Shown: in pieces, positions 1 through 40,212 of the stretch
Numbering within the stretch: position 1 is the first letter of the stretch
Layout: each line of letters opens with the position of its first letter
Assembly (NCBI GenBank): GCA_947259355.1
Contig: CAMYMF010000019.1
Span: 3,593 to 43,804, forward strand
Length of the DNA stretch: 40,212 bases
Reading direction: 5' to 3'
Source: an uncultured Nitrospirota bacterium
GTDB taxonomy: Bacteria; CG2-30-53-67
Program-made: the position numbers and the translations under genes
Notes under the pieces: generated by a model
The model's input: the letters and a program-made list of their open reading frames with translations, nothing else
Told to the model about the DNA's origin: nothing
The model's database searches: none

Positions 1-31
1 CTGACGCCAGCAGCATGAAAAGAACACCCAT
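1..31 (-). CDS. Partial gene start, likely exported protein
   Basis: Only the first ten codons lie in the window, reading off its left edge on the minus strand. The ATG at 31 is preceded by GGAGAG with a 5-base spacer, a good ribosome binding site, and the visible residues MGVLFMLLAS look like the start of a signal peptide or membrane segment. The gene is divergent from rplU. Function cannot be told from this fragment. A shorter start at the internal ATG (position 16) is possible. Confidence 0.4.
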   Translation of the reverse strand, partial: MGVLFMLLAS

Positions 32-170
32 GATTGCTCTCCGTTGACGCCCGACATCCCGCGGCAGCCTGTCACCACTCCGCCGGCGGCCCGCGGGCAT
101 CATAGACGGTGCGCCGGACAGGGTCAATCCCCAAAACCCTTTTCACCATTGAAGTTGTATGATAAAATCC

Positions 171-198
171 TTGACACATTCACGTAAGTTCTGATAAT
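171..198 (+). promoter_or_regulatory. Sigma-70 type promoter for rplU-rpmA
   Basis: TTGACA (171-176) and GATAAT (193-198) are separated by 16 bases. Transcription would start near 205, giving a short leader before the rplU start at 243. Matching is by eye only. Confidence 0.6.
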
Positions 199-242
199 TT
201 TCCTCTTTTGACAAAACCGGGAACGAGTTGGAAGGAAACACC

Positions 243-557
243 ATGAAGTACGCAATCATCGAAACCGGCGGCAAACAGTACAAGGTCTCCGAAGGAGATG
301 TGGTGCAGACAGAGCGGCTTGATGCCCAGGTGGGCGATACACTCGAACTCGACCGGGTGCTGTTGGTCGGCGGTGAGGATTCTCTGTTGACGGGCACACC
401 CTATCTGCCCAATGCGTGCGTCCGGGCCCAGGTGGTTTCCATGGACCGGGGCAAGAAGATCGTCGTTTTGAAAAAGAAGCGGCGCAAGGGCTATCGCAGA
501 AAACAGGGCCACCGGCAGGAGCGGACCGGACTGAAGATCGTCGAAATTGCATCCTGA
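243..557 (+). CDS. rplU: 50S ribosomal protein L21
   Basis: Structural protein of the large ribosomal subunit that binds 23S rRNA. The 104-residue product starts MKYAIIETGGKQYKV, the family's signature opening, and carries the basic KKKRRKGYRRKQGHRQ segment near residues 78-93 before the terminal LKIVEI strand. The length is normal. The start at 243 is preferred over an in-frame ATG at 228 because GGAAGGA sits 6 bases upstream and family members begin at MKYAI. It leads an operon with rpmA 12 bases downstream and has its own TTGACA/GATAAT promoter. Confidence 0.97.
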   Translation: MKYAIIETGGKQYKVSEGDVVQTERLDAQVGDTLELDRVLLVGGEDSLLTGTPYLPNACVRAQVVSMDRGKKIVVLKKKRRKGYRRKQGHRQERTGLKIVEIAS

Positions 558-569
558 TGGGAGGCAGCC

Positions 570-827
570 ATGGCACATAAGAAAGCGGGCGGTAGTTCCC
601 GGAATGGAAGAGAAAGCCACTCGAAAAGACTGGGCGTCAAACGCTCCGGGGGGCAGCATGTGAAGGCGGGCAGCATCCTGGTGCGCCAGCGCGGGACAAA
701 AATTCACCCTGGATATAACGTCGGCAAAGGCAAGGATGACACGCTTTTTGCCACGGCCGACGGCGTCGTCACCTTCCAGCGCGTTGGACGGAACAAGAAA
801 AAGGTCAGCGTCTACGCTGCGGAGTGA
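570..827 (+). CDS. rpmA: 50S ribosomal protein L27
   Basis: Large-subunit protein whose N-terminus reaches the peptidyl transferase centre. The 85-residue product begins [16 protein letters not shown] and includes the conserved [20 protein letters not shown] stretch and the GKDDTLFA motif. There is no N-terminal extension of the kind that some Firmicutes cleave off. GGAGG lies 6 bases before the ATG. It follows rplU by 12 bases, the almost universal pairing, and is followed by a hairpin plus T-run (905-927) that probably ends part of the transcription before obgE. Confidence 0.97.
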
Positions 828-904
828 CGAGGCCTTCTCTGCGTTGTGGGCGCGTTGGCACAAACGGTGCGTCCCATGTGAGGGGATCGGGTGGCCCGGG
901 TGAG

Positions 905-927
905 GGATCGCCGGATCCTTTTTTTTT
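905..927 (+). terminator. Short intrinsic terminator after rpmA
   Basis: GGATC (905-909), loop GCCG, GATCC (914-918), then nine T residues (919-927). The stem is only 5 bp, so termination may be partial, which would set a step-down between the ribosomal protein genes and obgE. Confidence 0.5.
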
Positions 928-983
928 GGCGCCCCCATCGTCCATGCGTCAGATTCGGAGAGAACTCGAAAGGCCCTGCACGC

Positions 984-2018
984 ATGCCCTCTCATCGATC
1001 AAGAGTGCCCTCTCGCCGGAAGCTTTTTGCCGACTATGCACGCATTAAGGTCCGTTCGGGCGCCGGTGGTCGGGGCTGTGTCAGCTACCGCCGTGAGAAG
1101 TATGTCCCTAAGGGCGGCGCCGATGGTGGCAACGGAGGAGCCGGCGGCAGCGTCGTGATCCAGGCGGAACGCAATCTGCATACCCTGATCGACCAGCGGT
1201 ATCAAAAACACTATCGCGCTGCCAACGGACGTGCCGGCGGCGGGAATCAGATGACCGGCGCGTGCGGCCCGGATCTGGTGATCCCTGTCCCCTGTGGCAC
1301 ACTGATTCGCGATGCTGCGACGGGTGAAATCGTCGCGGACCTCATCGAGCACGGCGATTCGGTGCGCGTGGCGCAGGGCGGCCGGGGCGGCAAGGGCAAT
1401 GCCCACTTCGTGTCCGCCACGCATCAGACACCCCGCTTCGCACAACCGGGCGAGCCCAGCGAGACGCGCGACATTATTCTGGAGCTAAAACTGCTCGCGG
1501 ATGTGGGGATCGTGGGGCTGCCCAATGCAGGCAAGTCGACTTTTCTCTCCCGCATTTCGGCAGCCCGGCCCAAGATCGCCGATTACCCCTTCACCACCTT
1601 GACACCGCACCTCGGGGTGGTGCAAGGAGACGATTTCACCTCCTTCGTGGCCGCCGACATCCCAGGCCTCATGGAGGGAGCCCATGAAGGTGCCGGGCTG
1701 GGGGATCTCTTTCTGCGGCACATCGAACGATGTCGTGTGCTGCTGCACCTGGTGGATGTCTCCGACGCCGCTTCGGAGGATCCCCTCAAGGCCATCGTCA
1801 CCGTTGAAAAAGAGCTGGGTCGTTACCACCCGGATCTGTTGCGGAAGCGGCGCGTCATCGGAGCGTCCAAAATTGATGCCATGGCGGATGATGCTCGCCT
1901 GGTAAAGCTCACGGCCTACTGCCAGCAGGAGAGCCTGCCGCTCTTTGCTTTCTCGTCCGTCACCGGCACCGGCGTAGCGGTGCTGCTGCGGAGGCTCTCA
2001 GAATGGGTGGCCCCTTGA
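984..2018 (+). CDS. obgE: Obg family GTPase (ObgE/CgtA)
   Basis: Ribosome-associated GTPase that acts in late 50S assembly and growth control. The N-terminal glycine-rich Obg fold (KVRSGAGGRGCVSYRREK, GGADGGNGGAGGSV) is followed by a G domain with GLPNAGKST (G1), DYPFTTL (G2) and DIPGLMEGA (G3). The G4 motif reads SKID rather than the usual NKxD, and G5 is SSVTG. The product is about 344 residues, with no C-terminal OCT extension. The start is uncertain: ATG 984 has a weak GAAAGG upstream, while an in-frame GTG at 1005 and a longer frame from 891 are less likely. The short leader KLFADYARIKV replaces the usual MKFVDEAKI opening. It sits after rpmA, as in most bacteria, and proB follows 15 bases later. 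Confidence 0.93.
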   Translation: MPSHRSRVPSRRKLFADYARIKVRSGAGGRGCVSYRREKYVPKGGADGGNGGAGGSVVIQAERNLHTLIDQRYQKHYRAANGRAGGGNQMTGACGPDLVIPVPCGTLIRDAATGEIVADLIEHGDSVRVAQGGRGGKGNAHFVSATHQTPRFAQPGEPSETRDIILELKLLADVGIVGLPNAGKSTFLSRISAARPKIADYPFTTLTPHLGVVQGDDFTSFVAADIPGLMEGAHEGAGLGDLFLRHIERCRVLLHLVDVSDAASEDPLKAIVTVEKELGRYHPDLLRKRRVIGASKIDAMADDARLVKLTAYCQQESLPLFAFSSVTGTGVAVLLRRLSEWVAP

Positions 2019-2033
2019 AAGAGGGACCGGCCG

Positions 2034-3206
2034 ATGCCGTGCCCCCCGGACTGTGGGATCGGTATGATCGGTATGAAAAGTCGCGCTGAAATACTCAACG
2101 CCTGCCGACGGGTCGTCATCAAGATCGGAAGCAGTATTCTGACCGAGGGCGCCAGTGGTCTGAACACGGACCGGATTCACGAACTGGTGGACGAGATCAT
2201 GAGCGTCATGGGCCGGAAGAAACTGGAGATTACCATCGTCTCCTCGGGCGCAGTGGCCGCCGGCATGGCGCGCCTCGGCATGCAGCGGGGACGAAGGGAG
2301 ATTCCACTGAATCAGGCGGCCGCCGCCGTCGGCCAAGGCCGCCTGATCTGGTCGTACGAGGAAGCCTTCGGCAGACACCGAAAACGGGTCGCGCAAATTC
2401 TGCTCACGGCGGACGATCTCAAACATCGCCGACGTTTCCTCAATGCCCGCAATGCCCTGCTGACCCTCTTTCGCTACAGCGTTATTCCCATCATCAATGA
2501 AAACGACACAGTCGTGGTAGAAGAGATCAAGTTCGGGGACAACGACCACCTCTCAGCCCTGGTCACCAATCTCGTGGGGGCCGACCTGCTGCTGATCCTG
2601 TCCGATGTGGACGGCCTGCACACGGCGGACCCCCGGGTCGATGGCTCGGCGAGGTTCATCGCCCGCGTGGAAAAAGTGACACCCAAGATCCTCGCCATGG
2701 CAGGCGAGAGCGGAGCAGGCGTCGGCACCGGGGGCATGCGCTCCAAAGTGCTCACCGCAAAGACGGCGGCCGACTTCGGCACCCCGACCCTTGTCATCAA
2801 CGGCCATTGCCGCGGCGCCATCGCCTCGGCCCTGCTCGGCGAAGAGATCGGCACCCTCTTTCTGGCGAACCAGGATCGTCTCACGAGCCGGAAACACTGG
2901 ATCGCCTACAGTCTCAGCTCCAAGGGGAGCTTGACGCTTGACCCCGGCGCAGCCGAGGCGCTTTTGAAACGGGGCAAGAGCCTGCTGCCTTCGGGCATCC
3001 TCGAGGTTGCGGGGCGGTTCGAAGTGGGAGACCCCGTGAGCTGTCTCGACACGCAGGGGCGTGAGTTGGCGCGGGGCTTGGTCAACTACCACGCATGGGA
3101 AATCGACAAGATTAAGGGACGGAAGACGGCGGAGATTGAAAAGATCCTCGGATACAAGTATTATGACGAAGTGATCCACCGAGATGACCTGGTGATCCTA
3201 TCCTAG
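2034..3206 (+). CDS. proB: Glutamate 5-kinase with PUA domain
   Basis: First enzyme of proline synthesis: phosphorylates glutamate with ATP. The amino-acid kinase domain starts at RRVVIKIGSSIL and continues through SSGAVAAG, INENDTV, FGDNDHLSALV and the nucleotide loop SDVDGLHTADP. The C-terminal part from about residue 295 (KGSLTLDPGAAEALLKRGKS) is a PUA domain, as in the E. coli enzyme. The ATG at 2034 has GAGGGA 7 bases upstream. An alternative start at 2073 (MKSRAEIL) would fit the family length better but has a poorer binding site. It is 15 bases from obgE and 9 from proA, so the genes are co-transcribed. Confidence 0.95.
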   Translation: MPCPPDCGIGMIGMKSRAEILNACRRVVIKIGSSILTEGASGLNTDRIHELVDEIMSVMGRKKLEITIVSSGAVAAGMARLGMQRGRREIPLNQAAAAVGQGRLIWSYEEAFGRHRKRVAQILLTADDLKHRRRFLNARNALLTLFRYSVIPIINENDTVVVEEIKFGDNDHLSALVTNLVGADLLLILSDVDGLHTADPRVDGSARFIARVEKVTPKILAMAGESGAGVGTGGMRSKVLTAKTAADFGTPTLVINGHCRGAIASALLGEEIGTLFLANQDRLTSRKHWIAYSLSSKGSLTLDPGAAEALLKRGKSLLPSGILEVAGRFEVGDPVSCLDTQGRELARGLVNYHAWEIDKIKGRKTAEIEKILGYKYYDEVIHRDDLVILS

Positions 3207-3215
3207 GAGTTGATA

Positions 3216-4472
3216 ATGACACTGCAAGCACTTGTGGAAAAAAAGGTGAAAGAAGCCAGGGCAGCCGCTCGGCCCCTGGCCCGCCTCGGCTCGGACGTCA
3301 AGAACAGGGCCCTTCGGCTCATGGCGGAGCGTTTAGAGACCGGAAAAGACCGCCTGGAAGAAGCCAATCTCAAGGACCTTTCCCGCGCGCGCGACCGGGG
3401 CCTCTCGGAAGCCATGATCGATCGTTTGCGTCTCAACGACGCGCGCATCGGCGCCATGGCGACCGGTCTGCGAGAAGTGGCGGAGCTGCCCGATCCCGTG
3501 GGCGAGGTGATGCGGATGTGGAAGCGTCCCAACAACCTGCAGATCGGCAAGGTGCGCGTGCCCATCGGTGTGATCGGAATCATTTATGAATCGCGCCCGA
3601 ACGTGACGGCCGACGCGGCCAGCCTCTGCCTGAAGGCGGGCAACGCCGTGGTGCTCCGAGGCGGCTCAGAAGCCATCCATTCCAACGGGGCCATTGCCCA
3701 CATTCTCGCGGAGGCCGCTCAGGAAGCGGGGGTGCCCGAGGGCGCCCTGCAGTTCATCGACCAGACCGACCGCGACGCGGTAATGCACCTGCTGAAGATG
3801 GACCGCCATGTGGATCTCATCATTCCACGCGGAGGCGAAGGGCTGATCCGAACGGTTTGCGAAAACTCCACCATTCCCGTCATCAAACATGACAAAGGCG
3901 TCTGCCACACCTACATTGACCGCGATGCCGACGAACAAATGGCCGTTCGGATTGCCATGAACGCCAAGTGCCAGCGGCCCGGCGTCTGCAATGCAATGGA
4001 AACCCTACTGATCCACGAAGCAGCGGCCGAAACGCTTCTGCCAGAGCTGGGCCGACGCCTGGTTACAGCGGGGGTGCAAATACGGGGGTGCCCGAAAACT
4101 CGGAAGCTGATCGCGGAGAGCGTTGACGCAACGGAAACCGATTGGCACACGGAATACAACGACCTCATTCTCAATGTGCGTGTCGTCGCGTCTTTGCTGG
4201 AAGCCATGGCGCATATCAACCAATACGGCTCGCAGCATTCCGAAGCCATTGTGACCCGGGACTACGAAAGGGCCCGGCAATTTCTGGCAGAAGTGGACGC
4301 ATCGGCCGTTTATGTGAATGCGTCGACCCGCTTTACCGACGGATACGAGTTCGGCTTCGGCGCCGAAATCGGTATCAGCACAAATCGGCTGCATGCCCGC
4401 GGCCCCATGGGGCTGGAGGAGCTGACGAGTTACAAGTTCATCATTCTGGGTGACGGCCAGATACGCGAATAG
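3216..4472 (+). CDS. proA: Gamma-glutamyl phosphate reductase
   Basis: Second enzyme of proline synthesis: NADPH-dependent reduction of glutamyl phosphate to glutamate semialdehyde, an aldehyde dehydrogenase-fold enzyme. The 418-residue length is typical. Recognisable segments are GVIGIIYESRPNVTADA, LKAGNAVVLRGGSEA, IPRGGEGLI and CQRPGVCNAMETLL, in which Cys258 is the expected catalytic cysteine. It ends with FGAEIGISTNRLHARGPMG. AGGAG sits 6 bases before the ATG at 3216, so the in-frame TTG at 3210 is not needed. It is 9 bases after proB and makes the product ProB channels to it. Confidence 0.97.
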   Translation: MTLQALVEKKVKEARAAARPLARLGSDVKNRALRLMAERLETGKDRLEEANLKDLSRARDRGLSEAMIDRLRLNDARIGAMATGLREVAELPDPVGEVMRMWKRPNNLQIGKVRVPIGVIGIIYESRPNVTADAASLCLKAGNAVVLRGGSEAIHSNGAIAHILAEAAQEAGVPEGALQFIDQTDRDAVMHLLKMDRHVDLIIPRGGEGLIRTVCENSTIPVIKHDKGVCHTYIDRDADEQMAVRIAMNAKCQRPGVCNAMETLLIHEAAAETLLPELGRRLVTAGVQIRGCPKTRKLIAESVDATETDWHTEYNDLILNVRVVASLLEAMAHINQYGSQHSEAIVTRDYERARQFLAEVDASAVYVNASTRFTDGYEFGFGAEIGISTNRLHARGPMGLEELTSYKFIILGDGQIRE

Positions 4473-4511
4473 CGCCCCGCGAGGGCGGATGGCCGGGGGA
4501 GGCGGCGTCTG

Positions 4512-5168
4512 ATGCGGCTCGGCATTTTCGGCGGGACCTTCAACCCCATTCACATGGGGCACCTCATCACTGCGGAGCACGTTCGAGAAGCCTTTGACAT
4601 TGACCGGCTGATCTTTGTCCCGTCCGCACGCCCGCCCCACAAGCCTTCGCCCGAACTCATCGATGGTGTGCATCGACTGGAAATGGCTCGTCTTGCCGTC
4701 GCCGACCATCCCCGGTTTGACGTCTCGCCCATCGAACACGAACGAAGCGGACGCTCCTACTCGGTGGAGACGGTGGAAGCCTTCCACCAGGAGTGGGGCG
4801 GCGAAGCCACCCTGTTCTTTGTGCTGGGCATCGATGCCTTCCTCGAAATGGCAACCTGGCGGGAGCCGGAAAGGCTCTTTGCACTCTGCAATTTTGTGAT
4901 CACCTCGCGGGCCGGGTTCCCCTTTGATCAGGCCCGTCAGGTCCTCTCGGACATCCTGGGCATCACCCCGCCGGCTGAGGCGCAGCACGTTGCGCTGCCC
5001 CAGGGGCGGACGTTGTGGTTTCACTCCGTACTCCCCATCGGAATCTCATCGACGCTGATACGGGACCGGCTCCAACGCAGACGCTCGGTGAAATACCTCT
5101 TGCCGGGCCCCGTCGAATCGTATATACTTTCGCATCATTTATACTCCGACTCGAACAAGCGATCGTAA
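4512..5168 (+). CDS. nadD: Nicotinate-nucleotide adenylyltransferase
   Basis: Transfers AMP from ATP to nicotinate mononucleotide in NAD synthesis. The N-terminal nucleotidyltransferase motif GTFNPIHMGH and the C-terminal ISSTLIRDR motif are both present, and PSARPPHK lies between them. The 218-residue length is normal. GGGGGAGG is about 9 bases before the ATG. It follows proA by 39 bases and is followed by a 160-base unexplained spacer before rsfS, with which nadD is usually paired. Confidence 0.95.
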   Translation: MRLGIFGGTFNPIHMGHLITAEHVREAFDIDRLIFVPSARPPHKPSPELIDGVHRLEMARLAVADHPRFDVSPIEHERSGRSYSVETVEAFHQEWGGEATLFFVLGIDAFLEMATWREPERLFALCNFVITSRAGFPFDQARQVLSDILGITPPAEAQHVALPQGRTLWFHSVLPIGISSTLIRDRLQRRRSVKYLLPGPVESYILSHHLYSDSNKRS

Positions 5169-5332
5169 GCCGCCTCGGTTGCACAAATCCTGCCTGGACG
5201 ATAGGGTAGAGCCGTGATTCGCTGGCCGGTTTACGATAGCAGCTCGCCTGTCGAACGCCGCGAAGAGGCAAAGCAGTGCCGTACGACGGGTGGGATGATA
5301 GCAGCATGCTTTTTCAGACGTGAGGGTGCGCG
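5169..5332 (+). other. Spacer between nadD and rsfS, no gene recognised
   Basis: No reading frame, tRNA or known riboswitch could be recognised in this 164-base spacer. A weak promoter-like pair, TTGCAC then TAGGGT 17 bases later, begins near 5179. The gap is long for a gene pair that is normally tight, so it could hold a leader RNA or promoter for rsfS. GAGGG at 5322-5326 is the likely ribosome binding site of rsfS. Confidence 0.3.
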
Positions 5333-5347
5333 ATAGACAGCAAGCAG

Positions 5348-5683
5348 TTGACCAGCCATTGTGTGAAGGCGGGTCTCGAAAAGAAGGCGCTCGACCTTGA
5401 AATTCTGGATTTGTCGGGGCTGACCATCTTCGCGGATTATTTCGTCATCTGCAGTGGCACGTCTACCCGGCAGGTGAAGGCCATCGCCGCCGAGATAGAA
5501 GAGAGCCTGTCCCGGCGTCGTGTCGAGCCCGATCACATTGAAGGGGCCGCGGCAGGAAAGTGGATCTTACTGGATTACGGCGACACCGTGGTTCACGTCT
5601 TCCTGGAGGAGACCCGGCTCTATTACAATCTTGAGAGACTCTGGGGCGATGCCCCCCGTCTGAACCCGAGCGATCTCGACTGA
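5348..5683 (+). CDS. rsfS: Ribosome silencing factor RsfS
   Basis: Binds ribosomal protein L14 and blocks 30S-50S joining when nutrients are short. The product has the family core LDLSGLTIFADYFVICSGTS, the VKAIAAEIEESL helix, the WILLDYGDTVVHVF strand and the RLYYNLERLWGD ending. The coordinates use the first ordinary start, TTG 5348, but the evidence points upstream: the residues before it read IDSKQL, which matches the usual (M)DSKQL opening, and GAGGG lies exactly 6 bases before an in-frame ATA at 5333. The frame is closed by TGA at 5321, so no ATG, GTG or TTG is available there. Translation may start at ATA, or the base may be a sequencing error for ATG. Confidence 0.92.
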   Translation: MTSHCVKAGLEKKALDLEILDLSGLTIFADYFVICSGTSTRQVKAIAAEIEESLSRRRVEPDHIEGAAAGKWILLDYGDTVVHVFLEETRLYYNLERLWGDAPRLNPSDLD

Positions 5684-5695
5684 TGCATGGATCCC

Positions 5696-6166
5696 ATGAA
5701 AATCCGGATCATTTCCATGGGGCGTACTGAAGATGACTACATCCGCCGGGGCACAGAGCGATTTCTGAAACAGGTCCGACGCTATCACCCGATCGAGGAG
5801 ATACGGATCAAGGAGACCCGCAGGGGCAAAAGCACCGAAACGGACAAAGGGTTGCGTCGAGACGGCGAGAAGATCCTCAAGCAACTCGACCCTCGAGACC
5901 GGGTGGTTCTCTTGGACCGGCAGGGAACGGAGATGACCTCGGAACGCTTTGCGGCTTTTCTCCGCAAGCGTTTGGCACTGCCGGTCCGGAGTGTCACTTT
6001 CGTCATCGGCGGGGCCGACGGGGTGGCCGAGGCGGTTCGTGCGCGGGCGGATGAAGCGCTTTCGCTCTCCCGCATGACCTTCCCGCACGAACTATCCCGT
6101 CTCATGCTGCTGGAGCAGCTTTATCGGGGTTTCACCATTCTCAGCGGCAAGCGATATCACCGATAG
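5696..6166 (+). CDS. rlmH: 23S rRNA pseudouridine-1915 N3-methyltransferase RlmH
   Basis: SPOUT-class methyltransferase that modifies helix 69 of 23S rRNA in assembled 70S ribosomes. The 156-residue product opens MKIRIISMGRTED and has the knot-forming end FVIGGADGVAE, SLSRMTFPHELSRLMLLEQLYR and KRYHR. The DRVVLLDRQGTEMTSE segment is also typical. The start MKIRI at 5696 fits the family; an in-frame ATG at 5687 would add three residues, and neither has a strong binding site. It lies 12 bases after rsfS, a common pairing. Confidence 0.95.
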   Translation: MKIRIISMGRTEDDYIRRGTERFLKQVRRYHPIEEIRIKETRRGKSTETDKGLRRDGEKILKQLDPRDRVVLLDRQGTEMTSERFAAFLRKRLALPVRSVTFVIGGADGVAEAVRARADEALSLSRMTFPHELSRLMLLEQLYRGFTILSGKRYHR

Positions 6167-6183
6167 AGCGGAAAGGAGAGGAG

Positions 6184-7530
6184 ATGATTGTACGCGTCTT
6201 TCTCGGCATTCTGATTTTCATCGCAGCCATCTTTTACCTGACCCATTTGAACCAGGGCAGCATCGATCTTTCTCTGCTTCCCGGCAAATCCTTTTCGGTG
6301 TCCGTTAGCCTGCTGGTGTTGAGCGCAGTGGTGGCCGGTGCATTCCTGATGATGGGCCTCGTGGCCCTGCGGGATACCAGGCGGGGCCTCGTCGACATGC
6401 GGGAACGGGCGCGGGTGAAGAAAAAAGAAAAAATCATGGATCTGTACCGTGAAGGGGTGAACCATTTGCTGAGCAAGAAGCGGGATGAAGCCCTGAAATG
6501 CTTTCAGAAAATCCTGGACAAGGACCCCAAGCACATGGATGCGCTCCTACGCATGGGCGATGTCTACCGTTACCAGGGCAACTACCCCGAGGCCATCCGC
6601 TACCACAACCAGGCCCGTGCCCTGGACTTCGGGAACCTGCCCGTACTGTTTGCCCTGGGCAAAGACTTCCGTCGTGCAGGACTTTGGGCAGAGGCGGTGG
6701 ACGTCTACCAGAGTGTCCTCAAAATCGACGAGCGTAATGTCAGCGCCTTTCAGAAACTGCGGGAACTCTACGAGCAGCAAGGTGCGTGGGAAAAACTGAT
6801 CGCGTTGCAGAAGGACTTCTGGAATTTCAAGAAAGATCCCGAGGAGAAAGAGCGCTTGCATTACTATCAACTCATGAGCGCCACGCACCTGGACCCGCAA
6901 AAGGACCGGGATAAGGTCCTCAGGCTTTACTCGGAGCTGCTGAAAGCGGACAAGTTCATGGTGGCGCCCTATGTGGAGCTGGGCAAGACTTACGTGAGTC
7001 AGGGACAGGACAAGGAAGCGCTGAAGATGTGGAACAGGGGCTTCAAGGAGACGGGCGACATGGTGTTCCTGGAGTTGCTGGACAAGCACTATCTCAACCA
7101 GGAAGACCCCGCGAGCGTCATCAAGATCCACAAGGAGGCGGTGGCACGTTTCCCGGAAAACCCGGCATACAAGTTTCTCCTGGGAAAACTCTACTACCGG
7201 CTCGAGATGATCGATGACGCACAAGAGATTCTTGAGAGCCTGGCGCATCAGGGGGTCCAGTTTCCGATTATGCGTCAGATCCTGGGGGACATCTACTACA
7301 AACGGGGGCGCACGGAAGATGCCATGGAGGAGTTCAAGAAATCCGTCCATTTCGAGCGGCCCATCTTCATCCCGTACGCCTGCAACCAATGCGGGCATGA
7401 ACAGGGCGAATGGATGACGCTGTGTACCAACTGTCAGCGCCCAAACACTCTTTCCATCAATCTCAATCAGACATCGCCGAAAACGGCGGTGCCGCCGGGT
7501 CTACCGGTGGCTGCCCGTGAAAATGCCTGA
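6184..7530 (+). CDS. LapA-LapB fusion: membrane anchor, TPR repeats and zinc ribbon
   Basis: In E. coli LapA and LapB (YciM) are two neighbouring proteins that steer FtsH degradation of LpxC and so set lipid A output. Here one 448-residue protein has both layouts. Residues 1-80 give two membrane segments with the intervening SIDLSLLPG and a basic tail, as in LapA (DUF1049). Residues 85-385 are TPR-like helical repeats (EALKCFQKILDKDPKHMDAL, EAIRYHNQARALDFG). A rubredoxin-type ribbon follows with Cys400, Cys403, Cys414 and Cys417, as in LapB. The start follows AGGAGAGGAG. The gene is 17 bases after rlmH and overlaps gpmI by 14 bases. LapB alone has one membrane helix, so the second helix and its loop make a fusion the simplest reading. 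The LpxC role is inferred. Confidence 0.8.
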   Translation: MIVRVFLGILIFIAAIFYLTHLNQGSIDLSLLPGKSFSVSVSLLVLSAVVAGAFLMMGLVALRDTRRGLVDMRERARVKKKEKIMDLYREGVNHLLSKKRDEALKCFQKILDKDPKHMDALLRMGDVYRYQGNYPEAIRYHNQARALDFGNLPVLFALGKDFRRAGLWAEAVDVYQSVLKIDERNVSAFQKLRELYEQQGAWEKLIALQKDFWNFKKDPEEKERLHYYQLMSATHLDPQKDRDKVLRLYSELLKADKFMVAPYVELGKTYVSQGQDKEALKMWNRGFKETGDMVFLELLDKHYLNQEDPASVIKIHKEAVARFPENPAYKFLLGKLYYRLEMIDDAQEILESLAHQGVQFPIMRQILGDIYYKRGRTEDAMEEFKKSVHFERPIFIPYACNQCGHEQGEWMTLCTNCQRPNTLSINLNQTSPKTAVPPGLPVAARENA

Positions 7531-9070
7531 GCCGCTGCATGCGAAGAAGAGCCGGCCGCTGATGCTGATGGTACTCGATGGCTGGGGCCACCGGGATGAT
7601 CCCGAGTGCAATGCGACCCTTCCCGCCAACACACCGGTCCTCTCCCAACTGATGCAGGACTATCCGCACACCCTGATTGAAACCGCCGGCCTTGCGGTCG
7701 GACTCCCGCCCGGACAGATGGGCAACTCTGAGGTGGGCCATCAGAACCTGGGGGCTGGTCGTGTCGTCTATCAGGACTTCACCCGCATCAGCCGTGCCAT
7801 TGAGCAGGGCGATTTCTTTGAGAACCCAATGTTGACACAGGCCTGTGACACCGTCCGTGCGCGGGGGACGGCCCTGCACCTCATGGGACTCCTCTCCGAT
7901 GGTGGTGTTCACAGTCACATGGACCATTTGAGCGCGCTCCTTGAGTTGACCAAGCGAAAGGGCCTGCGCGATGTGTGGGTGCATGCAATCCTGGATGGAC
8001 GAGACACACCGCCCACGAGCGGGGTCAAGTACGTGGAGCGGCTCCAAGCCTGTCAGGCGAAAATCGGCACCGGCGGGATTGCTTCCGTCATGGGGCGCTT
8101 CTATGCCATGGATCGTGATAACCGCTGGGAGCGCGTGCAGGAAGCGTACCAGACGATGGTTGGGGGAGGAACTTCTCAACCGTCTGCTCGAGAGGCGGTA
8201 CTGGCCTCGTACCAACAGGACGTCACCGATGAGTTCGTTCGGCCGGTGAGTATCGCGCCCGATGGTGCCCGGCCGGTGACGGTCCGTCCCGGGGACGCTA
8301 TCATTTTTTATAACTTTCGGGCCGACCGGGCGCGCCAGATTACCCGGGCCTTTACGCAGGAGAGGTTCTCCGGATTTGCCAGGGAGAAGCTCGATCTCTC
8401 GGCGTTCATCTGCATGACGGAATATGATGAAACGTTCTCCCTACCCATTGCCTTTCCGCCGATGACACTGACCGACATCTTTCCCGAGGTGATTTCTCGG
8501 CTTGGGCTGAAACAGCTTCGCATTGCGGAAACAGAGAAATACGCCCATGTGACCTTCTTCTTCAATGGGGGGGAGGAACGCAAATATCCGGGGGAGGAAC
8601 GGATTCTGATTCCGTCGCCCCGTGACGTCACAACCTACGATCAGAAACCCGAAATGAGTGCGGTGGCCGTGACCGACGAGGTCATCCGCCAGATAAAGCG
8701 GGACTATTTCGACGTCATCATACTCAATTTCGCGAACGGCGACATGGTGGGTCATACGGGCGCGCTGGAGGCAGCCATTCGCGCCGTCAAAACGGTGGAT
8801 GGGTGCATCGGGCGCATCCACGAGGCCATTGACCAGCAGGGAGGAACCGTTCTCATTACCGCAGATCACGGCAACTGCGAAATGATGTGCGAGCCTGGAG
8901 GGGACGAACCTTATACGGCACACACGACGAATCCGGTGCCGTTGATCCTGACCCGAAAGGGGGCTCGGCTACGGGAGGGTGGCATATTGGCCGACGTGTC
9001 GCCGACGCTGCTGGACCTGCTCAATATTACGAAGCCCGAAGCCATGACAGGCAAATCGCTGCTGATCTAA
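7517..9070 (+). CDS. gpmI: 2,3-bisphosphoglycerate-independent phosphoglycerate mutase
   Basis: Interconverts 3- and 2-phosphoglycerate in glycolysis and gluconeogenesis using two Mn ions and a phosphoserine intermediate. The 517-residue product has LMVLDGWG at the N-terminus, the nucleophile motif GNSEVGHQNLGAG (Ser71), SDGGVHSH, ILDGRDTPP, NFRADRARQ and the metal sites FANGDMVGHTG and TADHGNCE. GTG 7517 is chosen because GGTGG lies 6 bases before it; ATG 7523 is the alternative. The start overlaps the end of the LapA-LapB gene by 14 bases, suggesting coupled translation. Confidence 0.97.
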   Translation: MKMPEPLHAKKSRPLMLMVLDGWGHRDDPECNATLPANTPVLSQLMQDYPHTLIETAGLAVGLPPGQMGNSEVGHQNLGAGRVVYQDFTRISRAIEQGDFFENPMLTQACDTVRARGTALHLMGLLSDGGVHSHMDHLSALLELTKRKGLRDVWVHAILDGRDTPPTSGVKYVERLQACQAKIGTGGIASVMGRFYAMDRDNRWERVQEAYQTMVGGGTSQPSAREAVLASYQQDVTDEFVRPVSIAPDGARPVTVRPGDAIIFYNFRADRARQITRAFTQERFSGFAREKLDLSAFICMTEYDETFSLPIAFPPMTLTDIFPEVISRLGLKQLRIAETEKYAHVTFFFNGGEERKYPGEERILIPSPRDVTTYDQKPEMSAVAVTDEVIRQIKRDYFDVIILNFANGDMVGHTGALEAAIRAVKTVDGCIGRIHEAIDQQGGTVLITADHGNCEMMCEPGGDEPYTAHTTNPVPLILTRKGARLREGGILADVSPTLLDLLNITKPEAMTGKSLLI

Positions 9071-9097
9071 GAGCCCGTCGCGCCTGCTTGCCGAACC

Positions 9098-9847
9098 ATG
9101 AAGATGCTCTGGAAATCAGCCCTCCCCATCGTTCTGGAGGTCCTGCTCCCGAGCCGTTGTGCGCTCTGCGGCGACGCAGTGGAGCCCACCCGGTCTCTTT
9201 CGCTCTGCCATGCCTGTCGGCGGGACCTTCGTCCCATTGAGCCACCCCGCTGCCCAACCTGCGGACGACCCCTGGCCGTCCCGGACCTCACCGAAACGGA
9301 CGCCGGGTTGCCCTGTGGCCCCTGCCGGCTTGCGCCCCCGCATCTCGATCATACCCTGGGACTCCTCTACTTCGAGGGGGCTGCCCGCGAAACGATCCAT
9401 CGTCTCAAATACCAGGGCCATTGGCAACTGGGGCGCGCCCTCGTCCAGTGGTGCCACTCCCGTCTCGTGTGCCTTCAGGGCGCCTACGACCTTGTCGCGC
9501 CTGTACCCCTGGACCGGCGCCGGCTCCGGCAGCGCGGTTTTAATCAATCGGCCGTCATCGGTCGGGAAGTCGCATCGATTCTCGGTCTGCCCCTGGTGCT
9601 GAACGGACTGATACGCATCCGCGGTGGTCAACCGCAGGTCGGTTTGAAGGGGACAGCGCGCCAACGTAACGTGCGCGGCTGTTTCGCGGTGCAACACCAC
9701 GAGCGGCTGGTCTCGTCCCGGGTGCTGCTGGTCGATGATGTGCTCACGACGGGTGCCACCGCCAATGAGTGCGCCCGCATCCTGAAAGCGGCAGGGGCCG
9801 AGGAGGTCGGGCTGGTCACCGTGGCGGCGGCCTACGCAAGCCTGTGA
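9098..9847 (+). CDS. ComF family phosphoribosyltransferase-like protein
   Basis: ComF proteins pair an N-terminal zinc-binding region with a phosphoribosyltransferase domain and are linked to DNA uptake in competent bacteria; the exact reaction is unknown. The 249-residue product has CALCGD, CHAC, CPTCGRP and CGPC clusters in the first 80 residues, then LKYQGHW, the VPVPLDRRRLRQRGFNQS segment and the PRPP loop VLLVDDVLTTGATANE. No strong binding site is visible before the ATG. It starts 27 bases after gpmI, at the end of the plus-strand run, and converges on the LysM gene across a shared hairpin. Confidence 0.9.
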   Translation: MKMLWKSALPIVLEVLLPSRCALCGDAVEPTRSLSLCHACRRDLRPIEPPRCPTCGRPLAVPDLTETDAGLPCGPCRLAPPHLDHTLGLLYFEGAARETIHRLKYQGHWQLGRALVQWCHSRLVCLQGAYDLVAPVPLDRRRLRQRGFNQSAVIGREVASILGLPLVLNGLIRIRGGQPQVGLKGTARQRNVRGCFAVQHHERLVSSRVLLVDDVLTTGATANECARILKAAGAEEVGLVTVAAAYASL

Positions 9848-9876
9848 AAAAAACGCCCGCCGTTTCCGGCGGGCGT
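9847..9876 (-). terminator. Strong intrinsic terminator for the LysM gene
   Basis: A perfect 10-bp stem, ACGCCCGCCG (9853-9862) and CGGCGGGCGT (9867-9876), closes a TTTC loop. Seven A residues (9847-9853) give the minus strand a T-run right after the stem, 42 bases past the LysM stop codon. The plus strand has no T-run, so comF would be ended less efficiently. Confidence 0.85.
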
Positions 9877-9917
9877 CTGCGCTGCAAGTGTCTTTTAGAC
9901 TGTCCGTTGCCGCAAAT

Positions 9918-11000
9918 CTAGTTGAGATCGTATTTCTTGATGGGAGGAATCGATTGGGGGACGTACTTGACGCGATCTCCCGGAGTGATCTCAAAGAGCT
10001 CTTCAACAATCACAGCCGTCGCGGTGTTCTTGGCCGTCTTGAGCACGACCAGTTCCCCCATGACATCTGGCGGAAACTCGGTGATGCCCGATGCGAGGGC
10101 ATCGGGACGGCTCACCTGAAAAGGCTCACCCCCACGGTAGATGAGAAACCGATCCCCTGCCCGAACCGCGTCATCCGTGCCGACGTCTATGAACACCGTG
10201 TCCCGAACCGCAAGATTGGCCTTGCCCCGCGTGTTCTTCAGGATCATCCCGTAGATCGTCTTATCTTCGGTGCTCAGGTCGTTGACACCCACCAGAGGCT
10301 GCTGCTGATAACGCCGGACACGATCGCCGACTTCAATGGCGTTGTAGGCCTTGATGATTTTTGCACTGGAGATCTTCTCCTCAACGGCGGTGATCTTGAG
10401 AATGCCCTGCACCATCGCTTGGCGGCCGATTTTCTTGCGGGTCACGGGATGTATTACGGGGTCTCCCATACGGATAACCTCAAAGAGGTCGTCGATCTTG
10501 ACACCGTCCACAGAACCGAGATTGACGTGTACCGGATCCCGCTCCACCAGCAGGACTTTTTCTTCCCAGCTCGAGACGATGGCCCCATCACCGGCCACTT
10601 CTTCCAGACCCACGATGGATCCCGACGACTCAAACAGGTCCCGCTCAACGAGCGTGCCGTGCACGGCCTGCACAGCGCCCACCGAGCCTGTGGCCGCCGG
10701 CCGCGCCGCCCCCGTGACGCCCATCCGTGCGAGCTCTTCCCGAGTGGGAATGCGCACTTTGTCACCGGGATAGATGAGATGCGGATTCTGAATGTGCGGA
10801 TTGTACTGCCAGACTTTGGGCCAGAAGTAGGGGTTTTCCAGATATTGATGAGAAACATCCCACAGGGTGTCCCCTCGGATCACGTTGTGCAGCCGACCGT
10901 CCGACCCCGCAGCGGTGTCAGCCAGTCCGGTCATCCCATACAGAAAAAAGAGGGATCCCATGAAAAGGCTCAGGGAGCACATCAGAAGTTCTCGTTTCAT
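9918..11000 (-). CDS. Exported LysM domain protein
   Basis: A 360-residue protein likely to sit in the periplasm or at the peptidoglycan. A signal peptide (MKRELLMCSLSLFMGSLFFLYG) is followed by a LysM domain at about residues 38-86 (VIRGDTLWDVSHQYLENPYF to IYPGDKVRIP). The remaining 270 residues hold beta-rich segments such as GDRVRRYQ, AGDRFLIYRGGEPFQ and GDRVKYVP, which resemble short barrel-like repeats of unknown function. This layout recurs in Deltaproteobacterial LysM proteins. AGGAG lies 6 bases before ATG 11000; longer frames lack support. It has a consensus promoter (11091-11120), an 84-base leader and its own terminator, so it is transcribed alone and probably strongly. Confidence 0.85.
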   Translation of the reverse strand: MKRELLMCSLSLFMGSLFFLYGMTGLADTAAGSDGRLHNVIRGDTLWDVSHQYLENPYFWPKVWQYNPHIQNPHLIYPGDKVRIPTREELARMGVTGAARPAATGSVGAVQAVHGTLVERDLFESSGSIVGLEEVAGDGAIVSSWEEKVLLVERDPVHVNLGSVDGVKIDDLFEVIRMGDPVIHPVTRKKIGRQAMVQGILKITAVEEKISSAKIIKAYNAIEVGDRVRRYQQQPLVGVNDLSTEDKTIYGMILKNTRGKANLAVRDTVFIDVGTDDAVRAGDRFLIYRGGEPFQVSRPDALASGITEFPPDVMGELVVLKTAKNTATAVIVEELFEITPGDRVKYVPQSIPPIKKYDLN

Positions 11001-11090
11001 GTTGACTCCTTTGTGTAGAGTTGGGGAACTGCCATGATGGGAGACATACCTGTGTCCGTGCCGTACACGTTTTGAAGCCTTCTTACGAAA

Positions 11091-11120
11091 ATTATAGGGG
11101 CTTGTCCCGGTCTTTGTCAA
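11091..11120 (-). promoter_or_regulatory. Consensus sigma-70 promoter of the LysM gene
   Basis: On the minus strand a full TTGACA (11120-11115) and a full TATAAT (11096-11091) are 18 bases apart, the best promoter match in the window. Transcription should begin near 11084. Confidence 0.75.
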
Positions 11121-11549
11121 GAGACTTTATTTTTTAAGGAGTTACACGACCCGGGTCCTCTCTGATGGCGGCATGGGACCGCGGGGGCCCACCCCCCGCC
11201 GCTGGCCGTGGCGCAACGCTTTCGGTAGATCAGAAGATACCCTGGACGATGCCGTTACGGGGCCCCGTGATTCGCGCGTGCGGCGCTGGCCAAGATCGTC
11301 CTTCCTCGAAATATTTCAATGCCTTATTCATACATAAAATACTATGGGCCTTGCCTGTCGCGCCTCCAGGATCTCTGGGGTCTTGCATGACGATGGCTCA
11401 TACCCGAGCCGGGTTAAAGAAATCTCTCCCTTTTGCCGATAGAGCGGGAGAGCCCCACACCAGCGGGAATCGGAGCGATTCGGCCGGTGGTATCATTATC
11501 ACGATCAAAGCCTTTCAACGGCAGGACAATCCGAAAGGGGAGCACAACC
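11121..11549. other. Long divergent spacer between LysM and HD-GYP genes
   Basis: 429 bases with no convincing gene. A long in-frame extension of the HD-GYP frame (from 11433) and another overlapping frame lack binding sites and typical composition. The centre (about 11305-11345) is locally AT-rich and may carry the HD-GYP promoter, but no clear -35/-10 pair was found. No RNA gene was recognised. Confidence 0.3.
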
Positions 11550-13592
11550 ATGGCGAATCAGAGGTCCCGGCTTCCCTGGGACGGGAAGAGCAGAGCTTAT
11601 GTAAAGAAGGTGCTGGACCAGATCGGAGACGTTTCCGGTGTCCCCCTCCAGGCACGCCATTTACCGACCGGTACCCTCGTGACGAACCCCCTGGCCGACA
11701 CGCGTGATCCGGACCAGCCCTTTGCGGTTCGTGAGCAGATCCGTATCGGGAGCCGGCCGCTCATGGAAATCGGGGGGATTGCCAGGGACAACTGTGACCT
11801 CTCCACTTTACAGACGGCCGTTCGTCTGGCGCAAGGTGTCCTCACAGAGTACCTGCGACACCGGGCTGAAATAGAAAGTTTTTCCCGGGAAGTCATTGCC
11901 AACTATGAAGTCATCAATATGCTTTACCGTGTCGCCGACGCCTTGGGCAGCATCCAGGATGTCCAGCGGGTGGCGACCATTATTCTGCGCCAGGCAGCCC
12001 TCGTAACGCGGGCCGAGAGGGGATCGGTTCTGCTGCTTGACCGAAACCAGAAGCGGCTCCGCATGGCCGCAGCCTATGGGTTCTCCCAAGACAGGTTCCC
12101 GTCCATCTCCGTGGCACTCTCCGACACTCTCTGCTCGGAAGTGGTCCGCACAGGCGAGCCCCTTCTCGTCGATGATATTCGGACGCGGCCTGATCTCGCC
12201 GCTTTCTCGAAAGGAGAATACCGGACGCGCTCCTTCATCGCCTTCCCCCTTCAGACGGTGAGCGATCATGGGGAAAGACAGCTTCTGGGCGTGCTGAACC
12301 TCTCCGAAAAAGTAAGTGAGGCACCGTTCAAGTCCAATGACCTAAAATTGCTTACGGCCCTGACTTCACAGGCCGCGGTCGCTATCTCCAATGCCCGCAT
12401 GCTCGAAGAGCTGAAGGAGTCAAAACAAGAGTTGAACCAGACGCTGAGTGAATTGGTCAGCACCTACGCAGACCTGGACAAGCGAAGCGTCTTCATCGAG
12501 CAGGTCAACAAGATCGCGCTCTCCATCAATGCCACCCTGGACCTCAACAAACTGGTCGCAAAGATCTGTCTTTATGCGAAAAGCCTGACCGGCGCTGAAG
12601 AAGCCCTCGTCTACCTCAAGAAGGAAGGCCCCTCGGAAGAGCCCATGGTGCACAGCTCGTCGGAAGGGGCTTGCTGCAAACAGCCCTACGAGCTGCCCTT
12701 CCTGACCGGGCTTTTTGCCGGAACCGAGCAAGCCCGTTTTCTGTCCGGATGCGAAACGGACGGCCTCGGCGGAGGGCGGACGGACGGACAGCAGGCGGGG
12801 GTATGGCGTAACCTTCTGGCCGTGCCTTTTGCCAGCAAGAAAAACGGGATCGGCGGCATTGCGGTCATGAATAAGACAACCGCCGAGGGGTTTGTGGAAG
12901 AAGACGCCGACCTGCTCAAAGCGCTGGGACATCAGGCAGCCAACGCGGTGGAGAACGCGAAACTCGTTACAGAGCAGAAGGCCATGCTCATGGACACCAT
13001 CACGGCCCTGGCTGCGGCCGTGGATGCCAAGGATGCCTATACCCATAACCATTCCCGCAAAGTCTCTCTTTATGCCCGGGCCATCGCGGAAGTACTGGGC
13101 CTGCAGGAAGACGAAATGGAAATCCTGCAACGGGCCGCACTCCTTCACGACATCGGGAAGATCGCTATTCCCGAGGCGATTCTGAACAAACCGGACCGGT
13201 TAACGCGGGACGAATTCGAAACCATGAAGACCCACCCCATGTGCGGTGTTCGGATCTTGGAGAACATCAAAGAGATGGAGAGCATCATCGAAGGGATCCG
13301 CTATCACCATGAGCGTCACGATGGCAACGGGTATCCGGAAGGGCTCCGGGGTGAAGGGATCCCCCGCATGGCGCGTATTCTCGCCGTGGCCGACACATAC
13401 GATGCCATCACTTCAGACCGGCCCTATCGGAAAGGACCGGGGCATGAATTTGCTTGCGAGGAGATTCAGCGCGGCAGCGGCACTCAGTTCGCCCCCGAGG
13501 TAGTGGAAGCCTTCCTCAACTCCACCATCTGCCGGGGCCGCCCATCGGCATCCGCCGTCGGCGAGCGTACCGACGCACAAATTAATGTTTGA
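11550..13592 (+). CDS. GAF-GAF-HD-GYP cyclic di-GMP phosphodiesterase
   Basis: Likely cytoplasmic sensor that hydrolyses cyclic di-GMP. The 680-residue product has an N-terminal region of about 120 residues, a GAF domain (ERGSVLLLDRNQKRLRMAAA, VLNLSEK), a coiled-coil linker (ELNQTLSELVSTYADLDK), a second GAF domain (EEALVYLKK, NLLAVPFASKK) and a C-terminal HD-GYP domain. The latter has LLHDIGKIAIPEAIL near residue 530 and HHERHDGNGYPEGLRG near residue 586, so the metal and GYP residues are intact. There is no transmembrane segment. GGGGAG precedes ATG 11550. The end of the domain (GPGHEFACEEIQRGSGTQFAPEVV) is normal. A response regulator gene follows, with its promoter overlapping the stop codon here. 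Confidence 0.9.
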   Translation: MANQRSRLPWDGKSRAYVKKVLDQIGDVSGVPLQARHLPTGTLVTNPLADTRDPDQPFAVREQIRIGSRPLMEIGGIARDNCDLSTLQTAVRLAQGVLTEYLRHRAEIESFSREVIANYEVINMLYRVADALGSIQDVQRVATIILRQAALVTRAERGSVLLLDRNQKRLRMAAAYGFSQDRFPSISVALSDTLCSEVVRTGEPLLVDDIRTRPDLAAFSKGEYRTRSFIAFPLQTVSDHGERQLLGVLNLSEKVSEAPFKSNDLKLLTALTSQAAVAISNARMLEELKESKQELNQTLSELVSTYADLDKRSVFIEQVNKIALSINATLDLNKLVAKICLYAKSLTGAEEALVYLKKEGPSEEPMVHSSSEGACCKQPYELPFLTGLFAGTEQARFLSGCETDGLGGGRTDGQQAGVWRNLLAVPFASKKNGIGGIAVMNKTTAEGFVEEDADLLKALGHQAANAVENAKLVTEQKAMLMDTITALAAAVDAKDAYTHNHSRKVSLYARAIAEVLGLQEDEMEILQRAALLHDIGKIAIPEAILNKPDRLTRDEFETMKTHPMCGVRILENIKEMESIIEGIRYHHERHDGNGYPEGLRGEGIPRMARILAVADTYDAITSDRPYRKGPGHEFACEEIQRGSGTQFAPEVVEAFLNSTICRGRPSASAVGERTDAQINV

Positions 13593-13617
13593 CAGCAAAG
13601 AGGGGCTATAATAAATT
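13589..13617 (+). promoter_or_regulatory. Promoter candidate for the response regulator
   Basis: TTGACA (13589-13594) and TAAATT (13612-13617) are 17 bases apart. The -35 box overlaps the stop codon of the HD-GYP gene. A better -10 match, TATAAT (13607-13612), is only 12 bases from the -35 box and so is not usable with it. The leader of about 110 bases contains a 6-bp hairpin (CGTCTC/GAGACG). Confidence 0.45.
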
Positions 13618-13731
13618 GGTTTTAACAGAGCGACAGCAATGGACGGGGCAATGTGAACGTCTCATGGAGAGACGATCCGCGTCGCTGCACGTCATATCGT
13701 AGCAAATCGGGGGCTCCCCCCGGAGCAATCC

Positions 13732-14148
13732 ATGACAATCGAAGGCGCACATCCCGGGAAAACCATGAAGATCATGATCGTCGACGATGAATTCTTCATC
13801 TCCAGGTCCCTGGCCTTTCTACTCGAGAAGGAAGGTTATGAGTGCTGCACAGCCAACGATGGCGAAGAGGCGCTGCAACTTCTAGACCAGGAAAAACCCG
13901 ACCTCCTCTTTCTCGACATCAACATGCCGAACAAGAACGGCTACGAGGTTTGTCGAGAAATCAAGGCGAACCCGGAGACGCAGCACATCGTTGTGATCAT
14001 GCTAACGGCCAAAGGTCAGAGTGAATTCGAGGACAAGAGTTTCGGGGCCGGGGCCGATGCGTTTCTCCTGAAACCCTACGACCCCAATCAGGTCATGGCG
14101 CTTGTCGAAAAGAGTTTGAAGATTGGGGCCCTGCCGCCCCAAGATTAA
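13732..14148 (+). CDS. Single-domain response regulator
   Basis: A stand-alone CheY-like receiver of 138 residues that is phosphorylated by an unknown histidine kinase; no output domain. Motifs are IVDDE (acidic pocket), the phosphoacceptor in FLDINMP (Asp62), MLTAK (Thr92) and LLKPYDPNQ (Lys114). GGAG lies 7 bases before ATG 13732; a second ATG at 13765 (MKIMIVDDE) is closer to the usual start. It lies downstream of the HD-GYP gene and converges on the PATAN gene, with which it shares four bases at the stop codons, so the three may belong to one signalling patch. That link is inferred from position only. Confidence 0.92.
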   Translation: MTIEGAHPGKTMKIMIVDDEFFISRSLAFLLEKEGYECCTANDGEEALQLLDQEKPDLLFLDINMPNKNGYEVCREIKANPETQHIVVIMLTAKGQSEFEDKSFGAGADAFLLKPYDPNQVMALVEKSLKIGALPPQD

Positions 14149-14807
14149 CCGCTCTCCTCATCTTGTGGATCTTCCTGGGGCGCAGACCCGCACAGCTGCG
14201 GCTGCTCCCGCTCACCGGGCAGTGTGAACTTTCTATTGTCCACTTTGAAAACAATCCGGCCCCGCCGCTTTCGCGCCCGCGCACCACGGTTCGCCTCCGG
14301 CACCGCTGCGGTAAGCTCATCTCCGTCCCGCCGTTTCTCATCGATGCGCGTCAGAACCTGAAAGAGAATCTGCCCTGTCTTCAGAGCCAGCGGACCGGAC
14401 AGGGCCTGCGGCAGGTGACGGTCCGTAAAACTGAACTCCCCGTCCTCCCACAGAAAGAGATCGAATAGAATCTCCTTGATCAGCAGCACCACTTCCTCAT
14501 AGAGCGCCTCATGGGTCAGAAGCCCGCGCGCTTCGAGGATGGCGGTGAGTTTCTCACCGCTCCGCTCGCTTTCATCGAGGCAGTCGGTCAGGGCCTGTTC
14601 ATCGAGCTTGCCCCGCCGAATCAGAAAGCGGCCCAGTTTTTCGTGCTCCCGCGAGGACGATGCGAAGAGGATTTGGCCGCGCTGAAAGAAGATCTTTCGC
14701 CACGATCCGTCGCGCCGGAATTCGAGGATGCCCGTCTTCATCGTCGTCTCGATCCATTGAAAAAGGTCGGTGGCAGGCATCGTCCGAATATCACCTTGCA
14801 GTGCCAT
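14145..14807 (-). CDS. DUF4388 (PATAN) domain protein
   Basis: PATAN proteins are common in Deltaproteobacteria and cyanobacteria and work with two-component systems, often by binding receivers; the biochemical role here is unknown. The N-terminal 110 residues of the 220-residue product carry the typical pattern: LQGDIRTMPATDLFQWIE, TGILEFRRDGSWRKIFFQRG, ILFASSSREHEKLGRFLIRRG, LTDCLDESERSGEKLTAIL. The next part, EEVVLLIKEILFDLFLWEDGEFSF, is also typical. The end is basic and then acidic (RARKRRGR, EDPQDEESG) and probably disordered. The start at 14807 has AAGGA about 9 bases upstream. It is convergent with the response regulator and divergent from maeB. Confidence 0.85.
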   Translation of the reverse strand: MALQGDIRTMPATDLFQWIETTMKTGILEFRRDGSWRKIFFQRGQILFASSSREHEKLGRFLIRRGKLDEQALTDCLDESERSGEKLTAILEARGLLTHEALYEEVVLLIKEILFDLFLWEDGEFSFTDRHLPQALSGPLALKTGQILFQVLTRIDEKRRDGDELTAAVPEANRGARARKRRGRIVFKVDNRKFTLPGEREQPQLCGSAPQEDPQDEESG

Positions 14808-14849
14808 AAGAGAAATTCCTTCAGTGCAAATAGCCAAATCTATGATTCT

Positions 14850-14878
14850 AGTCTACAATACGGACACACCAGCGTCAA
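14850..14878 (-). promoter_or_regulatory. Promoter candidate for the PATAN gene
   Basis: On the minus strand TTGACG (14878-14873) and TAGACT (14855-14850) are 17 bases apart. Transcription would start near 14843, about 36 bases before the start codon. The -10 box matches at four of six positions. Confidence 0.35.
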
Positions 14879-14909
14879 TGTAACGACTCTGTCACCAAGA
14901 GGACGCACC

Positions 14910-17192
14910 ATGCGACAGATAAGAAAAGAAGAGGCACTGGAGTATCATGCCCGAAAGAGGAAGGGGAAGATCGAAGTCGTTCCCTGTAAGGCTTGTGCCA
15001 CCGAACTCGATCTCGCGCTGGCTTACACACCCGGGGTGGCGGAGCCCTGCCGGGAGATCGTGAAGGATCCGGATCTTTCCTTCCGGTACACGGCCCGCGG
15101 CAACCTCGTCGCCGTCGTCACCAACGGCACGGCCGTACTCGGATTGGGTGATATCGGCCCGCAGGCAGGCAAACCGGTGATGGAAGGCAAGGCCGTCCTG
15201 TTCAAGCGCTTCGCCGATATCGATGTGTTCGATCTGGAACTCGATGTGCAGGACCCCGACGAATTCGTTCGGATCGTCCGAGCCCTGGAGCCAACCCTGG
15301 GAGGCGTGAACCTGGAGGACATCAAGGCGCCCGAGTGTTTTCATATCGAAGAGCGTCTCGTGGCGGAGATGGACATCCCGGTCTTTCATGACGACCAACA
15401 CGGCACAGCCATCATCTCGGGAGCCGCGCTCCTCAATGCGCTTGAGATCACGGGCAAATCGCTCGCGGCCTGCCGGATCGTTTTCAGTGGAAGTGGTGCC
15501 GCCGCCATTGCGACGGCCAAGATCTATCTGCTGCTGGGTGCCAATCCCGAGAAGATGCTCCTGTGTGACACGGCGGGCGTCATTTACAAGGGGCGGACCG
15601 AGAGGATGAATCCCTACAAAGAGGCCTTTGCCCGAGACACGTCGCTGCGCACCCTGGCAGAGGCCCTGAAGGGGGCGGACGTCTTCGTTGGACTCTCCGC
15701 CGGGGGCCTTGTGAGCCCCGAAATGGTGCAATCCATGGCGGATCAGCCCATTGTTTTTGCCCTCGCCAACCCGGTGCCGGAAATCAGCTACGACGATGCC
15801 AGGGCCGCGCGGAGCGATGCCATTGTGGCCACCGGCCGGTCTGACTTTCCCAACCAGGTTAACAACGTGCTTGGCTTCCCCTTTATTTTTCGTGGTGCCC
15901 TCGACGTGCGCGCTCGCGCCATCAATGACGAGATGAAACTCGCGGCCGTCCACGCCCTGGCAGCACTGGCCAAACAGGGTGTCCCCGACGCCGTCTCCCA
16001 AGCCTATGGCGGCCGGGAGTTTCACTTTGGAGCGGACTATCTGATCCCCAAACCCTTCGACCCAAGGGTACTCCTGTGGGTGGCCCCGGCGGTGGCTCGC
16101 GCCGCCATTACCAGCGGCGTGGCCCGAAAACCCCTGGAGAGCATCGAAGCCTACCGGGAGTCGCTGGAATCGCTGCTCGGAAAAGCCCATGTCATCATGC
16201 GCGCCGTGATCCACCGGGCGTGCAAAGACCCGAAGCGCATCGTCTTTACCGAAGGATATCATCCCAAAGTTCTCAAGGCATGCCAGACCCTTATGGATGA
16301 AGGAATCGCCAAGCCCCTTCTGCTGGGCGAGGAAGAAACCATTCGGGGGACTTGCCAAGCCCTCGATCTCGATCTCGGGAGCGTGGAGGTCATCGACCCC
16401 ATTCTCGATCCCCGCTATACAGAATTCAGTGAGCGATTCTATGAACTGCGGAAACGCAAGGGGATTAACCGTTTCGACGCGCGAAAACTCATGGCCAACC
16501 CCAATTACTTCGGAACCATGATGGTGGAAACAGGACATGCCGACGGTTTGATTTCCGGTGTGCTCAAACGCTACCAGGAAACGCTTCGGCCCGCGCTGCA
16601 GATTGTCCGGACGGAAGAGGGAATCCGCCGGGTCTCGGGACTGTTCATGATGGTGCTGAAAGACAGAACGCTCTTCTTTGCAGACACCACCGTCAATATT
16701 GCACCTTCCGCAGAGGAACTGTCGGAGATTGCTCTCCTGAGCGCCCGGCTGGTGCGGCGCTTCAATATTGAACCGAGAATCGCGATGCTTTCATACTCCA
16801 ATTTCGGCACCACCCGGGATGCCAACACCCACAAGGTCAAGGACGCAGTCGAAATGGTCCGGCAACAGATGCCCCAGCTGGTGATCGATGGGGAAATCAT
16901 GGCCGACACGGCCGTCAATGCCGAACTGGCAGGCTCACTCTATCCATTCAGCCGGATTCAGGGAGACGCAAACATCCTGATTTTTCCGGAACTCGCATCG
17001 GGAAACATCGCCTACAAACTGTTTCAGCAACTGGGTGGTGCCGAGGCCGTGGGCCCCATTCTGATGGGCTTGCGCCGACCGATTCATGTGCTTCAGGCGG
17101 GATGCAGCGTCAGCGAGATCGTCCACATGACAGCCATTGCGGTGGTAGACGCGCAGGAACGGATGGCAAACAAAGATAACCCGGAGAAGTGA
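14910..17192 (+). CDS. maeB: NADP-type malic enzyme with phosphotransacetylase-like domain
   Basis: Oxidative decarboxylation of malate to pyruvate. The 760-residue length matches MaeB-type enzymes, in which a C-terminal phosphotransacetylase-like domain is usually catalytically silent and binds acetyl-CoA as an inhibitor. Malic enzyme motifs: [51 protein letters not shown] and the dinucleotide fold [20 protein letters not shown]. The second half (from about residue 425) has [33 protein letters not shown] and MLSYSNFGT. Cofactor choice cannot be read with certainty. AGAGGA lies 6 bases before ATG 14910; a long upstream frame extension opposes the PATAN gene and is not real. It is alone on its strand. 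A perfect 8-bp hairpin without a T-run overlaps the stop codon. Confidence 0.93.
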
Positions 17193-17207
17193 AATACTGC
17201 TCCGGGT
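17179..17207 (+). terminator. Hairpin at the end of maeB, weak terminator candidate
   Basis: ACCCGGAG (17179-17186) pairs with CTCCGGGT (17200-17207) around a 13-base loop that contains the stop codon. No T-run follows, so it may only protect the 3' end of the message. Confidence 0.3.
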
Positions 17208-17500
17208 AAGCTCAGCCTGGCATGCGATTTCAGGGAGTTCGCGACGTGCTCGGGCTATCGGCTACGGGGGACGTTTTGGCAGCCTATTTTCAGGGATGCA
17301 GGCACCCTCTGGGGTGAATGAATGCCGTCTGCCCGGACAATCAGGAGTTTGCTGGGCCCGGCCGCAAAACCGCCCCCCCATCCACGGTTCGCACAGGCCA
17401 TCCCCCTTGGCGCGCTCGGCGCGACAACGGGTGCCGTGGACGGTGGGCAGGGGATGATCAACGCCTCCCCTGCGGCGCATGAGCCGATGGAAGAGAGGGA
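17193..17500. other. Spacer between maeB and the TusA-like gene
   Basis: 308 bases between convergent genes with no supportable gene. It is GC-rich with several self-complementary stretches, including CCACGG/CCGTGG and an 8-bp hairpin at 17447-17473. Short open frames on both strands lack binding sites. Confidence 0.35.
17447..17473 (-). terminator. Hairpin after the TusA-like gene, weak terminator candidate
   Basis: GCAGGGGA (17447-17454) and TCCCCTGC (17466-17473) form a perfect 8-bp stem with an 11-base loop, 28 bases past the stop codon of the TusA-like gene. No T-run follows. Confidence 0.3.
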
Positions 17501-17731
17501 TTAACCTTTTTTCAGATAGAACTTGAAGACCCCGCCGTCCTCTACCATTTCCATGAGTTCGTTGCCCGTTCGCTTGGCCCACGCGGCAATGTCGTTCTTC
17601 GAGCCCGGGTCTGTGGAGAGCATTTCCAGAATCTGGCCGGATCCCAGCTTGTCCATGGCCTTCTTCGTCTGAAGCACCGGGAGCGGACAGTTCAATCCTT
17701 TGCAATCGAGCGTTTGATCGGCATTCGGCAT
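17501..17731 (-). CDS. TusA/SirA-like sulfurtransferase family protein
   Basis: Small sulfur-carrier type protein of 76 residues. The family signature is complete: LDCKGLNCPLPVLQTKKAMDK, in which the cysteine of CPLP would carry a persulfide. It ends in the expected beta strands (ILEMLSTDPGSKNDIAAWAK, VFKFYLKK). Many Deltaproteobacterial copies serve sulfur metabolism rather than tRNA thiolation; the partner is unknown. ATG 17731 is preceded by AGGAGG at 8 bases. A strong promoter lies at 17791-17819. It is preceded by the DUF362 gene on the same strand, but with a 160-base gap and a separate promoter. Confidence 0.88.
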   Translation of the reverse strand: MPNADQTLDCKGLNCPLPVLQTKKAMDKLGSGQILEMLSTDPGSKNDIAAWAKRTGNELMEMVEDGGVFKFYLKKG

Positions 17732-17790
17732 CTTTCTAACCTCCTTGCGTTGAAAAAGTTTGAGAGTATCCCCCCATTTCCGGACCTGCA

Positions 17791-17819
17791 ATAATATTCA
17801 CAAAGCTGAATAAAGTCAA
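17791..17819 (-). promoter_or_regulatory. Promoter of the TusA-like gene
   Basis: On the minus strand TTGACT (17819-17814) and TATTAT (17796-17791) are 17 bases apart, each with one mismatch to consensus. Transcription should begin near 17784, about 50 bases before the start codon. Confidence 0.65.
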
Positions 17820-17891
17820 ACAAAATGTGCCAGCGATGTGCGCAGCGCCCGTTCCGACGCGCAGATCGGTCCTTATGCCCCGGGAACAGAC

Positions 17892-19019
17892 TCAGCGTCG
17901 CTGAAGCCGCTTGAGCAGCCAACCCTGACGGGTCTTCATCGCGCCCTGCGGACAAAGCTCCTGGCAGCAGAAACACCGGATGCACCGACGGGTGTCAATC
18001 CTCAAGCGATCTGCCGCCACCTGGATAACCTGTTCCGGACACGCTTCGACACAGACGCGGCAGAGATTGCACGCCGTCGGCTCCGGTTCGGGATAGGCCG
18101 TGAGCGATTTCTTGAGCGGTCGCAACACGAAATCGGGAATGATCCACTCGAGGTCCGCCGACTCCGGAATCCGCAAATCGCTGATCCGCACGGTTTCCGG
18201 ATCCTCCCCCAGAATCGTGATCCGTTCCAGGGACGTCTCACCCACACCCAAGGCTTCTGCAGCCCGCTGGGTCGGCAATCTCGACGGCAACAGTCCCATG
18301 AGGGACATGATCACCGTGTCGAGTGCCACGGCATCCGACGAGGCACCCAGTATTCCAAAAGGTCTCGGCGTTCCGCTGCCCGGTCCGTTTCCCTCCATGC
18401 CGATGATGCCGTCCAGAACTGTGAGCCGGGGCTTTAGCGCCTCGTAGATCTGGACCAGCATGCTGGCAAACGCGTCTCGGTTGACCCCGGCTTTCAAGTG
18501 CCACTGCACCTTGCGGCGCCCCACCACACAGCCGAACATGTTCTTCACACCGAGGGTCATCAGCATCTGCCCATGGGTCTTGAGTTTGGCCACGTTGATG
18601 ATGGCATCGGCGTTTCTGGCTGCCTCCGCCAGCTCCAGCGGGAAGCCACCCTGGCGGGTTTTGCCGATGGAGAGGGATGTGGAGAACTCCAGGATGGGAA
18701 CACCTAGTGCGTCAGCCACCGCGCCGATGCCGCAGCGATCGGCATTCTTTCTGGCCGTGCCGACTCCCGGGCTGTCCCCGATGAAGGGTTTACCTCCGGC
18801 GTCGAGCACCCGCCTCGCAATGGCGCCGATCACGCTCGGGTCCGTATTCACCGCCTTGTTTCGCGCCTTGGTGGCCAACAGATTTGGCTTGATGAGGACC
18901 GATTCACCAGGTTTCACGAATTGGTCCATCCCCCCGAGGCTGGCCAGCAGGTGATCGAACGCGGCTTCCACGTAAGCTTGCTCGTACGCTCGACAGGAGG
19001 TGATGGAAACCGTCGACAT
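17892..19019 (-). CDS. DUF362 protein with two [4Fe-4S] clusters
   Basis: A 375-residue member of the DUF362 family, common in strict anaerobes, of unknown reaction. The DUF362 part (about residues 1-290) shows VLIKPNLLATKARNKAVNTD, GDSPGVGT, INVAKLKTHGQMLMTLGVKN, FGCVVGRRKVQWH and LDGIIGMEGNGPGSG. The C-terminal ferredoxin-like part has CNLCRVCVEACPE and CIRCFCCQELCPQ, two cluster sites. The start at 19019 is taken because AGGAAG lies 5 bases before it, against 2 bases for the adjacent ATG at 19022. It is divergent from lpxC with about 270 bases between. The protein is cytoplasmic, as no signal peptide is visible. An electron-transfer role is inferred. Confidence 0.88.
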   Translation of the reverse strand: MSTVSITSCRAYEQAYVEAAFDHLLASLGGMDQFVKPGESVLIKPNLLATKARNKAVNTDPSVIGAIARRVLDAGGKPFIGDSPGVGTARKNADRCGIGAVADALGVPILEFSTSLSIGKTRQGGFPLELAEAARNADAIINVAKLKTHGQMLMTLGVKNMFGCVVGRRKVQWHLKAGVNRDAFASMLVQIYEALKPRLTVLDGIIGMEGNGPGSGTPRPFGILGASSDAVALDTVIMSLMGLLPSRLPTQRAAEALGVGETSLERITILGEDPETVRISDLRIPESADLEWIIPDFVLRPLKKSLTAYPEPEPTACNLCRVCVEACPEQVIQVAADRLRIDTRRCIRCFCCQELCPQGAMKTRQGWLLKRLQRR

Positions 19020-19110
19020 CATATCTTCCTAATCCGTATTAACAAATGAGCGGAGGCAACTGAATTCGCTGCGTTTTTCAGTGCAAAAAAGATACACTGA
19101 TACACGTCTG

Positions 19111-19138
19111 TTGAGTCTTTTCTGCAACACCTTAAGAT
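19111..19138 (+). promoter_or_regulatory. Promoter candidate for lpxC
   Basis: TTGAGT (19111-19116) and TAAGAT (19133-19138) are 16 bases apart, each matching four of six consensus positions. This would give a leader of about 145 bases. An AT-rich stretch at 19185-19206 could hold a second start site. Confidence 0.3.
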
Positions 19139-19290
19139 CCCTCTGCCCCGAGGTTGGCGATCCGTTTTCAGCCCAACCAATTGATTTTATTATACATATC
19201 TTCTTAAAGGGACGCGTTTTAGAAATTGGTACCGTTCTTGCTTCTCGTAAGCCACTAGTTCATCATGCGCACTTGAAAGGAGGCAGGACT

Positions 19291-20217
19291 TTGAGATATC
19301 AGCGAACCCTCGCGTCATCTATTGCATGCGCCGGGATCGGACTTCACTCCGGTCATAAGATCAATCTCAGGATTCTCCCGGCCGCAGTGGATACGGGCAT
19401 CGTTTTCCGAAGAGTCGACCTGAAGAGCAGTTTCGAAATTCAGGCTATCGCCGAGCACGTGGTCGACACCAGCCTCAACACCACCCTTGGGCGGAATCGG
19501 GTCCTGGTCAAAACGGCGGAGCATCTGCTGGCGGCCCTTGCCGGGCTCGGCATCGACAACGCTGTCATTGAACTGGATGCCCCGGAAGTGCCGATCATGG
19601 ACGGCAGCGCCGCGTCCTACATTTATCTTTTAACCTCCGCCGGGATTCGCCGACAGAACAGACTGCAGCGGTTTATCAAGATCCACGAGCCGATCGAGAT
19701 TCGGGAGGACGGCCGGTTCGCGGCCATCTACCCGGCCGATGTCCCCGAGATCACCTACGAGATCGATTTCAACCATCCCTTATTGAAAGTGCAGCGGTTG
19801 CACTATCGCTGCAGTGAAGACGCGTTCGTTCGCGACATCGCGCGGGCCCGGACCTTTGGGTTCCTCAAGGAAGTGGAGCATCTGCAGGCCCGTGGCTTTG
19901 CGCGGGGTGGGTCCCTGGACAATGCCATCGTAATCGGAGATTACCGCATCCTGAATCCTGAGGGGCTGCGCTTCCCCGATGAGTTCGTTCGCCACAAGAT
20001 CCTGGATGCCATCGGAGACCTCAGCCTCCTCGGCTGCCCCCTCATCGGGCACGTTCAGGCCGTGAGATCGGGCCATGCCCTCAACGCGAGGCTCGTCAAC
20101 CGGATACTGGAGAGCCCCCAAAAATGGTCCTATGTGACAGGCTCCGACGAGCGCCCCGCAGGAGCGGTGGCGAAGAAGCCGGCGGCGGTGCGCCGATTTG
20201 CCAAGGCATCCGCCTGA
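19291..20217 (+). CDS. lpxC: UDP-3-O-acyl-N-acetylglucosamine deacetylase LpxC
   Basis: Zinc enzyme for the committed step of lipid A synthesis. The start is TTG 19291: AAAGGAGG ends 7 bases before it, and the product MRYQRTLASSIACAGIGLHSG then matches the usual LpxC N-terminus at 308 residues. A longer open frame from an ATG at 19081 has no binding site and an unlikely sequence. Key residues are in place: TAEHLLAAL (His78), HKILDAIGDL (His235, Asp239) and GHALN (His262). The last 25 residues (GAVAKKPAAVRRFAKASA) are basic and alanine-rich; in E. coli the LpxC C-terminus is the FtsH degradation signal, so this tail may do the same. A hairpin terminator follows. lpxC here stands apart from fts/mur genes. 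Confidence 0.96.
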   Translation: MRYQRTLASSIACAGIGLHSGHKINLRILPAAVDTGIVFRRVDLKSSFEIQAIAEHVVDTSLNTTLGRNRVLVKTAEHLLAALAGLGIDNAVIELDAPEVPIMDGSAASYIYLLTSAGIRRQNRLQRFIKIHEPIEIREDGRFAAIYPADVPEITYEIDFNHPLLKVQRLHYRCSEDAFVRDIARARTFGFLKEVEHLQARGFARGGSLDNAIVIGDYRILNPEGLRFPDEFVRHKILDAIGDLSLLGCPLIGHVQAVRSGHALNARLVNRILESPQKWSYVTGSDERPAGAVAKKPAAVRRFAKASA

Positions 20218-20244
20218 GGCCCGGCGAGTCGAGATGTTTGGTGA

Positions 20245-20281
20245 AGGCCCGACCTGCAGTACGAATCGGGCCTCTTCTTTC
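20245..20281 (+). terminator. Intrinsic terminator of lpxC
   Basis: AGGCCCGA (20245-20252) and TCGGGCCT (20266-20273) form a perfect 8-bp stem with a 13-base loop, followed by a T-rich CTTCTTTC tail, 28 bases past the lpxC stop. Confidence 0.5.
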
Positions 20282-20308
20282 GGGCATCCCCGTCTGATTG
20301 ATCCGCCG

Positions 20309-21202
20309 TCAGAAGCCACCGGCCGGCAGCGGATAGCGATTCTCCAGACCCCGGATATATGCCGCGCGCGCCCGGCGATTGAATTTGTGGGCATCGTTGA
20401 CGGCACCGTAAATGCCCCCCGAATACCATCCCCATTCAAAGAAACCCAGCAGCACTCCCGCCACTTCGTGGCCGTGTCCGAAGAGCTCGACAATAGCCCA
20501 GATGAAGGTCCCATTGAGAATGAACGAGGTCACCCCTTCCGTAAAACGCTGCGTGTAGATTTGCCCGGTCCCGGGAATCACGGCCGACAGCGCCCCCGCA
20601 AGAAAGGGCGACTTCCGTGGAATCTTTATGTCGGCGCGGAGCTCTCCCGCCAGCGCGCGTGCAAAAGGACGGTGCAGACTCCCGTCACTGACAGCGTCGA
20701 AGGCGGCGGCCGCCGCCGCCAATTGCCAGAGGTGCAGGAGAGACCATCCCCGAAACATCCGGGCCCTATCCGTCCAAATCGAGCCGCCGTAGGCCGCTAC
20801 AAACGCGCCGAAGGTGTCGGCGGCCTCCTCGTACCGGGCCACCTCAAACCAGGTTACACCGATATCATAGAAAGCACGCTCCGCCACATCCGTCCCGGGA
20901 TAACGCTGTACAATTTCCTGAAAGGCCTCCACGGCGCGCTCGGATTTTCCGCCCTTGCGATAGGCCACGGCAATGTTAAGCCGACAGAGTGGCACGCGAT
21001 CGTCCGCAGGGAAATAGGCGATAAAGCGCTTGTATTCGGTAATGGCACGGTAATAATCGGCCTCTTCCATCAGTTCTCCGGCAAAGGCGAAGAGCCGAGA
21101 GGCCTCCTCTTCCGTAGAAAGAGCCCGTGCGGATTCGAGCCAAATGGGGTGAAGGACGAGGAGCAGACAGCAGAGCGCCAGACGAAAGACTCTCCCGCAC
21201 AT
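20309..21202 (-). CDS. Exported TPR protein with C-terminal membrane domain
   Basis: A 297-residue protein with a signal peptide (MCGRVFRLALCCLLLVLHPI, likely cut after SARA), four TPR-like repeats at about residues 35-180 (AITEYKRFIAYFP, AVEAFQEIVQRYP, EEAADTFGAFVAAYG) and a membrane-associated end: ALSAVIPGTGQIYTQRFTEG, two hydrophobic helices (SFILNGTFIWAIVELFG, VLLGFFEWGWYSGGIYG) and NDAHKFNRRARAAYI. The PGxGQxY motif with a later NxxNR-type end resembles DUF5683-like domains. It starts 6 bases after the YidD-like gene, with GAGGAA inside that gene, so the pair is one operon. The role is unknown; TPRs suggest a scaffold at the envelope. Confidence 0.8.
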   Translation of the reverse strand: MCGRVFRLALCCLLLVLHPIWLESARALSTEEEASRLFAFAGELMEEADYYRAITEYKRFIAYFPADDRVPLCRLNIAVAYRKGGKSERAVEAFQEIVQRYPGTDVAERAFYDIGVTWFEVARYEEAADTFGAFVAAYGGSIWTDRARMFRGWSLLHLWQLAAAAAAFDAVSDGSLHRPFARALAGELRADIKIPRKSPFLAGALSAVIPGTGQIYTQRFTEGVTSFILNGTFIWAIVELFGHGHEVAGVLLGFFEWGWYSGGIYGAVNDAHKFNRRARAAYIRGLENRYPLPAGGF

Positions 21203-21208
21203 GGGCCG

Positions 21209-21676
21209 CTATTCCTCGTTTTCCGGCTGCGCCGGCAGGCCGGAGAGGGGTGTTGCGGAAAACCAGAAGTCGTTGTTCTCCACCGGATCGAGAAACCGGT
21301 GGGCCCTCCCATCCCATACGGAGGGGACGAAGCGCTGTTCCTCGTATTCGTGAACGATGCGGTCTGCCGTCATGGTAAAGCCGAGCAGCGCGCCGTGCTT
21401 GCGAATGGCCTGCAACCCGTAGTGCGAACAGGTCGGGATCATGGTGCAACGCTCCCCATCGACGGGGGAGATGTATTTCTGGAAGAACCGCACTGCGCTG
21501 ATGAGCATTCGACCTAGCGGACCGTCGCGAGGCGTCTCCTTGTCCGACGAGGGCAGCGACGCCACCACGGGCGTGTCCGGATTTACAGACCAGGGCCCCC
21601 ACTGTGCAGACCATCCAACATGCGGTGCTGCAACCAACGCGACGGTGACAAAGGCAATGGCTGTGATGCGGCTCAT
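21209..21676 (-). CDS. Secreted YidD-like protein
   Basis: YidD is a small cytoplasmic, membrane-attached helper of YidC insertion. This 155-residue protein has the YidD core, AVRFFQKYISPVDGERCTMI, PTCSHYGLQAIRKHGALLG, with both cysteines in the typical CxxxPTCSxY pattern, but is preceded by a signal peptide (MSRITAIAFVTVALVAAPHVGWSA) and a 40-residue linker. The usual ending is replaced by RIVHEYEEQRFVPSVWDGRA and an acidic tail. It is therefore probably exported, and unlikely to do the standard YidD job. The start at 21676 has GGAG about 9 bases upstream; a longer frame reaches 21709. It heads a two-gene operon with the TPR membrane protein. Confidence 0.8.
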   Translation of the reverse strand: MSRITAIAFVTVALVAAPHVGWSAQWGPWSVNPDTPVVASLPSSDKETPRDGPLGRMLISAVRFFQKYISPVDGERCTMIPTCSHYGLQAIRKHGALLGFTMTADRIVHEYEEQRFVPSVWDGRAHRFLDPVENNDFWFSATPLSGLPAQPENEE

Positions 21677-21720
21677 GAAGGTCAACTCCGAGCACTCAGG
21701 TGACGGCATGAAGTCAGCAC

Positions 21721-21749
21721 ACCATAGCAGAGCAAACCCATGGTGTCAA
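21721..21749 (-). promoter_or_regulatory. Promoter of the YidD-like/TPR operon
   Basis: On the minus strand TTGACA (21749-21744) and TATGGT (21726-21721) are 17 bases apart. It lies back-to-back with the BON gene promoter, about 20 bases away. Confidence 0.55.
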
Positions 21750-21768
21750 GGTAATGGCGGAAATCCCG

Positions 21769-21797
21769 TTGACAATAATGAACGAAATTGATATGTA
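21769..21797 (+). promoter_or_regulatory. Promoter candidate for the BON lipoprotein gene
   Basis: TTGACA (21769-21774) is followed after 17 bases by TATGTA (21792-21797). The -35 box is perfect, the -10 box weak. The leader would be about 50 bases. Confidence 0.45.
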
Positions 21798-21854
21798 TGT
21801 TCAGCGGAAAGACTGGCGGAATTGGCTTCCATTTCAAACAAAGGAGACGGAACA

Positions 21855-22211
21855 ATGCGTTTAGCCAACGGTGTAGTCCTTGCTTCCCTCCTGGCCACAC
21901 TCTTCATGGCCTCGGGTTGCGAAGTATTGCTCCTGAGTGGCGCTGCTGTTACGGGCTACAAACTCAGCACGGACGAGAAGAGCGTGTCGGAAGTCGTCGA
22001 TGATTCAGTGATCACTGCGTCCGTCAAGACCCGTCTCATGGAGGACCGGCAGGTCCGCGCGCTCAACATCGATGTGGACACCAACCTCGGCGAAGTGACC
22101 CTGAGCGGATATGTCCGCAGTCAGCGAGAAATCGATCGGGCCGTCATCATCGCCAAAGGGGTGAATGGGGTGCGGCAGGTGACACCTTTGCTGAAGGTAC
22201 GCGTCGATTAG
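21855..22211 (+). CDS. BON domain lipoprotein
   Basis: A 118-residue lipoprotein related to OsmY/YraP-type BON proteins, which bind membranes and help guard the outer membrane. The signal sequence MRLANGVVLASLLATLFMASGC ends in a lipobox with Cys22. A single BON domain follows (DDSVITASVKTRLMEDRQVR, LNIDVDTNLGEVTLSGYVRS, GVNGVRQVTPLLKV). Typical family members often have two BON domains. AAAGGAGA lies 8 bases before ATG 21855. It has its own promoter candidate and is divergent from the YidD-like operon. Confidence 0.87.
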   Translation: MRLANGVVLASLLATLFMASGCEVLLLSGAAVTGYKLSTDEKSVSEVVDDSVITASVKTRLMEDRQVRALNIDVDTNLGEVTLSGYVRSQREIDRAVIIAKGVNGVRQVTPLLKVRVD

Positions 22212-22276
22212 CTTCGCCGCGAGCGACAATCACGCATGCCCACGTCGAGAGAGTCAGAACGGGGAGGCAAGCCCCC

Positions 22277-22876
22277 ATGGCGGCCATTATCCTTGCGGGC
22301 GGTGAAAACCGCCGGATGGGTGCAAACAAAGCCTTCCTGGAACATGGAGGGCGGCTCTTCCTCTGGTCCCTCATTGCAGCGCTCAACCCGCTTTTTCGTG
22401 ACATTATCGTTGTGAGCCGGGAGCCCGAACGCTATGCGGGATTTCCGGTCCATTTGGTTCGCGACCTCTACGCGATTCGGGGACCGCTCAACGGAATCAT
22501 CAGCGGGCTTTGTCGTGCAACAGATCGCTACAACTTCTGTGTCGCCTGCGACATGCCTCTGGTTCGCACAGGCCAGGTACAGTACCTGATGCAAGCCGCC
22601 CAGGGATGGGAAGGTGCCGTGCCGGTGCTGCCGGACCCGTCGCCCACCGGGGCCTCCATGGTGGAGCCGCTGCATGCCGTCTACGACCGAAGATCGCTGC
22701 CCGTCATGAAGCGACACCTCCTCGAAGGAAGGCGAAATCTGCAGCAGATAATCCGCTCGCTTAACGTCCGCTATGTCACGGCAGCAGAGCTGTCCGGAGT
22801 CGATGGGGGCATGACAGGGTTGTCCAATATTAACACACCTTGGGATTACAGGGTTCTTCAGAAGAGTACGGCCTGA
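22277..22876 (+). CDS. mobA: MobA-like molybdenum cofactor guanylyltransferase
   Basis: Adds GMP to molybdopterin to form the cofactor used by many respiratory oxidoreductases. The 199-residue product has the nucleotide-binding opening AAIILAGGENRRMGANKAFL, the RGPLNGIISGL segment, the metal-site VACDMPLV and the late NINTPWDY motif. GGGGAGG lies 10 bases before the ATG and can pair with the CCCCC that follows it, which might limit translation. Two genes downstream is tatA, whose pathway exports folded molybdoenzymes, so the neighbourhood fits. Related nucleotidyltransferases share this fold, so substrate is likely but not certain. Confidence 0.88.
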   Translation: MAAIILAGGENRRMGANKAFLEHGGRLFLWSLIAALNPLFRDIIVVSREPERYAGFPVHLVRDLYAIRGPLNGIISGLCRATDRYNFCVACDMPLVRTGQVQYLMQAAQGWEGAVPVLPDPSPTGASMVEPLHAVYDRRSLPVMKRHLLEGRRNLQQIIRSLNVRYVTAAELSGVDGGMTGLSNINTPWDYRVLQKSTA

Positions 22877-22920
22877 TGGTGCAGCGGCAGACCGTCTCGC
22901 GTTTTTGAAAGGAGCATGGG

Positions 22921-23118
22921 ATGTTTGGTTTGGGATGGCTGGAGCTCGTCATTATCCTGGTCATTGTTCTGGTCATCTTCGGCGCAGGCAAGCTTCCCGA
23001 GATCGGATCGGGTCTCGGCAAGGGGATCCGCAATTTCAAGCGGGCCACCAAGGGCGAAGATGAAATCGATATCACCCCGGAGGACGACAAGAAAATCAAC
23101 GAAGGTCAAAAGGAATAG
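22921..23118 (+). CDS. tatA: Twin-arginine translocase subunit TatA/E
   Basis: Pore-forming subunit of the Tat system for folded proteins. The 65-residue product has the typical short N-terminus, one membrane helix ([17 protein letters not shown]), the hinge [17 protein letters not shown] with its amphipathic helix, and an acidic-basic tail. AAAGGAG lies 6 bases before ATG 22921. No TatB or TatC lies in the window. It sits between mobA (44 bases) and acyP (3 bases) and is probably co-transcribed with both. Confidence 0.95.
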
Positions 23119-23121
23119 CGC

Positions 23122-23415
23122 ATGGAATCGGCCGCCAAAGAGCCCGCCCGCGCACGGCTGATCGTTCGCGGCAGGGTGCAGGGCGTCTTTTTCCGTGCCA
23201 GCACTTGCGAGCAGGCCCGTCGCTGTCACGTTTGTGGCTGGGTGCGAAACCTCGCCGACGGGGGGGTGGAGATTGTGGCTGAGGGGGACCGGCACTCCGT
23301 TCAGGAGCTGATTGCCTGGTGTCATCGGGGGCCGGCCGGCGCGTACGTCACACAGGTGGAAGTCACCGAGGAGCCCCACACAGGAGCTTTTCACACGTTC
23401 GACATACGCCGTTGA
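23122..23415 (+). CDS. acyP: Acylphosphatase
   Basis: Hydrolyses the carboxyl-phosphate bond of acyl phosphates. The 97-residue product has the phosphate loop GRVQGVFFRAST with Arg25 and the catalytic Asn43 in WVRNLADGGVEIVAEG, and ends in FDIRR as expected. The first ten residues are an extension. It begins 3 bases after tatA with AAGGAA inside the tatA end. Role in this operon is not known. Confidence 0.93.
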   Translation: MESAAKEPARARLIVRGRVQGVFFRASTCEQARRCHVCGWVRNLADGGVEIVAEGDRHSVQELIAWCHRGPAGAYVTQVEVTEEPHTGAFHTFDIRR

Positions 23416-23472
23416 ATGGACGCCGAAGGACTTGGACCCGCCGGTACAGACAAAATGAAGTAGGAGTTGATC

Positions 23473-23622
23473 ATGGCATCGAATACGAAGAAACACAAGG
23501 CCCGTCGGCAACGGAAACTGAAAAAACTTCAAGGCAAGAAGTCTGACGTCGTCACCCTCGCTTCCCGGCGCAGGAAGGCGAATCAAGCGCCTCTGATTAG
23601 CCAAGGGGGCGGATCCGACTGA
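23473..23622 (+). CDS. Very small basic protein, function unknown
   Basis: A 49-codon frame starts MASNTKKHKARRQRKLKKLQ after AGGAG placed 6 bases upstream, and ends with GGGSD. The product is extremely rich in Lys and Arg (about 19 of 49 residues), with a polar Gly/Ser tail. No family was recognised; such peptides may bind RNA, DNA or the ribosome. It follows acyP by 57 bases and overlaps the 3' end of the convergent M20 peptidase gene by 26 bases. Its good binding site, ordered composition and place at the end of the operon support it as real. Confidence 0.55.
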   Translation: MASNTKKHKARRQRKLKKLQGKKSDVVTLASRRRKANQAPLISQGGGSD

Positions 23623-24973
23623 TGCGATTGAAGTAGAAGACGAATGTTCGGATACCCCCCTGCACCTGCCGCCACTCAAAGTACTCATTGGGGGCATGGT
23701 ATCCGTGTTCCGGAAGCGAGAGCCCCAAGAAGACCACGGGAGCGTTGAGCACACGGTTCAGGGTGACCACCGCCCCGATGGACCCGCCTTCCCGGACGAG
23801 GGCCGGTTTCGTTTGAAACCCAAAGACCATGGCCTCCGCAGCAGCCTGCATATGCTCCCCTTTGGCTGACGAAAGATAGGGATCCAGCGTCGCCTCTAGC
23901 GTTACCTTGACATCTCCGTTTTGCCCTTTGCAGTAATCGCGGAGCCGGGCAAAGATTTCCTTGGGCGCCTGGCGCGGCACCAGCCGCATGCTGATCTTAA
24001 CTTCCGCCCGCGGCGGCACGATGGTCTTCACACCCGCACCGCTGTAGCCTCCGGTGAACCCGTGCACCTCAAAGGTCGGTCGAGACCAGATGGCCTCGAG
24101 AACGGTCTGTTTCGCTGCGGAGCGCAGCCCCTTAAGCCCGTGGGCTTTCTTGAATCCCGCGACGGTGAAACCTGACTCCAGAAACCCGTTCATCTCCTCC
24201 TCACTCGGGACCAGGATGCCATCGTAAAAACCGGGGATCTTCACCTCTCCCGTCGCGGCATCGTAACACTGAGAGATCAGTTTGCAGAGCTCGCCCAGTG
24301 GATTCCGTGCGGCCCCACCGACGAGTCCCGAATGTGCGTCGCGCGATCCCGTCTCAAGAGACAGGGTGGCAGCCAGGAGACCCCGGATCCCGAAGGGAAT
24401 GGCCGGCTTGCTCCGAGAGACCCAGACTGTGTCGGACACCATGATCGAATCGGTTTGCAGAAACTCCTTCTCCGAGCGGACGGCCTTGTCGAAGTGGGGG
24501 CTACCGATCTCTTCTTCGAATTCCCATACAAAACAGAAATTCAATGGAATGCCAATTTCCCGGGCATGGCGTGCCGCCAAAAGCGCAGTGAGCGCGGGCC
24601 CCTTGTCGTCGGTGCTTCCCCTGCCCCAATAGCGTCCGTTCTTGATCACGAGCTTGAAGGGGTCCGATTCCCAGCCCTCTCTTTCCGCAGGTTGCACATC
24701 GAGGTGGTTGTACAGCAGTATCGTCGGATGGGCGGGGTTTTCACCCAGGCGCGCAATCACCAGCGGGTGTCCGGGTGTCTCGACTCGCTTGACCTGCGCG
24801 CCCGCTTCCTGGAGCAGACCCGCGGCCAGCGTGGCAGCCGCCTCGATATCCTGGCGGTGGGCTGCCTCTGCACTGATCGAGGGAATTTCTACGAGACACT
24901 GCAACATCCTCTCGAAGGGCTTGCGTGCGCTTCGGATGTAGGTGTTCAGACGCTTCTCATTGAGTTCCGCCAT
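23597..24973 (-). CDS. M20 family dipeptidase/peptidase
   Basis: Zinc-dependent exopeptidase of about 458 residues, cytoplasmic. Metal-ligand motifs are YNHLDVQP, GRGSTDDKGP, EFEEEIGSP and, near the end, EHGYHAPNEYF, with RDAHSGLVGG and a dimerisation domain between. It resembles the M20 dipeptidases related to CNDP. The start at 24973 is chosen because GGAG lies 6 bases before it; an ATG at 24991 is the alternative. The start overlaps the end of the oligoendopeptidase gene, so translation is likely coupled. Together they make a peptide degradation pair: PepF cuts oligopeptides and this enzyme finishes them. Substrate range is inferred. Confidence 0.9.
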   Translation of the reverse strand: MAELNEKRLNTYIRSARKPFERMLQCLVEIPSISAEAAHRQDIEAAATLAAGLLQEAGAQVKRVETPGHPLVIARLGENPAHPTILLYNHLDVQPAEREGWESDPFKLVIKNGRYWGRGSTDDKGPALTALLAARHAREIGIPLNFCFVWEFEEEIGSPHFDKAVRSEKEFLQTDSIMVSDTVWVSRSKPAIPFGIRGLLAATLSLETGSRDAHSGLVGGAARNPLGELCKLISQCYDAATGEVKIPGFYDGILVPSEEEMNGFLESGFTVAGFKKAHGLKGLRSAAKQTVLEAIWSRPTFEVHGFTGGYSGAGVKTIVPPRAEVKISMRLVPRQAPKEIFARLRDYCKGQNGDVKVTLEATLDPYLSSAKGEHMQAAAEAMVFGFQTKPALVREGGSIGAVVTLNRVLNAPVVFLGLSLPEHGYHAPNEYFEWRQVQGGIRTFVFYFNRISRIRPLG

Positions 24974-26774
24974 GGCCTGCTCCGTGTTCATCGTTGATCA
25001 AAGAGGTCAGCTGCTCCAGTAGGTCCCGCACCAAATCATACCCTTGCTGCCAAAAGTCACGGTCGTTCACGTCGATCCCCATACGCGCCAAGAGATTGGG
25101 CGGGCTGTCGGAGCCGCCCGCGGAGAGCAGTGCCAGGTAACGGGGCACAAAGGCCTCCGGTTCCTGCCGATACTGCTGAAACAGAGAGAGAACCAGCAGC
25201 TCCCCAAAGACGTAACTATAGCAGTAGAATCGGGAATGGACAAAGTGGCTGATATAGCTCCAGCCCCAGCGGTACGGAGGGATCATGGTGACGGCATCGC
25301 CGAACAGCCTGGCATTCTCCTCCCACCAGAGATTGCAGAATGCTTCGGGTGTCAACAGGGCTTTCGCGCGTGCATCGTGGGCCTTCAGCTCGAATCGTGT
25401 CAATACATTCTGGCGGAAGGTGGTCGCGATGATGTCCTCAATCTTTGCACAGAGAATGGCCATGCGCACCCGCGGCTCATTTTCTTCGGAAAGCAGCAGC
25501 GTCGTCAGCAGCATCTCACCGAAAACGGAAGCCGTCTCCGCCATGGGCAGCACCGCATGGTAGTTGACAAGTCGCTGCTTGCCGGAGAGGGTAAAGTGAA
25601 TGCCGTGTCCCAGTTCATGGGCCAGGGTGGCCACATCACGCAGTGTCCCCGTATAGTTCGTCAGCACATAGGGCGGCAGGGACGGCGTCATTCCTGCACA
25701 GAAGGCGCCGCCCGTTTTCCCAGGCCGCACGGAGGCATCGATGCGGGACTCCGCAAAGAAGCGCTCTGCGATCTCCCCGAGCTGGGGGCTGAAGGCGCGG
25801 TAGGCTCGCAGCACGACCGCCTTGGCTGCCGGGAAAGCAACCACCCGGCTCTCCGACACCACGGGCGCATAGATATCGGAGTTCTTGAGTTCGGGAAGGC
25901 CCAGCAGCTGCGCCTTCAGCCGAAAGTACTCCTGGGCGAGGCCGTAGTTCTCTTCGCTAACCTGCATCATTCCCTCAATGGCCTCATGGGTGAGCTCGTT
26001 GGTCAGATGGGTCGCCGCGATGGGATGCCCGTAGCCTCGCAGTCTGCATTCCCCACCATGGTCGAGCAGAATATTGTTGAACACCGATGAGAGCACCAGG
26101 GCGTGCTCGCCGTGTCTTTCGAGAAACGCCGAAAAGGCGCGCTCCCGGATGTCGGCCTCGGGACGGTGCAGCATGGCCAGGAGCTCTTCCCCTGTGTAGT
26201 CGCGCACCTCGCCCTCCAGATCGAGGCGGTAACGAAAGGAGGCCGTGAGCTCCTCGAAGAGCTGCACGAACGCGTTCTTCCCTGTCAGGTCCTTGAGATT
26301 GATGAGCTGCTCCTCTTTCTCCGAGAGGGTGTGGGGCTTGAACACTCGCACATGCTGCAGATAGTGTCGATACTCTGAAAGGAGCGGATCCGCCAGAAGC
26401 TTTTCAAAACGGTCTTCGGGGATGGCGATGACCTCCAGATCGAAAAAGAGAATCTCGTGGCGCAGCGCGGTGAAGAACTCCCGGATTCTCTGGAGCAGTG
26501 CCTTGTGGGTGTCCGTCTCGGTGTCCGCGGAAAAGAGAAGCTGGGCATACCAGTAAGTCTTGAGGACCCGCTCCTGAAGGTCTTCGAGCGCCGCCACCGC
26601 CTGGTGCAGCTCGGCGGCACTAAACGCTTCGTCCATAAGCTTTCCGCGATAGCGCTCGCGAAACTCGCGCACCGCCTCCTGAGCAGCCTGCAGGTCCGTG
26701 TCAATGGCCGGATCCGAGGGCGCGGTGTAGAGACGGCTTAGATCCCAGTCGACTGTTTGCAGGTTCTCGCGCAT
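24957..26774 (-). CDS. pepF: Oligoendopeptidase F (M3 family)
   Basis: Cytoplasmic zinc metallopeptidase that cuts short peptides. The 605-residue product starts MRENLQTVDWDLSRLYTAPS and contains the zinc motif VATLAHELGHGIHF (His386, Glu387, His390) and the later YVFGELLVLSLFQQY and DFWQQGYD segments of the family. The length is normal. GAGGAG lies 5 bases before ATG 26774; a longer frame running into ychF is a shadow. It is 40 bases downstream of ychF on the same strand and overlaps the M20 gene by 17 bases. Confidence 0.94.
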   Translation of the reverse strand: MRENLQTVDWDLSRLYTAPSDPAIDTDLQAAQEAVREFRERYRGKLMDEAFSAAELHQAVAALEDLQERVLKTYWYAQLLFSADTETDTHKALLQRIREFFTALRHEILFFDLEVIAIPEDRFEKLLADPLLSEYRHYLQHVRVFKPHTLSEKEEQLINLKDLTGKNAFVQLFEELTASFRYRLDLEGEVRDYTGEELLAMLHRPEADIRERAFSAFLERHGEHALVLSSVFNNILLDHGGECRLRGYGHPIAATHLTNELTHEAIEGMMQVSEENYGLAQEYFRLKAQLLGLPELKNSDIYAPVVSESRVVAFPAAKAVVLRAYRAFSPQLGEIAERFFAESRIDASVRPGKTGGAFCAGMTPSLPPYVLTNYTGTLRDVATLAHELGHGIHFTLSGKQRLVNYHAVLPMAETASVFGEMLLTTLLLSEENEPRVRMAILCAKIEDIIATTFRQNVLTRFELKAHDARAKALLTPEAFCNLWWEENARLFGDAVTMIPPYRWGWSYISHFVHSRFYCYSYVFGELLVLSLFQQYRQEPEAFVPRYLALLSAGGSDSPPNLLARMGIDVNDRDFWQQGYDLVRDLLEQLTSLINDEHGAGHGGTQ

Positions 26775-26814
26775 TCCATCTCCTCTCAATCCCCGGTGCC
26801 TGATTCGCCGGGGG

Positions 26815-27915
26815 TCATACATTGAACTTGAAGTTGATGATGTCTCCATCGGCCACGGTATACTCCTTGCCTTCCAGGCGGAGTGTGCCTTTTTCTCGGG
26901 CACCGGCGAGGGAGCCCGCCGCCATGAACGCATCATAGCCGATGACTTCGGCTTTGATGAATCCTCGCTCCATATCGGAGTGTATCGCCCCGGCGGCCCG
27001 CACAGCGGGAGTGCCGTGGCGGATGGTCCAGGCCCGCACCTCGTCATCCCCCACGGTGATGAAGGAGATCAAGCCGAGCAGGTCGTAGCAGGTTCGGATC
27101 AGAAGCTCCATCGCGGAGACTTCAATCCTCAGATCTTCGAGAAAGACTTCTGCCTCATCCCGGGGGAGCTGGGCCATTTCCATTTCGATCTTTGCGGAAA
27201 GCACGACCGTCCGGACGCTGGGACCGCAGAAAAGCTCCCGGGCCTGGCCGAGCAGGGCCCCCGTCTCGTCGGCCCCCAAGGCGCCCTCGTGAATGTTGAG
27301 CACCACGATCACGGGCAGAAGGGTCACAAAGCGGTAGCCGCGGATCATTTTCTCTTCTTCCGACGAGACCGACAGGGCCCGGAGCGGCTGCCCGTCCTCC
27401 AAAACCTGCCGGAATCGCAGCAGGGTCCTCTGCTCCGCCTCATGACTGGCCCGCTCCACCCCTTTCTTGAGCGCCCCGTCAATGCGTTCAAGACGCCTTT
27501 CGATGATCGCCAGATCGCTGAGCAGCAACTCCGTTTCCAAATCCTGAAGATCCCGCAGCGGATCGACCGTCCCGGCGGGATGGGCCACGCGCTCATCGGC
27601 AAAGGCCCGTACCACATGGACGAGGGCATCCACCTCCCGGGCGCGTTTGAGGAAATCGGTGACCCGGGCACCCTCGGCCAGACTGCCTCGGGGCAGCCCG
27701 GGTAGATCGATGACCTCCACCGTGGCGTAAATGGCCTTTTTCGGCTTGAAGATTTCACGCAGGCGGTCCACCCGAATATCCGGGACTTTGACGGTCCCCA
27801 CATTGGGCTCGGCGCCGCTTTGGGCGTAGACGGCCACCTCTGCAGAGCCGTCGGTCAGTGCGTTGAAGAGCGCTGTTTTGCCGCAATTGGGAAGTCCCAC
27901 GATCCCGAGAATCAT
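26815..27915 (-). CDS. ychF: YchF/OLA1 family P-loop ATPase
   Basis: Ribosome-associated NTPase that prefers ATP over GTP. The 366-residue product has GLPNCGKTALFN (G1), the DLPGL segment (G3) and an altered G4, LNIHE, the NxxE form expected for YchF and the reason for ATP preference. A coiled-coil insert (ERRLERIDGALKKGVERASH) and a C-terminal TGS domain (FITVGDDEVRAWTI, DGDIINFKFNV) are present. The ribosome binding site is poor (AGAG next to the ATG). A promoter candidate lies at 27963-27991. It is the first gene of the ychF-pepF-M20 run. Confidence 0.95.
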   Translation of the reverse strand: MILGIVGLPNCGKTALFNALTDGSAEVAVYAQSGAEPNVGTVKVPDIRVDRLREIFKPKKAIYATVEVIDLPGLPRGSLAEGARVTDFLKRAREVDALVHVVRAFADERVAHPAGTVDPLRDLQDLETELLLSDLAIIERRLERIDGALKKGVERASHEAEQRTLLRFRQVLEDGQPLRALSVSSEEEKMIRGYRFVTLLPVIVVLNIHEGALGADETGALLGQARELFCGPSVRTVVLSAKIEMEMAQLPRDEAEVFLEDLRIEVSAMELLIRTCYDLLGLISFITVGDDEVRAWTIRHGTPAVRAAGAIHSDMERGFIKAEVIGYDAFMAAGSLAGAREKGTLRLEGKEYTVADGDIINFKFNV

Positions 27916-27962
27916 CTCTGCCCCGATTTCACGCCTTTCGCCTTAAGAAAAACCAAAATTTC

Positions 27963-27991
27963 AACATATCCAATTTGTCCGGGCATGGCAA
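27963..27991 (-). promoter_or_regulatory. Promoter candidate for ychF
   Basis: On the minus strand TTGCCA (27991-27986) and TATGTT (27968-27963) are 17 bases apart, matching at five and four of six positions. Confidence 0.4.
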
Positions 27992-28197
27992 CCGAAAAGC
28001 CGGCCACTCCCTTTTCCGGTGGACCGGGCGCCGCTGACGCGCTATTTGAGGTAGATGCAAAGATGACATTTGTCGGGTATGATTGTGCTGAAAAGCAATT
28101 CTCCTTTTCCGATGAGCCCATCGCGGAGGCTCCGCAGTGCCGGATAACGGGGGCCGGTGTATGACAGGCTGCGGGGACAGGGTTCGGGAGGAACAAA

Positions 28198-28680
28198 ATG
28201 GACAGAAGCATGCATGGGCGCAAGGACAGACTGATCCGTGAACGGCGGCACGACACCTATCGGGAACGGGAAAAATGGCCGGAGCCAACCCGCTGCACCG
28301 AATGCAATGCTGTTTTTGCCGCCGGCCGTTGGTCGTGGACCCCGCCCGCGAAGGACGCCCACAAAACGGTCTGCCCCGCGTGCCGCCGCACGGCGGACCG
28401 CTATCCCGCAGCCACCATCCAGCTGGCCGGCGCGTTCTTCACCGAGCACCGAGAGGAGATTGAAAATCTGATCCGCAACGTGGAGGCGTTGGAAAAAGCC
28501 GACCACCCGTTGGAGAGAATCATGACGATCTCCGATGAAGACAACCATACCGTCGTGACCACCACGGGAATTCATGTGGCTCGCCGAATCGGCGAAGCCC
28601 TCTCCCGCTCATACAAAGGGGAGTATCGCTTGCGGTACAGCGACGGCGAGAAGAACCTTAGAGTCTACTGGGAGAGATAG
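28198..28680 (+). CDS. BCAM0308-type zinc-ribbon protein
   Basis: A 160-residue protein of a widespread, little-studied family. The N-terminus is basic (HGRKDRLIRERRHDTYRERE), then KWPEPTRCTECNAVFAAGRW and CPACRRTADRYP give a Cys4 zinc ribbon. A helical region follows (HREEIENLIRNVEALEKADHP) and then a C-terminal part ending in RLRYSDGEKNLRVYWER that could bind RNA. GGAGG lies 6 bases before the ATG. It is divergent from ychF and convergent with the ChaN-like gene. The family resembles NMD3-like zinc domains, suggesting nucleic acid binding, but this is inference. Confidence 0.75.
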   Translation: MDRSMHGRKDRLIRERRHDTYREREKWPEPTRCTECNAVFAAGRWSWTPPAKDAHKTVCPACRRTADRYPAATIQLAGAFFTEHREEIENLIRNVEALEKADHPLERIMTISDEDNHTVVTTTGIHVARRIGEALSRSYKGEYRLRYSDGEKNLRVYWER

Positions 28681-28764
28681 ACCGGCGCGACTGCGGCGGC
28701 CCATCACCCAAGCGCCCGAGCCCTGCGGCCACCGCATGGACGCAGGCCATGGCGCAGTCATCGG

Positions 28765-29667
28765 TTAGGACGGATATTCCAACGGGAGGTCGAGCCAGAG
28801 ATAGTCGGTATCTCCGATGGAGACGTTATCACGCTCGAGGCGCGGCATTTCGGGAAGGATCACGCGGTAGCTTAAATCGGATTGACGCCGGATCTGCTCC
28901 GGAATGGCACGCTTCCACGAGTGCCCACTGCCGGCAAGCACCACCAGCGTAAAATCAGGATTCTCCCTGAGAAACGCCAGGGCATGCCACGCCATGGCGC
29001 TGTCCCAGAGCAGCTGGGCCTCGCAGAAATACTGAAACACAAGCCCCGCCTTTTCCGGCACGCCCAGAGCACGCCGGATGAACTCCTGATAGACCTCATC
29101 CACATTGCAACTCAACGGGGGCAGGTCCTGAATCTGCTCCGGTGTGAGGGAGGCAAACCCCCTGCGGGCCACCTGCCGCACAATGGACGGCGAGATGTTG
29201 AGGCCCACGATGGGCATCTGCACCTTTCTGGAAAAGAGAAAAATGTCGCTGTAGAGTCGCCAGGGCTGATTCCAGTTCTCCCGGTACACCCGGCGGAATT
29301 GATCCGGCGGCGTCTCCCCCCGCACCCATCGGTCCAGGTAGGGTTGATTCTCGGCCTCGAACATCTCGATGCCGAGGGCCACCTTCTTGCCCGAGCCGGC
29401 CAGCGCCCGGATGATTTGCAATTGGGCCCAGTGATGGGATGCCTGATCGTGCAGCTCACCGACAAAAACAAGGGAGACGCTCTGGAGGTCCTGTAGAATG
29501 GCCGGCAGGTTGACCACGGACCCGTCGGCGACGCGCAGAATGCGACCTTCCCGCTGCACAGCCGGCAATTGCTGAGAGGATCGGGAAGTAAATGCATAGA
29601 GACTGAGCCCAAGAAGAACAACAGCAACGATGCGGTAGCCCATGCGGCGGTAGGCCTGATGAGACAT
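28765..29667 (-). CDS. ChaN-like haem-binding family protein
   Basis: A 300-residue ChaN-domain protein. In Campylobacter ChaN is a haem-binding iron-regulated lipoprotein, but here the N-terminus (MSHQAYRRMGYRIVAVVLLGLSLYAF) is a single membrane anchor without a lipobox. The core has VSLVFVGELHDQASHHWAQL, KVALGIEMFEAENQP and VLAGSGHSWKRAIPEQIR, the conserved family blocks. AAGGAG lies 8 bases before ATG 29667; a longer frame to 29748 is not supported. It is divergent from the AI-2E transporter gene and has a good promoter candidate. Haem or iron binding is inferred from the family only. Confidence 0.8.
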   Translation of the reverse strand: MSHQAYRRMGYRIVAVVLLGLSLYAFTSRSSQQLPAVQREGRILRVADGSVVNLPAILQDLQSVSLVFVGELHDQASHHWAQLQIIRALAGSGKKVALGIEMFEAENQPYLDRWVRGETPPDQFRRVYRENWNQPWRLYSDIFLFSRKVQMPIVGLNISPSIVRQVARRGFASLTPEQIQDLPPLSCNVDEVYQEFIRRALGVPEKAGLVFQYFCEAQLLWDSAMAWHALAFLRENPDFTLVVLAGSGHSWKRAIPEQIRRQSDLSYRVILPEMPRLERDNVSIGDTDYLWLDLPLEYPS

Positions 29668-29761
29668 GGATAATTCTCCTTTTGGCTGCGTATGCCCTGT
29701 AGGGAGGCAAGCCGCACGCCCGGAACAGGCGACGGGCTCATGCCTCACGGACTGTCGCTAC

Positions 29762-29790
29762 ACTATACTGGACTCCGTCATTTCTGTCAT
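29762..29790 (-). promoter_or_regulatory. Promoter of the ChaN-like gene
   Basis: On the minus strand ATGACA (29790-29785) and TATAGT (29767-29762) are 17 bases apart, each one mismatch from consensus. The leader is about 90 bases. Confidence 0.5.
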
Positions 29791-29884
29791 GTGCGATGAC
29801 GTGTGGCGGGGAAAGAAAGCTCTCGTGACCCACTGCAAAGAGCTGTCCACGGGCGGCGTGCAGCGCGACGGGACGAGTATCGTA

Positions 29885-29913
29885 TTGACAAATATAAGGA
29901 TTCGGCATATACG
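29885..29913 (+). promoter_or_regulatory. Promoter of the AI-2E transporter gene
   Basis: TTGACA (29885-29890) and TATACG (29908-29913) are 17 bases apart. The -35 box is perfect. The leader is about 80 bases. Confidence 0.5.
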
Positions 29914-29999
29914 TTATGCGGGATCGTGGCAGATGCGCCCAGTCATCGGCCGCAGCGCAACACGCGAAGGCCATCGTCAACAAGGGGAACGACAAGCCG

Positions 30000-31112
30000 A
30001 TGGATCTCTATTCCAAACCATTCACCCTCGACCGCATCGTTCGCATCGGCATTCTGGTGGGCGTTGTCTGGGCGCTCGTCTGGCTGATGAAGTATCTGAG
30101 CGATGTCCTCATTCCCTTTGCCGTCGCGCTGCTGCTGGCTTATCTGATCAATCCGTTGGTGGTCATTGTGCAGAAGAAGATCGGAAACCGGGTGGCCGCG
30201 GTGTTTATCAGCCTGGTGAGCGTCCTTGTGGCGATTACGCTGCTGGGCTGGCTCGTGGCGCCTCTGATCGTGGAGGAAGTCTCCCACATGGGCAGGGTGC
30301 TCTCCAATCTCGTGAACAACTCCGACATGGCGGCCCGTGCCGCCAAGCGCCTGCCCCCGGATCTCTGGCAGGCCGTCAAGGATATTGCGGGACGGCGGGA
30401 GGTCCAGGAGCTTTTCAATGCAGACAATATCTGGAAAGTCCTGGAGGTGGTTGCACGGAAGGTTCTGCCCGGCGTCTGGGGGCTGATCACTGGCACCGCA
30501 AGTTTTATCCTGGGCCTCGTCGGGGTGGTGATCATCCTGCTCTACCTGGTCTTTCTCCTGCTCGACTACCAGCGGATCCGCCAGGGGTGGAAGGAGCTCA
30601 TTCCTCCGCCTTACCGGGAAGCCGTGGTGGAATTCATCATGGAATTCGATGGGGCCATGAATCGTTACTTCCGGGCCCAGGCGGCGGTGGCCTCCATTGT
30701 GGGAGTGATCTTTGCCGTGGGGTTCTTCCTCATCGGGCTGCCCCTGGGCATTCTCCTAGGGCTCTTCATCGGCCTTCTGAACATGGTGCCCTATCTCCAG
30801 ATCCTCGGCCTCATCCCGGCCGTGCTGGTCGCCGGGGTGCATGCCGTGGAAACGGGAAGCAGTTTCTGGATGGTACTCGGATTGACCGCGCTCGTCTTCG
30901 TGGTGGCGCAGCTGATTCAGGACGGCCTGCTGGTGCCGCGGATTATGGGGCAGGTCACAGGGCTCAGCCCCGCCATGATTCTGCTCTCCCTATCGATCTG
31001 GGGCAAGCTGCTGGGCATCCTGGGGCTGATTATTGCCCTTCCCATGACCTGTCTTCTGCTGGCCTATTACCGCCGCTTTGTCAGTCCGCTGCAGGCCGCT
31101 GCAAACCCTTGA
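30000..31112 (+). CDS. AI-2E family transporter
   Basis: A 370-residue inner-membrane protein of the AI-2E (PerM/YdiK-like) family, whose members export autoinducer-2 or act as sodium/proton antiporters. Hydrophobic helices start at RIVRIGILVGVVWALVWLMK and VLIPFAVALLLAYLINPLV; a soluble stretch lies near residues 95-150; later helices include IVGVIFAVGFFLIGLPLGIL, the signature GLLNMVPYLQILGLIPAVLV and DGLLVPRIMGQVTGLSPAMI. The start at 30000 is preferred over a longer frame from 29916; AAGGGGAA is 11 bases upstream. Substrate is unknown. It is followed after 54 bases by a palindromic element. Confidence 0.9.
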   Translation: MDLYSKPFTLDRIVRIGILVGVVWALVWLMKYLSDVLIPFAVALLLAYLINPLVVIVQKKIGNRVAAVFISLVSVLVAITLLGWLVAPLIVEEVSHMGRVLSNLVNNSDMAARAAKRLPPDLWQAVKDIAGRREVQELFNADNIWKVLEVVARKVLPGVWGLITGTASFILGLVGVVIILLYLVFLLLDYQRIRQGWKELIPPPYREAVVEFIMEFDGAMNRYFRAQAAVASIVGVIFAVGFFLIGLPLGILLGLFIGLLNMVPYLQILGLIPAVLVAGVHAVETGSSFWMVLGLTALVFVVAQLIQDGLLVPRIMGQVTGLSPAMILLSLSIWGKLLGILGLIIALPMTCLLLAYYRRFVSPLQAAANP

Positions 31113-31166
31113 TGCCTGTGGACAGCGCCGGATCGCCCGGCCCCACGGGAAAAGGAATCTTTCAGT

Positions 31167-31340
31167 CCGAATATTGCATGAGTGATCGTGATGAGGGGCC
31201 GAAGAAGCGCCGTAGGCAAGGCGCAGAGAATTTTCTGGCTGAAGACATATTGCAATATTTCGAAGTCTGGAAATTCTTCTGCAACGCCGCATACGGCGGC
31301 TTATCCGGCCTCGCAATAGACTCACTCATGCAATATTCGG
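31167..31340. repeat. 174-bp near-palindromic element (MITE-like)
   Basis: The two ends are perfect 19-bp inverted repeats: CCGAATATTGCATGAGTGA (31167-31185) and its reverse complement (31322-31340). The interior also folds on itself: the left half (GGGCCGAAGAAGCGCCGTAG then GCAGAGAATTTT) aligns with the reverse complement of the right half (GGCCGGATAAGCCGCCGTAT then GCAGAAGAATTT). The centre is the palindrome ATATTGCAATAT (31247-31258), whose midpoint falls within about one base of the element's midpoint. No reading frame is inside, and no clear target duplication flanks it. It could be a non-autonomous mobile element or a repeated structured sequence. Copy number was not tested. Confidence 0.75.
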
Positions 31341-31382
31341 GTTAGCGGCTTGATTCCCAGCGAATCGCAGGACATCCGATCC

Positions 31383-32636
31383 ATGACCCTGGTGGCCGAC
31401 CTACATATTCACTCCCCCTTTTCGCGATCCACCAGTCCGGCCATGACCCTGGAGAACCTTTTCCAGTGGGCGCAGCTCAAGGGGATCACGCTCATCGGTA
31501 CGGGTGATTTCACCCATCCCTTATGGCAGACGGAGATCCAGAGCAAGCTTGCGCCGGCGCAGCCCGGACTGTATCGGCTCAAACGGCGCCACCGCAGCAC
31601 AGCAGCCGTCCCCGAGGCCTGCCGAAAACCGGTCCGCTTTGTCCTTTCCGGCGAGGTCTCCTGTGTGTATACCCGCGGGGCAAAAAGCCGCAGGGTCCAT
31701 CATCTTATCCTGGCACCCGATTTCGAATCCGTTCGGCGGATTCAGAAAGCCCTGTCGCCCATCGCGAACCTCAGCACCGATGGCCGACCCATTCTCAAGT
31801 TGGACAGCCAGGACCTTCTGCAGATCGTGCTCGACGCTTCGGACGAAAACATGCTCATACCGGCGCATGTCTGGACGCCGCACTACGCGCTGTTCGGGGC
31901 GTTCTCCGCGTTTGACAGCCTGGAGGCGTGCTTCGGATCGTTGGCCTCCGAAATCGTCGCCCTGGAAACGGGGCTGTCCTCAGACCCTCCCATGAACCGA
32001 CGCCTCTCACCGCTGGACCGTTTGACCCTGATGTCAAACTCCGATGCCCATTCCCCGGCCCGGCTCATGCGGGAAGCCAATCTGCTGGACATTAAGCTGT
32101 CGTACCGGGCGCTGCGCGACGGCCTGCGGGCGGGCCCAACGGGGAAGGGCTTTCTCGGCACCATCGAGTATTTCCCGCAAGAGGGGAAATACCACTGCGA
32201 CGGCCACCGCGCCTGCGGTGTGCGCACCACCCCGGCGGAGACGCGCGCGCACAACGGGCGCTGTCCTGCCTGTGGGAAAAAGATCGTCATCGGTGTGCTG
32301 CACCGACTGGAATCACTGGCGGACCGTGCTGCAGACGACGCGCCCACCTTCGGCAAACGTACGCTGCACCTGCTGCCCCTGCAGGAAGTCCTTTCGGAAG
32401 TCCTGGGGGTCGGTGTGTCGAGCAAACGAGTGCAGCAGGCCTACCTGCGCGTGCTGTCCGCGCTGGGCGATGAATTCTCGGTGTTGACTGCCGTGTGCCC
32501 GGCGGCCATTGCAGACACCCACTCTGCGCGGCTGGCCGACGCGATCACGCGGGTGCGGCAAGGGCGGCTGCAGATCTGCCCCGGCTACGACGGCGTCTAC
32601 GGCTCCATCAGGATTTTTGATGAGCTAGAAGCGTGA
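31383..32636 (+). CDS. Endonuclease Q-like PHP family nuclease
   Basis: Endonuclease Q, first found in archaea, cuts DNA on the 5' side of uracil, hypoxanthine or abasic sites. The 417-residue product has the PHP metal motifs LVADLHIHSPFSR, GTGDFTHPLW, LSGEVSCVY, HLILAP, IPAHVWTPHYALFG and MSNSDAHSP. It then has the zinc module at about residues 270-300 (CDGHRACGVRT, CPACGKKI) and the C-terminal helices (QEVLSEVLGVGVSSKRVQQAY). ATG 31383 matches the family opening; a TTG at 31350 is the alternative, and the binding site is weak. It starts 42 bases after the palindromic element and its end overlaps the convergent RlmD gene by 29 bases. Activity is inferred from the family. Confidence 0.82.
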   Translation: MTLVADLHIHSPFSRSTSPAMTLENLFQWAQLKGITLIGTGDFTHPLWQTEIQSKLAPAQPGLYRLKRRHRSTAAVPEACRKPVRFVLSGEVSCVYTRGAKSRRVHHLILAPDFESVRRIQKALSPIANLSTDGRPILKLDSQDLLQIVLDASDENMLIPAHVWTPHYALFGAFSAFDSLEACFGSLASEIVALETGLSSDPPMNRRLSPLDRLTLMSNSDAHSPARLMREANLLDIKLSYRALRDGLRAGPTGKGFLGTIEYFPQEGKYHCDGHRACGVRTTPAETRAHNGRCPACGKKIVIGVLHRLESLADRAADDAPTFGKRTLHLLPLQEVLSEVLGVGVSSKRVQQAYLRVLSALGDEFSVLTAVCPAAIADTHSARLADAITRVRQGRLQICPGYDGVYGSIRIFDELEA

Positions 32637-33831
32637 GCGATTCGATGTGATGGGTCTGGGGAAACATGTCGAAAAGGCTCACGCTTTGAATCCGATAGCC
32701 CGCGGCCGTCAGTGTTTGCAGATCACGGGCGAGGGTGGCCGGATTGCACGAGAGATAGGCCAGGCGCGCCGGCGCGTCCCGGCAGATCCGGCGCAGCACC
32801 CCAGCGGCCAGGCCCGAGCGGGGGGGATCAACCACGACCCCTTCGAAGCCTTTCAGGTCCGCGTCGGCCGCATCGGCGCACCGAAAAGAGACGTTGGTCA
32901 CGCCCGCCCTCTCGGCGGTGCTGCGGGCCGCCGCCACGGCATGGGGACTCTTCTCGATCCCCAAGACCGCTCCGCAACTTTTCGCCAGCGGGAGGGTAAC
33001 GTTGCCGCAGCCGGCATACAGATCGGCCACTCGCGCCGTACCGGCGAGGAAGTCCACCGTTTTCCGCACGATGCGCTCGTTGATTTCGGGATTGGCCTGC
33101 ACGAAGAGATCGGCCGACACGTGAAGCCCGATCCCCTGCACCGGCAGGATCAGATACCGATGGCCAAAGGCGTACCGCCGGTGCCGGTGGATCAGGGTGT
33201 ACCCTCCGATGGCGTCTCGAAGACGCTCGCCAAGCTTCCGGCCCGGCCCTGGCGGAAGATCCGCGGCCACCTGCACGACCTTCCCGGCCGCCAGAACCAT
33301 GAGGGTTCCGTTGGGTACCTCGCCGCCGGCCATTTCCGCAAGGGCATGTCGCAGGCTGGTGAGGCAGTGGTTGACTTCCTCGGTGGCAACTGCACAGGCT
33401 TGGATGGCACAGATCCGATGGGTCCGGCGCTGAAAGAGACCGATCTCCCCCTGCCGCACGTGAAACCGCATCCGGATCCGTTTGGTCTCTGAACCAATCA
33501 TCTCCGGCGCCGGCAGCTTGGGCAGTTTGCCGATACGTGTCATCTGGTCGCGAAAAACCTGCTCTTTGATCTGAAGCTGCTCGGGATAGCGGATGTGCTG
33601 CAATTGGCAGCCGCCGCAGGTCCCCACGTATGGGCAGAACGGCGCAGTCCGGTGGGGGGACGGTTCCACCACGCGAACCAGGCGCGCGAAGACGTAATGC
33701 CGTTTGCGCACGACCGGCTCGATCTCCACAACCTCGCGGGGCAGCACATCCGGCACAAAATGAACGATGCCGTCGATGCGAGCCACCCCGAAGCCCCCCT
33801 GGGCCATGCTGTCAATGGTTGCCTGTATCAT
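32608..33831 (-). CDS. rlmD: RlmD-like 23S rRNA (uracil-5) methyltransferase
   Basis: SAM-dependent methyltransferase of the RumA/TrmA family. The 407-residue product has an N-terminal TRAM domain (QATIDSMAQGGFGVARIDGI), [4Fe-4S] cluster cysteines in CPYVGTCGGCQLQH with a further Cys in THRICAIQACAV, the SAM site VADLYAGCGNVTLP, VVDPPRSG and the nucleophile motif YLSCNPATLARDL. The cluster and SCNPATLA favour RlmD over RlmC or TrmA, but the exact uridine is not certain. The start shares four bases (ATGA) with the end of the upstream methyltransferase gene, so they are coupled. Confidence 0.85.
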   Translation of the reverse strand: MIQATIDSMAQGGFGVARIDGIVHFVPDVLPREVVEIEPVVRKRHYVFARLVRVVEPSPHRTAPFCPYVGTCGGCQLQHIRYPEQLQIKEQVFRDQMTRIGKLPKLPAPEMIGSETKRIRMRFHVRQGEIGLFQRRTHRICAIQACAVATEEVNHCLTSLRHALAEMAGGEVPNGTLMVLAAGKVVQVAADLPPGPGRKLGERLRDAIGGYTLIHRHRRYAFGHRYLILPVQGIGLHVSADLFVQANPEINERIVRKTVDFLAGTARVADLYAGCGNVTLPLAKSCGAVLGIEKSPHAVAAARSTAERAGVTNVSFRCADAADADLKGFEGVVVDPPRSGLAAGVLRRICRDAPARLAYLSCNPATLARDLQTLTAAGYRIQSVSLFDMFPQTHHIESLTLLAHQKS

Positions 33832-34481
33832 GGTAACGCTTCGTTGCTTTTCCGCGCGGTGACTGCCATGCCCGGCCCGGCCGCCACGATCTCCAGTGCC
33901 GCCAGTCCGAGTCCCTCACAACGCTTCTGGATCACCTCTCGTACCGCAGCGGCTCTGACAAAGGAGTAGGCCAGAAGAAGCGTGCCGCCGGGCCGCAGCA
34001 CGCGTACCATTTCCTCCAGATAGGGCGGGGCATTTTGTGTCAGCACAAGATCGAAGGAGCTCAACCCAAAGGGAAGTGCTCCCGAGTGGCAGCAGAGTCT
34101 TTGCAGCGGGCGCTGCTCGGTCCCCAACGCCTTTCGCCAAAGAACCTTGAGCATTCGCTCCGAGAGGTCCGCCGCCACGATGCACGCCTGGGGGTAAAGC
34201 CGTTGAACATGAAACGTGGCCAGACCGGTGCCGCAGGCGAGATCGAGCACCGATGCAGGCGGTGACACCACACGGCTCAGCCCTGCCGCCAGGGGGCCCA
34301 GGATCTCCGCCTCTGTGCCCATCCGCTCCCATAACCGGTCATAGGCAAGCGCCATGGCGGAAAAAACCCGCTCCATGAGCTTCAAGAAAGCCGGGTTCTC
34401 GAGAAGACCGGGGCGGGAAAAGGAAATGCGGATCAGTCGAGTTGCTGCGGTTTTCGCCAAAAACATCCTGAGCGGACTCAT
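33828..34481 (-). CDS. Class I SAM-dependent methyltransferase
   Basis: A 217-residue Rossmann-fold methyltransferase of unknown substrate. Motif I is VLDLACGTGLATFHVQ, the acidic motif II is IVAADLSERML, then FDLVLTQNAPPYLEEMVRVL and the post-motif RPGGTLLLAYSFVR. GGAGAAG precedes the start. It lies upstream of and overlapping the RlmD-like gene by 4 bases, so it may modify RNA, lipids or a small molecule; small-molecule methyltransferases of the UbiE/Coq5 type look similar. The 45-residue N-terminal extension could bind membranes. Confidence 0.85.
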   Translation of the reverse strand: MSPLRMFLAKTAATRLIRISFSRPGLLENPAFLKLMERVFSAMALAYDRLWERMGTEAEILGPLAAGLSRVVSPPASVLDLACGTGLATFHVQRLYPQACIVAADLSERMLKVLWRKALGTEQRPLQRLCCHSGALPFGLSSFDLVLTQNAPPYLEEMVRVLRPGGTLLLAYSFVRAAAVREVIQKRCEGLGLAALEIVAAGPGMAVTARKSNEALP

Positions 34482-34529
34482 TTGCTTCTCCAGGCATGAG
34501 AATCGGGCCCTACCGCTTTACAATTCAGC

Positions 34530-34558
34530 CCCTCGCGACTATTCTAGAGTCGCAAGGG
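34530..34558. promoter_or_regulatory. Dyad symmetry between divergent genes, operator candidate
   Basis: CCCT-C-GCGACT (34530-34540) pairs with AGTCGC-A-AGGG (34548-34558) around ATTCTAG, in the spacer between the small methyltransferase and the zinc-ribbon gene. A -10-like TACAAT (34519-34524) with ATGAGA 17 bases earlier lies beside it on the plus strand. It could be a regulator site or a stem in the leader RNA. Confidence 0.3.
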
Positions 34559-34668
34559 AGCCGTTATCTGCCGTGGGCGGCAATGGCCGTGGGGGCCTTC
34601 GTGTGGCCCGGTCAAACGGGGAAGAGGCATTCCAAAACGTCCGTGCAAACTTCAGGGAGCAGGGAGCC

Positions 34669-34932
34669 ATGAACGAAAAGGACCACTGGAAGGATGTTGA
34701 ACGGGGGCGGGAAGAAGACTACTTCCTGAAGAAGCACCGGGAGTGGCTGGAGAAGAAACGCAGCGAAAAAGGCATTTCAGAGGTTACGGCTTCCCACACA
34801 GCCCTCGCCTGCCCCCGCTGCAGCAAGCCCCTTATGGTCCGCACGCTGAAGCAGCAGACAGTGCATACGTGTGATGCATGCGGCGGCGCGTGGCTGGAGG
34901 CCAACGCGCTCAAGGCGTTGGCCGGTCTATAG
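34669..34932 (+). CDS. Small zinc-ribbon (zf-TFIIB type) protein
   Basis: An 87-residue protein with a charged helical N-terminus ([33 protein letters not shown]) and a C-terminal Cys4 ribbon ([21 protein letters not shown]). This combination fits the zf-TFIIB (PF13453) group, found widely in bacteria with no clear role. CAGGGAG precedes the ATG. A longer frame from 34354 runs opposite the methyltransferase gene and is not supported. Its end overlaps the convergent arginine decarboxylase gene by 6 bases. Confidence 0.75.
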
Positions 34933-35472
34933 CACGAAGACAGCCGCGGCCACAACGGATGTGTAATAACCCTTCTTCACGATGGCGGACTGGGTGATAT
35001 TCGTCGTCCGGACGATCTTGCCGCTGATCTTCCAGAGCTCCCGCTTTTCATCCCAGCTCTTGTCTTCATCAAACTCGATACCCAGCGTGGAGGCCAGCAT
35101 GGCCGCGGCAAGATCCTCGGCGTAGTCTCCGGCATCACTGTCGGTCATGCCATAGGCATGATGTTCGCTCAGGTAACCGTAGGCGCGCTGGTTCATCGGC
35201 ACCGCGCAACCCACAGAAGCCGCCAGGAGGCGGCGGGGCTCATTGCTGGAGCAGCGCGCCAGCACACAATAAACAATTTCCCCGGGATGCAGATGCTTGA
35301 GCCCCTCTCTGCGGGAAACCCTTTTGCACCCCGGCGGCAGGATACTCGAAACCGTCACCAGGTTGAACTTCTCTATGCCGGCATCGCGCAGGGCCAGCTC
35401 GAAAGACTGCAGCTCCTCCTGGTGTATCCCGACGCCGTTGGTGAAGAAAACCTTCTTTGGTATGTGCCGCAT
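34927..35472 (-). CDS. Pyruvoyl-dependent arginine decarboxylase
   Basis: Converts arginine to agmatine, the first step toward polyamines, with a pyruvoyl group made by self-cleavage rather than pyridoxal phosphate. The 181-residue product has the cleavage-site block [15 protein letters not shown]; cleavage should fall between Ser42 and Ser43, leaving the pyruvoyl on the large chain. Further conserved parts are [27 protein letters not shown] and [20 protein letters not shown]. This enzyme type is known from archaea, Chlamydia and some bacteria. The ATG at 35472 is preceded by a run of G residues (35473-35481 on the minus strand). It lies last in the mqnA run. Confidence 0.93.
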
Positions 35473-35481
35473 CCCCCCCCC
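35473..35481 (-). repeat. G9 tract at the decarboxylase start
   Basis: Nine C residues on the plus strand give G9 on the coding strand directly before ATG 35472. An upstream ATG (35483) lies just ahead. With this tract length the two ATGs are in different frames; one inserted G would join them. Slippage could change translation. Confidence 0.6.
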
Positions 35482-35580
35482 ATGGGCTTACGTGTTGGGC
35501 GAAAAGCAGGCGGCACTATACCATATTTTGAGAAAAGCTCAAGGGGATTCTTGCCGGTTCCGATGCCCTCGATTTCTCAC

Positions 35581-35883
35581 TCAGGGGAGCTTCCTGCCGA
35601 CCTTGGCTTCCAGTGAATCCACCTTGCCCCGCAGGCGGTTGGTCTTTCCCTTTCGATCGTCGATGGTGATTTTGGTGTACACCCGATCATTGCTGGCGAA
35701 CACCTCCTGGTGGCACCGTTTAATGAGTTCCATGACCGGGTCCCACTCGCCCTCCAGACAAGTTCCCATGGGGGTGACTGTGTAGGGGATTCCACTGGCA
35801 TCGATGATCTTGATGACTTTGGCTATCTCCGGGCTGATACTGACCCCCTGCCCAATGGGAATGATGGACAAATCCACTACCAT
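35581..35883 (-). CDS. MTH1187-type thiamine-binding family protein
   Basis: A 100-residue protein of the MTH1187/YkoF-like family (PF01910), thought to bind thiamine or related ligands. The first strand MVVDLSIIPIGQGVSISPEI, then KIIDASGIPYTVTPMGTCLEG, and the ending VDSLEAKVGRKLP are all family hallmarks. AGGAGAGG lies about 5 bases before ATG 35883; a long frame to 36183 overlaps mqnA and is a shadow. It lies 76 bases after mqnA and 108 bases before the arginine decarboxylase. Ligand is inferred. Confidence 0.88.
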   Translation of the reverse strand: MVVDLSIIPIGQGVSISPEIAKVIKIIDASGIPYTVTPMGTCLEGEWDPVMELIKRCHQEVFASNDRVYTKITIDDRKGKTNRLRGKVDSLEAKVGRKLP

Positions 35884-35959
35884 GACGTCCTCTCCTTCTG
35901 ATGCGGGTCCATAGGGATGCCACTCTCTGCGCGCAAAGTCTACCACAGAACCTGCGGGA

Positions 35960-36820
35960 TCACACGCGGTGGTCCCCACCGGAGGAAGCCGCCGGGGAGA
36001 ACTCGTAGAACCGGAGGGTGGGGGCCGCGGGGATAAGGCCAAGCCGCTCGGCATCGCCAAAAAAGCGCTTGAGGCTGACAATCTTCTCCCCGTCGAGATC
36101 GTAGGCAATGGTTTGCCAGTAGTCCAGGAGATCACCAGGCGCAATGCCAAGCGCTTCCGCCGCCTCGCCCACGATTTGCTCAAAGCGGGTCGGCGCCAGC
36201 CGCCGGGCTTCCTGCAGAGCCTGTATCAAGGGCCCGATGGCAGTACGATGGGCTCGGGCTGCATCGCGGCGGACCATCCAAAGGGCGAAGACGAAAGAAA
36301 GGCCCGTGACGTCGTGCCAGAGTTCGGCCAGGTCATAGACGTGTTCCCCGCCGCGCCCCTGCAGGTAGTCCCGCAGGGCCGCGTTGCCGATGGCCAATCG
36401 GGCGTGAGCGTCTGACAGCACCTTCCCAGCTGTTTCGCCTCCTACCTCATAGCGGCAGCGCAGGCCATAGTATTTTTCCAGCAGGATGCGGAGCAGCGCA
36501 TTGGATGTGGCCGAGGCCGGCGAGAGAAGGATCCGTCGGCCCTGCAGTTTCTCGATGGGTACCTGCGAAAAAAGCAGCACGCTTCGCACCTCCCGGTGGG
36601 CTGCAATGGAGATGTCCGGCACTACCCAATAGCGCTCGGGATGGAGCCCGTACTCGAAGGCTGAGCAGGGTGCCAGGTCGATCCCTCCCTCGTAGAGCAA
36701 CCGGTTCAGCGCGGCAGGCTCGCCCCTGATGTACTGCACATGCTCCTCAGGCACAATGGCGCGCAGCGCAGCGTAAATGGGAATGCAGTTGGCGTAAACG
36801 ATCTCTCCGATGCGGATCAA
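35960..36820 (-). CDS. mqnA: Chorismate dehydratase of the futalosine pathway
   Basis: First enzyme of the futalosine route to menaquinone: turns chorismate into 3-[(1-carboxyvinyl)oxy]benzoate. The 286-residue product opens IRIGEIVYANCIPIYAAL, continues GEPAALNRLLYEGGIDLAPCS, LSPASATSNALLRILLEKYY and IGNAALRDYLQG, all typical of MqnA. The start is TTG 36820, with GGGAGG 4 bases upstream; there is no suitable ATG. Related MqnD shares the fold but differs in these motifs. No other mqn gene is in the window. It points to menaquinone-based anaerobic respiration. Confidence 0.92.
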   Translation of the reverse strand: MIRIGEIVYANCIPIYAALRAIVPEEHVQYIRGEPAALNRLLYEGGIDLAPCSAFEYGLHPERYWVVPDISIAAHREVRSVLLFSQVPIEKLQGRRILLSPASATSNALLRILLEKYYGLRCRYEVGGETAGKVLSDAHARLAIGNAALRDYLQGRGGEHVYDLAELWHDVTGLSFVFALWMVRRDAARAHRTAIGPLIQALQEARRLAPTRFEQIVGEAAEALGIAPGDLLDYWQTIAYDLDGEKIVSLKRFFGDAERLGLIPAAPTLRFYEFSPAASSGGDHRV

Positions 36821-36869
36821 GAAACCTCCCGACGGCGAGAATTCCGTGGACCGGTACTGCGGCTGCGCC

Positions 36870-37634
36870 CTATTGGTAATAGGCGGTCACGGTGACGAGT
36901 GTTTGGCCGCGCTCCGTCTGCTTGCGGTAACTGAACAGCGCCGTGCCAACAGTCTCATCCGAACTGTCACCGCCACCGATGACGATGGTTTGGCCCGGCT
37001 GAACGGTGACCGTCGTCGTGAGCTCGGTGAACGCAACGTCCCCGCCGGCACTGAGAAATTTCGAAAAGACGGGGGTCAGCTCCATCCGGATGGCACCGGA
37101 GGGGAGAATCTTGGGCGTTACCTGCACTGACTTGCCTGCCTGGCGGAACTGATAGTCCACAGCCCGATAGTACCGACCGGCGTAAAAGAAACGGGGCACC
37201 ACAATCTCCTCGCCAACGTGGATGAAACCGGTGGCACCGTCGGCGAGTACCAGAAACAGCGTGCTCTCGTCCGAAGATTTCAGGCGCCCCTTCGCAAGGT
37301 TCAGCTGTGCGTCAAACTTGTCTGTGGCCACGCCGACGCTCAGGCCGGATCGGGCAAAGGACTCCGGGCGATGCGCGATCACCACATGCCGGTCGGCATA
37401 GCGCCAGAGGGCATCCAGCTCGGTATATTCCAAAACAGACGCACCGAGCTTGTTGATGACGATGCGGAGATTCCCCCCCGCGGTCGTGGTGGATGCGCTG
37501 CCTGTCTTCAGGGCTTCGATTTTGCGCAAGGTTTCATCGTAATGCCCATCCCCCATGGGAGCGCTGCCCGACGATTGGCACCCGGTGAGGCAGCAAAGAG
37601 AGATGAAAAGAAAAGCTGCTGCAATTCGAACCAT
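36870..37634 (-). CDS. Lipoprotein with secretin-like beta domain
   Basis: A 254-residue lipoprotein: MVRIAAAFLFISLCCLTGC has a lipobox with Cys19. A Gly/Ser/Thr-rich linker (SGSAPMGDGHYDETLRKIEA) follows. The C-terminal part (about 150-254) reads KSVQVTPKILPSGAIRMELT, TTTVTVQPGQTIVIGGGDSS and GQTLVTVTAYY, which resembles the beta-sandwich end of type II/III secretins, but the protein is too short to form a pore. The start at 37634 is uncertain, as binding sites are weak; a GTG at 37673 would add 13 residues. It lies 49 bases upstream of mqnA on the same strand. Confidence 0.68.
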   Translation of the reverse strand: MVRIAAAFLFISLCCLTGCQSSGSAPMGDGHYDETLRKIEALKTGSASTTTAGGNLRIVINKLGASVLEYTELDALWRYADRHVVIAHRPESFARSGLSVGVATDKFDAQLNLAKGRLKSSDESTLFLVLADGATGFIHVGEEIVVPRFFYAGRYYRAVDYQFRQAGKSVQVTPKILPSGAIRMELTPVFSKFLSAGGDVAFTELTTTVTVQPGQTIVIGGGDSSDETVGTALFSYRKQTERGQTLVTVTAYYQ

Positions 37635-37673
37635 GGCCCATGATGCCACATTCCCGAGGTTTTTTCCACTCAC

Positions 37674-37997
37674 CTGCGGCAGGAGCCATCAGGGCAACAA
37701 GAGGCTTATCCTCCCACGGGTGCCAGCCGCGTGAGCTACGTGTGAGGATTCGATCCAGTTCATTGAAATGCCAAGGGGGAAGACAGGAAAGGGGATACTC
37801 TGCTGCATACAGAAGGCTTTGAGTATGGGACCCGGGAGGAGTCCCGCTGTCAACCCGACGACCGGCCTTTTGGATTGTGAACGCGCCGTGGGAGTAGCGT
37901 GTTCATTCCGGGGTGCTTCGCGGAGAGGCGGCCAGACGCCATGGGCTGACAGCGGGACATACTCGTTTCACAGAGGCCTACCGGGAACCACTGCGAA
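37674..37997. other. Spacer with an inverted repeat pair, no gene
   Basis: 324 bases between the secreted protein gene and the lipoprotein gene. No supportable gene. It contains the 12-bp inverted repeats described at 37822-37966 and several smaller dyads, such as TGAACGCGC with GCGTGTTCA. No promoter could be picked confidently. Confidence 0.4.
37822..37966. repeat. Spaced inverted repeat in an intergenic region
   Basis: GTCCCGCTGTCA (37842-37853) and TGACAGCGGGAC (37947-37958) are perfect inverted copies about 93 bases apart. GAGTATG occurs just outside both: 37822-37828 on the plus strand and, inverted, after 37958. The left copy has an extra 13 bases (GGACCCGGGAGGA) between GAGTATG and the core. 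It may be a decayed mobile element or a regulatory hairpin. Confidence 0.5.
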
Positions 37998-38999
37998 CTA
38001 CTGCAGTGGCACCGGCGGGAGCGTAATCGTTGCAGCAACACCCGTGGTTGGGTGCAGGAATACGTTGCCACCCCACCCGAAGACGGTGCCCAGACTCTGG
38101 TGCAGGACCGCCCAGAGAGGATGGGTGGTCGTCGTCGTACACTGCCAGCCGAGGGTGAAAATGCTGTGAATGTCGAGCTGCAGATCCTTGGTCAAATCGT
38201 ACTGTGCGAAATCTTTGAACTTCAGGTGCCGGCTGAACTTCGTCTCCACCTCGTTCCAACAGTAGACGTTGATGTCGAACTCGGGCTGCTCTGAGTCGAC
38301 GAAGTCGAGGCCGGGGCTTGCCACGGCCAGGGTCCCGTAGAGCATGCCGGGGATTTCGGCGAGGCCCTCAAACATAATCTGGCTGGTTGCCGCCGTGTAT
38401 TCGCACCCATCCAGCCGGAGCATACGGTCGCCCTGAGTGGCACAACCCGTAAAACGCTCCCCAGTCACGTCGCTGGAAGGACGTCCCTCAAGCATTGAGA
38501 AAAGGCCCGCAAGCCTCTGATGGGGGATGGCGTTGTAGTTAAAGGCCGAAGCAGTGCCCAGATTCAGCACGGTCGCGTCCCCTTTCAAGTAGTTGAAAGT
38601 GATTTCACGCTGATCGTAGGGGTTGTCGATGGCGAAGCAGAACATATATCCCTTGCGGCCATCGAAGCCCTGAATCTGATTTCCCCGCTGGTCGTAAGGA
38701 TTGCTCGTGATCCAGACGAATTTCTCCTTCGGGGTCAGCTTGATGACGAAGTCCTTCTTCTCATCGATGGCGCCGTCGACTCCATGGGTAATTATGTAAC
38801 ATTCCACATAAACCTCTTCGTCCACGTGCGTGTTGGCAATGTTGAAGATCGTCACCCCATGGATATTGTCAATCAGGGGATAGGCCAGCAGGCTTCCCGG
38901 CCAATTGGGCAAGCTGGGGATGATGAGATCGGCACGGCTCGGTGCGGCAAACAGACCGACCGCCATGCAAAGAAGTAGTGCGAAAAACAGTTTTCTCAT
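37998..38999 (-). CDS. Secreted protein of unknown function
   Basis: A 333-residue exported protein. The signal peptide (MRKLFFALLLCMAVGLFAAP) is probably cut after SRA. The mature chain opens DLIIPSLPNWPGSLLAYPLI, then IDNIHGVTIFNIANTHVDEE, KLTPKEKFVWITSNPYDQRG, GFDGRKGYMFCFAIDNPYDQ, FNYLKGDATVLN, YTAATSQIMFEGL and DFVDSEQPEFDINVYCWNEV. Two NPYDQR copies lie about 33 residues apart. It is beta-rich with several cysteines. Similar exported proteins occur in Deltaproteobacteria, but no function is known to me. AGGAGG lies 9 bases before the ATG. It is followed by an AT-rich non-coding region. It may be a surface-layer or fibre-like protein, which is speculation. Confidence 0.75.
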   Translation of the reverse strand: MRKLFFALLLCMAVGLFAAPSRADLIIPSLPNWPGSLLAYPLIDNIHGVTIFNIANTHVDEEVYVECYIITHGVDGAIDEKKDFVIKLTPKEKFVWITSNPYDQRGNQIQGFDGRKGYMFCFAIDNPYDQREITFNYLKGDATVLNLGTASAFNYNAIPHQRLAGLFSMLEGRPSSDVTGERFTGCATQGDRMLRLDGCEYTAATSQIMFEGLAEIPGMLYGTLAVASPGLDFVDSEQPEFDINVYCWNEVETKFSRHLKFKDFAQYDLTKDLQLDIHSIFTLGWQCTTTTTHPLWAVLHQSLGTVFGWGGNVFLHPTTGVAATITLPPVPLQ

Positions 39000-39481
39000 G
39001 GCTCGTTTCCTCCTCAAGAAATGTAAGGTTATGGGGTTATTGGGTTCCTGGGATTCACGCGTCTCGGCCCAAGTGAACCTTCCCGTGCCTGTATCCCGCC
39101 CCCAAGGAGGGGCATTCCTCCCTGCAAGGATTTGGATAAGATCAACCCGAAAACCGTAATATTGCTAAATACTACCGTAAATTGTCTAAAAGAAAATAGG
39201 GGTTTGTCTGATTCACTCGTAGGACTCAACCGTCTTTTTTCGTGGGTTTGCGTCCTACATGGTTCGGCGTTTCCCGAGTTTCTACTGGAGTCAACCCCTT
39301 GTCTAGATAGAATTGTCATGTTTATATCGTTGAATTCTATGGATTAAAAAAGAAATCAGGGGTCAGGAAAAACCACCTTACGTAACAATCGCTGAAAAGG
39401 ACCGTAGATAGATATTGAGTCGTTTCGATCGAGGTGAGGCGAACGGGATGTCAGCTCTTCGCAGATGCACCCCTGGATTTC

Positions 39482-39560
39482 TTAAAAAATAATCATAGAA
39501 AAACAGAATAAATTAATGAAAATTAGCAATTTAAAGAGAAAATAATATTTTCAAAAATCT
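39482..39560. other. Very AT-rich patch
   Basis: Runs of A and T dominate: in 39481-39540 only about 10 of 60 bases are G or C, against a GC-rich surround. No frame or clear promoter pair was found. It might be a promoter with UP-like elements, a curved protein-binding site or foreign DNA. Confidence 0.7.
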
Positions 39561-39738
39561 CGTTTTCGGGCCTTTCTGTGCACATCTTTTCCGTTGGATC
39601 TCCGCTGTCGATGACGACCACTCCCCGGTGAAAAAGATAAGCGTTTCAAGACGATGGGGTTCAGTAGGTGAGATTTACGAACGCGTGAGAGTCGAGGACG
39701 CAAGGCGTGTCGGAGCGACCCGGTGAGAGACAACAATT

Positions 39739-39765
39739 GAGGCTCAGCCGCACGGCCCGAGCCTC
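39739..39765 (+). terminator. Weak terminator-like hairpin
   Basis: GAGGCTC (39739-39745) pairs with GAGCCTC (39759-39765) around a 13-base loop, followed by TTCAATTT. There is no known gene upstream to end, so it may be part of an untranslated RNA. Confidence 0.25.
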
Positions 39766-40082
39766 TTCAATTTCCTGCCCGGCTTCGCACGATAAAGGGT
39801 GTGCCACGGGATTTCTCTTTCGGACACTTCCTCTCGAAAGAAAAATGGTGGCTTGCCGAGCTGTAGTTTGGACAGCTTGGGCATATGTTGCCGGTCTTCG
39901 CACTTCGGGCTCTTGTCACGGCGAAGCTGAAAGCGAAGACGGATCGGCGCGGCAGCCTTCTCACTCCGCGGCGCTCCTAGTGAAGGCCGGAGCTGATCGG
40001 GATCGACAATGCACCGGTGTTATGGAGGCGGCGCTCTTGGCCGGGTCCATGAGCCGAGACCGATGAGACCTGCCGCTCATTG

Positions 40083-40113
40083 GACGTTTCCCGGCGACCC
40101 GCCGGGAAACGTC
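40083..40113. repeat. Perfect 13-bp hairpin
   Basis: GACGTTTCCCGGC (40083-40095) and GCCGGGAAACGTC (40101-40113) enclose a 5-base loop GACCC. It has no T-run on either side, so it could be a factor-dependent terminator or a binding or recombination site. Confidence 0.6.
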
Positions 40114-40152
40114 AACCGACGACCTCTTGAATGCCATGCATGTTTATGTGCA

Positions 40153-40206
40153 TTGCAGATAGTTGCAGATGGTTGCAGGTGTTCACTGCACAATTACTGC
40201 ACACTG
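40153..40206. repeat. Short tandem repeats near the window edge
   Basis: Three 10-base units, TTGCAGATAG, TTGCAGATGG and TTGCAGGTGT (40153-40182), are followed by two ACTGCAC copies (40185-40191 and 40196-40202). The array continues close to the right edge. The pattern resembles the small repeats near tyrosine recombinase attachment or regulator sites, but no integrase is in view. Confidence 0.5.
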
Positions 40207-40212
40207 AAGGGC

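Follow-up and report, generated by a model that had tools for sequence, protein, structure and literature searches.

The window, a stretch of 40,212 nucleotides from a contig of an uncultured Nitrospirota bacterium, contains a short palindromic repeat that, judging from its sequence, is very probably a copy of a dormant or orphaned hairpin MITE of the IS1380 type, mobilised in trans by an IS1380 transposase if its ends are a true guide. The element is real and mobile, and its general kind is well known; a description of hairpin MITEs with these particular ends was not found in the literature searched, the coverage of which was partial, and a text search with the end sequence likewise returned nothing relevant. 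This would account for a repeat of which an uncultured bacterial genus carries dozens to hundreds of copies, and would tie it to a specific transposase family by its ends and its target. The family also provides a data set for testing why many bacterial MITEs are palindromic, a question that can be tested here because mutations that preceded insertion are separable from those that followed it. The first-pass annotation of this DNA had read the element as non-autonomous and mobile, a reading that is supported by the copy number, by target duplication together with empty sites, and by a transposase with matching ends in other bacteria.

Alignment with other copies places the boundaries of the window copy at 31166-31341, and its parts are as follows.

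31166..31341 (176 bp), no strand: MITE copy, an imperfect palindrome, delimited by alignment with other copies
31162..31165, no strand: left target-site copy TCAG, a decayed YTAR (family consensus YTAR at both ends)
31342..31345, no strand: right target-site copy TTAG, a YTAR (family consensus YTAR at both ends)
31166..31185, + strand: left terminal inverted repeat, CCGAATATTGCATGAGTGA preceded by T in place of C; the same word is found at IS1380 ends
31322..31341, - strand: right terminal inverted repeat
31247..31258, no strand: apex palindrome ATATTGCAATAT, which a second palindromic module (up to ~270 bp) adjoins in longer members

The element had been described as a 174-bp palindrome; the palindrome stands, and the extent is corrected to the 176 bp given above, with a T at base 31166 where other copies have C. 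The copy is 74% identical to its own reverse complement over positions 1-174, and its outer arms, 42 bp long, are 79% complementary, in agreement with the claim that the two halves align. The perfect 19-bp inverted ends that had been noted are present (CCGAATATTGCATGAGTGA at 31167-31185 and its complement at 31322-31340), and ATATTGCAATAT lies ~1 base off the midpoint, so that the dyad centre was also placed correctly. A very long hairpin had been predicted, and the folding energy of the strand bears this out (-91.6 kcal/mol versus -53.5 ± 3.8 for 200 dinucleotide shuffles, none of which equalled it; z = -10.0). The flanking TCAG and TTAG represent a decayed 4-bp duplication. The copy contains a read-through frame only and no gene of its own, as had been stated, and no Rfam family matched it up to an E value of 1. 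Upstream, at a distance of 54 bases, lies an AI-2E-type permease ORF (29916-31112); downstream, 42 bases away, an ATG at 31383 opens the frame of a TIGR00375-like protein. Both distances and the transporter had been given correctly, whereas the endonuclease Q named downstream can be upheld only as a TIGR00375-like protein, which scores 174 bits against that model, under its cut-off, TIGR00375 being the group that includes endonuclease Q.

The host genome (G000) is a 3.1-Mb draft in 94 contigs with a completeness of 89.7%, and the single genome of the same genus that was compared, its sister (G001), is also a draft. Searches of the host and its relatives with the element and its ends, a check proposed in the first-pass annotation, revealed a multicopy family in both. 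A DNA search of G000 with the element gave 71 match rows, more than the number of copies because the palindrome matches itself on the opposite strand and longer copies are split. The terminal-repeat pattern, allowing up to two mismatches, occurs at 138 sites (64 + 74) in the host and at 386 sites (193 + 193) in the sister, against 3 + 0 and 1 + 2 matches, respectively, for a reversed-pattern control; these counts correspond to approximately 70 and 190 elements. Among the genomes of other relatives, the only match to the element was a single 72-bp fragment in G003, and matches resembling the terminal repeats in the family-level relatives G002-G005 were set aside as chance, the YTAR flank and the pairing being absent in the loci read. 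The perfect 19-bp terminal inverted repeats are conserved over 48 aligned copies, which define the family ends as CCCGRATATTGCATGAGT...ACTCATGCAATATYCGGG, flanked at both ends by YTAR. Among full-length copies in G000, the two most similar are 97.2% identical (median 86%), and the maximum pair identity in G001 is 95.4%. Because no identical copies were seen among the full-length copies of these two drafts, in which misassembly could hide recent ones, the sequences fit a family that has lost much of its activity.

The target duplication comprises 4 bp with the consensus YTAR (CTAG, TTAG, CTAA or TTAA). Identical 4-mers are found on both sides of 26 of 110 copies from G000 and G001, compared with 13.6 by re-pairing and with none of 5000 shuffles as high, the loci fetched by the GCCCG pattern being biased toward G beside one end; in the G000 subset, which was not selected by this pattern, 14 of 38 copies have an exact duplication. 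YTAR is kept on at least one side in 89 of the 110 copies, and the exact duplication is kept in only about a quarter of copies. In an almost identical copy set, the non-palindromic 4-mers on the left recur on the right in direct orientation in nine cases and as the reverse complement in one. A comparison of loci with and without the element, which had also been suggested, thus yielded a 4-bp target duplication, and it yielded empty sites as well. The locus of the window copy in the sister genome (G001:C160) has the same gene pair separated by ~50 intergenic bases, versus ~234 in the window, and lacks the element, although the junction is not clean, in that the flanks have diverged and the intergenic difference exceeds the element alone. 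Other sites are more clear-cut: a 221-bp copy beside a stop codon (L128) and a 61-bp copy (L123) of G001 correspond to empty sites in the window near 28.77 kb and 9.13 kb, respectively. Two further copies of G001 (L085, 2391-2566; L104, 2429-2604) are each nested inside the inner module of another copy, and their flanks align to the uninterrupted module once one 4-bp target copy is removed, save for a 2-base gap. A single copy at a locus conserved in relatives had been named as the finding that would speak against mobility; the element is instead multicopy, and the sister gene pair is without it.

The partner family is suggested by other bacteria. When 84,980 species genomes were scanned for exact matches to GCCCGRATATTGCATGAGT, 94 stretches were obtained, which besides G001 were located in Gammaproteobacteria, Nitrospinota, a planctomycete and a Pontiellaceae bacterium; in organisms other than the host genus, CTAG or TTAG precedes the exact 19-bp end in 29 of 34 cases, and the exact end was not found in viral contigs. 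At L140 and L145, the family ends enclose complete insertion sequences, 1619 and 1564 bp in length when measured from base 2 of the left end, the encoded proteins of which (437 and 435 aa) score 404 and 408 bits against the IS1380 equivalog model NF033539 (cut-off 180; E about 1e-121). Such complete IS1380-family elements, with the shared 18-bp end and a YTAR flank, are hosted by a gammaproteobacterium and a Pontiellaceae bacterium; the flanks are CTAG and CTAG at L145, and CTAG and TTAG at L140. The family ends are also carried by most IS1380 fragments of a Pseudomonadales MAG, in which one copy has TTAG on both sides, a non-palindromic duplication. The ends of the family are therefore identical to those of IS1380 members at L140, at L145 and in this MAG. 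The same ends also bound hairpin MITEs with unrelated interiors in Nitrospinota (L147, L149, L151 and L173) and Gammaproteobacteria (L134 and L156), with fold z values of -4 to -12. The search for a transposase with matching ends, as earlier proposed, accordingly led to the IS1380 family, in other bacteria and not in the host genome. The IS1380 genes of a class-level relative (G006) were rejected as a partner, the family ends being absent there.

An IS1380-type transposase supplied in trans would cut the element out at CCC...GGG, and the excised element would be inserted into YTAR sites; the long palindrome would belong to the mobile form, and the landed copy would drift neutrally. No match to PF13701 or to the L145 protein was found in the drafts G000 and G001, and the other hairpin-MITE genomes searched also gave no match to PF13701. 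Because no IS1380 transposase was found in the host, the sister or the other MITE-bearing genomes searched, it is from the ends that we infer trans-mobilisation by IS1380, the link being drawn from end identity and target site and not from a partner in the same cell. In a draft of 94 contigs and 89.7% completeness, a lost or unassembled transposase is indistinguishable from a different mobiliser. The mobiliser of the same MITE family might instead be an unrelated enzyme with the same end specificity, as the lack of IS1380 in all MITE-bearing genomes searched, which span several lineages, would allow; however, IS1380 copies in three other genomes have the same 18-bp end and YTAR flanks, and a gene of the other DDE transposase group considered as a host mobiliser (DDE_Tnp_1, PF01609) is absent from both host and sister, so that we regard this alternative as improbable.

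A far smaller chance is given to REP/RAYT-type palindromes, in which a single-strand HUH (Y1) transposase would recognise the hairpin and move it. The repeat is rich in hairpins and Y1_Tnp genes are present in G000 and G001, but family ends are found nearby at only one of ten Y1_Tnp loci, and a 4-bp target duplication combined with symmetric ends common to a DDE insertion sequence is a misfit to HUH chemistry. The one case (G000:C60:17474-18047) is a short Y1_Tnp frame of 90 aa situated ~280 bp from a 110-bp element copy, with no counterpart at the other Y1_Tnp loci. The GTAG-tagged REP palindromes (PMC3733652) with RAYT transposases resemble the element in being multicopy intergenic palindromes, whereas the element duplicates its target, has symmetric ends of the DDE type and shows no general association with Y1_Tnp genes.

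In the GC-rich host genome, YTAR appears to be scarce, with its sites gathered between genes and at stop codons. The window contains 67 YTAR sites versus 415 expected from base composition and 13 CTAG sites versus 146, and a crude ORF model assigns 44% of YTAR sites to ORF interiors, versus 81% of random positions. Insertions would mostly spare genes because of this distribution of YTAR; by the same crude model, 34% of element sites lie inside ORFs versus 77% of nearby random positions. A stop-codon preference beyond the availability of YTAR (31 of 96 copies versus 25% of background YTAR sites, P = 0.07) is not claimed. The 53 intergenic copies occupy 24 convergent, 27 tandem and 2 divergent gaps, compared with 28, 65 and 21 in the baseline (n = 114), a placement that would be expected from the target rule and selection against promoter damage.

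This bias in gap type, together with the very stable fold and with two-sided change in 17 pairs among 48 full-length copies (94.1% of pair cells standard), might also point to a structured RNA or regulatory hairpin, such as a terminator or 3′-end stabiliser, that is maintained by the host and selected at each site. Cells with two-sided changes number 92 versus 37 ± 8 in shuffles, but the shuffles ignore relatedness and most of the changes are subfamily-defining; subfamily changes are matched on both arms (e.g., GTA/TAC versus ACA/TGT). Copy-private mutations at standard pairs (n = 80), by contrast, keep the pair in 20 cases, against 18.8 ± 3.3 expected from the mutation spectrum, and matched private double changes number 1 versus 0.65 expected. 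Since copy-private mutations take no account of pairing, the data do not support a local RNA function, and, with sites that are not conserved between species and no match in Rfam, selection of the hairpin at each site is very unlikely. For the IS1380-type MITE, old changes matched on both arms and neutral private mutations indicate that symmetry is a property of spreading lineages, not of settled copies. This pattern would arise from arm-to-arm copying of quasi-palindromes in replication, and also if mobilisation required symmetry. Considering that hairpin MITEs with one conserved IS1380-type end and unrelated, independently palindromic interiors occur in several phyla, it may be speculated, quite tentatively, that the hairpin is either needed for proliferation itself or a product of it, as when one arm is copied from the other in replication, and has no function after insertion.

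Bacterial hairpin MITEs such as Correia elements and RUP are short, gene-free and mostly intergenic, form long hairpins and carry the ends of an insertion sequence family. The element shares all of these features and differs in its own end sequence, its YTAR target, its partner family and a modular length series from 35 to 640 bp. With complete members of the IS1380 family in other bacteria (NF033539, PF13701), it has in common the 18-bp terminal repeat and the 4-bp YTAR target flank, whereas it lacks a transposase gene, measures 176 bp versus ~1.6 kb and has a palindromic interior. IS1380 transposases are the outgroup in piggyBac trees (PMC10813416), and TTAG and CTAA have been reported as variants of the TTAA-like duplication of piggyBac. 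Eukaryotic piggyBac elements and MITEs resemble the element in their CCC-type termini and 4-bp TTAA-like duplication; by contrast, the element is bacterial and its target is YTAR, most commonly CTAG.

Copies of the family measure ~35 bp (two ends back to back), 86-140, ~175-205, 340-370, 435-485 and up to 640 bp. Next to the apex, the longer members have the second palindromic module (at most ~270 bp). This module lies within a pair of family ends or next to one in almost every stretch read, with the exception of one weak 3-mismatch module end that stands alone in L085. The inner module of long members (L071:17794-18233, L072, L075, L076, L084 and L086) has inverted ends of its own, GTGGYCCTRTTCGCAAATA, and some long members have an extra insert of ~31-36 bp (CTTGTCGCGGCGTAGCATTCTGCGAAGACGG) in one arm only. 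The nested copies L085:2391-2566 and L104:2429-2604 represent another interior type, an unrelated palindromic middle between the same ends, within the long form of the first type. A perfect palindrome, GGGTGCCAGGCAGGCCTGCCTGGCACCC, occurs in different arms of the G000 copies L027 and L029 and may be another small mobile palindrome. In a further host copy (L013, G000:C5:52299-52472), the inner part seems to lie in the opposite orientation to the outer arms, as would result from recombination between the two arms.
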